From a virus: a stretch of 31,618 nt of DNA. This document shows, in pieces, positions 1 through 31,618 of this stretch (positions within the stretch are counted from its first letter, which is position 1; every line of letters starts with the position of its first letter). The DNA lies in the IMG/VR virus record IMGVR_UViG_3300029953_000115, positions 1-31,618 of that record; one strand, written 5' to 3'. The position numbers and the translations under genes were made by a program. The notes beneath the pieces are model-generated. The model worked only from the letters and a program-made list of their open reading frames with translations, did not search any database and was not told the DNA's origin.

Positions 1-36
1 TTCCTGACGGATCAGTTCCTCGTAAACGTGCCCCAT
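1..36 (-). CDS. 5' end of an unidentified gene (partial, runs off the left edge)
   Basis: An ATG on the minus strand lies two bases beyond the TAG of the preceding leftward gene and opens a frame reading MGHVYEELIRQE up to the window edge. The tight spacing fits the dense leftward operon, but only 12 codons are visible and the upstream AATAGGC is a weak ribosome site. No function can be given. Confidence 0.4.
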   Translation of the reverse strand, partial: MGHVYEELIRQE

Positions 37-38
37 GG

Positions 39-197
39 CTAGCCTATTTCAATCTGGAAGGGTTCTTCCATGCCCCAGCCCTGGAGGACCGTGAGCATGT
101 TTTCCTCGTGGACGATGACGAAGGCCATCGCCCCGAAGGTCAGGAGCCATGCCAGGGTCACAAAGAGCTGGGCGGCGAAAAACTTGAGGGGGTTCAA
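39..197 (-). CDS. Small single-pass membrane protein, 52 aa, TTG start
   Basis: Family not recognised. The protein has one hydrophobic segment at about residues 5-28 (FFAAQLFVTLAWLLTFGAMA) and a short acidic tail (HEEN, MEEPFQIEIG), so it is probably a small inner-membrane protein. The start is set by a strong AAAGGAGG sequence a few bases upstream of TTG at 197. An upstream ATG at 239 would place that Shine-Dalgarno site inside the gene and is less likely. Position, size and spacing match the other micro-membrane genes of this leftward operon. Roles such as superinfection exclusion or host take-over are possible but unsupported. Confidence 0.6.
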   Translation of the reverse strand: MNPLKFFAAQLFVTLAWLLTFGAMAFVIVHEENMLTVLQGWGMEEPFQIEIG

Positions 198-317
198 GGG
201 TCCTCCTTTTGGACATGCGTTGAAGTGGTCGCGGGGCACGGAGTCGAAAACCGTGATTGCAGCACCGACTGGGCTGGCGTCCTGCCGTTGGACGACCCCG
301 CGTGATCCAGGACAAAC

Positions 318-590
318 TCAACTCGCGGCATGGGTCAGCATCAAAGCCGCCCGTAGCTGCCAGCCGATAAATTGGGTGTAGGCCGGCGGGATCGCCTGGG
401 CCATTTCGTCACGGTTCATCCAGTCGATATCCATGGCCCTCCTGGCGTAGGCCACCCCGGAGAAGTTCCCTATCACATGGATGAATTCGCCGTCCTTGGG
501 CTTGCGGCCCATCTTGGTCTGACGGGCGGCATGTTCCGGGTGCGCCGGCCCGGTAAATCGGGCCTCTGGCCTCGTCCTGGCGCTGTCGCA
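318..590 (-). pseudogene. C-terminal remnant of a DNA cytosine-5 methyltransferase
   Basis: The minus-strand frame encodes GEFIHVIGNFSG, then RRAMDIDWMNRDEM and AQAIPPAYTQFIG, which resembles the extreme C-terminus of phage-type cytosine-5 DNA methyltransferases (AMGIDWM...AQAIPPAYTEFIG). An ATG exists only at 512, with no Shine-Dalgarno. Methyltransferase-like reading continues upstream (FTGPAHPEHAARQTKM) to an in-frame TGA at 591-593 with no start codon between. The catalytic domain (PCQ, ENV motifs) is absent. This is therefore a decayed or frameshifted fragment. A 64-aa protein from ATG 512 to 318 could still be made but would have no catalytic motif. Confidence 0.55.
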
Positions 591-714
591 TCAGGGCGTC
601 AATATCGACCGGCGGGAACTGGTCGAAGGGTCCCTTCCCGCACCGATCACACCGGTTGCTGGCGTCGGGGCCGAGCGGGATGTAGCCACCACAGGTGCAG
701 GTCGATAGGCTCAT
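409..714 (-). CDS. Small zinc-ribbon-like protein, N-terminal part convincing, C-terminal part in question
   Basis: The start at ATG 714 follows a good AAAGGGGAG site. Residues 5-25 carry a CxC...CDRC pattern (CTCGG, then NRCDRCGKG), a probable zinc-binding knuckle. After about residue 50 (RQRQDEA) the sequence becomes arginine- and proline-rich and reads in the frame opposite to the methyltransferase remnant, so the C-terminal half looks like out-of-frame translation. A single frameshift around 570-590 would join the zinc ribbon to the methyltransferase C-terminus as one product of about 130 residues. The function is unknown. Confidence 0.5.
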   Translation of the reverse strand: MSLSTCTCGGYIPLGPDASNRCDRCGKGPFDQFPPVDIDALMRQRQDEARGPIYRAGAPGTCRPSDQDGPQAQGRRIHPCDRELLRGGLRQEGHGYRLDEP

Positions 715-737
715 GGGCTCCCCTTTCTGGACAGGTG

Positions 738-839
738 CTATCGGAAGTCCCAGGGCATCGGTTTGCGGCGGCTGGGGATGATGAACGGAGCGCAGGTTAT
801 GGCGACGAACACCAGGACCAAAAGGCACCAATAGATCAT
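738..839 (-). CDS. 33-aa hydrophobic micro-protein
   Basis: The ATG at 839 overlaps the TGA of the preceding leftward gene (ATGA arrangement), indicating translational coupling. Residues 2-22 are strongly hydrophobic (IYWCLLVLVFVAITCAPFII), followed by a basic SRRK. This is the pattern of a single-pass membrane micro-protein with a cytoplasmic basic flank. No family is recognised. The next gene has its own Shine-Dalgarno, so this short frame sits between two well-marked genes, which supports it being real. Confidence 0.55.
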   Translation of the reverse strand: MIYWCLLVLVFVAITCAPFIIPSRRKPMPWDFR

Positions 840-1132
840 GGCTGTGGGTCCGGGGTTATCGCCCGGATGGCGATCTCATTCCCGATGGAATTTCCGTAGT
901 GGCCGCCGTTTCCGAGCCGCGCTAGTTTCTCCAGAGCCTCTCGGTAGCGCGAGAGAGTCCGGTCCTGCTGTTCGATCACCAGGGACAACGCACCGGTGTC
1001 AGCCTCCAGTTCCGCGACCCTGCGCTGGATCCGCTGAATTTCGGCCTCGCGCTTTCTGGCGATCTCCCGCCACGCGCTACCGGTCTGGGCAGCGTCATCG
1101 TCCTTCACTTCGACCTGAAATTTTTTGGGCAA
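836..1132 (-). CDS. Coiled-coil hypothetical protein, 98 aa, TTG start
   Basis: This is a hydrophilic, mostly helical protein. Residues 18-70 form a likely coiled coil rich in A, E, R, L and Q (KREAEIQRIQRRVAELEA). The C-terminus (NGGHYGNSIGNEIAIRAITP) looks like a small separate segment. The start is TTG at 1132, immediately after a strong GGAAGGAGG site; no ATG is usefully placed. It is the first gene leftward of the annealing-protein gene after a gap of about 130 bp in which I see no gene. The function is not known. Confidence 0.7.
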   Translation of the reverse strand: MPKKFQVEVKDDDAAQTGSAWREIARKREAEIQRIQRRVAELEADTGALSLVIEQQDRTLSRYREALEKLARLGNGGHYGNSIGNEIAIRAITPDPQP

Positions 1133-1263
1133 GGTTTCCTCCTTCCGAGGCTGGACAGATGTTGCATGTTAAATAATTCATTACCGTTGGTGCGCTCGGG
1201 TTTCGGTCGCGGACCGCACGGGCGCTGGGATCGTTGGGTGCGATCCGCGAAAAGCGCAGGAAC

Positions 1264-2391
1264 CTACGGGATTCGCAGGAGGTTTGCTTCGGCCTGGAGC
1301 GCATCGGCCAACATCATACGCCGTTCGTCCTGGGTTTCGTTTGGCATGGTCCCAAACTTGATTCCCTTCTTAACCTTGGCGATCATCTGCTTGGTGAGCC
1401 CCTGCGGGTCGGTTAGGTTCTGTGCCTTGTAGGCAGTCTCAAAGCGCAGCGCCGACGCCTGGAATTCCGCCCTTGCCTTATCGGCGTAGGGGGTGTCGCC
1501 AGTGTAGTCGGCCTCCCGCTGGAACGTGGACTTGTTCGCGGCCGGGGCGGGAGTAGGAGCAGGGGCGTCAACCGTCTTGGCCATGGCCTTGCGCAGTTTA
1601 TCGATCCTGGCTTCCAGACTGGGAAGCACCTTCTCTGCGGGGTCAGTGCGCTTCCGCCCTTCCCACTTTTCTTTCTCGGCATTGTAAAGGTCGGGCTGAC
1701 CGCCTGCCTTGAAGATGTTGTAGAGGTCGGTCTGCACCAGTGTAGCGAACCGGCCCTGGGCCTCGATGGTCCAGCCTTCCACGATGGGGTCCGGGTCTGG
1801 TTCGCGCCTGAGCTTGTCGTCCTGGTTGGCGCCCACGACCGGTTCGGCCGGCGGCGGTTGGGGTACCCCAACGGCAACTTTCTTGGCGGTAGCGGGATCC
1901 ACATCCCACGGTTTGTTGTTCAGGTATTTGTTCCCGTCGCACAACCCGTCATGGATGTCCCCACCTAGGCCGAGCCAGGAGCAGCACTTGGAGAATGCGT
2001 CAGTGTAGGCCTTTTTGAACGCTTCGTCGTCGCATTCCACGGTGTTGATCGTTCCGTCCGCATTCTTCCGCTGGCGCTCTGGCTTCACGGAGTCGAACGC
2101 CACGTCGCCGCCGTAGTGCGGTCCCACCTCGTTCCATTCCTTGTCCCCGGTCTCTTTGTAGAGCAGGGAGAGCAGCACGTAGACGGCCACCACCCCCGTC
2201 TGGGACTCGACAACGCGGGTGTCGTAGTGCTTGACCATCCATCCCTTGCCGCACAGGCCGAAGCGCTCGGTGAGCCGCTTGACCAGGTAGTAAGGAGATA
2301 CGGACTTTCCCTTGAACCCTCCGGGGCGACTGAACTCCTTGATCTCGTCTGCAGGAGTTGCAAAGAATGCGGTGAATGTATCGTTCTGCAT
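1264..2391 (-). CDS. Rad52/Sak-like single-strand DNA annealing protein
   Basis: This protein probably anneals complementary single strands in phage recombination. Residues 1-160 resemble Rad52-type phage annealing proteins. The diagnostic stretch is KKAYTDAFSKCCSWLGLG at about 126-143 followed by DIHDGLCDGNKY, the site where this family has a T-D-A-x-x-K-x-x-x-x-L-G-x-x-x-D pattern. A variable, proline- and alanine-rich C-terminus (about residues 170-330) probably mediates contact with SSB or polymerase, as in related annealing proteins (inference). ATG 2391 has a CGGAGGAC site about 8 bases upstream; in-frame sequence farther upstream reads through the previous gene. It lies directly downstream of a coiled-coil gene typical of recombination cassettes. 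The exact subfamily (Rad52, Erf or RecT) needs a profile search. Confidence 0.7.
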   Translation of the reverse strand: MQNDTFTAFFATPADEIKEFSRPGGFKGKSVSPYYLVKRLTERFGLCGKGWMVKHYDTRVVESQTGVVAVYVLLSLLYKETGDKEWNEVGPHYGGDVAFDSVKPERQRKNADGTINTVECDDEAFKKAYTDAFSKCCSWLGLGGDIHDGLCDGNKYLNNKPWDVDPATAKKVAVGVPQPPPAEPVVGANQDDKLRREPDPDPIVEGWTIEAQGRFATLVQTDLYNIFKAGGQPDLYNAEKEKWEGRKRTDPAEKVLPSLEARIDKLRKAMAKTVDAPAPTPAPAANKSTFQREADYTGDTPYADKARAEFQASALRFETAYKAQNLTDPQGLTKQMIAKVKKGIKFGTMPNETQDERRMMLADALQAEANLLRIP

Positions 2392-2393
2392 GG

Positions 2394-3368
2394 TTATCGT
2401 CCTCCGATACGGATCTGTTCTTTGATTGAAACCCCAGGGTAAGCACCCGGAGCCAATTTGGTGATGTCCGGGAAGTCCTTGCACAGCACTTTCATCAGCG
2501 CATTCAACAGAACCGGATCCGGACTGCACAAGTTGCGCGGGACTAGATTCGGGTCGATGATCTCCCAGACGAGCGGATAGCTGGTCTTCGTCCCTACGGC
2601 CGTGACGGGGGCGACATAGTTGGCCGGCAGAGATACGTTCTTGACCAGCGCGGCCGATTCGTGCAGGGCCTCACGGTAGCCGTCCTTGGCATCCTCCAGG
2701 TCGTCTTCCAAGATCGCGGCCAAGAATGGGTTAGGAGCGGAGACGACCGCTTGGGTAGCCTCTCGGAGTGTCGTAGCGGCCTCGTCCTTGATTCGCTGCG
2801 CTTCCGCCTCGGCCTCGTCCTTGATCCGCTGGGCTTCGGCTTCCTGCTTGCGCAGATCCTCCCGTTCCCGCGCCTTGAACGCGACCATCGGCAACTCATA
2901 GCGTTGAAGTTCGACCAGCAGGATCTTTTCTGCCGCTTTGAACCGGTCGTCAATGTTGCGCTTCACTTGGAGGATCGGGGCCGTGAGTTTCACCCGGTCC
3001 TTCTCGTTGTCGGCGAGCATCTTCTTGATCTTGGCGAACCCCAAGGACGCCTGCTCGTAGTCTTCGGCAGTCTTGACCACTACCGGCGCGGCTTGGGTTG
3101 CGAGTGTCTGAGCCTTGCGTTCGGCGGCCTCAGCGGAGGCTTCAGGACCAAGAATCTCGCCCTCTAAAGTAGGGTTCTCTTGGGCGACCTCCGGGGCCGA
3201 TTCTGGCTTCGGGGTGCCGAGGATGAGCGCGGCCTGATCTTTGATCTGCTCATCGGTCGGGTCCGACTTGAGAAAGTCCGGGATCACGAACAGAGAGTGC
3301 CGCAGCCCCTTGAATTCTTCACCCGGGAACAATGCCCGGATGCGTTCCCTTGCCTCATCGTTTGCCAT
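2394..3368 (-). CDS. Coiled-coil protein of the phage recombination cassette
   Basis: A 324-aa protein. Residues 95-215 form a long coiled coil, including a near-duplicated heptad block (EAQRIKDEAEAEAQRIKDEA, about 178-197). The C-terminal globular part resembles a widespread family of phage proteins found next to annealing proteins: WEIIDPNLVPRNL, then PGAYPGVSIKEQIRIGGR ending the protein. In that family the architecture is an N-terminal coiled coil and a C-terminal domain with a VP...l and PGV.i.e pattern; its biochemical role is not firmly established. The start has a perfect AAGGAGG site. It ends two bases before the annealing protein's ATG, so the two genes are co-translated. Confidence 0.7.
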   Translation of the reverse strand: MANDEARERIRALFPGEEFKGLRHSLFVIPDFLKSDPTDEQIKDQAALILGTPKPESAPEVAQENPTLEGEILGPEASAEAAERKAQTLATQAAPVVVKTAEDYEQASLGFAKIKKMLADNEKDRVKLTAPILQVKRNIDDRFKAAEKILLVELQRYELPMVAFKAREREDLRKQEAEAQRIKDEAEAEAQRIKDEAATTLREATQAVVSAPNPFLAAILEDDLEDAKDGYREALHESAALVKNVSLPANYVAPVTAVGTKTSYPLVWEIIDPNLVPRNLCSPDPVLLNALMKVLCKDFPDITKLAPGAYPGVSIKEQIRIGGR

Positions 3369-3412
3369 ATGATTCCTCCTTGATACAGATTAGATTGTAA
3401 ATTCGATTCACG

Positions 3413-3700
3413 CTAGCCAAGTTCAGGCCATTTTATTTTTTCTCGCCGGGTATGCTCCGCTTGCAAGGTTGACAGCCATTGGCGGGACCGTTCCAGCGCT
3501 TCTCCTAGGGTGAAAGCAGGGACCAAGTGCGCAACTTGTTTCTTCCACTCCCTCACCTTGGCCGGGTCCAGTCCGGCCAGCATCGCGCACAGGCCAGCCT
3601 CTTCCACCTGGAGTTTGGCGATGGCAGATTCCAGGTGCCGGTCCGCCATCGCCTCGATAGGGACGGATTTTCCGGAATGGCTCGGGTATGGTTTGCTCAT
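3413..3700 (-). CDS. Helical hypothetical protein, 95 aa
   Basis: No family is recognised. The protein is mainly helical, with the repeated pattern SAIAKLQVEEAGLCAMLAGL and ALERSRQWLSTLQAEHTRRE suggesting two amphipathic helices. The ATG at 3700 lacks a clear Shine-Dalgarno, so translation probably depends on the gene ending at 3710. It precedes the recombination genes. The function is unknown. Confidence 0.6.
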   Translation of the reverse strand: MSKPYPSHSGKSVPIEAMADRHLESAIAKLQVEEAGLCAMLAGLDPAKVREWKKQVAHLVPAFTLGEALERSRQWLSTLQAEHTRREKIKWPELG

Positions 3701-3709
3701 GGGCAGGTG

Positions 3710-3886
3710 TTACTGATTGGGGAATTGATCGAACGAGGGGCAGTCGTAACCGGAATCCGGCTGGACCTGGGGATCGCCTCCCTGTGCCCAAAATGGGACC
3801 GAGCAATCACAGGTGTAGACCGTCCCATACAGGGATTTTGGTGGCTCGGTCACGTTGATGTGGACGCACTTGTCGCAGCGGTTCAC
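3710..3886 (-). CDS. Small cysteine-rich (probable zinc-binding) protein, 58 aa, GTG start
   Basis: The frame begins at GTG 3886 behind a CCAGGAG site. It reads MNRCDKCVHI, then VYTCDCSVPFW, and ends GYDCPSFDQFPNQ. Two CxxC/CxC pairs and a further Cys at about 49 suggest a zinc-binding fold; the CDKCVH start followed by DCPSF resembles small phage zinc-finger proteins. The gene is short and easily missed, but the ribosome site and the cysteine spacing support it. The role is unknown. Confidence 0.6.
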   Translation of the reverse strand: MNRCDKCVHINVTEPPKSLYGTVYTCDCSVPFWAQGGDPQVQPDSGYDCPSFDQFPNQ

Positions 3887-3916
3887 GGCAGTCTCCTGGA
3901 CAGTTACTTGACAGAT

Positions 3917-4225
3917 TCATCCCGTGGTTTGGGCGGGCATCTTGCGATACCGCCGGTTGTTTTCTTCGCCGTTCTCCGCGCAATACCCGCATTTTGTTTG
4001 CCCGTCGATGGCTTCGGCCTTGCCGCAGATCACGCAAACCCCCAGTGCTTTCCATATCGGCCGGACCCTGGCAAGGTATTTGGCCGATGCCGCCCGCTTC
4101 TTGTCCCGGCACGGCCGGCAGTAGAGATCCGCGCACAGCGTCCCGCATTTCACGCATTGGCCGGCGGCCTTGCGCTTGGCGTAGAGCCGGCGCTTCTGTG
4201 CCCGGTCGGTCAAGATGTTGCTCAC
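3917..4225 (-). CDS. Double zinc-finger protein, 102 aa
   Basis: Residues 20-45 and 60-85 are two copies of a CxxC...CxxC unit (GQCVKCGTLC...YCRPC and GVCVICGKAEA...KCGYC), joined by a basic helix (DKKRAASAKYLARVR). The N-terminus is also basic (RAQKRRLYAKRKAAG). This pattern is common in small phage DNA-binding or HNH-like zinc proteins, but no HNH catalytic histidines are visible. The GTG start at 4225 overlaps the previous stop (GTGA), implying coupling. A nucleic-acid-binding role is an inference. Confidence 0.6.
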   Translation of the reverse strand: MSNILTDRAQKRRLYAKRKAAGQCVKCGTLCADLYCRPCRDKKRAASAKYLARVRPIWKALGVCVICGKAEAIDGQTKCGYCAENGEENNRRYRKMPAQTTG

Positions 4226-4521
4226 GGACGCACCAGGAGGACAGCAAACGGCAGAGGTTCAGGTTGGACCAGGTTCTGTGCCAGCGCTCCATCAAGGAGC
4301 CTATCCAGTGCAGCCACCAACATCGGTGACCATATCCTTTCCCGGGACTGGTGGGTGTACCACTCCGTCCCCAGCCGCGAAGCTTTGGCGAGATAGGCAG
4401 TATGCCAACGGAACGGTCCGCGCCGGACCTGGACTCGATAACGGAAGTCGCCATAACACAGCCGCTCAGCTTTGATCAGTTCGACCTTCACTTGGATCCT
4501 CCAATCCGGTGGGCCATCCAT
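4222..4521 (-). CDS. Hypothetical protein, about 99 aa
   Basis: No family is recognised. The body reads WRIQVKVELIKAERLCYGDF, then VQVRRGPFRWHTAYLAK, suggesting a small beta-rich basic domain followed by helices. The start could be ATG 4521 (MDGPPDW) or ATG 4551 (MRPRSKK). I chose the former because the farther start lengthens the overlap with the upstream gene. Its stop overlaps the next start (GTGA). Confidence 0.5.
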   Translation of the reverse strand: MDGPPDWRIQVKVELIKAERLCYGDFRYRVQVRRGPFRWHTAYLAKASRLGTEWYTHQSRERIWSPMLVAALDRLLDGALAQNLVQPEPLPFAVLLVRP

Positions 4522-4888
4522 GCGCCTGGGCTTCTTCGACCTCGGCCGCACTGGCTAGTATAAGCTCATCCAAACTCCCAAACCATTCAGAATTTATTTT
4601 ATATCCGTGGCCAAGAGTCCATACCTTCCACCCTTGGGCTGTCGAGGCAATGAACACTCCTTTGTGGTCTCGCCATTTGTTCCGATACAGGACATACGGG
4701 ATACCGTGCAATCGGCATAAGTGAGACAAAGTGAAGGCTTCCTCTTGGGTTATCGTCCTGCTCCCGGGATGGGTTGCCATAGCCTGCACCTGGTCTGTGG
4801 TCGTTCCCAGAATCTGGGCTATCCCTACCAGCGTGAAACGGCGCTCCAGTGCCTCAAATATCCCTGGCAGATATTTAGGAGGTTTCAC
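4466..4888 (-). CDS. HTH-containing hypothetical protein, about 140 aa, GTG start
   Basis: An N-terminal helix-turn-helix-like segment is visible at about residues 10-55: FTLVGIAQILGTTTDQVQAM, then TITQEEAFTLSHLCRLHGI. A second domain (YRNKWRDHKGVFIAS, then GWKVWTLGHGYKINSEWFGS) looks like a small beta sheet with aromatic residues. GTG 4888 is the best start because it overlaps the preceding gene's end; TTG 4924 is an alternative. It may be a regulator acting within the early operon, but no family match is claimed. Confidence 0.5.
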   Translation of the reverse strand: MKPPKYLPGIFEALERRFTLVGIAQILGTTTDQVQAMATHPGSRTITQEEAFTLSHLCRLHGIPYVLYRNKWRDHKGVFIASTAQGWKVWTLGHGYKINSEWFGSLDELILASAAEVEEAQAHGWPTGLEDPSEGRTDQS

Positions 4889-5036
4889 GATTGGCCAGCG
4901 CCATCTTGATCCTGTCTGCCTCAAACTGGGATTCTAGGTATTCGACCAAATTGAACGGTCCCGATGCTTGGATTTTGTCAATCTCGGCCAACCTGTTTCG
5001 AAGCAGTTCTGGTTTTACTCTGGCGTTGATATCCAT
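4875..5036 (-). CDS. Hypothetical helical protein, 53 aa
   Basis: The frame starts at ATG 5036 behind GAAGGGAC. The product is a charged, helical mini-protein (ELLRNRLAEIDKIQASGPF, then LVEYLESQFEADRIKM). Its 3' end overlaps the following gene by about 14 bases. No function is recognised. Confidence 0.5.
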   Translation of the reverse strand: MDINARVKPELLRNRLAEIDKIQASGPFNLVEYLESQFEADRIKMALANRETS

Positions 5037-5134
5037 GGGGTCCCTTCTGCGATGGTTAGAAGCCACAATGCAACGGCGCAGTCCATCGTGAGGATCAGGC
5101 ATGCGCCGGGAGATAAAAAATAGATGGGGAGCAT
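5015..5134 (-). CDS. Possible 39-aa hydrophobic micro-protein
   Basis: The ATG at 5134 is two bases past the stop of the pentapeptide-repeat gene. The frame reads MLPIYFLSPGACLILT, then DCAVALWLLTIAEG, strongly hydrophobic, and overlaps the next gene's start by about 22 bases. The ribosome site is weak (AATAGGC). It is plausible because similar membrane micro-genes occur elsewhere in the operon, but it could be chance. Confidence 0.35.
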   Translation of the reverse strand: MLPIYFLSPGACLILTMDCAVALWLLTIAEGTPWISTPE

Positions 5135-5136
5135 GC

Positions 5137-5859
5137 CTATTGGCGCGGAGTAGAAATGCCAAACTCTCGAGCCACACGGAACATTGCTATGGCTGCGTTG
5201 TATTCGGCAAGAAAGCGGGGATTGTCTGCGTGTTCCTGACTGACCCTGGCCACAAAATCCTCCAGGGATCCACCCTGGTAATCGTTCCAGCAGCCGCACA
5301 CCACGCGATCCTCGTCGATCCAGTAGGTGGTGGTCGCGCGCCGGCTGCCGATGGGGCCAATCTGGAGGACATTGATTCCGTCGGCACCGCTCAGGTTGGC
5401 ACCGCTCAGGTTGGCACGGCTCAGGTCGGCACCGCACAGGTCGGCACGGATCAGGTCGGCACGGATCAGGTAGGCACCGTTCAGGTTGGCACCGCTCAGG
5501 TCAGCACCGCACAGGTCGGCGCCGCACAGGTCGGCACCGCTCAGGTTGGCACCGTTCAGGTAGGCACGGTTCAGGTAGGCACGGTTCAGGTTGGCACGGT
5601 TCAGGTCGGCACCGCTCAGGTCGGCACCGCGCAGGTCGGCACCGCTCAGGTTGGCACGGCTCAGGTCGGCGCCGCGCAGGTGGGCACCGTTCAGGTAGGC
5701 ACCGTTCAGGTAGGCACGGTTCAGGTTGGCACGGTTCAGGTAGGCACCGCTCAGGTCGGCACCGCTCAGGTTGGCACGGACGCCGCCATTGGCATCAGCC
5801 AGCCACAGGGCATGCAGGCGGATGACCTCTTTCAGTTCGTCGGGGCTGTAGGTCTTCAT
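5137..5859 (-). CDS. Pentapeptide-repeat protein A (26 repeats), 240 aa
   Basis: After a 28-residue N-terminal helix (MKTYSPDELKEVIRLH) come 26 uninterrupted A(D/N/Y)L(S/N/R/C/I)(G/R) repeats at residues 29-158, the hallmark of the pentapeptide right-handed beta-helix. The C-terminal 80 residues form a separate domain (INVLQIGPIGSRRATTTY, then GCWNDYQGGSLEDF), also seen as a tail on other phage pentapeptide proteins. Some relatives (Qnr, MfpA) mimic DNA and bind gyrase, but most have no known function. The start at ATG 5859 has CAGGAG upstream; an in-frame extension to 5937 overlaps a micro-gene and is unlikely. A paralogue lies at 6443-7252. Confidence 0.85.
   Translation of the reverse strand: MKTYSPDELKEVIRLHALWLADANGGVRANLSGADLSGAYLNRANLNRAYLNGAYLNGAHLRGADLSRANLSGADLRGADLSGADLNRANLNRAYLNRAYLNGANLSGADLCGADLCGADLSGANLNGAYLIRADLIRADLCGADLSRANLSGANLSGADGINVLQIGPIGSRRATTTYWIDEDRVVCGCWNDYQGGSLEDFVARVSQEHADNPRFLAEYNAAIAMFRVAREFGISTPRQ
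5386..5775 (-). repeat. Tandem 15-bp repeats encoding the pentapeptide helix of protein A
   Basis: There are 26 imperfect 15-bp units. On the plus strand each reads approximately CAGGTNGGCACCGCT. The units differ by only a few bases, so slippage or recombination between copies is likely. Confidence 0.9.
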
Positions 5860-5875
5860 GGTGGATCTCCTGGGG

Positions 5876-5971
5876 TCAAAACCCCATGTAATTGGGGATG
5901 GGTGAATTAGCGATGATGCCCCATGCGATGGCGGCACCTACGATGATCAGGATGATTCGGTGCCGGTCCAT
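5876..5971 (-). CDS. 31-aa hydrophobic micro-protein
   Basis: The ATG overlaps the stop of the previous gene in a TAATG arrangement, a typical coupling signal. The product is MDRHR followed by IILIIVGAAIAWGIIANSPI, one clear transmembrane helix with a basic N-terminus. It ends 16 bases before the start of the pentapeptide-repeat gene. No family is known. Confidence 0.55.
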   Translation of the reverse strand: MDRHRIILIIVGAAIAWGIIANSPIPNYMGF

Positions 5972-6255
5972 TAGAACGGCTCCGGAGTTTGGCCGAGGAA
6001 CCTGGCGTCTTCGGCGCAGTCCCCTGGGACTATCGGTTCTGGGTTGGCGTTGTCACGGTATACGTGGTAGGCCAGCAGTTCCCGGCACTTCTCCGCGCCG
6101 GCCAAGAGTTCCTGATACGTTGCCTCAAGTTCCTCTCTGTCAGTGGTCCACACTCGGCCAGAACATTGGCAATCAGGGGAGGACATATTAGCCGAAAAGA
6201 TCGGCGGTTCCCCGTCCCGCATCAAGACAGTGAAACTGATGATTGGGTGTTTCAT
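5971..6255 (-). CDS. Hypothetical protein, 94 aa
   Basis: Family not recognised. The N-terminus is a predicted beta hairpin (HPIISFTVLMRDGEPPIF), followed by CQCSGRVWTTDREELEATY and a helix with AEKCRELLAYHVYRDN. The ATG overlaps the previous stop as ATGA. It lies between the two pentapeptide-repeat genes in the leftward operon. Confidence 0.6.
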   Translation of the reverse strand: MKHPIISFTVLMRDGEPPIFSANMSSPDCQCSGRVWTTDREELEATYQELLAGAEKCRELLAYHVYRDNANPEPIVPGDCAEDARFLGQTPEPF

Positions 6256-6446
6256 AGTTCCCTCAGCCTGGTAATCCCATTGTTCGGATCAATATATAGT
6301 TCCGGGATCACGTTTTCCGGAACCTCGATGTAGCCCTCTGGAGAACCAGTTTCGGACTCCCATACTTCGTCCTCACTGGCGTTCCGGATGTATTCGCCTA
6401 CCTCCGTCAAGAGGTGGCCGTGGTCTACATAGACGCGCATGGTCAC
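6252..6446 (-). CDS. Acidic hypothetical protein, 64 aa
   Basis: The product is small and acidic (VGEYIRNASEDEVWESETG, then YIEVPENVIPELYIDP). The start is GTG 6446, overlapping the pentapeptide-repeat stop as GTGA; ATG 6440 is an alternative two codons in. Acidic phage early proteins are sometimes DNA mimics or inhibitors, but nothing here proves that. Confidence 0.5.
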   Translation of the reverse strand: MTMRVYVDHGHLLTEVGEYIRNASEDEVWESETGSPEGYIEVPENVIPELYIDPNNGITRLREL

Positions 6447-7252
6447 AAGTTGTATGCCTCAGCCTCTTCCTTAGTCAGGAAGAAATTGATGCCATGGGAA
6501 CATGTATCCCACCTGTTGTCGTCCCAGGAATCAGCCGTGACGCGCTGGCCAGCTCGATAAATGGTTCTTGGTGTGTGGTCCGAGTAGCATTCTTCGGCTC
6601 CGATCACCTCTAGCACATTCACAAACTCGGCCCGACATTTCCGCTCTGCGCCATGGGATCGCCGGGCATCTTCCGGGACCAACAGTTTAACGATGACATC
6701 ACCACTGACGGAGTGACACTTCTTCCAGGCCCAGAACGGCCCGGTTGGCGGGATGTGCATCCTTATTGCTAGCGCGAGTTCCGCTCCCTTGGCACCGTTC
6801 AGGTCGGCACGGTTCAGGTTGGCCCCGCTCAGGTTGGCACCGATCAGGTTGGCGTCGCGCAGGTTGGCACCGCTCAGGTAGGCACCGTTCAGGTCGGCAC
6901 GGCTCAGGTAGGCACCGTTCAGGTAGGCCCGGCTCAGGTCGGCACCGTTCAGGTAGGCGTCGCGCAGGTTGGCACCGCTCAGGTAGGCCCCGCTCAGGTC
7001 GGCCCAGCTCAGGTTGGCCCCGCTCAGGTTGGCCCCGATCAGGTAGGCGTCGCGCAGTTCGGCCCGGCTCAGGTCGGCCCCGCTCAGGTAGGCACCGCGC
7101 AGGTTGGCCCCGCTCAGGTCGGCCCGGCTCAGGTTGGCACCGCTCAGGTCGGCACCGCGCAGGTCGGCACGGACGCCGCCATCAGCATCGGCCAGCCACA
7201 GGGCATGCAGGCGGATAACCTCTTTCAGTTCGTCGGGGCTGTAGGTCTTCAT
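6443..7252 (-). CDS. Pentapeptide-repeat protein B (25 repeats), 269 aa
   Basis: This is a paralogue of protein A. The first 22 residues are identical to protein A, followed by 25 A(D/N/Y/E)L.(G/R/D) repeats at residues 29-153. The C-terminal domain is different and longer (IRMHIPPTGPFWAWKKCH, then SGDVIVKLLVPEDARRSHG), with a conserved look around CRAEFVNVLEV. This C-terminus is of a type found alone or on other phage pentapeptide proteins; its function is unknown. The start at ATG 7252 follows GGAGAACTGAA. The shared N-terminal helix with different C-terminal domains suggests a common scaffold with two effectors. Confidence 0.85.
   Translation of the reverse strand: MKTYSPDELKEVIRLHALWLADADGGVRADLRGADLSGANLSRADLSGANLRGAYLSGADLSRAELRDAYLIGANLSGANLSWADLSGAYLSGANLRDAYLNGADLSRAYLNGAYLSRADLNGAYLSGANLRDANLIGANLSGANLNRADLNGAKGAELALAIRMHIPPTGPFWAWKKCHSVSGDVIVKLLVPEDARRSHGAERKCRAEFVNVLEVIGAEECYSDHTPRTIYRAGQRVTADSWDDNRWDTCSHGINFFLTKEEAEAYNL
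6794..7168 (-). repeat. Tandem 15-bp repeats encoding the pentapeptide helix of protein B
   Basis: There are 25 imperfect 15-bp units of the same consensus as in the neighbouring paralogue, with more variants such as GCGTCGCGC. The two arrays are about 1 kb apart in the same orientation, so they could recombine and delete the genes between. Confidence 0.9.
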
Positions 7253-7253
7253 T

Positions 7254-7430
7254 TCAGTTCTCCGTTCCCTTGGGGCTCAGGGTGAGCAGAGTTTGGTTGG
7301 CCAGGGCGACAAACGCCCGGTGAATAGCGATGGTCCGAGCCATGGCGTATAGGTGGTCATCCATGGCTAGCTGGTAGCCGATCTGTTTAATTTCTCGGGT
7401 GGAGTCCTTTTTTGCCATTGGGTCACGCAT
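7254..7430 (-). CDS. Hypothetical helical protein, 58 aa
   Basis: The start at ATG 7430 has CAGGAGCC upstream. The product begins with a basic lead (RDPMAKKDSTREIKQIG) followed by amphipathic helices (AMARTIAIHRAFVALANQTL). It ends one base before the pentapeptide protein B start. No family is recognised. Confidence 0.55.
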   Translation of the reverse strand: MRDPMAKKDSTREIKQIGYQLAMDDHLYAMARTIAIHRAFVALANQTLLTLSPKGTEN

Positions 7431-7710
7431 GGTGGCTCCTGGAATAGATATCATCGATAATGTTGCCGCAGGCGATCCAGAACAGCCGCACCAAGTTCAT
7501 GGCGTCGTCGGCTAGTTCGGTCGCGTCCCACGCGCCGTATTCTCCCAGCTCGTCGCGCACTGCGTCAGGATCCAGTTTGGCCAGCTGGCGCCGGTAGCGG
7601 AACTCATCCATTGCGGCCCGCACGTCCGCGTCACAGTCGCCGGGATGGCTGCACTGTTCGGCCGTGGTCCTGGTGATGTTCAACTCAAAGCGATTGAATA
7701 ATGCCCACAT
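7423..7710 (-). CDS. Hypothetical protein, 95 aa
   Basis: The start ATG 7710 has a strong CGGAGGTC site. The protein is acidic and helical (AEQCSHPGDCDADVRAAMDE, then AKLDPDAVRDELGEYGAWD), with a hydrophobic segment near the C-terminus (AMNLVRLFWIACGNIIDD). The function is not known. Confidence 0.6.
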   Translation of the reverse strand: MWALFNRFELNITRTTAEQCSHPGDCDADVRAAMDEFRYRRQLAKLDPDAVRDELGEYGAWDATELADDAMNLVRLFWIACGNIIDDIYSRSHHA

Positions 7711-7722
7711 GGTGACCTCCGG

Positions 7723-7860
7723 TTAGATGACGTGTCCGAGCATGGCGCGGTCAGAGAGGAAGGCAATGGATTGAGCCAGCCATGGCAGTTTGGGATCCTG
7801 CGCGGCCAGGGATGCCAGATAGCGCAAAAGATGGTTGTTTGTATAGGGGCCTTTGTCCAT
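7723..7860 (-). CDS. Hypothetical protein, 45 aa
   Basis: This short gene starts at ATG 7860 behind a strong CGGAGGAACACC. The product reads MDKGPYTNNHLLRYLASLAA, then QDPKLPWLAQSIAFLSDR, a small amphipathic helical protein. It is too short for family recognition. The Shine-Dalgarno quality is the main support. Confidence 0.55.
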   Translation of the reverse strand: MDKGPYTNNHLLRYLASLAAQDPKLPWLAQSIAFLSDRAMLGHVI

Positions 7861-7926
7861 GGTGTTCCTCCGGTGTTAGGTGATGAGTGGAACGGCACGG
7901 ATGCCGCTCCCGTCATAACCTAGCGA

Positions 7927-8238
7927 TTACAGCCAGCGCTGATTGAGCGCATACCCCAATGCGGATGACAACGCGTAGACAATGGCAAATCCCATATCCA
8001 TGCCGCACCCGGTGATCCGAATCGCATCGGAATGGCCGTTGATGGCATATCCCAGGACCCGGGCCGCGTGATAGGACAAATAGCGCGGGCCATCGCCCTC
8101 CAGCGTCAAGAGACGGATGTGTCGGCACATCCCAGAGCGGGACACGCTGTCTAGGATGGTGTATACGGTCATCCCGGGGGTAAGCCATCCCAAGAGGGCG
8201 GCTCGTGATTCGGCAATTTCAACTTTGGTATATTTCAT
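7927..8238 (-). CDS. Conserved-type phage hypothetical protein, 103 aa
   Basis: The sequence contains the patterns SVSRSGMCRHIRLL and ITGCGMDMGFAIVYALSSA, which recur in small early-region proteins of many unrelated phages; their role is not established. The start is ATG 8238 behind GATAGGGGATACC. Downstream, at 7889-7910, lies a 9-bp inverted repeat with one mismatch, without a T-tract. Confidence 0.65.
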   Translation of the reverse strand: MKYTKVEIAESRAALLGWLTPGMTVYTILDSVSRSGMCRHIRLLTLEGDGPRYLSYHAARVLGYAINGHSDAIRITGCGMDMGFAIVYALSSALGYALNQRWL

Positions 8239-8246
8239 GGTATCCC

Positions 8247-8318
8247 CTATCGGCAGAAATGGACGGTGATGGTTGCGATTACGACGAAGGCAAGGAGAAA
8301 GCGGCCGAAGTGGTTCAT
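8247..8318 (-). CDS. 23-aa hydrophobic micro-protein
   Basis: The frame reads MNHFGRFLLAFVVIATITVH and then FCR, a single transmembrane helix. GAAGGG lies about 11 bases upstream of the ATG. It fills the gap between two better-marked genes with almost no spacing, which supports it modestly. Confidence 0.4.
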   Translation of the reverse strand: MNHFGRFLLAFVVIATITVHFCR

Positions 8319-8324
8319 ATTTAT

Positions 8325-8492
8325 CTACCCTTCGCGGACATAGCAGCGGTGCCCACCCACCCGAATGACACCCTCATAGCCGCAGTCACGGACGGTCTGG
8401 GACATCTCATCCATGGCCGCCTGGAGGGTCTCTTGGGTAAATTCTACGCCAGCTTCGCTGAGGTTGGCGTTGATGTTGCGGATGGTGATCAT
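8325..8492 (-). CDS. Hypothetical protein, 55 aa
   Basis: The start is ATG 8492 behind ATAGGAGAAGAA. The product is acidic and helical in the first half (NANLSEAGVEFTQETLQAAM) and ends with GYEGVIRVGGHRCYVREG. It is the first convincing gene downstream of the leftward promoter at 8696-8724. No function is known. Confidence 0.55.
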   Translation of the reverse strand: MITIRNINANLSEAGVEFTQETLQAAMDEMSQTVRDCGYEGVIRVGGHRCYVREG

Positions 8493-8695
8493 TTCTTCTC
8501 CTATGATTGGGTGGTGGTTATGCAGCGGGTCATGAGAGGCCCGCCGTATCTCCATCATGCGTTCCCAGGTCTACCGACGATGCACCAGCTCCATCTGATC
8601 CGGGCCTGTCCCCGTCTCTCCGTTCGGTAGTCATGTGCCAGGCTGACCCAAAGAGTGCTGCTGGCTTGTCAATGATCCGTTTCTTTGATACCCAT

Positions 8696-8724
8696 AGTTT
8701 ACTGCGTAGTGCATGACTCGTCAA
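8696..8724 (-). promoter_or_regulatory. Leftward sigma70-type promoter (early operon)
   Basis: On the minus strand TTGACG (8724-8719) is followed after 17 bases by TAAACT (8701-8696), close to the consensus with ideal spacing. It lies between the repressor-like gene and the first small gene of the leftward operon, the expected position for the main leftward early promoter. Between the predicted start near 8689 and the gene at 8492 there is a leader of about 195 bases in which I see no convincing gene. Confidence 0.6.
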
Positions 8725-8737
8725 GAGGTAGGGCGAA

Positions 8738-8953
8738 TTATTTTTTAAATTCTTTCGGCATAGCCAGCCGGTGCAGTCGGCAGTACTGCTCCAAGAGCTG
8801 CATCACCGCCATCCCTGGTCTGGTCTGCCCATGGGCGATGCGCCACAAAGACGTAGTGGCTCGCAGCCCGATCTCTGATGCCAGCTCCCGCACCGATCCA
8901 GCTACGTTGATCAGCGGTATCCACTCTGCCGGGAACGTTGTAGGTCTGGACAT
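8738..8953 (-). CDS. Small HTH repressor-like DNA-binding protein, 71 aa
   Basis: The start is ATG 8953, with GGGGAG 7 bases upstream. Residues 19-46 form a helix-turn-helix of the lambda-repressor/Cro type (VRELASEIGLRATTSLWRIA followed by HGQTRPG), and the C-terminal helix reads AVMQLLEQYCRLHRL. The protein consists of little more than the DNA-binding domain, like Cro-type regulators. It lies between the control region and the leftward promoter, where a switch regulator would be expected. Its operators could be the inverted repeats in 8954-10127 (inference). Longer in-frame extensions lack homologous character. Confidence 0.65.
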   Translation of the reverse strand: MSRPTTFPAEWIPLINVAGSVRELASEIGLRATTSLWRIAHGQTRPGMAVMQLLEQYCRLHRLAMPKEFKK

Positions 8954-9324
8954 ATTTACTCCCCACACAGTATCATGCATCACGCACCCACACACAAGGG
9001 GCCATTGCATACCTATTTCACTCCGGATCAATACCAAGTGGTAGTCGCATCGCCTCCGAAGCAGGCAGTCAAGCGAGTGGACCGCGCCAGCGGGTAACGA
9101 CCTTGACGGCCGGCAATGCCGCACACACTTGCGACCGCAAGGGAGACTCGCAGAGGATCCCTTGGACACCGGGACTCACTGATCACCCACTTACCACGTC
9201 CGACTCCGCCTGGGCCCTCCCACCCCCTAGCAATCGCCATCCATCCGCCACCCCCTCGACCCCGCTGTTACCATTTGGGGGTAAGGGGGCAGGTTCAGTG
9301 GTCATGAGTAGAAACTTTCAGTCT

Positions 9325-9347
9325 ATGGTAAAAACTTTTCATACCAT
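9325..9347. promoter_or_regulatory. Inverted repeat, possible operator
   Basis: ATGGTAAAA and TTTTCATACCAT face each other around a short centre, giving an imperfect 23-bp palindrome. A half-site (TTACCAT) lies about 60 bases upstream and ATACC recurs just downstream. Its core resembles the repeats before the portal gene (see the feature at 16713). Confidence 0.4.
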
Positions 9348-9382
9348 TAATACCGACTGATTGATTAATCGGAGTGGATAGC

Positions 9383-9472
9383 TGATTCACTGCTGGGAGT
9401 TCTGCTGCCGGCCAGGTCTATGGATTCACCGAGTTGAGATCGGATTCACCGGGATACAAGGTGGATTCACCG
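9383..9472 (+). repeat. Iteron-like direct repeats (GGATTCACCG)
   Basis: The 10-mer GGATTCACCG occurs exactly at 9422, 9442 and 9463, spaced 20 and 21 bp, with a degenerate copy TGATTCACTG at 9383. Spacing by about two helical turns places the copies on one DNA face, as in iterons or operator arrays. Confidence 0.65.
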
Positions 9473-9856
9473 GTCCACCCATAATCTTTCCCCACCACAG
9501 CATTCTCAAGCGGGAGCGGGGGGGGATGGTCGCGCGCGTGTGCGGGGTGGATGTCGGGCCATCCGGGTCGCGGCCCGCCTCGCTGCAGGTGTACGGATGC
9601 TGCATTGAGCACGTCATGAAGACTAGATAGTCCCTGGGGAGGGGGGTCATGGGGGAATGACGGTGGTTGAGACGGTGTGTAGAATAAAGGGTCCAAATTA
9701 CATTCGGCGGTATTTCGCCATGGGGATTATTTTTCTCGTGGAGAAATAATTAATTCCATTGGGAGGGCGTTCACTCGCTCACGCGGTTCACTTTATTTTT
9801 TCAAGGGAAACAGAATTTCATCCCAAGAGAAAATATATACACTGTCGTTCGGATAA

Positions 9857-9877
9857 GCGCTCATCAGTTCAGAGCGC
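9857..9877. repeat. Perfect 6-bp inverted repeat with 9-base loop
   Basis: GCGCTC and GAGCGC are separated by ATCAGTTCA. The flanks (CGGATAAG before, CGATAAG after) are near-direct repeats. There is no T-tract, so it is more likely a protein site than a terminator. Confidence 0.4.
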
Positions 9878-10081
9878 GTTCCGATAAGACCGCCCTACCG
9901 GCGTGAGGTTGCGAGCCGAAGGCGAGATGCCCTGAAGAGATGAGAACCGGTACATGGGAGGGGTTCGGAGTAGTCGCCATAGTAACAAGAAGCAGAAATA
10001 GTACGTAACTTTTCTGAGTGTTCATGCGGTTCCCGGATTCCTGTAAGAAAGGTAAGAAAGTCGATCTGTAGATTTCCACTG

Positions 10082-10109
10082 TTGACATTGGAAATTCTGT
10101 GAGTATACT
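10082..10109 (+). promoter_or_regulatory. Rightward sigma70-type promoter
   Basis: TTGACA at 10082-10087 and TATACT at 10104-10109 are separated by 16 bases; both hexamers are near consensus. The AGGAGGG at 10117-10123 and ATG at 10128 follow closely, giving a very short leader for the first rightward gene. Confidence 0.75.
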
Positions 10110-10127
10110 TTGTTGTAGGAGGGCACC

Positions 10128-10505
10128 ATGGCGAGCGCCGTAAGTATGCAAAAGCAACCCTGGATCAGGGTGGTCGATTGGGACCGTGTGATGGGGATCA
10201 GGTTCAAGGTTTCAGCCGAGGTTTGGACTGTCTTGATGAAAAGGATGGACGACCGCCAGTGCTCCCTGGTGGGAGTGGCTGAGTTCATCAAGGCGGGCTA
10301 TGACAGGTCTGCTATCTGGAAGGCCCTGAAAGATCTGGAGGGTCAGGGACTCATCCGCAAGAGGGGGTTCCACTGGGATGAGGTTTGGATCAACCCGGAG
10401 GTGGTTCGGTGCTGCTGGCTAGATAAGGCTCCGGAGAAACTGGTGAATATGATCGCTGGATTCAAGCAGGAAGCGTCGGCGTTCTATACGGTCAAGGAAA
10501 AGTGA
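10128..10505 (+). CDS. Winged-helix DNA-binding protein, 125 aa
   Basis: This is the first gene of the rightward operon. Residues 45-95 form a winged helix (LVGVAEFIKAGYDRSAIWKA, then LKDLEGQGLIRKRGF), with a wing-like WDEVWINPEVV. This ending resembles RepL-type plasmid replication or MarR-like proteins, in which a W/YxINP motif follows the wing, so a replication initiator or transcription regulator is possible. The iteron-like repeats upstream would be a natural target (inference). The start is fixed by AGGAGGG 4 bases upstream. The family assignment is not certain. Confidence 0.6.
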   Translation: MASAVSMQKQPWIRVVDWDRVMGIRFKVSAEVWTVLMKRMDDRQCSLVGVAEFIKAGYDRSAIWKALKDLEGQGLIRKRGFHWDEVWINPEVVRCCWLDKAPEKLVNMIAGFKQEASAFYTVKEK

Positions 10506-10807
10506 TGGGTGTCTGGTTTGACTTCTACATGGTGGAGTCCTCCCCTACCGTGCGCAAGGCGTGGTCCTACCTCGTGGCCCGGGCAGACACCTCTGGAGTC
10601 GCACCACGGGGCGTGGTTGAGGATGATACCGTCACCGAGCTGGAACACATGACCCTACTTATCCAGATGGGGAACGGCAACCTATGGCTAAACCCTACCC
10701 ACTCGGGTAAGGGTGATCCGTCCGCATGGGATGAAGCGTTCTTGGCCAAGGCAAGAGAATCTTTGAAGAAGGCCATTGTGTTCACCAGACCAAGACGTAG
10801 AATGTAA
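10505..10807 (+). CDS. Hypothetical protein, first of a tandem paralogous pair, 100 aa
   Basis: The ATG overlaps the previous stop (TGATG); a GTG at 10502 is the alternative. The pattern is WSYLVARADTSGVAP, then DDTVTELEHMTLLIQM, LWLNPTHSGKGD and WDEAFLAKARESLKK. It shares this layout with the next gene, so the two arose by duplication. The WLNPT motif recalls the winged-helix wing of the preceding gene, and the fold may be a related DNA-binding domain. The function is unknown. Confidence 0.65.
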   Translation: MGVWFDFYMVESSPTVRKAWSYLVARADTSGVAPRGVVEDDTVTELEHMTLLIQMGNGNLWLNPTHSGKGDPSAWDEAFLAKARESLKKAIVFTRPRRRM

Positions 10808-10821
10808 CTTAGGGGGATGGA

Positions 10822-11121
10822 ATGGACGCAACGTTTGAACGCAACATGGGGCCCGGAGTGTTGCAGGCGTGGCGCTACCTCGTGTCCAGGTCGGACGAAC
10901 AGGGGTATGTCTTCTCTGGGCCCGTCAACGACGACATCATCCAGGAGCTCGAAAGCCTGAGCCTGCTGATCCCCATGGAGGATGGCGATGTGTGGCTCAA
11001 CCCTACCCACACGGGGAAGGGAGATCAGGCTTCCTGGGCTGACCGAACCTCAATCTGGGACGAGGCCTTCATCGCCAAGGCTCGGCTTGCCCTGAAGAAG
11101 AAGAACTGGGGGAAGGAATGA
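10822..11121 (+). CDS. Hypothetical protein, second of a tandem paralogous pair, 99 aa
   Basis: The start follows AGGGGGATGG. It shares AWRYLVSRSDEQGYVF, VWLNPTHTGKGD and WDEAFIAKARLALKK with the preceding gene, with an extra ASWADRTSI insertion of about eight residues. Both may form a dimer or bind neighbouring sites. No family is recognised. Confidence 0.65.
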   Translation: MDATFERNMGPGVLQAWRYLVSRSDEQGYVFSGPVNDDIIQELESLSLLIPMEDGDVWLNPTHTGKGDQASWADRTSIWDEAFIAKARLALKKKNWGKE

Positions 11122-11318
11122 GGATCGTCAAGCGGGGAGACTGGTCTGACACGCAACTCGAAGGCATCTGCCATAGGTGCTGGACTGCTGTCGAGTTTGG
11201 CCAGTCGGAAGGTGAGTCTACCCCTATCTCTGGTGGGGTAACGTCTGTCAAGGTCAGGTGCCCTGTATGCCGTGAATACATCTACGTCAAAGTCCCGACG
11301 GTGCCCCATGAAGGTTGA
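11118..11318 (+). CDS. Zinc-ribbon protein, 66 aa
   Basis: The ATG overlaps the previous TGA (ATGA). Two cysteine pairs (GICHRCWTAVEF and VRCPVCREYIYV) separated by a beta-strand-rich linker define a zinc ribbon. Such proteins in phage early operons are usually assigned nucleic-acid or adaptor roles, but the precise role is not known. Confidence 0.65.
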   Translation: MRIVKRGDWSDTQLEGICHRCWTAVEFGQSEGESTPISGGVTSVKVRCPVCREYIYVKVPTVPHEG

Positions 11319-11481
11319 CATCACTGATGCGGCTGTCTGGAAGACAGTGAAGGATCTCGACACCTGCCGCCAGGCCCTCGAACTGATCGCTGTGCATTGC
11401 CCGGACGGCGGTGCGCTGTCCTGGGCCGGGAACTTGGCCCGCGAAGCGATCCGCACCGTGCGAGTCAATAACCTGGAATAA
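11308..11481 (+). CDS. Hypothetical protein, 57 aa
   Basis: The frame overlaps the end of the zinc-ribbon gene by 11 bases. It reads MKVDITDAAVWKTVKDLDTC, then RQALELIAVHCPDGGALSW and a basic C-terminus. It is a compact helical protein without a recognised family. Confidence 0.5.
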   Translation: MKVDITDAAVWKTVKDLDTCRQALELIAVHCPDGGALSWAGNLAREAIRTVRVNNLE

Positions 11482-11529
11482 TTAATTTCTACGTAACAAA
11501 ATAAATAAACCCAACCAATAGGAGACACA

Positions 11530-11901
11530 ATGTCTGATGCCGTTGACAAGGCCCTTGACACCATCACCGAGGCCGAAGCCCTGCCCTTCATCACTGAACT
11601 TCGATCCGACCTCGCCACGGCCAACGCCGCCCTGGTGACGGCCCAGGCCGCGCTGTCGGATGCCAACCAGTCCATCGCCACATCGGATGCCAAGGTCGCC
11701 TCCCTGACGGCATCCTTGGCCACGGCAGAGGCATCCCTGACTGCTGCGCAGGCGGAACTGGACTCTGCCAGCCACGAGACGGTGGTATCGGTCCCAGCAA
11801 AGATCCAGGTCATCCTGCACCAGATGAACGGCAACCGCCTGCTCACCACCTTGTCCACGGACGCTCCCGAGTCCGGGACCCTGACTGTTCATGTGAGCTA
11901 G
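11530..11901 (+). CDS. Coiled-coil protein, 123 aa
   Basis: The start follows AATAGGAGACACA. Residues 20-85 are alanine- and serine-rich coiled coil with repeated TAxAAL units (ATANAALVTAQAALSDAN, then SLTASLATAEASLTAAQAEL). A beta-type C-terminus follows (VVSVPAKIQVILHQMNGNRL). It is preceded by an AT-rich gap (11482-11529). A small structural or regulatory helical protein is likely, but the family is unknown. Confidence 0.6.
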   Translation: MSDAVDKALDTITEAEALPFITELRSDLATANAALVTAQAALSDANQSIATSDAKVASLTASLATAEASLTAAQAELDSASHETVVSVPAKIQVILHQMNGNRLLTTLSTDAPESGTLTVHVS

Positions 11902-12106
11902 CCATATCCCTTCCCGCCTTCCCGACCGGCCGTTGCCGGCACCACACCCGGGACAATCCTAGAAACCACGAGGTTAACGGTTTCTATGAGTTGTGCTGGA
12001 ACCCGGTTCCCAAAGGGCACACCGTCTAGACGGGGTGGTGGTGGGGCGGGACTTTTTTGTTGCATAGACATGTTGAGGCTGTAACCTAATCTAGAAGGAG
12101 ACAAAT
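11902..12106. other. Intergenic region with hairpins and a T-tract
   Basis: No gene is seen. CCGGC-CGTT-GCCGG lies near 11930-11945, and the perfect palindrome CCGTCTAGACGG at about 12021-12032 is followed, after a G-rich stretch, by TTTTTTGTTGCAT. I do not find a stem directly in front of the T-tract, so a terminator is only tentative. The end of the region contains AGAAGGAG for the next gene. Confidence 0.4.
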
Positions 12107-12334
12107 ATGCCGATCCCGAGAGCCCCCGGAACCGCACCACTCTTCGATAGCGTCCCGCAGGTGGAGATGGTATCCATCAGCCGAGACCGATACGACTCCT
12201 TCATGCGTCTGGTGGTGACCAACGCTGAGTTGGAGGCCGAGATCGACCGACTCAGCTCGGAAATCAGCCGCCTGTCTAGGAAGACACCTAGTCGCCCTGT
12301 GGACGACGACGAGTTCATGGCGGGGGCAATCTGA
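12107..12334 (+). CDS. Hypothetical protein with C-terminal coiled coil, 75 aa
   Basis: The start follows AGAAGGAG with good spacing. The first half reads VEMVSISRDRYDSFMRLVV, followed by a coiled coil (NAELEAEIDRLSSEISRLSR). The small size and the coil suggest oligomerisation. No family is known. Its stop overlaps the next start (TGATG). Confidence 0.6.
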   Translation: MPIPRAPGTAPLFDSVPQVEMVSISRDRYDSFMRLVVTNAELEAEIDRLSSEISRLSRKTPSRPVDDDEFMAGAI

Positions 12335-12627
12335 TGCAGGTTGTTCTAGATGCCCAATGCTGGGGGGGGGCTCTTGCTGGACTTCCCCAGTATGACGTGC
12401 GGGTGTTCCTGGCCCTAGTGTTCATGGCGAGGGGTTCCTACACTGTCGCGTTCAAGAACGAGCAACTGATATCCAAGTCTGGCGTGTGCAAGTCCCTGGT
12501 CCAAAGGGCCATCTGGGACATGAACAAGCGCGGGATGCTGAAGGTGATCCAGCGCATTGGAGGGGACTACAACCGCACCATTGTTGACTTATCTCCTGAC
12601 TGGGTAACTCTAGGGGAGAACCTATGA
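12334..12627 (+). CDS. Winged-helix protein, 97 aa
   Basis: The ATG overlaps the preceding stop. Residues 25-80 form a winged helix (VFLALVFMARGSYTVAFKN, then ISKSGVCKSLVQRAIWDMN, KRGMLKVIQRIGG), a pattern of phage replication- or transcription-type proteins with sequence RGMLKV for the wing. The role is probably DNA binding in late-early regulation; no closer identification is possible. Confidence 0.6.
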   Translation: MQVVLDAQCWGGALAGLPQYDVRVFLALVFMARGSYTVAFKNEQLISKSGVCKSLVQRAIWDMNKRGMLKVIQRIGGDYNRTIVDLSPDWVTLGENL

Positions 12628-13061
12628 CGTGTATCGCCTGGGATGGGAAGACTCTAGCTGCGGATAGGCAGGGAACCAATAATGGCCTCAAAATTTTATG
12701 CACCAAAATAAAGAGGCTCAAGGGTGGTGCCGTTGTTGCGTTCACTGGCGAACTTGAGATGGGGATTGAACTTGCCAAGTGGTGGGAAGATGGGGCAGAC
12801 CCTGAGAAATGGCCGTCATACCAAGCGACAGACGATTGGACCCGAATGATCATTGCCCAGGATGGTCATGTTTCCGTCTACGAGAAGCGTCCCATCCCCC
12901 AACCCGTGGAAGATCCATTTGCAGCATGGGGATCTGGACGCGACTTCGCTATCGGGGCCCTTGCCATGGGAGCAGACGCTCGAACGGCGGTCGGAATTGC
13001 TAGCAGATTCAACACTGGCAGTGGGATGGGGATTGATTCGTTTGAGGTAGGCAATGGGTAA
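12624..13061 (+). CDS. Ntn-hydrolase, proteasome beta/HslV-like peptidase, 145 aa
   Basis: The protein begins MTCIAWDGKTLAADRQGT; once Met is removed, Thr2 would be the N-terminal nucleophile, as in HslV. The conserved Asp (AADRQG, residue 14) and a Lys in CTKIKRLK (28 or 30) match the positions of the proteasome-fold catalytic Asp and Lys. The AFTGELEMGIELAKWWEDG block and the GSGRDFAIGALAMGADA helix are typical of the family. At 145 residues it is a little shorter than HslV (about 175). Phage relatives are annotated as proteasome-like proteins and their role is uncertain. Its start (ATGA) is coupled to the preceding gene and its stop overlaps terminase small subunit. Confidence 0.7.
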   Translation: MTCIAWDGKTLAADRQGTNNGLKILCTKIKRLKGGAVVAFTGELEMGIELAKWWEDGADPEKWPSYQATDDWTRMIIAQDGHVSVYEKRPIPQPVEDPFAAWGSGRDFAIGALAMGADARTAVGIASRFNTGSGMGIDSFEVGNG

Positions 13062-13857
13062 GCGGAGAGACTCAGACATCCCGGTTGATCCTGCCATCGA
13101 GGATGCCAGGGTGATGGCAAGCCGAGTCCCGTTGACGCTGGTTGACGCGATGGAGATGTTCTTCACTGAGAACCCGAGTTTGGGCGTGGGTGATCTCCGG
13201 GCGGACATCACCCTGGAAGCTTTGCAGCGCACCGAACACCAGGACCACTGGACGATATGCGGGCGGAAACTGGACCGCGCCTCTGTTATGGAAACCATCT
13301 TGGACCTGACGGCCCGGGGGTACTCGATCCCAGCCATCCTCCAGCAGCCTGGGATGCCGAAGCCTCGTACCTACATGGCTTGGGTAAATGACTACAAGGT
13401 TTTCGCGGACATGATGGCGGTGGCCGAGCAGATGCGGGCCATCATCCTTGCCGAGCAGGCATTGAATATCGTGGACCTCCCGGACCCAGACGGTAGCCAG
13501 ACTTTTAAGCATAAAATCCAGTCAGACCTTCGCGTTCGTCTAGCTGAAATATTCAATCCAAAGAAATACGGCAAGAAGCAGGTCATTGACATCAACCGCC
13601 ACGATGACGCCAACCCGGCCGAGATGTGGAGCCGGTTCATCAGCGTCCTGAGCGTCTACAAGCAAATGATCTTCGACAAGACGGGGATCAAGGTCATCAT
13701 GCCTGGGGAGAGTGAGGACATGGTGGCTACGGCAGACGCCGAAGTGGTTCCCGAGGAAGAAGAGATGGAAGCCATTGGGATGGAAGGCGCTACCGATCCG
13801 ACGACGCCCACGAACTACGATGATATGCTCACGTTCGATGACCTTCCAAAGGAGTAG
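13054..13857 (+). CDS. terS: Terminase small subunit
   Basis: This protein binds viral DNA to start packaging, as a partner of TerL. It starts at ATG 13054 with GAGGTAGG upstream, overlapping the previous stop. The central region has a helix-turn-helix pattern typical of TerS (LTARGYSIPAILQQPGM, then KPRTYMAWVNDYKVFADMM), followed by AEQALNIVDLPDPDG and RVRLAEIFNPKKYGKK, which match the usual TerS sequence of helical oligomerisation core plus RKW..A...P.KYG. The C-terminus is acidic (EVVPEEEEMEAIGMEG). TerL follows two small genes later, a common order. The 267-residue length is longer than average. Confidence 0.8.
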   Translation: MGKRRDSDIPVDPAIEDARVMASRVPLTLVDAMEMFFTENPSLGVGDLRADITLEALQRTEHQDHWTICGRKLDRASVMETILDLTARGYSIPAILQQPGMPKPRTYMAWVNDYKVFADMMAVAEQMRAIILAEQALNIVDLPDPDGSQTFKHKIQSDLRVRLAEIFNPKKYGKKQVIDINRHDDANPAEMWSRFISVLSVYKQMIFDKTGIKVIMPGESEDMVATADAEVVPEEEEMEAIGMEGATDPTTPTNYDDMLTFDDLPKE

Positions 13858-13860
13858 CCA

Positions 13861-14031
13861 ATGCCCATCGCCCCAATCTCACACCTGACCATCCTCCAGA
13901 ACGTGGAGGCATCCCTTGAGGACCCCGGGGAGAAGTTGACGGAGCAGACCAAGGCGGTTGTCACGGAACTGTGTGACGCCTTCAATGCGAAACTCGTGGC
14001 CCTTGAGCACAAGATTGTTCGGAGGGGTTGA
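13861..14031 (+). CDS. Hypothetical protein, 56 aa
   Basis: This short gene begins four bases after the terS stop, behind AAAGGAG. The product reads MPIAPISHLTILQNVEASLE, then EQTKAVVTELCDAFNAKLVA, an amphipathic helical mini-protein. Its position between terS and terL suggests a packaging-related or merely co-transcribed role. No family is known. Confidence 0.55.
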   Translation: MPIAPISHLTILQNVEASLEDPGEKLTEQTKAVVTELCDAFNAKLVALEHKIVRRG

Positions 14032-14032
14032 G

Positions 14033-14206
14033 ATGCCGCTGTATTCGAGGAAGTGTGTCCTGTGCGCAAAGACGGAAGAAGTCATCCTGCCCGTGTCCCA
14101 GATGGACACCCCGGGGGTTTGCCCCTGCTGCGGTGAGACGATGAAGCGGGTGGAGTTCCCGGGATGCTCTGTCTACATCGAGCAGGTAAAGGAACTCTGG
14201 GAGTAG
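14033..14206 (+). CDS. FmdB-type zinc-ribbon mini-protein, 57 aa
   Basis: The ATG at 14033 follows CGGAGGGG. Two CxxC pairs (KCVLCAKTEEVIL and GVCPCCGETMKRVEFPG) match the small single-strand zinc ribbon seen in FmdB-like regulatory proteins. It sits between terS and terL and ends three bases before TerL's start. The role is unknown; a similar position is common for such zinc ribbons in phage head regions. Confidence 0.65.
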   Translation: MPLYSRKCVLCAKTEEVILPVSQMDTPGVCPCCGETMKRVEFPGCSVYIEQVKELWE

Positions 14207-14208
14207 GG

Positions 14209-16182
14209 ATGCCGAAACACAACGACCTATTCGGCTTGGTCCAGGGACTCAGCGACTTTTCAACCCTGGTTGAGCAGGAAGCGGCTACGGCGTTCGTTGA
14301 CATTTGGACGAGGCGTCCACCCAACAAACCACAACTCGCCTTCTGGGAGTCGAAGCGGCACATCAAGGCCATCTCTGGGGCCAATCAGTGTCTTCGCGGA
14401 GACGCCGCCGTCCTGATGTGGTGCGGGGATGAGAAACGGATCGACTGTATCGAAGTCGGTGATGAAGTGGTGGCGTTCGACTTCACCACGGGCGAGTTTG
14501 TCCCGAGCCAAGTCAAGGCCATCTTCACCAATCCGGGTCGCATCCTGCACCGATTCAAGCACTCACAGGGCTGGCTGGAGTGCAGCCAGAAGCACAAGGT
14601 GGCCGTGCAATACCCCTCCGGCCGCATCGCCCTAGTTAGGGTCATGCGGGCCGTGAAGCACCAGCTTCCGGTGTGGGTGGACAAGGAAGGCCATGCGGAA
14701 CTGTCCGAGCTGACCTACGAGGGGAAGATTGGCTACGAGCCTACCTGGGACATCAACATCGACCACCATGACCACGCCTTCGTGTGTAATAATATTGTAG
14801 TTTCCAATAGTGGTAAAAGCTTGGCTGCGGCCGTAAACATTGCTTGGGATGCCACGGGCATCTACCCGGAGTGGTATCGGGGCCCGCGCACAGTCCGAGG
14901 CATCAACGCTTGGGTGGTCGGTGAAACTACCGAGTTGACCCGAGACTCGGCCCAGAAAAAGTTGTTTGGACCCAACATCGACAAGCCCGGGTGGACGGAC
15001 AAGCCGGGTGACGAGGCCCTGATCAACTCGAAATACATCATCGACAAGCCGACTCGTAAGTCTGTTTCCGGTGCCATTGACATGGTTCGGGTGAAGCACG
15101 TCCCGAGCGACACAACGTCCCTGATTGCCTTCAAGTCGCACGGCATGGAGACAGGGGCCCTCGCCTCCTGGACTGGTGATAGGGCGTGGATCGATGAGGA
15201 ATGCCCGTTGGAGATCCTGGACGAGATCCAGGCCCGCATGTCCACCACCAACGGCTACATCTACTGCTCGTATTGCCCACAGCACGGCCGGACTCCCTTC
15301 GTGAAATCCATGGAGGAAGAAGGCCCGGACGTGTTCCTAGCCTACATGACCTATGATGACATCAACCACATCTCAGAAGAGGTGAAGGCCCGCAATATCC
15401 GCCGCTGGTCACATGATCCGGCGATGCTTGCAGCCAGAACCCAGGGCCATGCAACCTCGAATTCTGGTCTTATCTTCCCGTTCCCTACCAAGGACATCCT
15501 TTACGACCCCGCCTTGATCTCCATTGGCAAGCGGTGGAAGTTCCTGGGGGGTATGGATGTTGGCTGGACCCATCCTACGGCCGCCGTAGGGCTCGCTCTA
15601 GACCCCATGGCCGATGTTGTCTACTGCTATGTGGACTACGAGCAGGACCGCCGGCCCCCGGTTTACCACTACGGCGAGCTGGACCGCTGGGGACGGTCGA
15701 TGACATTCATGATCGACCCTGCTTCGGACCAGGTGGCCCAGAAAGATGGAGAAAAGATCCTTGAAGAGTATTGGACTCTTGCACATGGGTCTGGATATGA
15801 AAATATTGACGAAGATAAACGCAAGTTTATCAAAGCAGACAACTCGTTTTTGACTGGTATGGGGAATCTGTGGCACAGATTCAGCACTAATCGCCTATTT
15901 ATTAGCAAGAATTTGAAAAAGTTGATAGACCAATACGCGAATTACGAGTGGAACAAGAAGGGCGATGGCCCAATGGAAGAAACTCCGAGCCGGAAATATG
16001 ATATCATCACGAGTTTGCGCTATGGAGTTGGTGGTATTAACCAGTATTCTCATATTCTGAACGACTTCCCCCCTTGGATGACGGCTGAATCGTTCGAGGA
16101 ACCGATTGAGATCAAGGAGTGGTCGAAATTCCGTGCTGGTGGATCCCCACCGATCACTGACCAGTTCGGTCACACCTACTGA
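14209..16182 (+). CDS. terL: Terminase large subunit precursor with a mini-intein in the Walker A motif
   Basis: TerL is the packaging motor ATPase and nuclease. The precursor is 657 residues, 517 after intein removal. The Walker A is split: SGANQ at residues 56-60, intein 61-200, then SGKS at 201-204; joined it reads SGANQSGKS. The Walker B is AWIDEE (326-331). The C-terminal RNase-H-type nuclease has Asp 450 (GGMDVGWTHP), Asp 503 (FMIDPAS) and Asp 598 (KYDIITSLRYG). The start at ATG 14209 fits the natural N-terminus (MPKHNDLFGLVQG); the ORF is open to 14164, but that extension overlaps the zinc-ribbon gene. Active packaging requires splicing, because the ATP-binding loop is interrupted. Confidence 0.85.
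   Translation: MPKHNDLFGLVQGLSDFSTLVEQEAATAFVDIWTRRPPNKPQLAFWESKRHIKAISGANQCLRGDAAVLMWCGDEKRIDCIEVGDEVVAFDFTTGEFVPSQVKAIFTNPGRILHRFKHSQGWLECSQKHKVAVQYPSGRIALVRVMRAVKHQLPVWVDKEGHAELSELTYEGKIGYEPTWDINIDHHDHAFVCNNIVVSNSGKSLAAAVNIAWDATGIYPEWYRGPRTVRGINAWVVGETTELTRDSAQKKLFGPNIDKPGWTDKPGDEALINSKYIIDKPTRKSVSGAIDMVRVKHVPSDTTSLIAFKSHGMETGALASWTGDRAWIDEECPLEILDEIQARMSTTNGYIYCSYCPQHGRTPFVKSMEEEGPDVFLAYMTYDDINHISEEVKARNIRRWSHDPAMLAARTQGHATSNSGLIFPFPTKDILYDPALISIGKRWKFLGGMDVGWTHPTAAVGLALDPMADVVYCYVDYEQDRRPPVYHYGELDRWGRSMTFMIDPASDQVAQKDGEKILEEYWTLAHGSGYENIDEDKRKFIKADNSFLTGMGNLWHRFSTNRLFISKNLKKLIDQYANYEWNKKGDGPMEETPSRKYDIITSLRYGVGGINQYSHILNDFPPWMTAESFEEPIEIKEWSKFRAGGSPPITDQFGHTY
14389..14808 (+). other. Mini-intein (140 aa) inserted in TerL Walker A
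   Basis: The intein begins at Cys61 with CLRGDAAVLMW (block A) and ends IVVSN before Ser201 (+1 Ser). Block B is present as ECSQKHKVAV (Ser in place of the usual Thr, His conserved at intein position 69). The C-terminal block reads TWDINIDHHDHAFV, then CNNIVVSN. The penultimate residue is Ser instead of the usual His, with terminal Asn present. No homing-endonuclease domain (LAGLIDADG or HNH) is present, so it is a splicing-only mini-intein. This is a well-known insertion site type for phage terminase inteins. Confidence 0.85.
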
Positions 16183-16357
16183 TTACTATTGTTATCAGTA
16201 TTGTTGAACAACATCCTGGATGGTGAACGGCCGAGTGGGCACAGGCCCCCATTTCCAGGGAGCCAATGCAAAAACATCCTGGCGTGGAGCCACGGTGTCG
16301 TAAGCACTCATCCCGGCGACTCAAACGAGGCCCGGTCAGCTGTAACCTCTCGTCGCT
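16183..16357. other. Gap after terL, no gene seen
   Basis: The 175-bp stretch between TerL and the next small gene has no well-marked gene. One 27-codon frame (16222-16305, MVNGRVGTGPHFQG...) begins with ATG but has no good ribosome site. A micro-gene cannot be excluded. Confidence 0.4.
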
Positions 16358-16537
16358 ATGCCCAAAAAGCCTGGCGGTTTCCCCTCTGCCGGGATGATGA
16401 CTCGGGGGATTCGTGTGGGTAGTTGGTCCAAGGCCACACGCCGGGATGGCAATTACCCCGGAATCGGAATTGTATTCTCTGGAAGGGATGCTAAGACGGG
16501 GTATGCCGCTCAAATTGCCCTACGCATTGCCCGCTGA
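16358..16537 (+). CDS. Possible small basic protein, 59 aa
   Basis: The frame reads MPKKPGGFPSAGMMTRGIRV, then GSWSKATRRDGNYPGIGIVF, SGRDAKTGYAAQIALRIAR. It is basic and glycine-rich, a protein-like composition that does not look like a shadow. There is no good Shine-Dalgarno before ATG 16358; ATG 16394 is an alternative. No family is recognised. Confidence 0.45.
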   Translation: MPKKPGGFPSAGMMTRGIRVGSWSKATRRDGNYPGIGIVFSGRDAKTGYAAQIALRIAR

Positions 16538-16593
16538 GAAGTTTCGGGGTGCGTTCCAACTACAAGTGTAGGTTGATGGGGTGATGACGCAAC

Positions 16594-16624
16594 AAAAAAA
16601 TCCCCCGCTTCTCAGTTCGGGGGA
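16594..16624 (-). terminator. Rho-independent terminator on the minus strand
   Basis: TCCCCCG (16601-16607) and CGGGGGA (16618-16624) form a perfect 7-bp stem with a 10-base loop. On the minus strand the stem is followed by seven T residues (plus strand AAAAAAA at 16594-16600) and then TTG. It would terminate leftward, antisense transcription within the rightward head operon. Confidence 0.6.
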
Positions 16625-16678
16625 CCCGACAGTGGCGGCGCTTGGCACGGCGACCATCTCAAAAGGAAGTATACCTCC

Positions 16679-16702
16679 ATGTGGCAACCGCGCAAGAGGT
16701 AA
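16679..16702 (+). other. Possible leader mini-ORF (MWQPRKR)
   Basis: A seven-codon frame with AAAAGGAAG about nine bases before its ATG ends in TAA. It is followed by the repeated ATG...AAAAAGTA units. It could be a translated leader peptide of the portal mRNA. The evidence is limited to the ribosome site and position. Confidence 0.3.
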
Positions 16703-16712
16703 AATTTAGTCT

Positions 16713-16780
16713 ATGACTAAAAAGTAGTCATGTGTAAAAAGTAGTCATGTGTAAAAAGTACCGTTATGGATAAAAAGTAT
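16713..16780 (+). repeat. Four ATG...AAAAAGTA direct repeats before the portal gene
   Basis: Four units, ATGACTAAAAAGTAG, ATGTGTAAAAAGTAG, ATGTGTAAAAAGTAC and ATGGATAAAAAGTAT, start at 16713, 16730, 16747 and 16766 (spacing 17, 17 and 19). The first also forms a perfect inverted repeat (ATGACTA...TAGTCAT). The first two read as complete mini-ORFs (MTKK and MCKK), the third as MCKKYRYG. They may be protein-binding sites or translated leader units. Confidence 0.7.
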
Positions 16781-16790
16781 ACACCCTGCT

Positions 16791-19157
16791 ATGATGAGCC
16801 CTGGGAGAGTGGCTGTGGCTTATCCATCGGGTGTGGGATTGGGGTCAATGGCTGCGGCAAGGATGCCGAGCGCCCCGCAGGGCGGCGGGCTCATGTCCCT
16901 TCAGCCTCCCATGTCTGGCCCGAACAGCGCCCCGCCCGACGACAAGCCGATTGGAGAAGTGGCGCACGACAACCTGGACGAGGTTGAAGGCGCTAGCAAG
17001 CTCATCGGCCAGTTCGAGAACGAGATTCAGCTTTCCGATGACGCCCGCCGGGACAAAGAGTGGGCGTGGTGCAAGATCGAAAAGTATCTGCACGGCAAGG
17101 ATGTGAATGAGCCCCGCGAGGGCTACGAAGAGTCCACATTCTTCTACCGGCGTCTTCCTCGCATCGTCCAGATTGGACGTGCCAAGCTCTACAAGCAGGT
17201 CTGCCCCCTCCAGGGCCGTCCTTGGGAGATCAAGCCGAGCCCCCGACGCCGGACCCAGATGGACCCGAAGGAAGAAGAACGGCGCGTGTCTCGTCTGCGG
17301 GAAGAATTCGAGGACATTCACGAAGCCATGGAGTTGGAAAACTGCATGGACGAGATGTGTACCCAACTTTCCTCGCTAGGCAGTTCCGTGGTGATTGGAC
17401 CGACCCAGCTCCGCCAGCCAGCGCTCCGGTGGAATGATGGCGACGAGGAGATCGACAAGGAAGACGTGCGCAAGCCGATGTGGGAGTTCATCGACCCGAA
17501 GCGGGTCTACCCGGACCCCAACACCCGGTTCCAACAGGGCCTGGAATACGTCCATGTCCACCACGTCATGTCTGCCCACCAGATCCGGAGTCTTCAGGAC
17601 GATCCGACCTTCATCAACAGCGAACTGGCCGACCTGATCATCGACATGCCGGACGGCAACTGGGCCGGTAACCTCCGGAGATGGGAAATCTTCCCGTTCC
17701 CGACGAACATCAGCAATGCGATGCTGAATCGCTACATCGTGTGGCGGCGCATTGGTGTCCTGAACTGCCAGGCGATGGAAGACCTGGGCGAAGACATCCA
17801 GTCCCACATTAAAGAACTGGAGATCACCAACGACGAAGGTGTCGTCATTGGGCATCGGGACTTCAAGGGCCTCGACAAGGCCCAGAAGAACGCTCTGATA
17901 GACGGTATTTGGGAAATCTGGTGGTGCGGGAACCATATTCTGAAGGTGTCCAAGCGCAAGTTCCAGCCCAAACGGATGTACGTCCACTTCATTCCGTTCC
18001 GGGTTGACCCGGGCAGCATCTTTGGCGTCGGGGCCGGTGAGTCTGGCCTTGAAGTCTGCGAGATGCTGATCAACATCTGCCGTTCGATTGACGATGCTTT
18101 GGCCGATACCTCTGGGTTCCAGGCGATGATCGACGCAGGGGCCATCGAGAATAAGGACCTGACCATCCGTGGCCGCAAGACGTGGCTCTGGCGGGACAAG
18201 GGCGTGGGCAAGAAAATTGGGGCTACCGGGAAGCCGATTGAACTGTTCACCGTCCCGTCCAACCTGGACAAGCTTCTGGAGTGCGCCAAGTATTTTGAGT
18301 CTCTGATCCCGGTGGTGACCGGCTTTACCGAGAATGCGGATGGCAAGGCGCTTGGATCCGGTGTCCGCACGGACGATATGCTGGAACGGATCTGGGAGTC
18401 CCTGGAAGAATTCATCAAGGACGTGGTGGGGAATGTGGACCGTTATTGGTGGAAGCCGCACCTCCGGGACTGCTACCACTGGATCAAGACATACTACGAG
18501 AACAAGGACGAGTTCATGGTCGAAGCCGACCTTCAGGTCCAGGGCGTCAAGGGCGCTCTGCGGCGCGAGATTGTCGGCCGGAAGGCCAAGGAACTATTCA
18601 AGGATCTGCACCAATACGGTCTTCCCAAGTGGATGGATGAAGTGGAGTTCCTAAAGGCCATCTCCGAAGGGATGGGCCTGGACCAGGAACTTGCCGTCAA
18701 GACGGTGGACCAGTATGTGGAGGCCATGAAACTTGAACTTCAGCAGAAGATACTGAACGATGCACCGGCCAACGCTCAAAAGGACAAGGAGCGGGCCCAT
18801 GCTTCTGCTTTGGACACCATGGCTGAGATTTTCAAGGCCGGCATGACACAGGGTAAGGACGGTCTGCCGCCCCCCATCGTCATCCCTGCGGCCGAGCAGA
18901 TGTTCAAGCTCACCGGGAAGATGGACGAGAAGACCATCGCGGCATTCGCTGTCTGGTCCACGATGCTATCCCAGCAATACCTTGCGGCGGCATCGGCTAC
19001 GGCCGAGCAGGCCAAGGTTCTGAGCAGCCCCGTTCCGATTGATGGGCCGAACGAGTTGACCCCCGCCGCCAAACAGGCCCAGCAGCAGGCCCAGCAGCCA
19101 CCACAAGGCGTTCCGCAACCTCAGCCTGCCCAACCACCCCAGGGGATGCAGTCATGA
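16791..19157 (+). CDS. Portal protein
   Basis: The portal ring is the head vertex through which DNA enters, and binds terminase and the tail. The 788-residue protein has an N-terminal low-complexity region, a large alpha/beta core (WEFIDPKRVYPDPNTRF, VHHVMSAHQIRSLQ, FIPFRVDPGSIFGVGAGES), the channel-helix region (LEVCEMLINICRSIDDAL, then IPVVTGFTENADGK) and a C-terminal domain, ending in a Q/P/A-rich tail (QQQAQQPPQGVPQPQPAQPP). The position after TerL supports this call. The start is uncertain: ATG 16791 has no clear Shine-Dalgarno and ATG 16848, 16863 or 16893 are alternatives. The length suits the portal family of short-tailed phages. Confidence 0.75.
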   Translation: MMSPGRVAVAYPSGVGLGSMAAARMPSAPQGGGLMSLQPPMSGPNSAPPDDKPIGEVAHDNLDEVEGASKLIGQFENEIQLSDDARRDKEWAWCKIEKYLHGKDVNEPREGYEESTFFYRRLPRIVQIGRAKLYKQVCPLQGRPWEIKPSPRRRTQMDPKEEERRVSRLREEFEDIHEAMELENCMDEMCTQLSSLGSSVVIGPTQLRQPALRWNDGDEEIDKEDVRKPMWEFIDPKRVYPDPNTRFQQGLEYVHVHHVMSAHQIRSLQDDPTFINSELADLIIDMPDGNWAGNLRRWEIFPFPTNISNAMLNRYIVWRRIGVLNCQAMEDLGEDIQSHIKELEITNDEGVVIGHRDFKGLDKAQKNALIDGIWEIWWCGNHILKVSKRKFQPKRMYVHFIPFRVDPGSIFGVGAGESGLEVCEMLINICRSIDDALADTSGFQAMIDAGAIENKDLTIRGRKTWLWRDKGVGKKIGATGKPIELFTVPSNLDKLLECAKYFESLIPVVTGFTENADGKALGSGVRTDDMLERIWESLEEFIKDVVGNVDRYWWKPHLRDCYHWIKTYYENKDEFMVEADLQVQGVKGALRREIVGRKAKELFKDLHQYGLPKWMDEVEFLKAISEGMGLDQELAVKTVDQYVEAMKLELQQKILNDAPANAQKDKERAHASALDTMAEIFKAGMTQGKDGLPPPIVIPAAEQMFKLTGKMDEKTIAAFAVWSTMLSQQYLAAASATAEQAKVLSSPVPIDGPNELTPAAKQAQQQAQQPPQGVPQPQPAQPPQGMQS

Positions 19158-19528
19158 GCAGCCAGCGCGATATTTTCGAGGCCAGGATCAAGTCGCTGAT
19201 GCCAGAGGTGGCTGAAGCGAATGAGCCAATGTCTGAGAAGTCCGATCTCTTGGCCAGAGACTTCCTGGATAAGTTCGGGATCACCCACGAGCAGGCATCG
19301 AGTCTGTTCCGGGACGGCAGCACCTTCCGGACGATGATCGAGCACATGTACCAGGACACGGTGGACCTCCTGCGGGACTGTGACATCACCACGGAAGGCC
19401 ATGCGATTCAGGCCCAGGCCCAATTGCTCAACCTATTCCTGTATATCCCAATCGAGATCGAAGAAATCAACGCTGCCCCAACACTGGGTCGTCAGCATTC
19501 CGCTGATCCCCAGGGGCCAGGAGCATGA
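19154..19528 (+). CDS. Hypothetical head-region protein, 124 aa
   Basis: The ATG overlaps the portal stop (ATGA). The protein is acidic and helical: DIFEARIKSLMPEVAEANEP, then LARDFLDKFGITHEQASSLF, TMIEHMYQDTVDLLRDCD and AQAQLLNLFLYIPIEIEEI. Its place between portal and scaffold suggests a role in head assembly or portal accessory function. No family is recognised. Confidence 0.6.
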   Translation: MSSQRDIFEARIKSLMPEVAEANEPMSEKSDLLARDFLDKFGITHEQASSLFRDGSTFRTMIEHMYQDTVDLLRDCDITTEGHAIQAQAQLLNLFLYIPIEIEEINAAPTLGRQHSADPQGPGA

Positions 19529-19529
19529 C

Positions 19530-20780
19530 ATGGCCGCACCGCAAGTGATCAACCCCCACAAGAAGGACTACAAAGCCCCCAAGCTTTCCCTGAATGACCA
19601 GGCAGCTCTGGACAAGCTCCATGAGACGCTGGGTATTCAGGTTGACCCGAATACCGGTGAACTGAGTTCCAGTTCCGGGTTCCAGGTCAGTGTGGACGCC
19701 GATGGCAAAGCCACGGTGTTCAAGGACGAAGCAGTTCAAGGAAGCAGTTTTGAAGGTGACACGGATCCCCTGGGCGGAGAAGAAACCGGCTTTGGCTCTA
19801 CTCTCCTTCAGACTGAGCATGAAGTGGTCGTCAACCCCTATGAGCGCGACAAGGTTGAGACTGGCGACGAGGCCCTTCCCCCGGAGGAATCCGAGGCAGA
19901 GCCCGAGCCGGAACCTGAACCCCAGCCCAAGCCCAAGGGACTCGACAAGCGGGAATCCGACGCCCGCAAAGCACAGTCGGAGATGATGAAGACGAAGACC
20001 AGCCTGGATAGGACTAAGCTGGAGGTGGAATCCAAGATCGCGGAGTTCCAGGATCTCATTCAGCAGGCAGAAGTGCTCAAGGCAACGGGGTCGGCTTTCG
20101 CCCCCCCGGACCTGAACCCTGCCGATGAAGCGACGATCCAAACTTACCGCGAGGACTTCCCCGAAGCCGTTTCCGTCATGGAAGCCCTGGTCGCCCCGGT
20201 TTACGCCGCGCTTGGCCAGATCAGGGAACAAACCAACGCAACCGCGCAGCGTGTGGGCGAGCATTTCGCCAAACAGCGTAGCGAAGCGGTGCAGGCCGAG
20301 ATTTACAAAGTGGTTCCGGCCGCCAAGCTTGAGCAGATCAAATCCAGCCCTGAGTTCCTGGACTGGATCACCGCTCTGCCCAAGAAGAAGCAGAACTACA
20401 TTTTCGCTGCCATGGACGGTCCTGCCAGCACTCTTGATCCGAACGATGTGATCGAAGTGCTGAACGATTTTTCCAGGGCCACCGGGACCAGCATCGGGCT
20501 CAACGCCCAGGCTGCGCCGGCCCCGAAGCGAGAACAGCGTCCTGCCATGGACACGGTGCCGAATCTGCGCACCGGTTCCGCTCTCCCGGATGTCCCTCGG
20601 GCACCCCGGAGCAACCAACCGACTCCGTTCACTCCGGAAGAAATGGCCCAGCCAGGGTTCCTCAAAGAGGGGCTTTCTGAAGGGTCGCTGGAGCAGCGGA
20701 ATCTCTTCCGCCAACGACTTGAACTGACCCAAAGTCTCAACTTCAACGGGCGCACCGCGTCCGCGTTGATGCGGGCCTAG
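19530..20780 (+). CDS. Probable scaffolding protein, 416 aa
   Basis: Scaffold proteins guide capsid shell assembly and are later removed. The gene lies directly before the major capsid gene, the usual place. The N-terminus (MAAPQVINPHKKDYKAPKLS) is followed by an acidic linker with PEPEPEPQPKPKG at about residues 130-145, then a long helical coiled coil (residues 150-190, KAQSEMMKTKTSLDRTKLEV) and a C-terminal helical segment containing NLFRQRLELTQSL. No protease domain is evident. The start at ATG 19530 has CCAGGAGC upstream; the longer reading frame overlaps the previous gene. Confidence 0.7.
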   Translation: MAAPQVINPHKKDYKAPKLSLNDQAALDKLHETLGIQVDPNTGELSSSSGFQVSVDADGKATVFKDEAVQGSSFEGDTDPLGGEETGFGSTLLQTEHEVVVNPYERDKVETGDEALPPEESEAEPEPEPEPQPKPKGLDKRESDARKAQSEMMKTKTSLDRTKLEVESKIAEFQDLIQQAEVLKATGSAFAPPDLNPADEATIQTYREDFPEAVSVMEALVAPVYAALGQIREQTNATAQRVGEHFAKQRSEAVQAEIYKVVPAAKLEQIKSSPEFLDWITALPKKKQNYIFAAMDGPASTLDPNDVIEVLNDFSRATGTSIGLNAQAAPAPKREQRPAMDTVPNLRTGSALPDVPRAPRSNQPTPFTPEEMAQPGFLKEGLSEGSLEQRNLFRQRLELTQSLNFNGRTASALMRA

Positions 20781-20798
20781 TTCCTTTGAACAAAGGAA
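20781..20798 (+). promoter_or_regulatory. Perfect inverted repeat covering the capsid gene ribosome site
   Basis: TTCCTTTG and CAAAGGAA are exact reverse complements with two bases between, starting one base after the scaffold stop. The right arm contains the AAAGGAA that should act as the Shine-Dalgarno for the capsid ATG at 20805. The stem can fold as TTCCTTT-GAAC-AAAGGAA and would occlude the ribosome site. Confidence 0.65.
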
Positions 20799-20804
20799 TT
20801 CATC

Positions 20805-21770
20805 ATGGCTATTACCCGTGTTGTCCCTACCCAGAACACCGGCATTCCTGCCGCCTCCCAGGCGCTCCTCATTGAGGAGATCGTCGAAGGTCTGACCATG
20901 GACGTGATGCGCCGGGAATCGTATCTCGGCAAGATCGCCAACACTGAAGCTCTGAAGAAGCTCGAACAGTTCGGTGATCAGATCACCTTCCGCGTGCTGA
21001 ACCCTCCTCCGATCCAGCCGTACTACGCCAATATGGACCTGGTTCCGACCGTCACCACCGGGACCAACTTCACGGTCCAGGTCAACAACGCCTTCTACGC
21101 CTACCCCACCCTGGACATCGTGGACATCAAGGAAATCAACCTCCCGCTGATGTCCCAGATCGCCCGGATGATGGCCGACGCGATGGCCGAGAACGAATAC
21201 CTGGTGGTTGTGGCTGGCCTCATCACCACGGTCTACGGCGCCCCCACGATGGTCTATGAGGGCCAGGTCCCGGGCACCGTTGCCTACAACCCGGCTGTGC
21301 CGACCTACGTGTCCAGCACTGATCGGACCGACCCGGACTACATCATCAATCAGTTCCTCGCCGCCCGGAAGGCTTACAACCAGATGGGTATCCCCCGCAA
21401 GGGCCGGTATGCGATGGTCAACTCGGACGTGGAGCAGATCCTGCTCCAGAGCGACCAGTTCACCTACCAGATCAACGGCGAGCGCAACGCCAAGATGATC
21501 GAGGACGGCGACTTCTCCATGCGCGTGGCCGGGTTCGACATTATCGTCACCGATGCCATCCCCACCGCGACCTACGGTGGCGTCTCCAATATCTGCCAGG
21601 GCGTCCTTGGCCATGTGAATGGTCTCGGCTTCGTCCGCCAGATCATGGAAACGGACATCAACTTCAAGATGCAGACCAAGGCCGGGCGTGCTTGCCGGAC
21701 CTTCGATGTGTTCGGCTACGGGCTGTCCGATAGCCGTTACATGGGCGCCTTCCCCCTGAAGGTTGCCTAG
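20805..21770 (+). CDS. Major capsid protein, HK97-type fold likely
   Basis: The 321-residue protein has the features of a shell subunit: an N-terminal arm (MAITRVVPTQNTGIPAASQ), EIVEGLTMDVMRRES, an extended beta region (NAFYAYPTLDIVDIKEIN), a long helix (MSQIARMMADAMAENEYLVV), a domain with DYIINQFLAARKAYNQMGIP and RYAMVNSDVEQILLQS, and the C-terminal core strand with FDIIVTDAIPTATYGG. The spine-helix and P-domain layout and its position after the scaffold indicate an HK97-like capsid protein. The start is ATG 20805, Shine-Dalgarno in the preceding palindrome. There is no N-terminal propeptide of the HK97 size, in line with a separate scaffold. Confidence 0.8.
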   Translation: MAITRVVPTQNTGIPAASQALLIEEIVEGLTMDVMRRESYLGKIANTEALKKLEQFGDQITFRVLNPPPIQPYYANMDLVPTVTTGTNFTVQVNNAFYAYPTLDIVDIKEINLPLMSQIARMMADAMAENEYLVVVAGLITTVYGAPTMVYEGQVPGTVAYNPAVPTYVSSTDRTDPDYIINQFLAARKAYNQMGIPRKGRYAMVNSDVEQILLQSDQFTYQINGERNAKMIEDGDFSMRVAGFDIIVTDAIPTATYGGVSNICQGVLGHVNGLGFVRQIMETDINFKMQTKAGRACRTFDVFGYGLSDSRYMGAFPLKVA

Positions 21771-21791
21771 CCTTTCCTGCGGTCGCCAGGG

Positions 21792-21811
21792 GGGGGGATA
21801 GCCTTCCCCCC
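21792..21811 (+). promoter_or_regulatory. Strong GC hairpin after the capsid gene
   Basis: GGGGGGA and TCCCCCC form a 7-bp stem with a six-base loop about 22 bases beyond the capsid stop. There is no T-tract, so it may act as an mRNA-stabilising or polarity-reducing element rather than a terminator. Confidence 0.45.
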
Positions 21812-21837
21812 GGTCCCGCCCTTTCAAGAGGTTTCAC

Positions 21838-22260
21838 ATGGCACTCAAAGACGGAATGGAAGACCACCGGGAAGAAGCGCGGAAGGCAGTCGCCATCCGA
21901 TACGATCCCTTCCCCTCTGGCCGGCGCGCCCCGGACATGATCCGGTCGAGCGGCGTGTCCGAGGAACAGTGGGTGTGGATGGTCCACCGGGCGATCACGG
22001 CCCCTGACATCCATTGCCGGCTGATCATGGCCGACAGTGAGGAAGGCAAGGCGATCATCAACGGGACCGACCTTTCCAACATCACCAACGAATTCCTGCT
22101 CGGTCTGGATCCCCCGGACGACGATACCAAACTCCGGGACATGGCCAAGCGGTTCAAGCTGGACGTGAAGCCCGGCACCAAGAAGAAGGTGACTGTTCTC
22201 CGGATCCTCACCGAGATTGAGAAGGGGGCCAAACCCTCCGAACCTGTCGCGGCCATTTAG
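21838..22260 (+). CDS. Hypothetical head-region protein, 140 aa
   Basis: The product is hydrophilic with motifs KAVAIRYDPFPSGRRAPDM, then VSEEQWVWMVHRAITAPDIH and a basic C-terminal part (FKLDVKPGTKKKVTVLRIL). The position after the capsid gene suggests a head-completion or decoration role. No family is recognised. Upstream, TTCAAGAGGTTTCAC gives a moderate ribosome site. Confidence 0.6.
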   Translation: MALKDGMEDHREEARKAVAIRYDPFPSGRRAPDMIRSSGVSEEQWVWMVHRAITAPDIHCRLIMADSEEGKAIINGTDLSNITNEFLLGLDPPDDDTKLRDMAKRFKLDVKPGTKKKVTVLRILTEIEKGAKPSEPVAAI

Positions 22261-22272
22261 CGGGGCAACACC

Positions 22273-22935
22273 ATGACCCAGTATGCCTACATCCGTGACC
22301 GGATCGAGCCGTTCCGCGACGACCTCAAACCTCGTGTGGCGCAACTCTCGTATCAGGTCGCGTGTAGGCAGGTGGCTCTGGAAACCCTCGCTCTACGAGA
22401 ATTTGTCGAGTTCACGATTCCGGCGGGGACTATCTCCCAACCGATCTACGACCCTACTTACGAGAGAGAGGCAATCTACATCTTTAGGGCGAAAATCAGC
22501 GGCCATCGGCATGACCTCCCGCTCTACAACCAAGACGCGCTGGAGGATCTTTACCACAATATAACCCCTTTCGAGGGGACGATTGCAGCCTATACCACTG
22601 ACCAGGGCCAGTTCTGGCCCAATCGCCCACCCGCATCAGACACCCAGGTCATCGCAGACGTTGCCTATAAACCAATCGGCGACTTCGATGAAGTCGGATT
22701 CGGGCCTGAATTCGAGGATGCCATTGTTCACGGTGCCCTCGCCCATTACCTCGCCCTGCCGGGCTCCGGACAAGACAAGTCCGAGGCCCGGCGGCTTGAG
22801 ACACAGTTCATTACCGAGTGCAGTTCGCTCCGTGGTGCTAATCTGGTTGGAGACGCAGGCTACAAACGCGCCTCTACTGCCCCAAGGCGGCACTATTTCG
22901 GTCAGGGTTTCCACTCCAACATGCTGAGGTATTAG
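22273..22935 (+). CDS. Head-tail adaptor-like protein, 220 aa
   Basis: The pattern is that of podovirus head-tail adaptor (gp6/tail-tube A-like) proteins: an N-terminal helical part (YIRDRIEPFRDDLKPRVAQL), a beta-rich middle (VEFTIPAGTISQPIYDPTY) and a C-terminal helical block with FEDAIVHGALAHYLALPGSG and KSEARRLETQFITECSSLRG. This last element, with the GALAxxLALPG signature, is typical of adaptor proteins below the portal. The exact family requires a profile search. Confidence 0.6.
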   Translation: MTQYAYIRDRIEPFRDDLKPRVAQLSYQVACRQVALETLALREFVEFTIPAGTISQPIYDPTYEREAIYIFRAKISGHRHDLPLYNQDALEDLYHNITPFEGTIAAYTTDQGQFWPNRPPASDTQVIADVAYKPIGDFDEVGFGPEFEDAIVHGALAHYLALPGSGQDKSEARRLETQFITECSSLRGANLVGDAGYKRASTAPRRHYFGQGFHSNMLRY

Positions 22936-24219
22936 ATGGCAAAGGGCCGGTCCATCCTGGTGGTTTCCCACTTTGGCGGGGTCGGAGAATTGTGCAAACG
23001 GTTCCTTGGCGAAGGGAACCGAGTCCGCTATTACATCAAGGACAAGCCCAGCCAGGACATCAACGATGGCCTGATCCAGAAGGTGAAGCACTGGGAACCC
23101 TATGTGGCGGAATCGGACCTGATAGTTTTCGACGACACGAATTTCGGCAAGGTGGCCGATGAACTGCGGTCCCAAGGCAAGGCGGTCGTCGGGCCCTGCC
23201 CCTACTCCGACAAACTGGAGATGGACCGTGGTTTCGGTTCCGAAGAGATGAAGAAGGCGGGGATGACGGTCATTCCGGACTGGAACTTCACCTCGTTCGA
23301 TGAGGCCATTGCCTTCGTGAAGCAGAACCCGGGGCGCTACGTGGCGAAGCCAAGCGGCAAGGCCCAGGATGAGAAGGCCCTGACCTATGTGGGCAAAGCC
23401 GATGATGGGTCTGATGTGCTTGCCATCCTGGAGAACTACAAAAAGAAGTGGGGCAAAAAGATCCACGAGATTCAGCTTCAGCAGTTCGTGAAGGGCGTGG
23501 AAATCGCGGTGACTGGATTCTTCAACGGAGAGAAGTTCATCCAGCCCATTTGGCTCAATTCTGAGTACAAGAAGTTCCTAAACGGTGATCTTGGCCCAAA
23601 TTGTGGAGAAAGCGGAACAACTTCATCGTGGGTTCGAGGTGGTCGTCTCTATGAGGAAACCCTGGCCAAGATGGAAGATCCTCTCCGGGCGGCGGGCTAT
23701 CATGGCCCGTTTGATGTCAACCTGATCGTTACTAAGGAGGCGGCCTATCCTTTGGAATTTACTCCGAGGCCCGGTTTTCCATCTATTTGGATTCAGATGG
23801 AAAGCATCAAGTCCAACCTGGGTGATTTCTTCGATGCGCTCGGGAACGGGAACAAGTTCAACCTCCAGGTGGAATCCGGTTTTCAGATGTGCGTGGTCTG
23901 CACCGTGGCCCCATATCCGTTTGAGGACCCCGAAGGGTTTAAGAAGTATGCCGAAGGGCGGAAACTGGAATTCAAAGATCCGACCCTCAGTGGCATCTAC
24001 CTCTCGGATGTGAAGCTGGTCGGTAACGAATGGGTCCTGGCCGGGAACAGTGGGTATGCTGTGATCTGCGTCGGGCTTGGGCAGACTATGGAGGAAGCCA
24101 AGGAGAACGTCTACGAACGGGTCAAGTCCGTGAGTATCCCGGACATGGCCTATCGGACTGACATCGGACATCATTGGAACAACGACCGCGACAAACTCCA
24201 GGCGTGGGGCTGGCTGTGA
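22936..24219 (+). CDS. PurD-like ATP-grasp ligase (GAR synthetase homologue), 427 aa
   Basis: PurD (phosphoribosylamine-glycine ligase) joins glycine to phosphoribosylamine using ATP. This protein has the full three-domain layout and length of PurD (about 429 in E. coli): a Rossmann-like N domain (GGVGELCKRF, residues 14-23), ATP-grasp (VAKPSGKAQDEKAL, 136-149; E189 in FVKGVEIAV), a substrate loop DLGPNCGESG (218-227, PurD DTGPNTGGMG), the metal-site strand LEFTPRPGF (273-281) and a C domain ending in GLGQTMEEAKENVYE. Differences: the GREHA phosphate-binding motif of PurD is replaced by GGVGEL, and the metal-ligand Asn of EFN is Thr276. The substrate may therefore differ. It lies inside the head-tail gene cluster, with GAGGT before its ATG. 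Confidence 0.75.
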   Translation: MAKGRSILVVSHFGGVGELCKRFLGEGNRVRYYIKDKPSQDINDGLIQKVKHWEPYVAESDLIVFDDTNFGKVADELRSQGKAVVGPCPYSDKLEMDRGFGSEEMKKAGMTVIPDWNFTSFDEAIAFVKQNPGRYVAKPSGKAQDEKALTYVGKADDGSDVLAILENYKKKWGKKIHEIQLQQFVKGVEIAVTGFFNGEKFIQPIWLNSEYKKFLNGDLGPNCGESGTTSSWVRGGRLYEETLAKMEDPLRAAGYHGPFDVNLIVTKEAAYPLEFTPRPGFPSIWIQMESIKSNLGDFFDALGNGNKFNLQVESGFQMCVVCTVAPYPFEDPEGFKKYAEGRKLEFKDPTLSGIYLSDVKLVGNEWVLAGNSGYAVICVGLGQTMEEAKENVYERVKSVSIPDMAYRTDIGHHWNNDRDKLQAWGWL

Positions 24220-24752
24220 ACCTCTCTGACCTGACCGCCGAAGTGCGGGACCTGATTGGCTACGGGGCCTACGACCGACTGTTCTCTCAGGACATGACGA
24301 CCGACGCCATCAACTTCGCCTGTGGGCAGGTAGCGGAGCTGCTGGGCGTGACCCGGGTCGATGCGATGCTGGTTGTGACCAGCAACAAGGCCACACTGCC
24401 TACCAGCACCAACCGGGTGATCGGGGTCCAGATCGGAACCGTTTCTACCTTGCCGGCCGGATCGTTCACTGCTGTCTGGGATGTTCCGGCTGAGGAAGGG
24501 TTCCTGAACCTACCTCTGCTGTGGGAGGTTGACGTGCTGCCCCTTGGCGGGCCTACCCCAGTGACCTACGCATGGACGATGACGCCATCCGGGAGTGGAT
24601 CGGTATCGTTCTCGCCTTCAAACGGGGAAGTTGTATCGGTGTCTGCTGCTAGCCTGAGTGCTGGGGAATATCTGAATGTGACGTGCGTAGTTACGGTCCC
24701 TGGGCAATCCACGCAAACCCTATCGCAAGTCGTCCAATACGTGGAGGCATAG
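24216..24752 (+). CDS. Adaptor N-terminal half fused to an Ig-like domain, 178 aa, GTG start
   Basis: The GTG at 24216 overlaps the PurD-like stop (GTGA). Residues 1-75 (NLSDLTAEVRDLIGYGAYDR, then MTTDAINFACGQVAELLGVTR) match the N-terminal half of phage head-tail adaptors (DLxxxVRDLIxd...INeAqxxi). Residues 100-178 are an Ig-like/PKD beta sandwich (PVTYAWTMTPSGSGSVSFSP, then GEYLNVTCVVTVPGQST). The adaptor C-terminal half is encoded in the next gene, so this looks like a split adaptor with an Ig domain at the break. Confidence 0.55.
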   Translation: MNLSDLTAEVRDLIGYGAYDRLFSQDMTTDAINFACGQVAELLGVTRVDAMLVVTSNKATLPTSTNRVIGVQIGTVSTLPAGSFTAVWDVPAEEGFLNLPLLWEVDVLPLGGPTPVTYAWTMTPSGSGSVSFSPSNGEVVSVSAASLSAGEYLNVTCVVTVPGQSTQTLSQVVQYVEA

Positions 24753-25130
24753 ATGGGCAAGGTGCTTTGGGAAAGCGAGATCATGACCGAGGACCAGAAG
24801 AACCCAAACTGGCGGGCAAGAACCGGTGAGCCTACCGTTTGGATCCAGTCGGATGGGCAGACGATTCTGCTGAACGGTCAGCCTTCCACGGGGTATGTCT
24901 TGGTGGGTTATATCCAGGAACCCACTGCCATGGTGAATCCGACCGATGCCCCTGACCCTCGGATCAAAACCTACCTACATCAGTATCTCAAGTTCGCAGC
25001 GGCGTCCTGGCTCCTGAAACAGTCCGGGCAGGGCCAGAACCTCAAGAAGTCCAGCGAGTATTACGCTGCTTTCGTGGCCGGTATCGGCATGGGGCCGATG
25101 GGGCAAGCCAGCAAGACAGTCAAGGGGTAG
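24753..25130 (+). CDS. Adaptor C-terminal half, 125 aa
   Basis: The ATG follows the previous TAG directly and has GTGGAGGC six bases upstream. The sequence reads GEPTVWIQSDGQTILLNGQP, STGYVLVGYIQEPTAMVN and ends with a helix KTYLHQYLKFAAASWLLKQS and KKSSEYYAAFVAGIGM. This matches the C-terminal half of adaptors (Y...p..d..i......l..yala.aYl...d). It complements the preceding gene, which has the missing N-terminal half. Confidence 0.55.
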   Translation: MGKVLWESEIMTEDQKNPNWRARTGEPTVWIQSDGQTILLNGQPSTGYVLVGYIQEPTAMVNPTDAPDPRIKTYLHQYLKFAAASWLLKQSGQGQNLKKSSEYYAAFVAGIGMGPMGQASKTVKG

Positions 25131-25132
25131 AG

Positions 25133-26026
25133 ATGAATCTGGCGCAGATCCGACAGAAGACGCTCGAACTGCTCGGAGACGCGGCCGAGGGGTCTTCTAC
25201 GTTTGCGCCGAGTGGCGACTACACCAAACTGGATGCCGCGATCCAGTGGGCCCAGGAGCAGGCGGCTTCCACTCTGGGGTCTACTTTCTATTTCGAGTCA
25301 GCACTTCCCGTGGTCGCCCAGGCCCCACCAACGGGGATGCCGACGACCCCGGGAGCGTTCGGGGGGGTGGCAATACCTTCTGATTGCATTGAGTTGGTCA
25401 GGGTCGCGGTAGGAAAGACTACAATTACAGCGAGCCTTATCATGCCCATGCTTTTTGTCGATGGGATTGGAGGCATAGTTGTTCTCCTCAGCCCTTACAA
25501 CGCTTCCGACACTGGGGTATGGTCAAGCCCTGATTCAACGGCTACTTTCCTATCAACCAGCGGGACATGGGCGCTTGTTGACTCACCGAACGCTGGTGGG
25601 ACCAACGCAACAGTTAGGCTTACCGTCACATCTGGGACTTATATTGGGAATATTTATACGGCATCCGCTCCGTGCTGGAATGTCGAGAATGATTTCTCCA
25701 TGGAGTTTTCTGACACCAATCCCACTCCTGGGGAAACGGGGATCACTGTCACCGGCGAGAATTGTGGTTACCCAGGCGGGACTCTCAATGGAACGGAACC
25801 TGAATTCATGACATGGAGTGTATCTTCTAATTGCACAATAACGGATGGGCAAAATACAGATGTTTTGACTATTTCCGTCAATGAGGATGTCCTTCCAGGA
25901 GACACAATAAGTGTGGATCTGCTTTACAAAATATTCGTGCCTGACCCTGAGAACCCAGGAGGGAACTGGACTGTTTACATTGCGTCTACTTGGTCAGCCC
26001 CTACCGGGTCCATTTTTGTAACTTAG
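25133..26026 (+). CDS. Adaptor N-terminal-type protein with Ig-like domain(s), 297 aa
   Basis: The N-terminus (MNLAQIRQKTLELLGDAAEG, then YTKLDAAIQWAQEQAASTLG) is again like the N-terminal half of an adaptor and like the gene at 24216, and is followed by AIPSDCIELVRVAVG. The remainder is beta-rich and Ig-like (DFSMEFSDTNPTPGETGITV, then FMTWSVSSNCTITDG). There is no adaptor C-terminal helix after it. It may be a second copy of a split adaptor that gained Ig domains for surface exposure. The start has AGGGGTAGAG upstream. Confidence 0.5.
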   Translation: MNLAQIRQKTLELLGDAAEGSSTFAPSGDYTKLDAAIQWAQEQAASTLGSTFYFESALPVVAQAPPTGMPTTPGAFGGVAIPSDCIELVRVAVGKTTITASLIMPMLFVDGIGGIVVLLSPYNASDTGVWSSPDSTATFLSTSGTWALVDSPNAGGTNATVRLTVTSGTYIGNIYTASAPCWNVENDFSMEFSDTNPTPGETGITVTGENCGYPGGTLNGTEPEFMTWSVSSNCTITDGQNTDVLTISVNEDVLPGDTISVDLLYKIFVPDPENPGGNWTVYIASTWSAPTGSIFVT

Positions 26027-26035
26027 GAGATAGCT

Positions 26036-26719
26036 ATGTCACTTAATGGCAATACATGGGTGCAGGACGTGGAGCCTACGACTGGTGTCCTTGCTTGCCA
26101 GCAATGGATTCAGCCAACCAGCGGAGCGATATCTTATCGGGATACGACCAACACTGTATGGACCCCATTTGGGAACGTGAACAACAATTTCGGCGGTGCT
26201 GTCATGGCGTCTGGGGATACCATGACCGGTCCTCTCTTGGATGCACCAAACCTGCCTCCGCTGGACAGCCCGAACTTCCTGGGGACGATTGACCAGGACG
26301 GGTTCCCGGTGGCGCTTCAAATCAATCTGTCTAATCTGCAAAAGCAACTTTATGACCAGATCAGCACCCAGGTCCGCCAGCAGTTCTTGAGCCAATTTCA
26401 GCAAAGCACCACAGCATCCGATATTGCCTTCCTGTGCAGCACCTTCCAGACCCTATTCTCATCCATCACTTCCGACACTGGGATTTCGTTCTTCACTATC
26501 CCGTATGCGACCTTCAAGTCTGACGGAGCCGTGGCCACACCAGACCAGGAATTGGGCTATGGTTGGGCTGTGGAATCCTGGTCCGGGGTGGGGACTTCAA
26601 CTGGCTGGACTAATATCGTGGAATCGGCTGCCGGGTCCAGATCGCTTATTTGGAACCAGAGCGACTGGGGTTACCAGGGGATTCTGGTTATCCGTTACTG
26701 GTCTCTCGCTGTGAGGTAG
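26036..26719 (+). CDS. Tail/fibre-associated structural protein, 227 aa
   Basis: The N-terminal part contains WIQPTSGAISYRDTTNTVW and VMASGDTMTGPLLDAPNLPP, the SGDTMTGPL signature of tail-fibre and baseplate-attached proteins. A coiled-coil middle follows (INLSNLQKQLYDQISTQVRQ) and a beta C-terminus ends in WNQSDWGYQGILVIRYWS. The likely role is a small fibre or appendage connecting to the large tail protein encoded next. The start has TTAGGAGATAG upstream. Confidence 0.55.
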   Translation: MSLNGNTWVQDVEPTTGVLACQQWIQPTSGAISYRDTTNTVWTPFGNVNNNFGGAVMASGDTMTGPLLDAPNLPPLDSPNFLGTIDQDGFPVALQINLSNLQKQLYDQISTQVRQQFLSQFQQSTTASDIAFLCSTFQTLFSSITSDTGISFFTIPYATFKSDGAVATPDQELGYGWAVESWSGVGTSTGWTNIVESAAGSRSLIWNQSDWGYQGILVIRYWSLAVR

Positions 26720-26722
26720 GAT

Positions 26723-29700
26723 ATGCCGAAATCATTCAAGGTCAGTGTTGCGGGCGGCATCAGTGCAGTCGTGGACACTGCCTTCTCTGATGGTAAGCAT
26801 GTGGCGTACATGGAAAACCTGGATGTTCGCGGAGGTAAGGCGACACCCTACCAAATGCCTTTGGTGAACCCGAACATCTCAGTTCCGGATAATTCCGTCC
26901 AGGTGTTTTCCTATCGGCAACGTCTTCTTTTCAGCGATGCTCGCCGGTCCTATGCCGCCGAATATGAGGACAATCGGGAACGGATCTACTGGACGGAATA
27001 CGGTGGGAACCCCAAGAAAATGATCGATGGGACCATCGTCCCGCTTGGGACTGTTCGCCCCGATGTTCCCCCGGGGCTGAATACCGGGACGGCTGTCTCC
27101 CCGTCCAATATCCTGGCCACTGTGACAACTGGAGGTTCTCTGGCGAAGGGGACTGAAGTGACATTTCGGTTGGCCTATCAGACAGCTTTCGGCGTCCTCC
27201 CCCCTAGCGGAACCGTCCAACCCACGATCTCAACTGATGGTTCCTTGGTCACACTGACCTGGAATAACCCGATCATGGATACGCCAGCCACGCAGATACT
27301 CTTATTTATGGGCGTCGTCGGTGGGGATGAAAAGCTCCTGGCCAACCTTATGCCCAAGGTAACGTCCTATTCCTACCCTGATCCCCTGACTGCGAGCGGG
27401 GAACTGGCGTCAGACTATGACCAGTCGGTGAGTTATGAATACTGCACTACCTATACCCGGAATGTGAATGGTGTTGTGGATGAAAGCGGGCCGTCTTCTC
27501 CGTCTCCGTCCGTGCTGGCTAAGTCGTCTCGCCAGGTCACAGTTTCCCCTTGGGCGGAAGGAATCTTGGCTTCCGAAAATACGATCACTTGGACGATACC
27601 ATTCCATCTACAGACAATCACCAGCCTGCTTGGATATTCTTCCGATGGTGGATCCACAAATAAGATCGGCGTCAATTCCATCGCCCTAGAGACTGGAACC
27701 AATCGGGTTCTCGTAACCTTCGCTGCCAACCACAATTTCTACAATGGACAACACCTTTTCTTCACGGGGCTGACGCCGAACCCGTTCTCAGATACAGTGA
27801 CGACCTTGGCCGGGAGTTTCGTCACTGGTACGGTTTACACCATTTCTAGCGTTGGGACGACTGATTTCACAGCCATTGGCGCGACTAGCAATACAGTCGG
27901 GGTAGTGTTCACGGCTACGGGGACCGGATACGGGACCGGACAGGCCACCTACACGGAGAATATCCCGGCTGAGATCCAGGTTCTCTCTCCTACCGTAGAA
28001 GACACCTCTAGTGCCCCGATGTTGAACACATGCTACCTGCTCATGGGGACTGATTTCGTTTGCCCCGGATCGGGCCTGTCCGGGGTATATGCCTATGCGG
28101 TCCCCCAGGTTGGGATTGCCTCGTTCAACTACAATGCGCAGGCTGGGACGTTGGCCATGCAAACGGCAGTCCCGCATTCATTCAATGCTGAGAAGGTGTT
28201 GTTCACCGGGTTTACTGACTCAAGTTGGAATAGCCAGTTGATCAATGTGATGTGCGACCCGAACAACGTTAACCAGCTTTTCGTTGATGGCCGTTCGATC
28301 CCATCTGACCTGAACTTTAGCCTTGAGGCCGCCTCGTTGGTTTCTGGGACGACCTACCAGATTGTGACTACCGGGACCACCGATTTCACGGCCATTGGCG
28401 CGGCCAATAGCAATTTGGGAACTTTCTTTGTGGCCACTGGGGCCGGAACTGGTTCTGGACTTGCCACGGCCCATTTCGCGAACCTTGCCATCACGGCAGT
28501 CGTGCTTGATGTGGGTGGAGTATCGACGACTGGGACGACCCTGGCTAGCGATATCGTTGCCCGGACATCCTACATGATTGCATCGGTTGGGAATACCGAT
28601 TTCACGGCCATCGGGGCTCCTAACAATGCGGTAGGAGTCACATTCTTCGCTACAGCGGCGGGGGCTGGGACTGGAACGGTAACCCCCTGTCCGATTATTG
28701 GCGATGTGCTTTACTTCGATATGGTCATCAACAGCATCACGACTCAAGATGCCCACGCTGTCCTTGCCTCACCACAAAATTCATTCCTCTTGAATGCGTA
28801 TATGGCTGGTGTGACCAGTAGTCCGGGGACGGCCTACCAACCTGGGGTAGATGGAGTTTCCTCCACCGCCTTGCAGTTTGTTCCATTCAACGACTACTTG
28901 GTCTATCGCAACATCTACCGTGCTGGTGGCACCACCAGTTTCCAGTTGTGTAAGCAACTGGAGATGGACGATCTCACCTTCCTTGACGCGGTGCCAGACC
29001 AGGGGCTTGGTGTCGTTCTGCCTACCCTATTTACCTACAACGGGGTCGATGTTGTCTATGAGCCAGCCTCATTTGGCCTTTCTGGACTAACCCAGCACAA
29101 TGGGATGGGATTTGCCTTCGACCCCGGGAGTAACCGGGTCGTCTGGACCCCCCTGAACAACATGGACGCCTGGGTTCCTGAGTTCTATAAGGATTTCGAC
29201 TATCGGGTCCTGGCATTGGCGTCCTACAACCAGGCTCTTTGCGTGTTCTGCGAGTCAGGGATCTACCGGGCAGATGGATCTGACCCTACAAACCTGGTTT
29301 GGTCTCCGACCAAGGCCGCACCGTGCCGTGCAGGCGGAAGCGTACAGATGTTGAACAACCGGATCCTGTATTTGTCGGACCAGGGGATCATGAGATTCAA
29401 TGGGCAGGAATCTGAGTGCCTTACTGACCTCCAGATCCCCGGGGACTTCTGGTTGGCCAACTCCCGCTACCTTGGATCTACTGACCCTGGCCAATATCTG
29501 GTCCCCCCGCTCCAAAATGCCGCCTATGAGCGGCTGAGGGGGGCGGATCTTCCTGGGGTAACCCCTCGCGATCTCATGCCCTACACCGTTGCGCGGTTTA
29601 TCCAGCAAGACGGGCTCCGATCCTTCATCAAATACGGGAAATACTACCTGTATTGGGGCGGTGACTACCCTGAATTCGCAGCTCAGACAATGCTTTGCAT

Positions 29701-29929
29701 TGATTTCGGGGCACCTGGATATCCAATTACTGTCATCGGGATCAAACCGATGGATGCTTTTGTGGACGAACTGGAACGAGTTCACATGATTCTGACTTGT
29801 CCGCTATTTGTGCAGGGTCCGATTGATGGCGGAGCGCCTGATACGACCGTGTGGGGGGAACCCCTTGATGGTGGTGTCCCTGGAACGAATTTCCGTGGAA
29901 ACCTTTTGGACCTTGGAGGCGTGTCATGA
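26723..29929 (+). CDS. Large tail protein (nozzle/stem-like), 1068 aa
   Basis: This is probably the main tail nozzle or stem protein of a short-tailed phage. Residues 1-100 have a beta-propeller-like pattern (SVAGGISAVVDTAFSDGKH, ENLDVRGGKATPYQM) and residues 795-900 another (NRVVWTPLNNMDAWVPEFYK, ALCVFCESGIYRADG, GGSVQMLNNRILYLSDQG), as in T7 gp12-type or P22 gp10-type nozzles. Three copies of a TDFTAIGA-type domain lie in the middle (residues 371-408, 545-583, 617-654). The ending is ordinary. The ATG has GAGGTAGGAT before it. Assignment rests on layout and repeats; tail-tube B homology would need a profile search. Confidence 0.6.
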   Translation: MPKSFKVSVAGGISAVVDTAFSDGKHVAYMENLDVRGGKATPYQMPLVNPNISVPDNSVQVFSYRQRLLFSDARRSYAAEYEDNRERIYWTEYGGNPKKMIDGTIVPLGTVRPDVPPGLNTGTAVSPSNILATVTTGGSLAKGTEVTFRLAYQTAFGVLPPSGTVQPTISTDGSLVTLTWNNPIMDTPATQILLFMGVVGGDEKLLANLMPKVTSYSYPDPLTASGELASDYDQSVSYEYCTTYTRNVNGVVDESGPSSPSPSVLAKSSRQVTVSPWAEGILASENTITWTIPFHLQTITSLLGYSSDGGSTNKIGVNSIALETGTNRVLVTFAANHNFYNGQHLFFTGLTPNPFSDTVTTLAGSFVTGTVYTISSVGTTDFTAIGATSNTVGVVFTATGTGYGTGQATYTENIPAEIQVLSPTVEDTSSAPMLNTCYLLMGTDFVCPGSGLSGVYAYAVPQVGIASFNYNAQAGTLAMQTAVPHSFNAEKVLFTGFTDSSWNSQLINVMCDPNNVNQLFVDGRSIPSDLNFSLEAASLVSGTTYQIVTTGTTDFTAIGAANSNLGTFFVATGAGTGSGLATAHFANLAITAVVLDVGGVSTTGTTLASDIVARTSYMIASVGNTDFTAIGAPNNAVGVTFFATAAGAGTGTVTPCPIIGDVLYFDMVINSITTQDAHAVLASPQNSFLLNAYMAGVTSSPGTAYQPGVDGVSSTALQFVPFNDYLVYRNIYRAGGTTSFQLCKQLEMDDLTFLDAVPDQGLGVVLPTLFTYNGVDVVYEPASFGLSGLTQHNGMGFAFDPGSNRVVWTPLNNMDAWVPEFYKDFDYRVLALASYNQALCVFCESGIYRADGSDPTNLVWSPTKAAPCRAGGSVQMLNNRILYLSDQGIMRFNGQESECLTDLQIPGDFWLANSRYLGSTDPGQYLVPPLQNAAYERLRGADLPGVTPRDLMPYTVARFIQQDGLRSFIKYGKYYLYWGGDYPEFAAQTMLCIDFGAPGYPITVIGIKPMDAFVDELERVHMILTCPLFVQGPIDGGAPDTTVWGEPLDGGVPGTNFRGNLLDLGGVS
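27833..28684 (+). repeat. Three in-frame TDFTAIGA repeats in the tail protein
   Basis: Three copies of a unit of about 38 residues: YTISSVGTTDFTAIGA, YQIVTTGTTDFTAIGA and YMIASVGNTDFTAIGA, each followed by n.vG..F.ATG..tG.g.at. They occupy 27833-27946, 28355-28471 and 28571-28684. Such units recur in structural proteins of many environmental phages. Confidence 0.75.
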
Positions 29930-30855
29930 CCTTTACGCAGACCCAGTGGCGTCGTGGAACAGCCGCCTTGTGGACTTCAGTGAACCCGATCCTGGCTATG
30001 GCAGAATGGGGGGTGGAAACCGATACCGGGTTGGCAAAACTCGGAGACGGGGCCACCAATTGGGTATCCCTGGCCTATTTTCAGAGGGGTCCGCAGGGTA
30101 TTCAGGGTATTCAAGGCCCGACTGGTGCCACCGGTCCGGCAGGGGCCAATGGGACGAACGGGACCAATGGCGCTACCGGGGCGACCGGTGCCACTGGATC
30201 TGTGTCTGCTGCTACCAAGCTGACATTCACGCCAACCACCAATGCGAGCCCCACCCAAGGCGATACTTGGGTGGACCCGACCCAGCAAACGCTGTGCGCA
30301 TCGGAAGGTGCTAGCGGAACGCCGGTAACGGTCTACAAGAGCGGTGTCATTGCCAAGGGGTCAGGTGTCGGGACCACTGTCACCTTCACCACCGCTACCA
30401 CCTACTACTCCGTCCTGTCCGGGAATGTCTCCCTCGGGTCGCTGACCCTGCCGGCCAATTTCTTCGTGGCGAAGAAGTCCGTCAAAGTGGAGTTGTGGCT
30501 GACCATCCCTACGACTTCGGCTGCCAACCTAACATTTAAGCCGCTGTTCAATGGTGTGTCGCTCGGGACGCTGGCTTCTGGGACTACCCTGGCGGCTGGG
30601 GCAACCACCAGCATGAAGGTGGAACTGGTCATCAGTTGCTCCGCTGCTGGGGCGTCCGGAGCCTTCTCCTGGAGCCTGTCCTACTGGGGATCTAACGCAT
30701 CTGGGGCAGTATTCGCGGGGGCTACGCCAGAGACGGCTAGCACTACGGCTATCAGCACTCTGACCAGTGGAGTTATCGACCTCCAGGCCACCCTTAGCGC
30801 GAATTCCTCCGTGTCTGTGGGCGTTCAGAATATAGTGGTAACCGAGATGGGCTAA
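29926..30855 (+). CDS. Tail fibre with Mtd-like N-domain and collagen-like segment, 309 aa
   Basis: The ATG overlaps the previous stop (ATGA). Residues 7-50 match the N-terminal attachment domain seen in Mtd-type and other fibre proteins (RRGTAALWTSVNPILAMAEW, then GVETDTGLAKLGDGATNW). A collagen-like GPQ/GAT segment follows at about 55-91. The C-terminal 200 residues are beta-rich (VSLGSLTLPANFFVAKKSVK, then AGASGAFSWSLSYWGS) and would be the receptor-facing part. No C-type lectin-like diversity cassette or reverse transcriptase is visible here. Confidence 0.7.
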   Translation: MTFTQTQWRRGTAALWTSVNPILAMAEWGVETDTGLAKLGDGATNWVSLAYFQRGPQGIQGIQGPTGATGPAGANGTNGTNGATGATGATGSVSAATKLTFTPTTNASPTQGDTWVDPTQQTLCASEGASGTPVTVYKSGVIAKGSGVGTTVTFTTATTYYSVLSGNVSLGSLTLPANFFVAKKSVKVELWLTIPTTSAANLTFKPLFNGVSLGTLASGTTLAAGATTSMKVELVISCSAAGASGAFSWSLSYWGSNASGAVFAGATPETASTTAISTLTSGVIDLQATLSANSSVSVGVQNIVVTEMG

Positions 30856-30858
30856 ACT

Positions 30859-31618
30859 ATGGCTGATTCGCATATCCCGTTTCCTGTTCCACCCGACAAC
30901 TCGGTCGAGTCTCTGCGCATCGCATTCCAACAGCTTGCGCAAAGTACAGAGAAACACGTGGGGACGGTTACCTCAACAGTCACGTCTAGTGGGGGCGTGG
31001 GTTCGGCAGCAGGGTCAGCCGGTTCTGCCGGGGTGCAGGGGGCCAAGGGCACTGCTGCTACCATTGAGATAGGGACCGTAACGACAGGACTCCCTGGAAC
31101 GTCTGCTGTGGTAAGCAATTCTGGGACGGACTACGCCGCAATATTCGACTTCACCATTCCCCAGGGAGACACTGGGGCGACCGGGGCGACAGGCGATACT
31201 GGTCCTACGGGAGCCACTGGGCCACAGGGGATTACGGGTCCGCAGGGCCCAACCGGGCCTTCGGGCGGTGGCGGTGGGACGACTGGCCCTACTGGGCCAA
31301 CCGGCCCTCAAGGCCCAACAGGTCCGCAGGGGCCAACAGGTCCTGTTGGTTCGACTGGTCCCCAAGGGCCAACTGGAGCAACTGGTCTAACCGGTGCCAC
31401 AGGTCCGCAAGGTCCCATCGGCCTTACGGGACCAGCTGGCCCTGCTGGGACTACCGGACCCACAGGGTTAACTGGGGCAACAGGACCACAGGGGACGACT
31501 GGCCCTACTGGGCCAACCGGCCCTCAAGGCCCAACAGGTCCGCAGGGGCCAACAGGTCCTGTTGGTTCGACTGGTCCCCAAGGGCCAACTGGAGCAACTG
31601 GTCTAACCGGTGCCACAG
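30859..31618 (+). CDS. Collagen-like tail fibre (partial, runs off the right edge)
   Basis: The ATG at 30859 follows the previous TAA by three bases. The N-terminus ([20 protein letters not shown]) and a [20 protein letters not shown] segment precede a putative globular domain ([34 protein letters not shown]), the common collagen-fibre head, followed by a long Gly-X-Y collagen-like region ([20 protein letters not shown]). The reading frame is open at the window end, so the C-terminus is unknown. It is a side fibre or adhesin-like protein with a triple-helical shaft. Confidence 0.75.
31276..31402 (+). repeat. 127-bp segment repeated exactly at 31492-31618
   Basis: The 127 bases from 31276 recur exactly from 31492 to the window edge, an offset of 216 bp (72 codons), so the duplication preserves the Gly-X-Y frame. 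The real repeat may be longer, because the window ends inside the second copy. Confidence 0.9.

Follow-up and report, generated by a model that had tools for sequence, protein, structure and literature searches.

A probable cis-splicing mini-intein in the Walker A motif of a viral large terminase, beside the putative homing site of a second intein

Inteins in the P-loop of large terminase subunits (TerL) are already known, and the mini-intein described here adds a member at a less usual position. As in our locus, the mycobacteriophage inteins TerL1-a and TerL1-b lie in the Walker A motif of the large terminase (Kelley et al. 2016, PMC5050341). That report describes two P-loop sites one residue apart, a close spacing that recurs here, and it gives splicing for representatives and endonuclease activity for two of these inteins. 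The haloarchaeal MCM-a and MCM-d inteins resemble our case in that one ATPase harbours two inteins with neighbouring homing sites (Turgeman-Grott et al. 2023, PMC10643990), and their alleles are described as carrying one, both or none, as is the case here. The TerL of cyanophage Mic1 carries two inteins, one of them with an endonuclease, as do some relatives of the phage studied here, and its authors propose that the inteins control packaging (PMC7156551).

We analysed an entire IMG/VR virus record of 31,618 bases (IMGVR_UViG_3300029953_000115), referred to below as the window. Its TerL gene has a small terminase gene upstream and a portal-like gene downstream. Conserved motifs of the mini-intein are called blocks B, F and G below. 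The features of the locus are:

13054 to 13857, plus strand: small terminase subunit, Sf6-like, the upstream neighbour of TerL
14209 to 16182, plus strand: TerL precursor gene, 657 amino acids with the intein and 517 when spliced; Terminase_6N, PHROG terminase large subunit
14209 to 14388, plus strand: N-extein, 60 amino acids, ending in the first Walker A half, GANQ (14377-14388)
14389 to 14808, plus strand: class-1-like mini-intein, 140 amino acids, from Cys1 to Ser139-Asn140 (residues 61-200 of the reading frame)
14578 to 14595, plus strand: block B, E-C-S-Q-K-H, with Ser66 and His69
14749 to 14775, plus strand: block F, D121 to H129 (DINIDHHDH)
14803 to 14808, plus strand: end of block G, penultimate Ser139 and Asn140
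14809 to 16179, plus strand: C-extein, 457 amino acids, starting with SGKS, the second Walker A half (14809-14820), whose Ser is the +1 residue

A first-pass annotation of this DNA had placed a 140-residue intein at 14389-14808, interrupting Walker A between GANQ and SGKS, and we confirmed its frame, coordinates and boundaries. The insert separates the fourth and fifth residues of the motif (GANQ^[C...VSN]^SGKS). Its deletion in silico raised the Terminase_6N match (Pfam) from 26.4 to 35.2 bits, with profile positions 2-210 covered, which is close to the 36.4 bits of an intein-free relative (L016/L042). Alignment of the junction with intein-free TerL homologues, which the annotation had proposed as a check, gave the same result: L016/L042 reads an intact GANQSGKTH at the insertion point. 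Excised exactly, this in-frame insert leaves an intact Walker A motif and a higher Terminase_6N score. A chance reading is excluded: five related records (G001-G005) carry the same insert, a sixth (G006) has it truncated at the end of its contig, and homologues in other contigs are 44-56% identical.

To what family the insert belongs was less evident from profile searches. Matches to the Hint profiles, a search that the annotation had proposed as a check, were obtained (Hint, E 7e-5; Hom_end_hint, E 0.01), but both fell below the curated Pfam cut-offs. The NCBIfam match was weak, PHROGs gave no match for the insert itself, and phmmer against the PDB returned one weak match, the DnaX mini-intein 7cfv (E 0.035); a four-row profile of the insert matched PI-SceI alone in the PDB (E 0.0038). 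As Pfam, NCBIfam, PHROGs and phmmer were each weak or empty, the fold was settled by a structure model. AlphaFold2, with eight homologues as input, gave a compact Hint fold with a mean pLDDT of 97.6. The best Foldseek match was the Ssp DnaB mini-intein 1mi8 (E 9.7e-9, TM 0.84), with which VIA-align aligned 133 residues (Z 20.6, rmsd 1.8). Hedgehog Hint domains align equally well (6tyy, Z 20.7, VIA-align), so the fold alone has no power to name an intein, and the residues and the host protein have to decide. The absence of an endonuclease, also part of the earlier description, was upheld: the insert is 140 residues long, has no LAGLIDADG or HNH match and is modelled as a compact Hint domain, which makes it a mini-intein.

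All of the active-site residues listed at first pass are present, namely Cys1, the C-terminal Asn, the +1 Ser, the penultimate Ser (Ser139) and a Ser in block B (Ser66, in C-S-Q-K-H). Cys1, His69, Asp121, His126, Asp128, His129, Ser139 and Asn140 are invariant in all eight homologues aligned, as is Cys65 adjoining block B, and every mini-intein row aligned has the +1 Ser. In the Thr-x-x-His motif of block B, His69 is invariant and the first position is Thr in five of eight homologues and Ser in three (window, G005, L052); on this alignment, the block-B Ser is a lineage trait. Because Ser139 is invariant in 8/8 homologues, we read it as a family trait and not as decay. The Hint fold, the Cys1 nucleophile, Asn140, the +1 Ser and an in-frame removal that restores the host motif are those of a class 1 intein; the penultimate His, common but not defining for class 1, is replaced in all eight by Ser, an unusual residue there for an intein with Cys1. 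A penultimate Ser is described as the rule in class 2 inteins of the KlbA type, which are defined by Ala1 together with this Ser (PMC4031507, which the block naming also follows in part), and as normal for them in PMC7765530 as well. The mini-intein has Ser139 but Cys at residue 1, and is thus not of class 2.

The non-canonical Ser139 and Ser66, together with the equally good fit of Hedgehog Hint domains, could instead suggest a dead or merely cleaving Hint domain (a pseudo-intein, BIL- or Hedgehog-like) that leaves TerL unligated. We consider this very improbable. An unligated TerL would have no Walker A motif, every catalytic position is kept in 8/8 homologues, and a penultimate Ser is normal in KlbA-type class 2 inteins (PMC4031507, PMC7765530). 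Furthermore, the insert is as constrained as TerL itself: between the window and G005, whose TerL C-exteins are 94% identical, dN/dS was 0.041 for the mini-intein and 0.043 for the C-extein. By this measure the mini-intein is under strong purifying selection, with the same constraint as its host protein. Since a dead insert in the P-loop would be neither tolerated nor expected to keep its active site, the mini-intein is presumably functional and self-splicing. The identification as an intein, and as a mini-intein, is thus borne out by the Hint model, the conserved catalytic residues, the homologues and the restored Walker A.

By analogy with known inteins, Cys1 would take up the N-extein as a thioester, the +1 Ser would then accept it as a branched ester, Asn140 would cyclise with Ser139 standing in for the usual His, and the exteins would join to give GANQSGKS. 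That unspliced TerL should be unable to bind ATP follows soundly from the interrupted P-loop. The mini-intein, devoid of an endonuclease, would have persisted while TerL diverged to about 50% identity, and would stay intact since a P-loop ATPase should lose all activity if splicing failed. The mini-intein tree is poorly resolved and gives no backing for vertical descent.

The first-pass annotation had gone further and suggested that splicing controls when packaging starts. Conditional splicing, responding to redox state, temperature or DNA, could indeed explain why an endonuclease-free element occupies 18 of 20 related P-loops and is as constrained as its host protein, and the invariant Cys65 beside block B (8/8) would be in keeping with it. 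The same pattern would arise, however, if exact loss were rare and inexact loss lethal, and five mycobacteriophage terminase inteins are reported to have spliced readily (PMC5050341). A regulatory role is speculation, and we think it rather unlikely.

The distribution of the mini-intein was assessed by querying viral contigs with the TerL C-extein, without selection for inteins. This gave 22 close relatives and one remote match (L065). With L065 left out, and likewise G007, G008 and L043, which start downstream, 19 loop-covering contigs and the window made up 20 P-loops. The independent lineages are fewer than 20 because of near-duplicates: the window and G001 share 99.99% identity across 31.5 kb, and two further near-duplicate pairs are L052/L053 and L063/L064. 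The mini-intein family was present in 18 of the 20 loops; one loop was empty (L016/L042) and one held an unrelated intein (L037). In L038, L058 and G006 the start of the intein is missing, and its end and junction are visible. All four of the more distant phage TerLs that were checked have an intein-free P-loop. Among named phages there was no close relative of the mini-intein; the matches were P-loop and helicase inteins of Vibrio phages, which aligned with half to two thirds of the query and were about 30-32% identical to it. A pattern scan of genome contigs gave 181 matches, none of them a relative. We also observed a mini-intein in another packaging-type ATPase (L057:2440-2820), at the equivalent point GMR^C...VHN^SGKTT; it is 24% identical to that of the window and has a penultimate His of the usual type.

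The insertion point is not the same throughout the family. The endonuclease-free mini-intein lies at GAN[QR]^SGK (site a) in 15 of the 18 loops, and at SGK^S (site b), three codons or 9 bases downstream, in the remaining three (L038, L039, L041). A mis-delimited intein in L041 was considered and rejected: SGK precedes Cys1 and is absent after the Asn, so that Walker A is restored by site b alone. L041 is placed with L059, a site a lineage, in the extein tree (support 98/99), and from this sister relationship the site b placement is probably derived, by slide or by replacement. The sister placement would suit a slide of the L041 intein from site a to site b. The intein-to-extein distance ratio of the L041-L059 pair was 2.52, the highest among 36 pairs, meaning that their mini-inteins are more divergent than the host proteins predict, which would instead favour replacement.

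Site b is also used by a second intein, which we call int2. G003, G004 and G006 have TerLs with 99-100% identity to that of the window and carry, alongside the mini-intein, a 347-residue insert at site b (GANQ^[140]^SGK^[347]^SL), and the extein between the two consists of Ser-Gly-Lys alone. Our searches of open papers in PMC turned up inteins at neighbouring sites, as well as P-loop sites separated by a single residue, and no coexisting pair with so short an extein between them. int2 contains two LAGLIDADG stretches (PF14528, LAGLIDADG_3, E 6.1e-11) and is thus a predicted endonuclease. Class 3 was taken to comprise inteins that lack a nucleophile at position 1 and have a block-B Trp, a block-F Cys and a Thr preceding the final His-Asn, and int2 shows this set: Ala1, W66 (HLW), C327 (with C325 nearby) and T345-H346-N347. 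Its best PDB match was 6riz, which is gp41-1 engineered with C1A, F65W and D107C, and the class 3 DnaB inteins 6bs8, 6rix and 6riy matched as well. The best relative in a named phage was the terminase P-loop intein of the Methanosarcina virus MetMV (MK170447), which aligns with the whole of int2 at 35% identity and has the same site (GK^T), Ala1, HLW, block-F Cys and THN end. This class 3 intein is related to int2 and not to the mini-intein of the window. Given the class 3 residues, the gp41-1 match and the MetMV relative, we term int2 a class-3-like LAGLIDADG intein. It is present in three of nine records (G003, G004, G006) and absent from G001, G002, G005 and G007-G009, though G007 and G008 have no P-loop coverage. 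That int2 had been overlooked in the window's own lineage was rejected on this distribution.

A further intein of the same loop was found at site a in L037 (1975-3000, plus strand). It has 342 residues, begins with Cys1, ends in ...VLNHN and is unrelated to the mini-intein; its C-terminus matches Intein_splicing (E 8.3e-6), and the middle part, read in the sense frame, encodes a low-complexity linker. On the opposite strand, within the intein (2162-2896, minus strand), a 244-residue protein is encoded with an HNH_3 match (E 1.6e-10), PHROG HNH endonuclease matches (5e-25) and HTH matches, and an in-frame ATG, the fifth codon of the listed reading frame, is preceded at a distance of six bases by GGAG. 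L037 may thus carry an intein with its homing endonuclease gene antisense inside it. A scan of the contigs gave no second copy of this arrangement, which is known from this one contig only.

The annotation had concluded that loss of the endonuclease left the mini-intein fixed in place. This holds in so far as 18/20 P-loops are occupied and purifying selection is strong. It does not hold to the codon, as a homologue sits three codons downstream in 3/18 loops, nor for the loop as a whole, which other inteins still invade (int2 in G003, G004 and G006, and the unrelated intein in L037).

From these sequence comparisons we conclude with high confidence that the window carries a class-1-like, cis-splicing mini-intein in Walker A and that SGK^S is a homing target of int2, unoccupied in the window. 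As part of this explanation, the window would represent the empty allele of a site that is filled in its close relatives. Two further features describe this site:

14806 to 14823, plus strand: empty int2 site, codons N-S-G-K-S-L, with the insertion point between 14817 and 14818
14785 to 14823, plus strand: broader A+T-rich block covering 13 codons, with silent differences from G003 in 12 of them (17 bases)

The window, G001 and G002 read AAT AGT GGT AAA AGC TTG at the empty site, and G003, G004 and G006 read AAC TCG GGA AAG ^ TCG CTC. Eleven of the 18 bases of this patch differ without any residue change, which is the maximum that synonymy allows for these codons, and the insertion point of int2 lies at the centre of the patch. 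In the 891 bases around the patch, the window has 3 differences from G004; the enrichment has a naive hypergeometric probability of 1.4e-18, for a patch that was picked after being seen. The two Ser codons of the P-loop each change class, between TCN and AGY, a switch found elsewhere at 0/173 aligned Ser codons against G004 and 5/143 against G005. G+C was as low in 12 of 4819 coding windows of 36 bases, three of them here; others lie at about 15796 and 15886 in TerL.

Comparison of the two int2 alleles indicated how the intein may have moved. Between G003 and G004, int2 differs at 2 of 1041 bases and the 18 flanking bases at none, and the wider flanks differ at 21/420 bases in the mini-intein and 9/474 to the right. 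Against the window, by comparison, the flanks of G004 differ at 4/420 (one of these being the final mini-intein base, which belongs to the patch) and 0/474, and the changeover to the left falls within 6 bases, between mini-intein positions 414 and 420. Since int2 and the 18 bases are common to G003 and G004 in spite of unlike wider flanks, and the G004 flanks match the window, we read int2, with about 12 bases to the left and at least 6 to the right, in two backgrounds, as the expected mark of homing with short co-conversion.

On this basis, the patch would be a co-conversion footprint. A G003/G006-like donor would have passed int2 to an allele like that of the window, giving G004, and the window would simply be uninvaded, with incidental codons. 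The shared int2 and 18 bases in differing wider flanks, the window-like flanks of G004 and its narrow left changeover speak for this explanation, which we slightly favour. Three points weigh against it. The recipient site itself is unseen, and if it was window-like, the int2 endonuclease cut it despite 11/18 mismatches; the recoding reaches the synonymous maximum, 11 of 11; and, with TCN at the first P-loop Ser of all other lineages read, AGT in the window looks derived. Alternatively, the patch would be a homing-resistant allele, in which silent recoding, selected by the int2 endonuclease or brought in by exchange, keeps the GKS protein and destroys the DNA target. The 11/18 silent differences against 3/891 in the flanks, the two switched Ser codons, rare elsewhere, and the centring on the insertion point are consistent with such resistance. 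However, the second Ser codon is AGC also in L059, L044, L050, L037 and L041, and its switch may be old; plain import of A+T-rich DNA would look the same, with like blocks near 15796 and 15886; and TerL is mosaic in general. We thus regard resistance as possible but the less probable account, and rank co-conversion ahead of selected resistance.

Several other features of the window were observed. A stretch of the TerL nuclease domain (15400-16000) differs from G002, G004 and G006 at 15-20 positions per 200 bases, with flanks on either side that are almost the same, a mosaic exchange; the A+T-rich blocks near 15796 and 15886 fall within it. Upstream of the small terminase gene, 12605-13054 has no match in G002, G003 and G004, and both flanks align at about 96-99%, as for a replaced cassette; it holds an HslV-peptidase-like gene (12624-13061; PHROG 1040, E 7.8e-34). 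Two genes on the minus strand (5137-5937 and 6443-7252) contain long 15-base tandem repeats, with 26.5 and 25.3 copies, and encode pentapeptide-repeat-like proteins (ANLSGADL). Among the structural genes, a gene at 22936-24216 (plus strand) matches the ATP-grasp (E 4e-10) and C (E 9e-10) domains of phosphoribosylglycinamide synthetase.

One essential loop thus accommodates several selfish elements: a near-universal mini-intein, a displacement of its site by the length of SGK, and re-invasion 9 bases away. Because the P-loop motif is fixed at the protein level, conflict between phage and intein would be expected in silent codons, and a silent footprint of the expected kind is present at the second site. 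This raises the question of whether hosts escape homing by synonymous changes. If the resistance reading were true, a phage P-loop would have escaped an invading intein by silent recoding, beside an old, domesticated mini-intein.

The comparison with known systems brings out what is particular to this locus. The Ssp DnaB mini-intein (1mi8) shares with ours the Hint fold, Cys1 and the C-terminal Asn. It differs in its host protein, is 16% identical, and has the penultimate His that Ser replaces in the window. The mycobacteriophage hosts are terminase_1 proteins with TerL1-a at K^T (PMC5050341), whereas the window TerL matches Terminase_6N and its mini-intein site lies three residues further upstream. 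Unlike the mycobacteriophage inteins as described there, the mini-intein is endonuclease-free across its clade and coexists with a second intein in three phages (PMC5050341). Of the two haloarchaeal inteins, MCM-a alone is described as lying in Walker A, with MCM-d elsewhere in the helicase domain (PMC10643990); here the insertion points are 9 bases apart, so that the last codons of the mini-intein form part of the int2 target region. The Mic1 inteins, finally, are divided between the ATPase and nuclease domains of TerL (PMC7156551), whereas in the int2-bearing phages both inteins occupy one loop.

Follow-up and report, generated by a model that had tools for sequence, protein, structure and literature searches.

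PurD and its described relatives

The closest described system is GAR synthetase, or PurD (EC 6.3.4.13; TIGR00877, PF01071, PF02843), a three-domain ATP-grasp enzyme. The substrate and ATP contacts of the Aquifex enzyme include Glu100, Lys103, Lys143, Glu185, Asp212, Lys214, Arg287, and Glu292, and those with glycine are made by Asp212, Arg287, and Glu292 (PMC8880213). Brown and colleagues, 2011, concluded that two haloarchaeal 'extra' PurD-like proteins, Hlac_1553 and rrnAC0307, are not GAR synthetases; in the portion of their account that deals with these proteins, they are described as having neither GARS_N nor Mg-binding sites and as missing the Asp of GDPE (PMC3261824). In viruses, metagenome surveys have reported purD/GART as purine auxiliary metabolic genes (AMGs) (PMC11097641, PMC12043954, PMC11360552). 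Phages are also known to carry another kind of ATP-grasp ligase, the R2K/RimK-type peptide ligases, for which a protein-modifying role has been proposed (PMC7824862). A literature search for a phage PurD-like ligase of known function found none.

The protein considered here is encoded within a 31,618-nucleotide stretch of viral DNA, analysed at its full length (the window). This protein, the ligase, belongs to a large, uncharacterised family, separate from PurD, that several lineages of tailed phages carry and that has a patchy presence in archaea and bacteria. To our knowledge, R2K/RimK-type ligases have no GARS_C domain; being carried by phages and belonging to the ATP-grasp enzymes is what they have in common with the ligase.

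The gene and its setting

The ligase gene (22936..24219, plus strand) begins with ATG and encodes a PurD-like ATP-grasp protein of 427 aa, an assignment made from Pfam, NCBIfam, an AlphaFold2 model, and column tallies. Alignments and column tallies place an N-terminal, pre-ATP-grasp domain at 22940..23235; Pfam, column tallies, and sites mapped from Aquifex PurD place the ATP-grasp domain at 23236..23880 (both sets of limits are approximate). A GARS_C-like C-terminal domain with a conserved YRTDIG (residues 318-412; PF02843, 8.8e-10) follows at 23887..24171.

All of the surrounding virion genes discussed here are on the same, plus strand. The stop codon of the upstream gene, which encodes a virion structural protein (22273..22935; phrog_437), directly abuts the ligase start in the junction TAGATG, and the ligase stop overlaps the GTG start of the next gene, at 24216, in the sequence GTGA. 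That next gene encodes an SU10-adaptor-like protein (24216..24752; PF24175, a match below the cut-off at E 3.8e-4), and is followed by a structural protein (24753..25130; phrog_399) and a second SU10-adaptor-like protein (25133..26026; PF24175, E 1.2e-3, likewise below the cut-off). Farther upstream are a major head protein (20805..21770; phrog_267, 5.1e-25) and a head-tail adaptor or connector (16791..19157; phrog_332, 5.3e-10). A sequence-only reading of the window had held that the gene is packed among virion genes and co-translated with them, and the TAGATG and GTGA junctions bear this out as probable translational coupling.

A second record, G016, matches the window at 99.98-99.99% identity along ~31.5 kb and, continuing beyond it, reaches 57 kb. 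Among the matches listed from Pfam and PHROG scans of 50 of its ORFs (25 of 87 families in the case of PHROG), the functions are structural, tail, lysis, exonuclease, and methyltransferase, and none is that of a purine enzyme.

Other features of the window were also seen. The large terminase (14164-16182, plus strand) carries a small intein-like insert at residues ~76-215 (~14389-14808; Hint match, E 7e-5), positioned in the Walker A motif (...GANQ / CLRGD...VVSN / SGKS...). Beside the small terminase region, 12624-13061 (plus strand) is probably the match to the HslV-family peptidase (phrog_1040). Two similar pentapeptide-repeat proteins (5137-5937 and 6443-7252, both on the minus strand, ~83% nucleotide identity) are apparently the result of a duplication, and a tail protein with collagen-like GPTGPTG repeats (30859-31618, plus strand) runs off the end of the window into sequence that continues in G016.

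Fold and relation to PurD

Both GARS_A (3.8e-10) and GARS_C are matched by the ligase above the Pfam gathering scores, and GARS_N was not detected in the same scan. Against the NCBIfam purD model the ligase scores 106 bits (E 2e-30), far from the equivalog cut-off of 288 bits; its cellular relatives, at 97-110 bits, likewise fall far under this value. No PHROGs family matching the ligase was found. The AlphaFold2 model (mean pLDDT 92.9) has the three-domain PurD fold: PurDs make up the top 13 fold matches by VIA (Z 31.5-34.1, the best being 34.1 over 390 residues), the next matches are to PurK/PurT (Z ~23.8), and PurDs are the nearest solved structures by sequence profile as well (6e-43). A BFVD search returned no close viral structure, the best matches having a TM of 0.44. 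The proposal that the gene encodes a divergent, full-length PurD homologue is thereby upheld, and a profile search, the check that had been suggested for it, does not place the ligase with bona fide PurD.

The ligase gene is under purifying selection; dN/dS is ~0.07 relative to L004, a 92%-identical relative (dN 0.056, dS 0.81), and ~0.19 relative to L005. In addition, LAGLIDADG inteins interrupt relatives at two conserved points of the active site, after N222 in L012, L013, L092, and L093 and after T276 in L006. (The intein-bearing loci are L006:7660-10011, L012:2835-4616, L013:9992-12241, L092 from 3024, and L093 from 4346.) Inteins usually occupy conserved sites of important proteins. Together, the purifying selection and the inteins at two active-site points suggest that the ligase is a working enzyme. 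Conservation, dN/dS, and the AlphaFold2 model also rule out a chance or spurious ORF.

Active-site residues and the family signature

Residues were tallied in homologues at 149 viral and 80 cellular loci (50 and 68, respectively, after dereplication at 85%), and true PurDs encoded by those cellular genomes served as the comparison set. E95, R98, K138, Q182, G187, E210, K212, G220, G224, G227, G257, D260, E274, T276, R278, and G280 are invariant in all of these loci, and D66 is nearly so. The ATP-grasp residues comprise K138, Q182, E189, E210, K212, G220-G227, D260, E274, T276, and R278, together with E95 and R98 just before the domain. When the Aquifex contacts are aligned to the ligase, Glu100 corresponds to E95, Lys103 to R98, Lys143 to K138, Glu185 to Q182, Asp212 to E210, Lys214 to K212, Arg287 to R278, and Glu292 to S283, so that the ATP site is largely retained. 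The phosphate-binding Lys and acidic metal ligands of an ATP-grasp enzyme are present as K138, E95, E274, and D260, each of them invariant. In the sequence-only reading the ATP-grasp core was said to be kept, and K138, E95, and E274 are indeed found at every one of the 149 viral and 80 cellular loci; the motifs that it cited (VAKPSGK, E189, DLGPNCGESG, and E274, with GGVGEL substituting for GREHA and T276 for Asn) are all present as described.

The substrate side is another matter. Residues 14-19 of the ligase are GGVGEL where PurD has its GREHA phosphate loop, and REHA is absent from the ligase family but present in 9/9 true PurDs that could be aligned there. Asp66-Asp67 replaces the Pro-Glu pair of PurD, Phe281 stands where GDPE has its Asp, and Thr276, found in 229/229 loci, lies in a motif that reads EFTPRPGFPS in the ligase rather than EFN-x-R-x-GDPE. 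True PurDs of the same cellular genomes keep GREHA, Pro-Glu, and GDPE at the corresponding places, and where the ligase family has R98, Q182, E210, D260, and T276 they have K, E, D, Y, and N. The column of Glu292, which is S283 in the ligase, holds L, T, A, S, and other residues in other members of the family. A changed substrate side, as had been suggested, is thus seen both where PurD binds PRA and where it binds glycine (GREHA and Glu292 are gone, and Asp212 has become Glu). Because these substitutions are constant in the 149 viral as well as the 80 cellular loci, they are not the oddity of one genome.

In sum, PurD and the ligase have in common the three-domain fold (VIA Z ~34), the Lys, Glu, and Arg of the ATP-grasp core, and a GARS_C domain with R-x-D-I-G; they are set apart by the equivalog score, the GGREHA loop, the glycine contacts, and the EFN-x-R-x-GDPE motif, with Thr instead of Asn at the metal site, a gained Asp260, and, among the substrate/ATP contacts, Glu for Asp and Gln for Glu. 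Having Thr at the metal site might make catalysis less efficient, a loss that Asp260 may offset; this Asp aligns with a Tyr of PurD, at what we take to be the position of an acidic metal ligand in D-Ala-D-Ala ligase and biotin carboxylase. The signature may loosen beyond the tallied set, since a more distant copy on a Roseomonas plasmid keeps EFT and has an Asn aligned at Asp260.

In its lack of GARS_N and its replacement of the GDPE Asp (by Phe281), the ligase resembles the haloarchaeal 'extra' proteins as these are described in the relevant portion of the earlier account, and a Halarchaeum homologue, with the motif EFTPRFGYP, shares the loss of this Asp with them (PMC3261824). The ligase family would be a variant of that kind, PurD-like proteins judged not to be GAR synthetases having been noted in haloarchaea in 2011; viral members and a clade-wide signature, both seen in the ligase family, do not figure in that portion of the account.

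Distribution in phages and cells

Relatives of the ligase number at least 579 confirmed of 599 candidates among viral contigs and at least 541 confirmed in genome collections; the cellular loci examined are the best 80 of these at least 541, and the signature was checked in part of the relatives. Only one annotated phage record has a clear member, MW202796 (L001; 34% identity), a complete public record in which the homologue, at 42140-43471, was left unannotated. The 80 best cellular relatives are ~44-51% identical to the window protein and come from DPANN archaea, Nitrososphaerota, CPR, Acidobacteria, Planctomycetes, Alphaproteobacteria, and others. Plasmid copies occur in three records, including one from Halarchaeum. 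The cellular distribution is patchy (17/97 genomes of one archaeal phylum, 1/200 Pseudomonadota), and identity to a Parvularcula protein is 46-73% across domains of life. In the phylogenetic tree the clade of the window groups with a cellular clade (support 0.999) and other phage clades fall outside; the deep nodes are weak (support 0.11-0.36), and the tree leaves the direction of virus-cell transfer unassigned.

Cellular copies have housekeeping neighbours. No constant partner gene was found among 83 neighbours, the only repeats being SET-domain and methyltransferase families with 2 each, and matches to a defence library near the cellular copies are scattered, with no more than 2 members each. 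The only hint of a recurrent cellular neighbour is a SET-domain protein, which lies within ~1 kb of the ligase homologue in 5/80 cellular loci and adjoins the Sphingomonas plasmid copy; because the profile that detected it had been seeded with the near copies, it is a lead only. (Loci with the SET-domain protein beside or within ~1 kb of the ligase are L184, L201, L215, L226, and L234, as well as L253:9256-9675.) In Roseomonas haemaphysalidis (L254:6586-10395), the homologue has a type III polyketide synthase cluster on one side and an aminotransferase on the other.

Candidate functions

The protein has the PurD fold and retains the ATP-grasp core, and PurD-specific substrate residues have been lost throughout the family. 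The most likely reading, with a probability of roughly 0.7, is that it is a functional ATP-grasp carboxylate-amine ligase, from a family derived from PurD but distinct from GAR synthetase. By homology, such an enzyme would phosphorylate a carboxylate with ATP and then pass the acyl group to an amine. The acceptor is probably other than 5-phosphoribosylamine, since the phosphate loop is replaced, and the donor is probably not a glycine bound as in PurD, since Glu292 is lost and Asp212 has become Glu. In phages, expression of the ligase would be late, in one operon with genes for head-tail or ejection proteins. As neither phage nor cellular copies have a consistent partner gene, the enzyme would work by itself and not within a dedicated pathway, and its substrate would be one that is widely available; candidates are a common amine metabolite and, on a conserved protein, a lysine or the N-terminus.

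What might such a ligase make? One tentative answer is a small-molecule conjugate, in which, for example, an amino acid is joined to a polyamine or amino sugar, to protect or reprogram the cell, the gene being self-contained and moving between phages and cells. The patchy distribution, the plasmid copies, the identity to the Parvularcula protein across domains of life, and the lack of a conserved partner gene are consistent with this possibility, and acidic residues (D18, D66, and D67) are found at the ligase's equivalent of the phosphate-loop side of PurD. The argument from an acidic acceptor pocket is weakened, however, by a basic residue that is also conserved in the family, at position 49 (K/R49).

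It seems less likely that the ligase serves virion maturation by adding an amino acid to one of the structural or ejected proteins whose genes adjoin its own. In the phage lineages that were examined the gene belongs to the late structural module, and its position, taken by itself, makes a virion-protein target possible: an upstream gene could be called in 49 dereplicated phage loci and is on the same strand as the ligase in 46 of them, the commonest spacing to it is a 4-nt overlap, which suggests coupled translation, and in MW202796 a GNAT is encoded in the same gene cluster. Yet the adjoining virion protein varies by lineage. In phages of the window's type the ligase is beside the phrog_437 adaptor, in those of the MW202796 type it follows large ejection-type proteins (which gave no informative family in Pfam or PHROG), and in those of the L056 type it is near the major head protein, which argues against a constant virion target. 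(In a related lineage, the protein encoded directly upstream, L119:4068-9947, is 1960 aa long and has only PHROG matches of unknown function.) Moreover, phages place metabolic genes among their late genes too. The phage-specific role implied by the sequence-only reading is weakened as well, since the closest relatives outside the window's own group are archaeal and bacterial chromosomal genes beside housekeeping genes.

The ligase is probably not a GAR synthetase, and the purine-gene label is probably wrong, because the substrate-binding residues of PurD are consistently replaced in the family. A divergent GAR synthetase, acting as an AMG that raises purine synthesis for phage DNA replication, would account for the fold, the conserved C domain, and the ATP-binding residues, and viral purD/GART genes have been listed as AMGs of this sort (PMC11097641, PMC12043954, PMC11360552), but this explanation is improbable given the replaced residues, the score far under the equivalog cut-off, and the earlier judgement, in the portion of the 2011 account on the 'extra' haloarchaeal proteins, that these are not GAR synthetases (PMC3261824). 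Genome content points the same way. True PurD above the cut-off accompanies the paralogue in 9/15 cellular genomes; of the 6/15 that have the paralogue without PurD, 5 are also without PurC (these may be incomplete MAGs), and one, G006, has PurC, so that a PurD-like role of the paralogue may be possible there. AIRS-family matches, found in 13/15 of these genomes, could be PurM/PurL or relatives of HypE/SelD/ThiL. Neither PurM/L nor PurC was found in 24 related phage records (which may be fragments), and a search for other purine genes, proposed with the view that this is not plain purine synthesis, thus agrees with that view, as do the 106 versus 288 bits and the family-wide replacement of substrate residues. 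Plain PurD is ruled out by the equivalog cut-off, the motifs, and genome content.

Hypermodification of a nucleotide or DNA base is equally improbable, although the sequence-only reading had offered nucleotide modification as an example beside that of a virion protein: the acceptor of PurD is itself a nucleotide precursor and the phage encodes a D12-type adenine methyltransferase, but the phosphate-binding loop is lost, no DNA-modification partner recurs, and thymidine hypermodification gains nothing from the 24 related phage records (possibly fragments), in which no thymidylate-synthase family gene was found.

Significance

Cellular members of the family are named by annotation pipelines 'phosphoribosylglycinamide synthetase C domain-containing protein' and given a purine GO term. 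Because pipelines name them after PurD, the purD/GART AMGs of viral surveys may include members of the ligase family; those surveys assign purine synthesis, whereas the family is without the residues for it. The signature EFTxR plus Asp260, with neither GREHA nor GDPE, provides a simple way to tell the family from true PurD. If the family is not a GAR synthetase, then part of the claimed viral boost to purine synthesis may be misannotation, and what is present instead would be a common late phage enzyme. It is a doubtful but conceivable outcome that this widespread, so far unrecognised enzyme joins amino acids or other carboxylates to a virion, ejected, or conserved host protein late in infection; if so, it would represent a new ATP-driven modification of virion or host proteins, shared by phages with archaeal and bacterial cells and hidden under the name of PurD.
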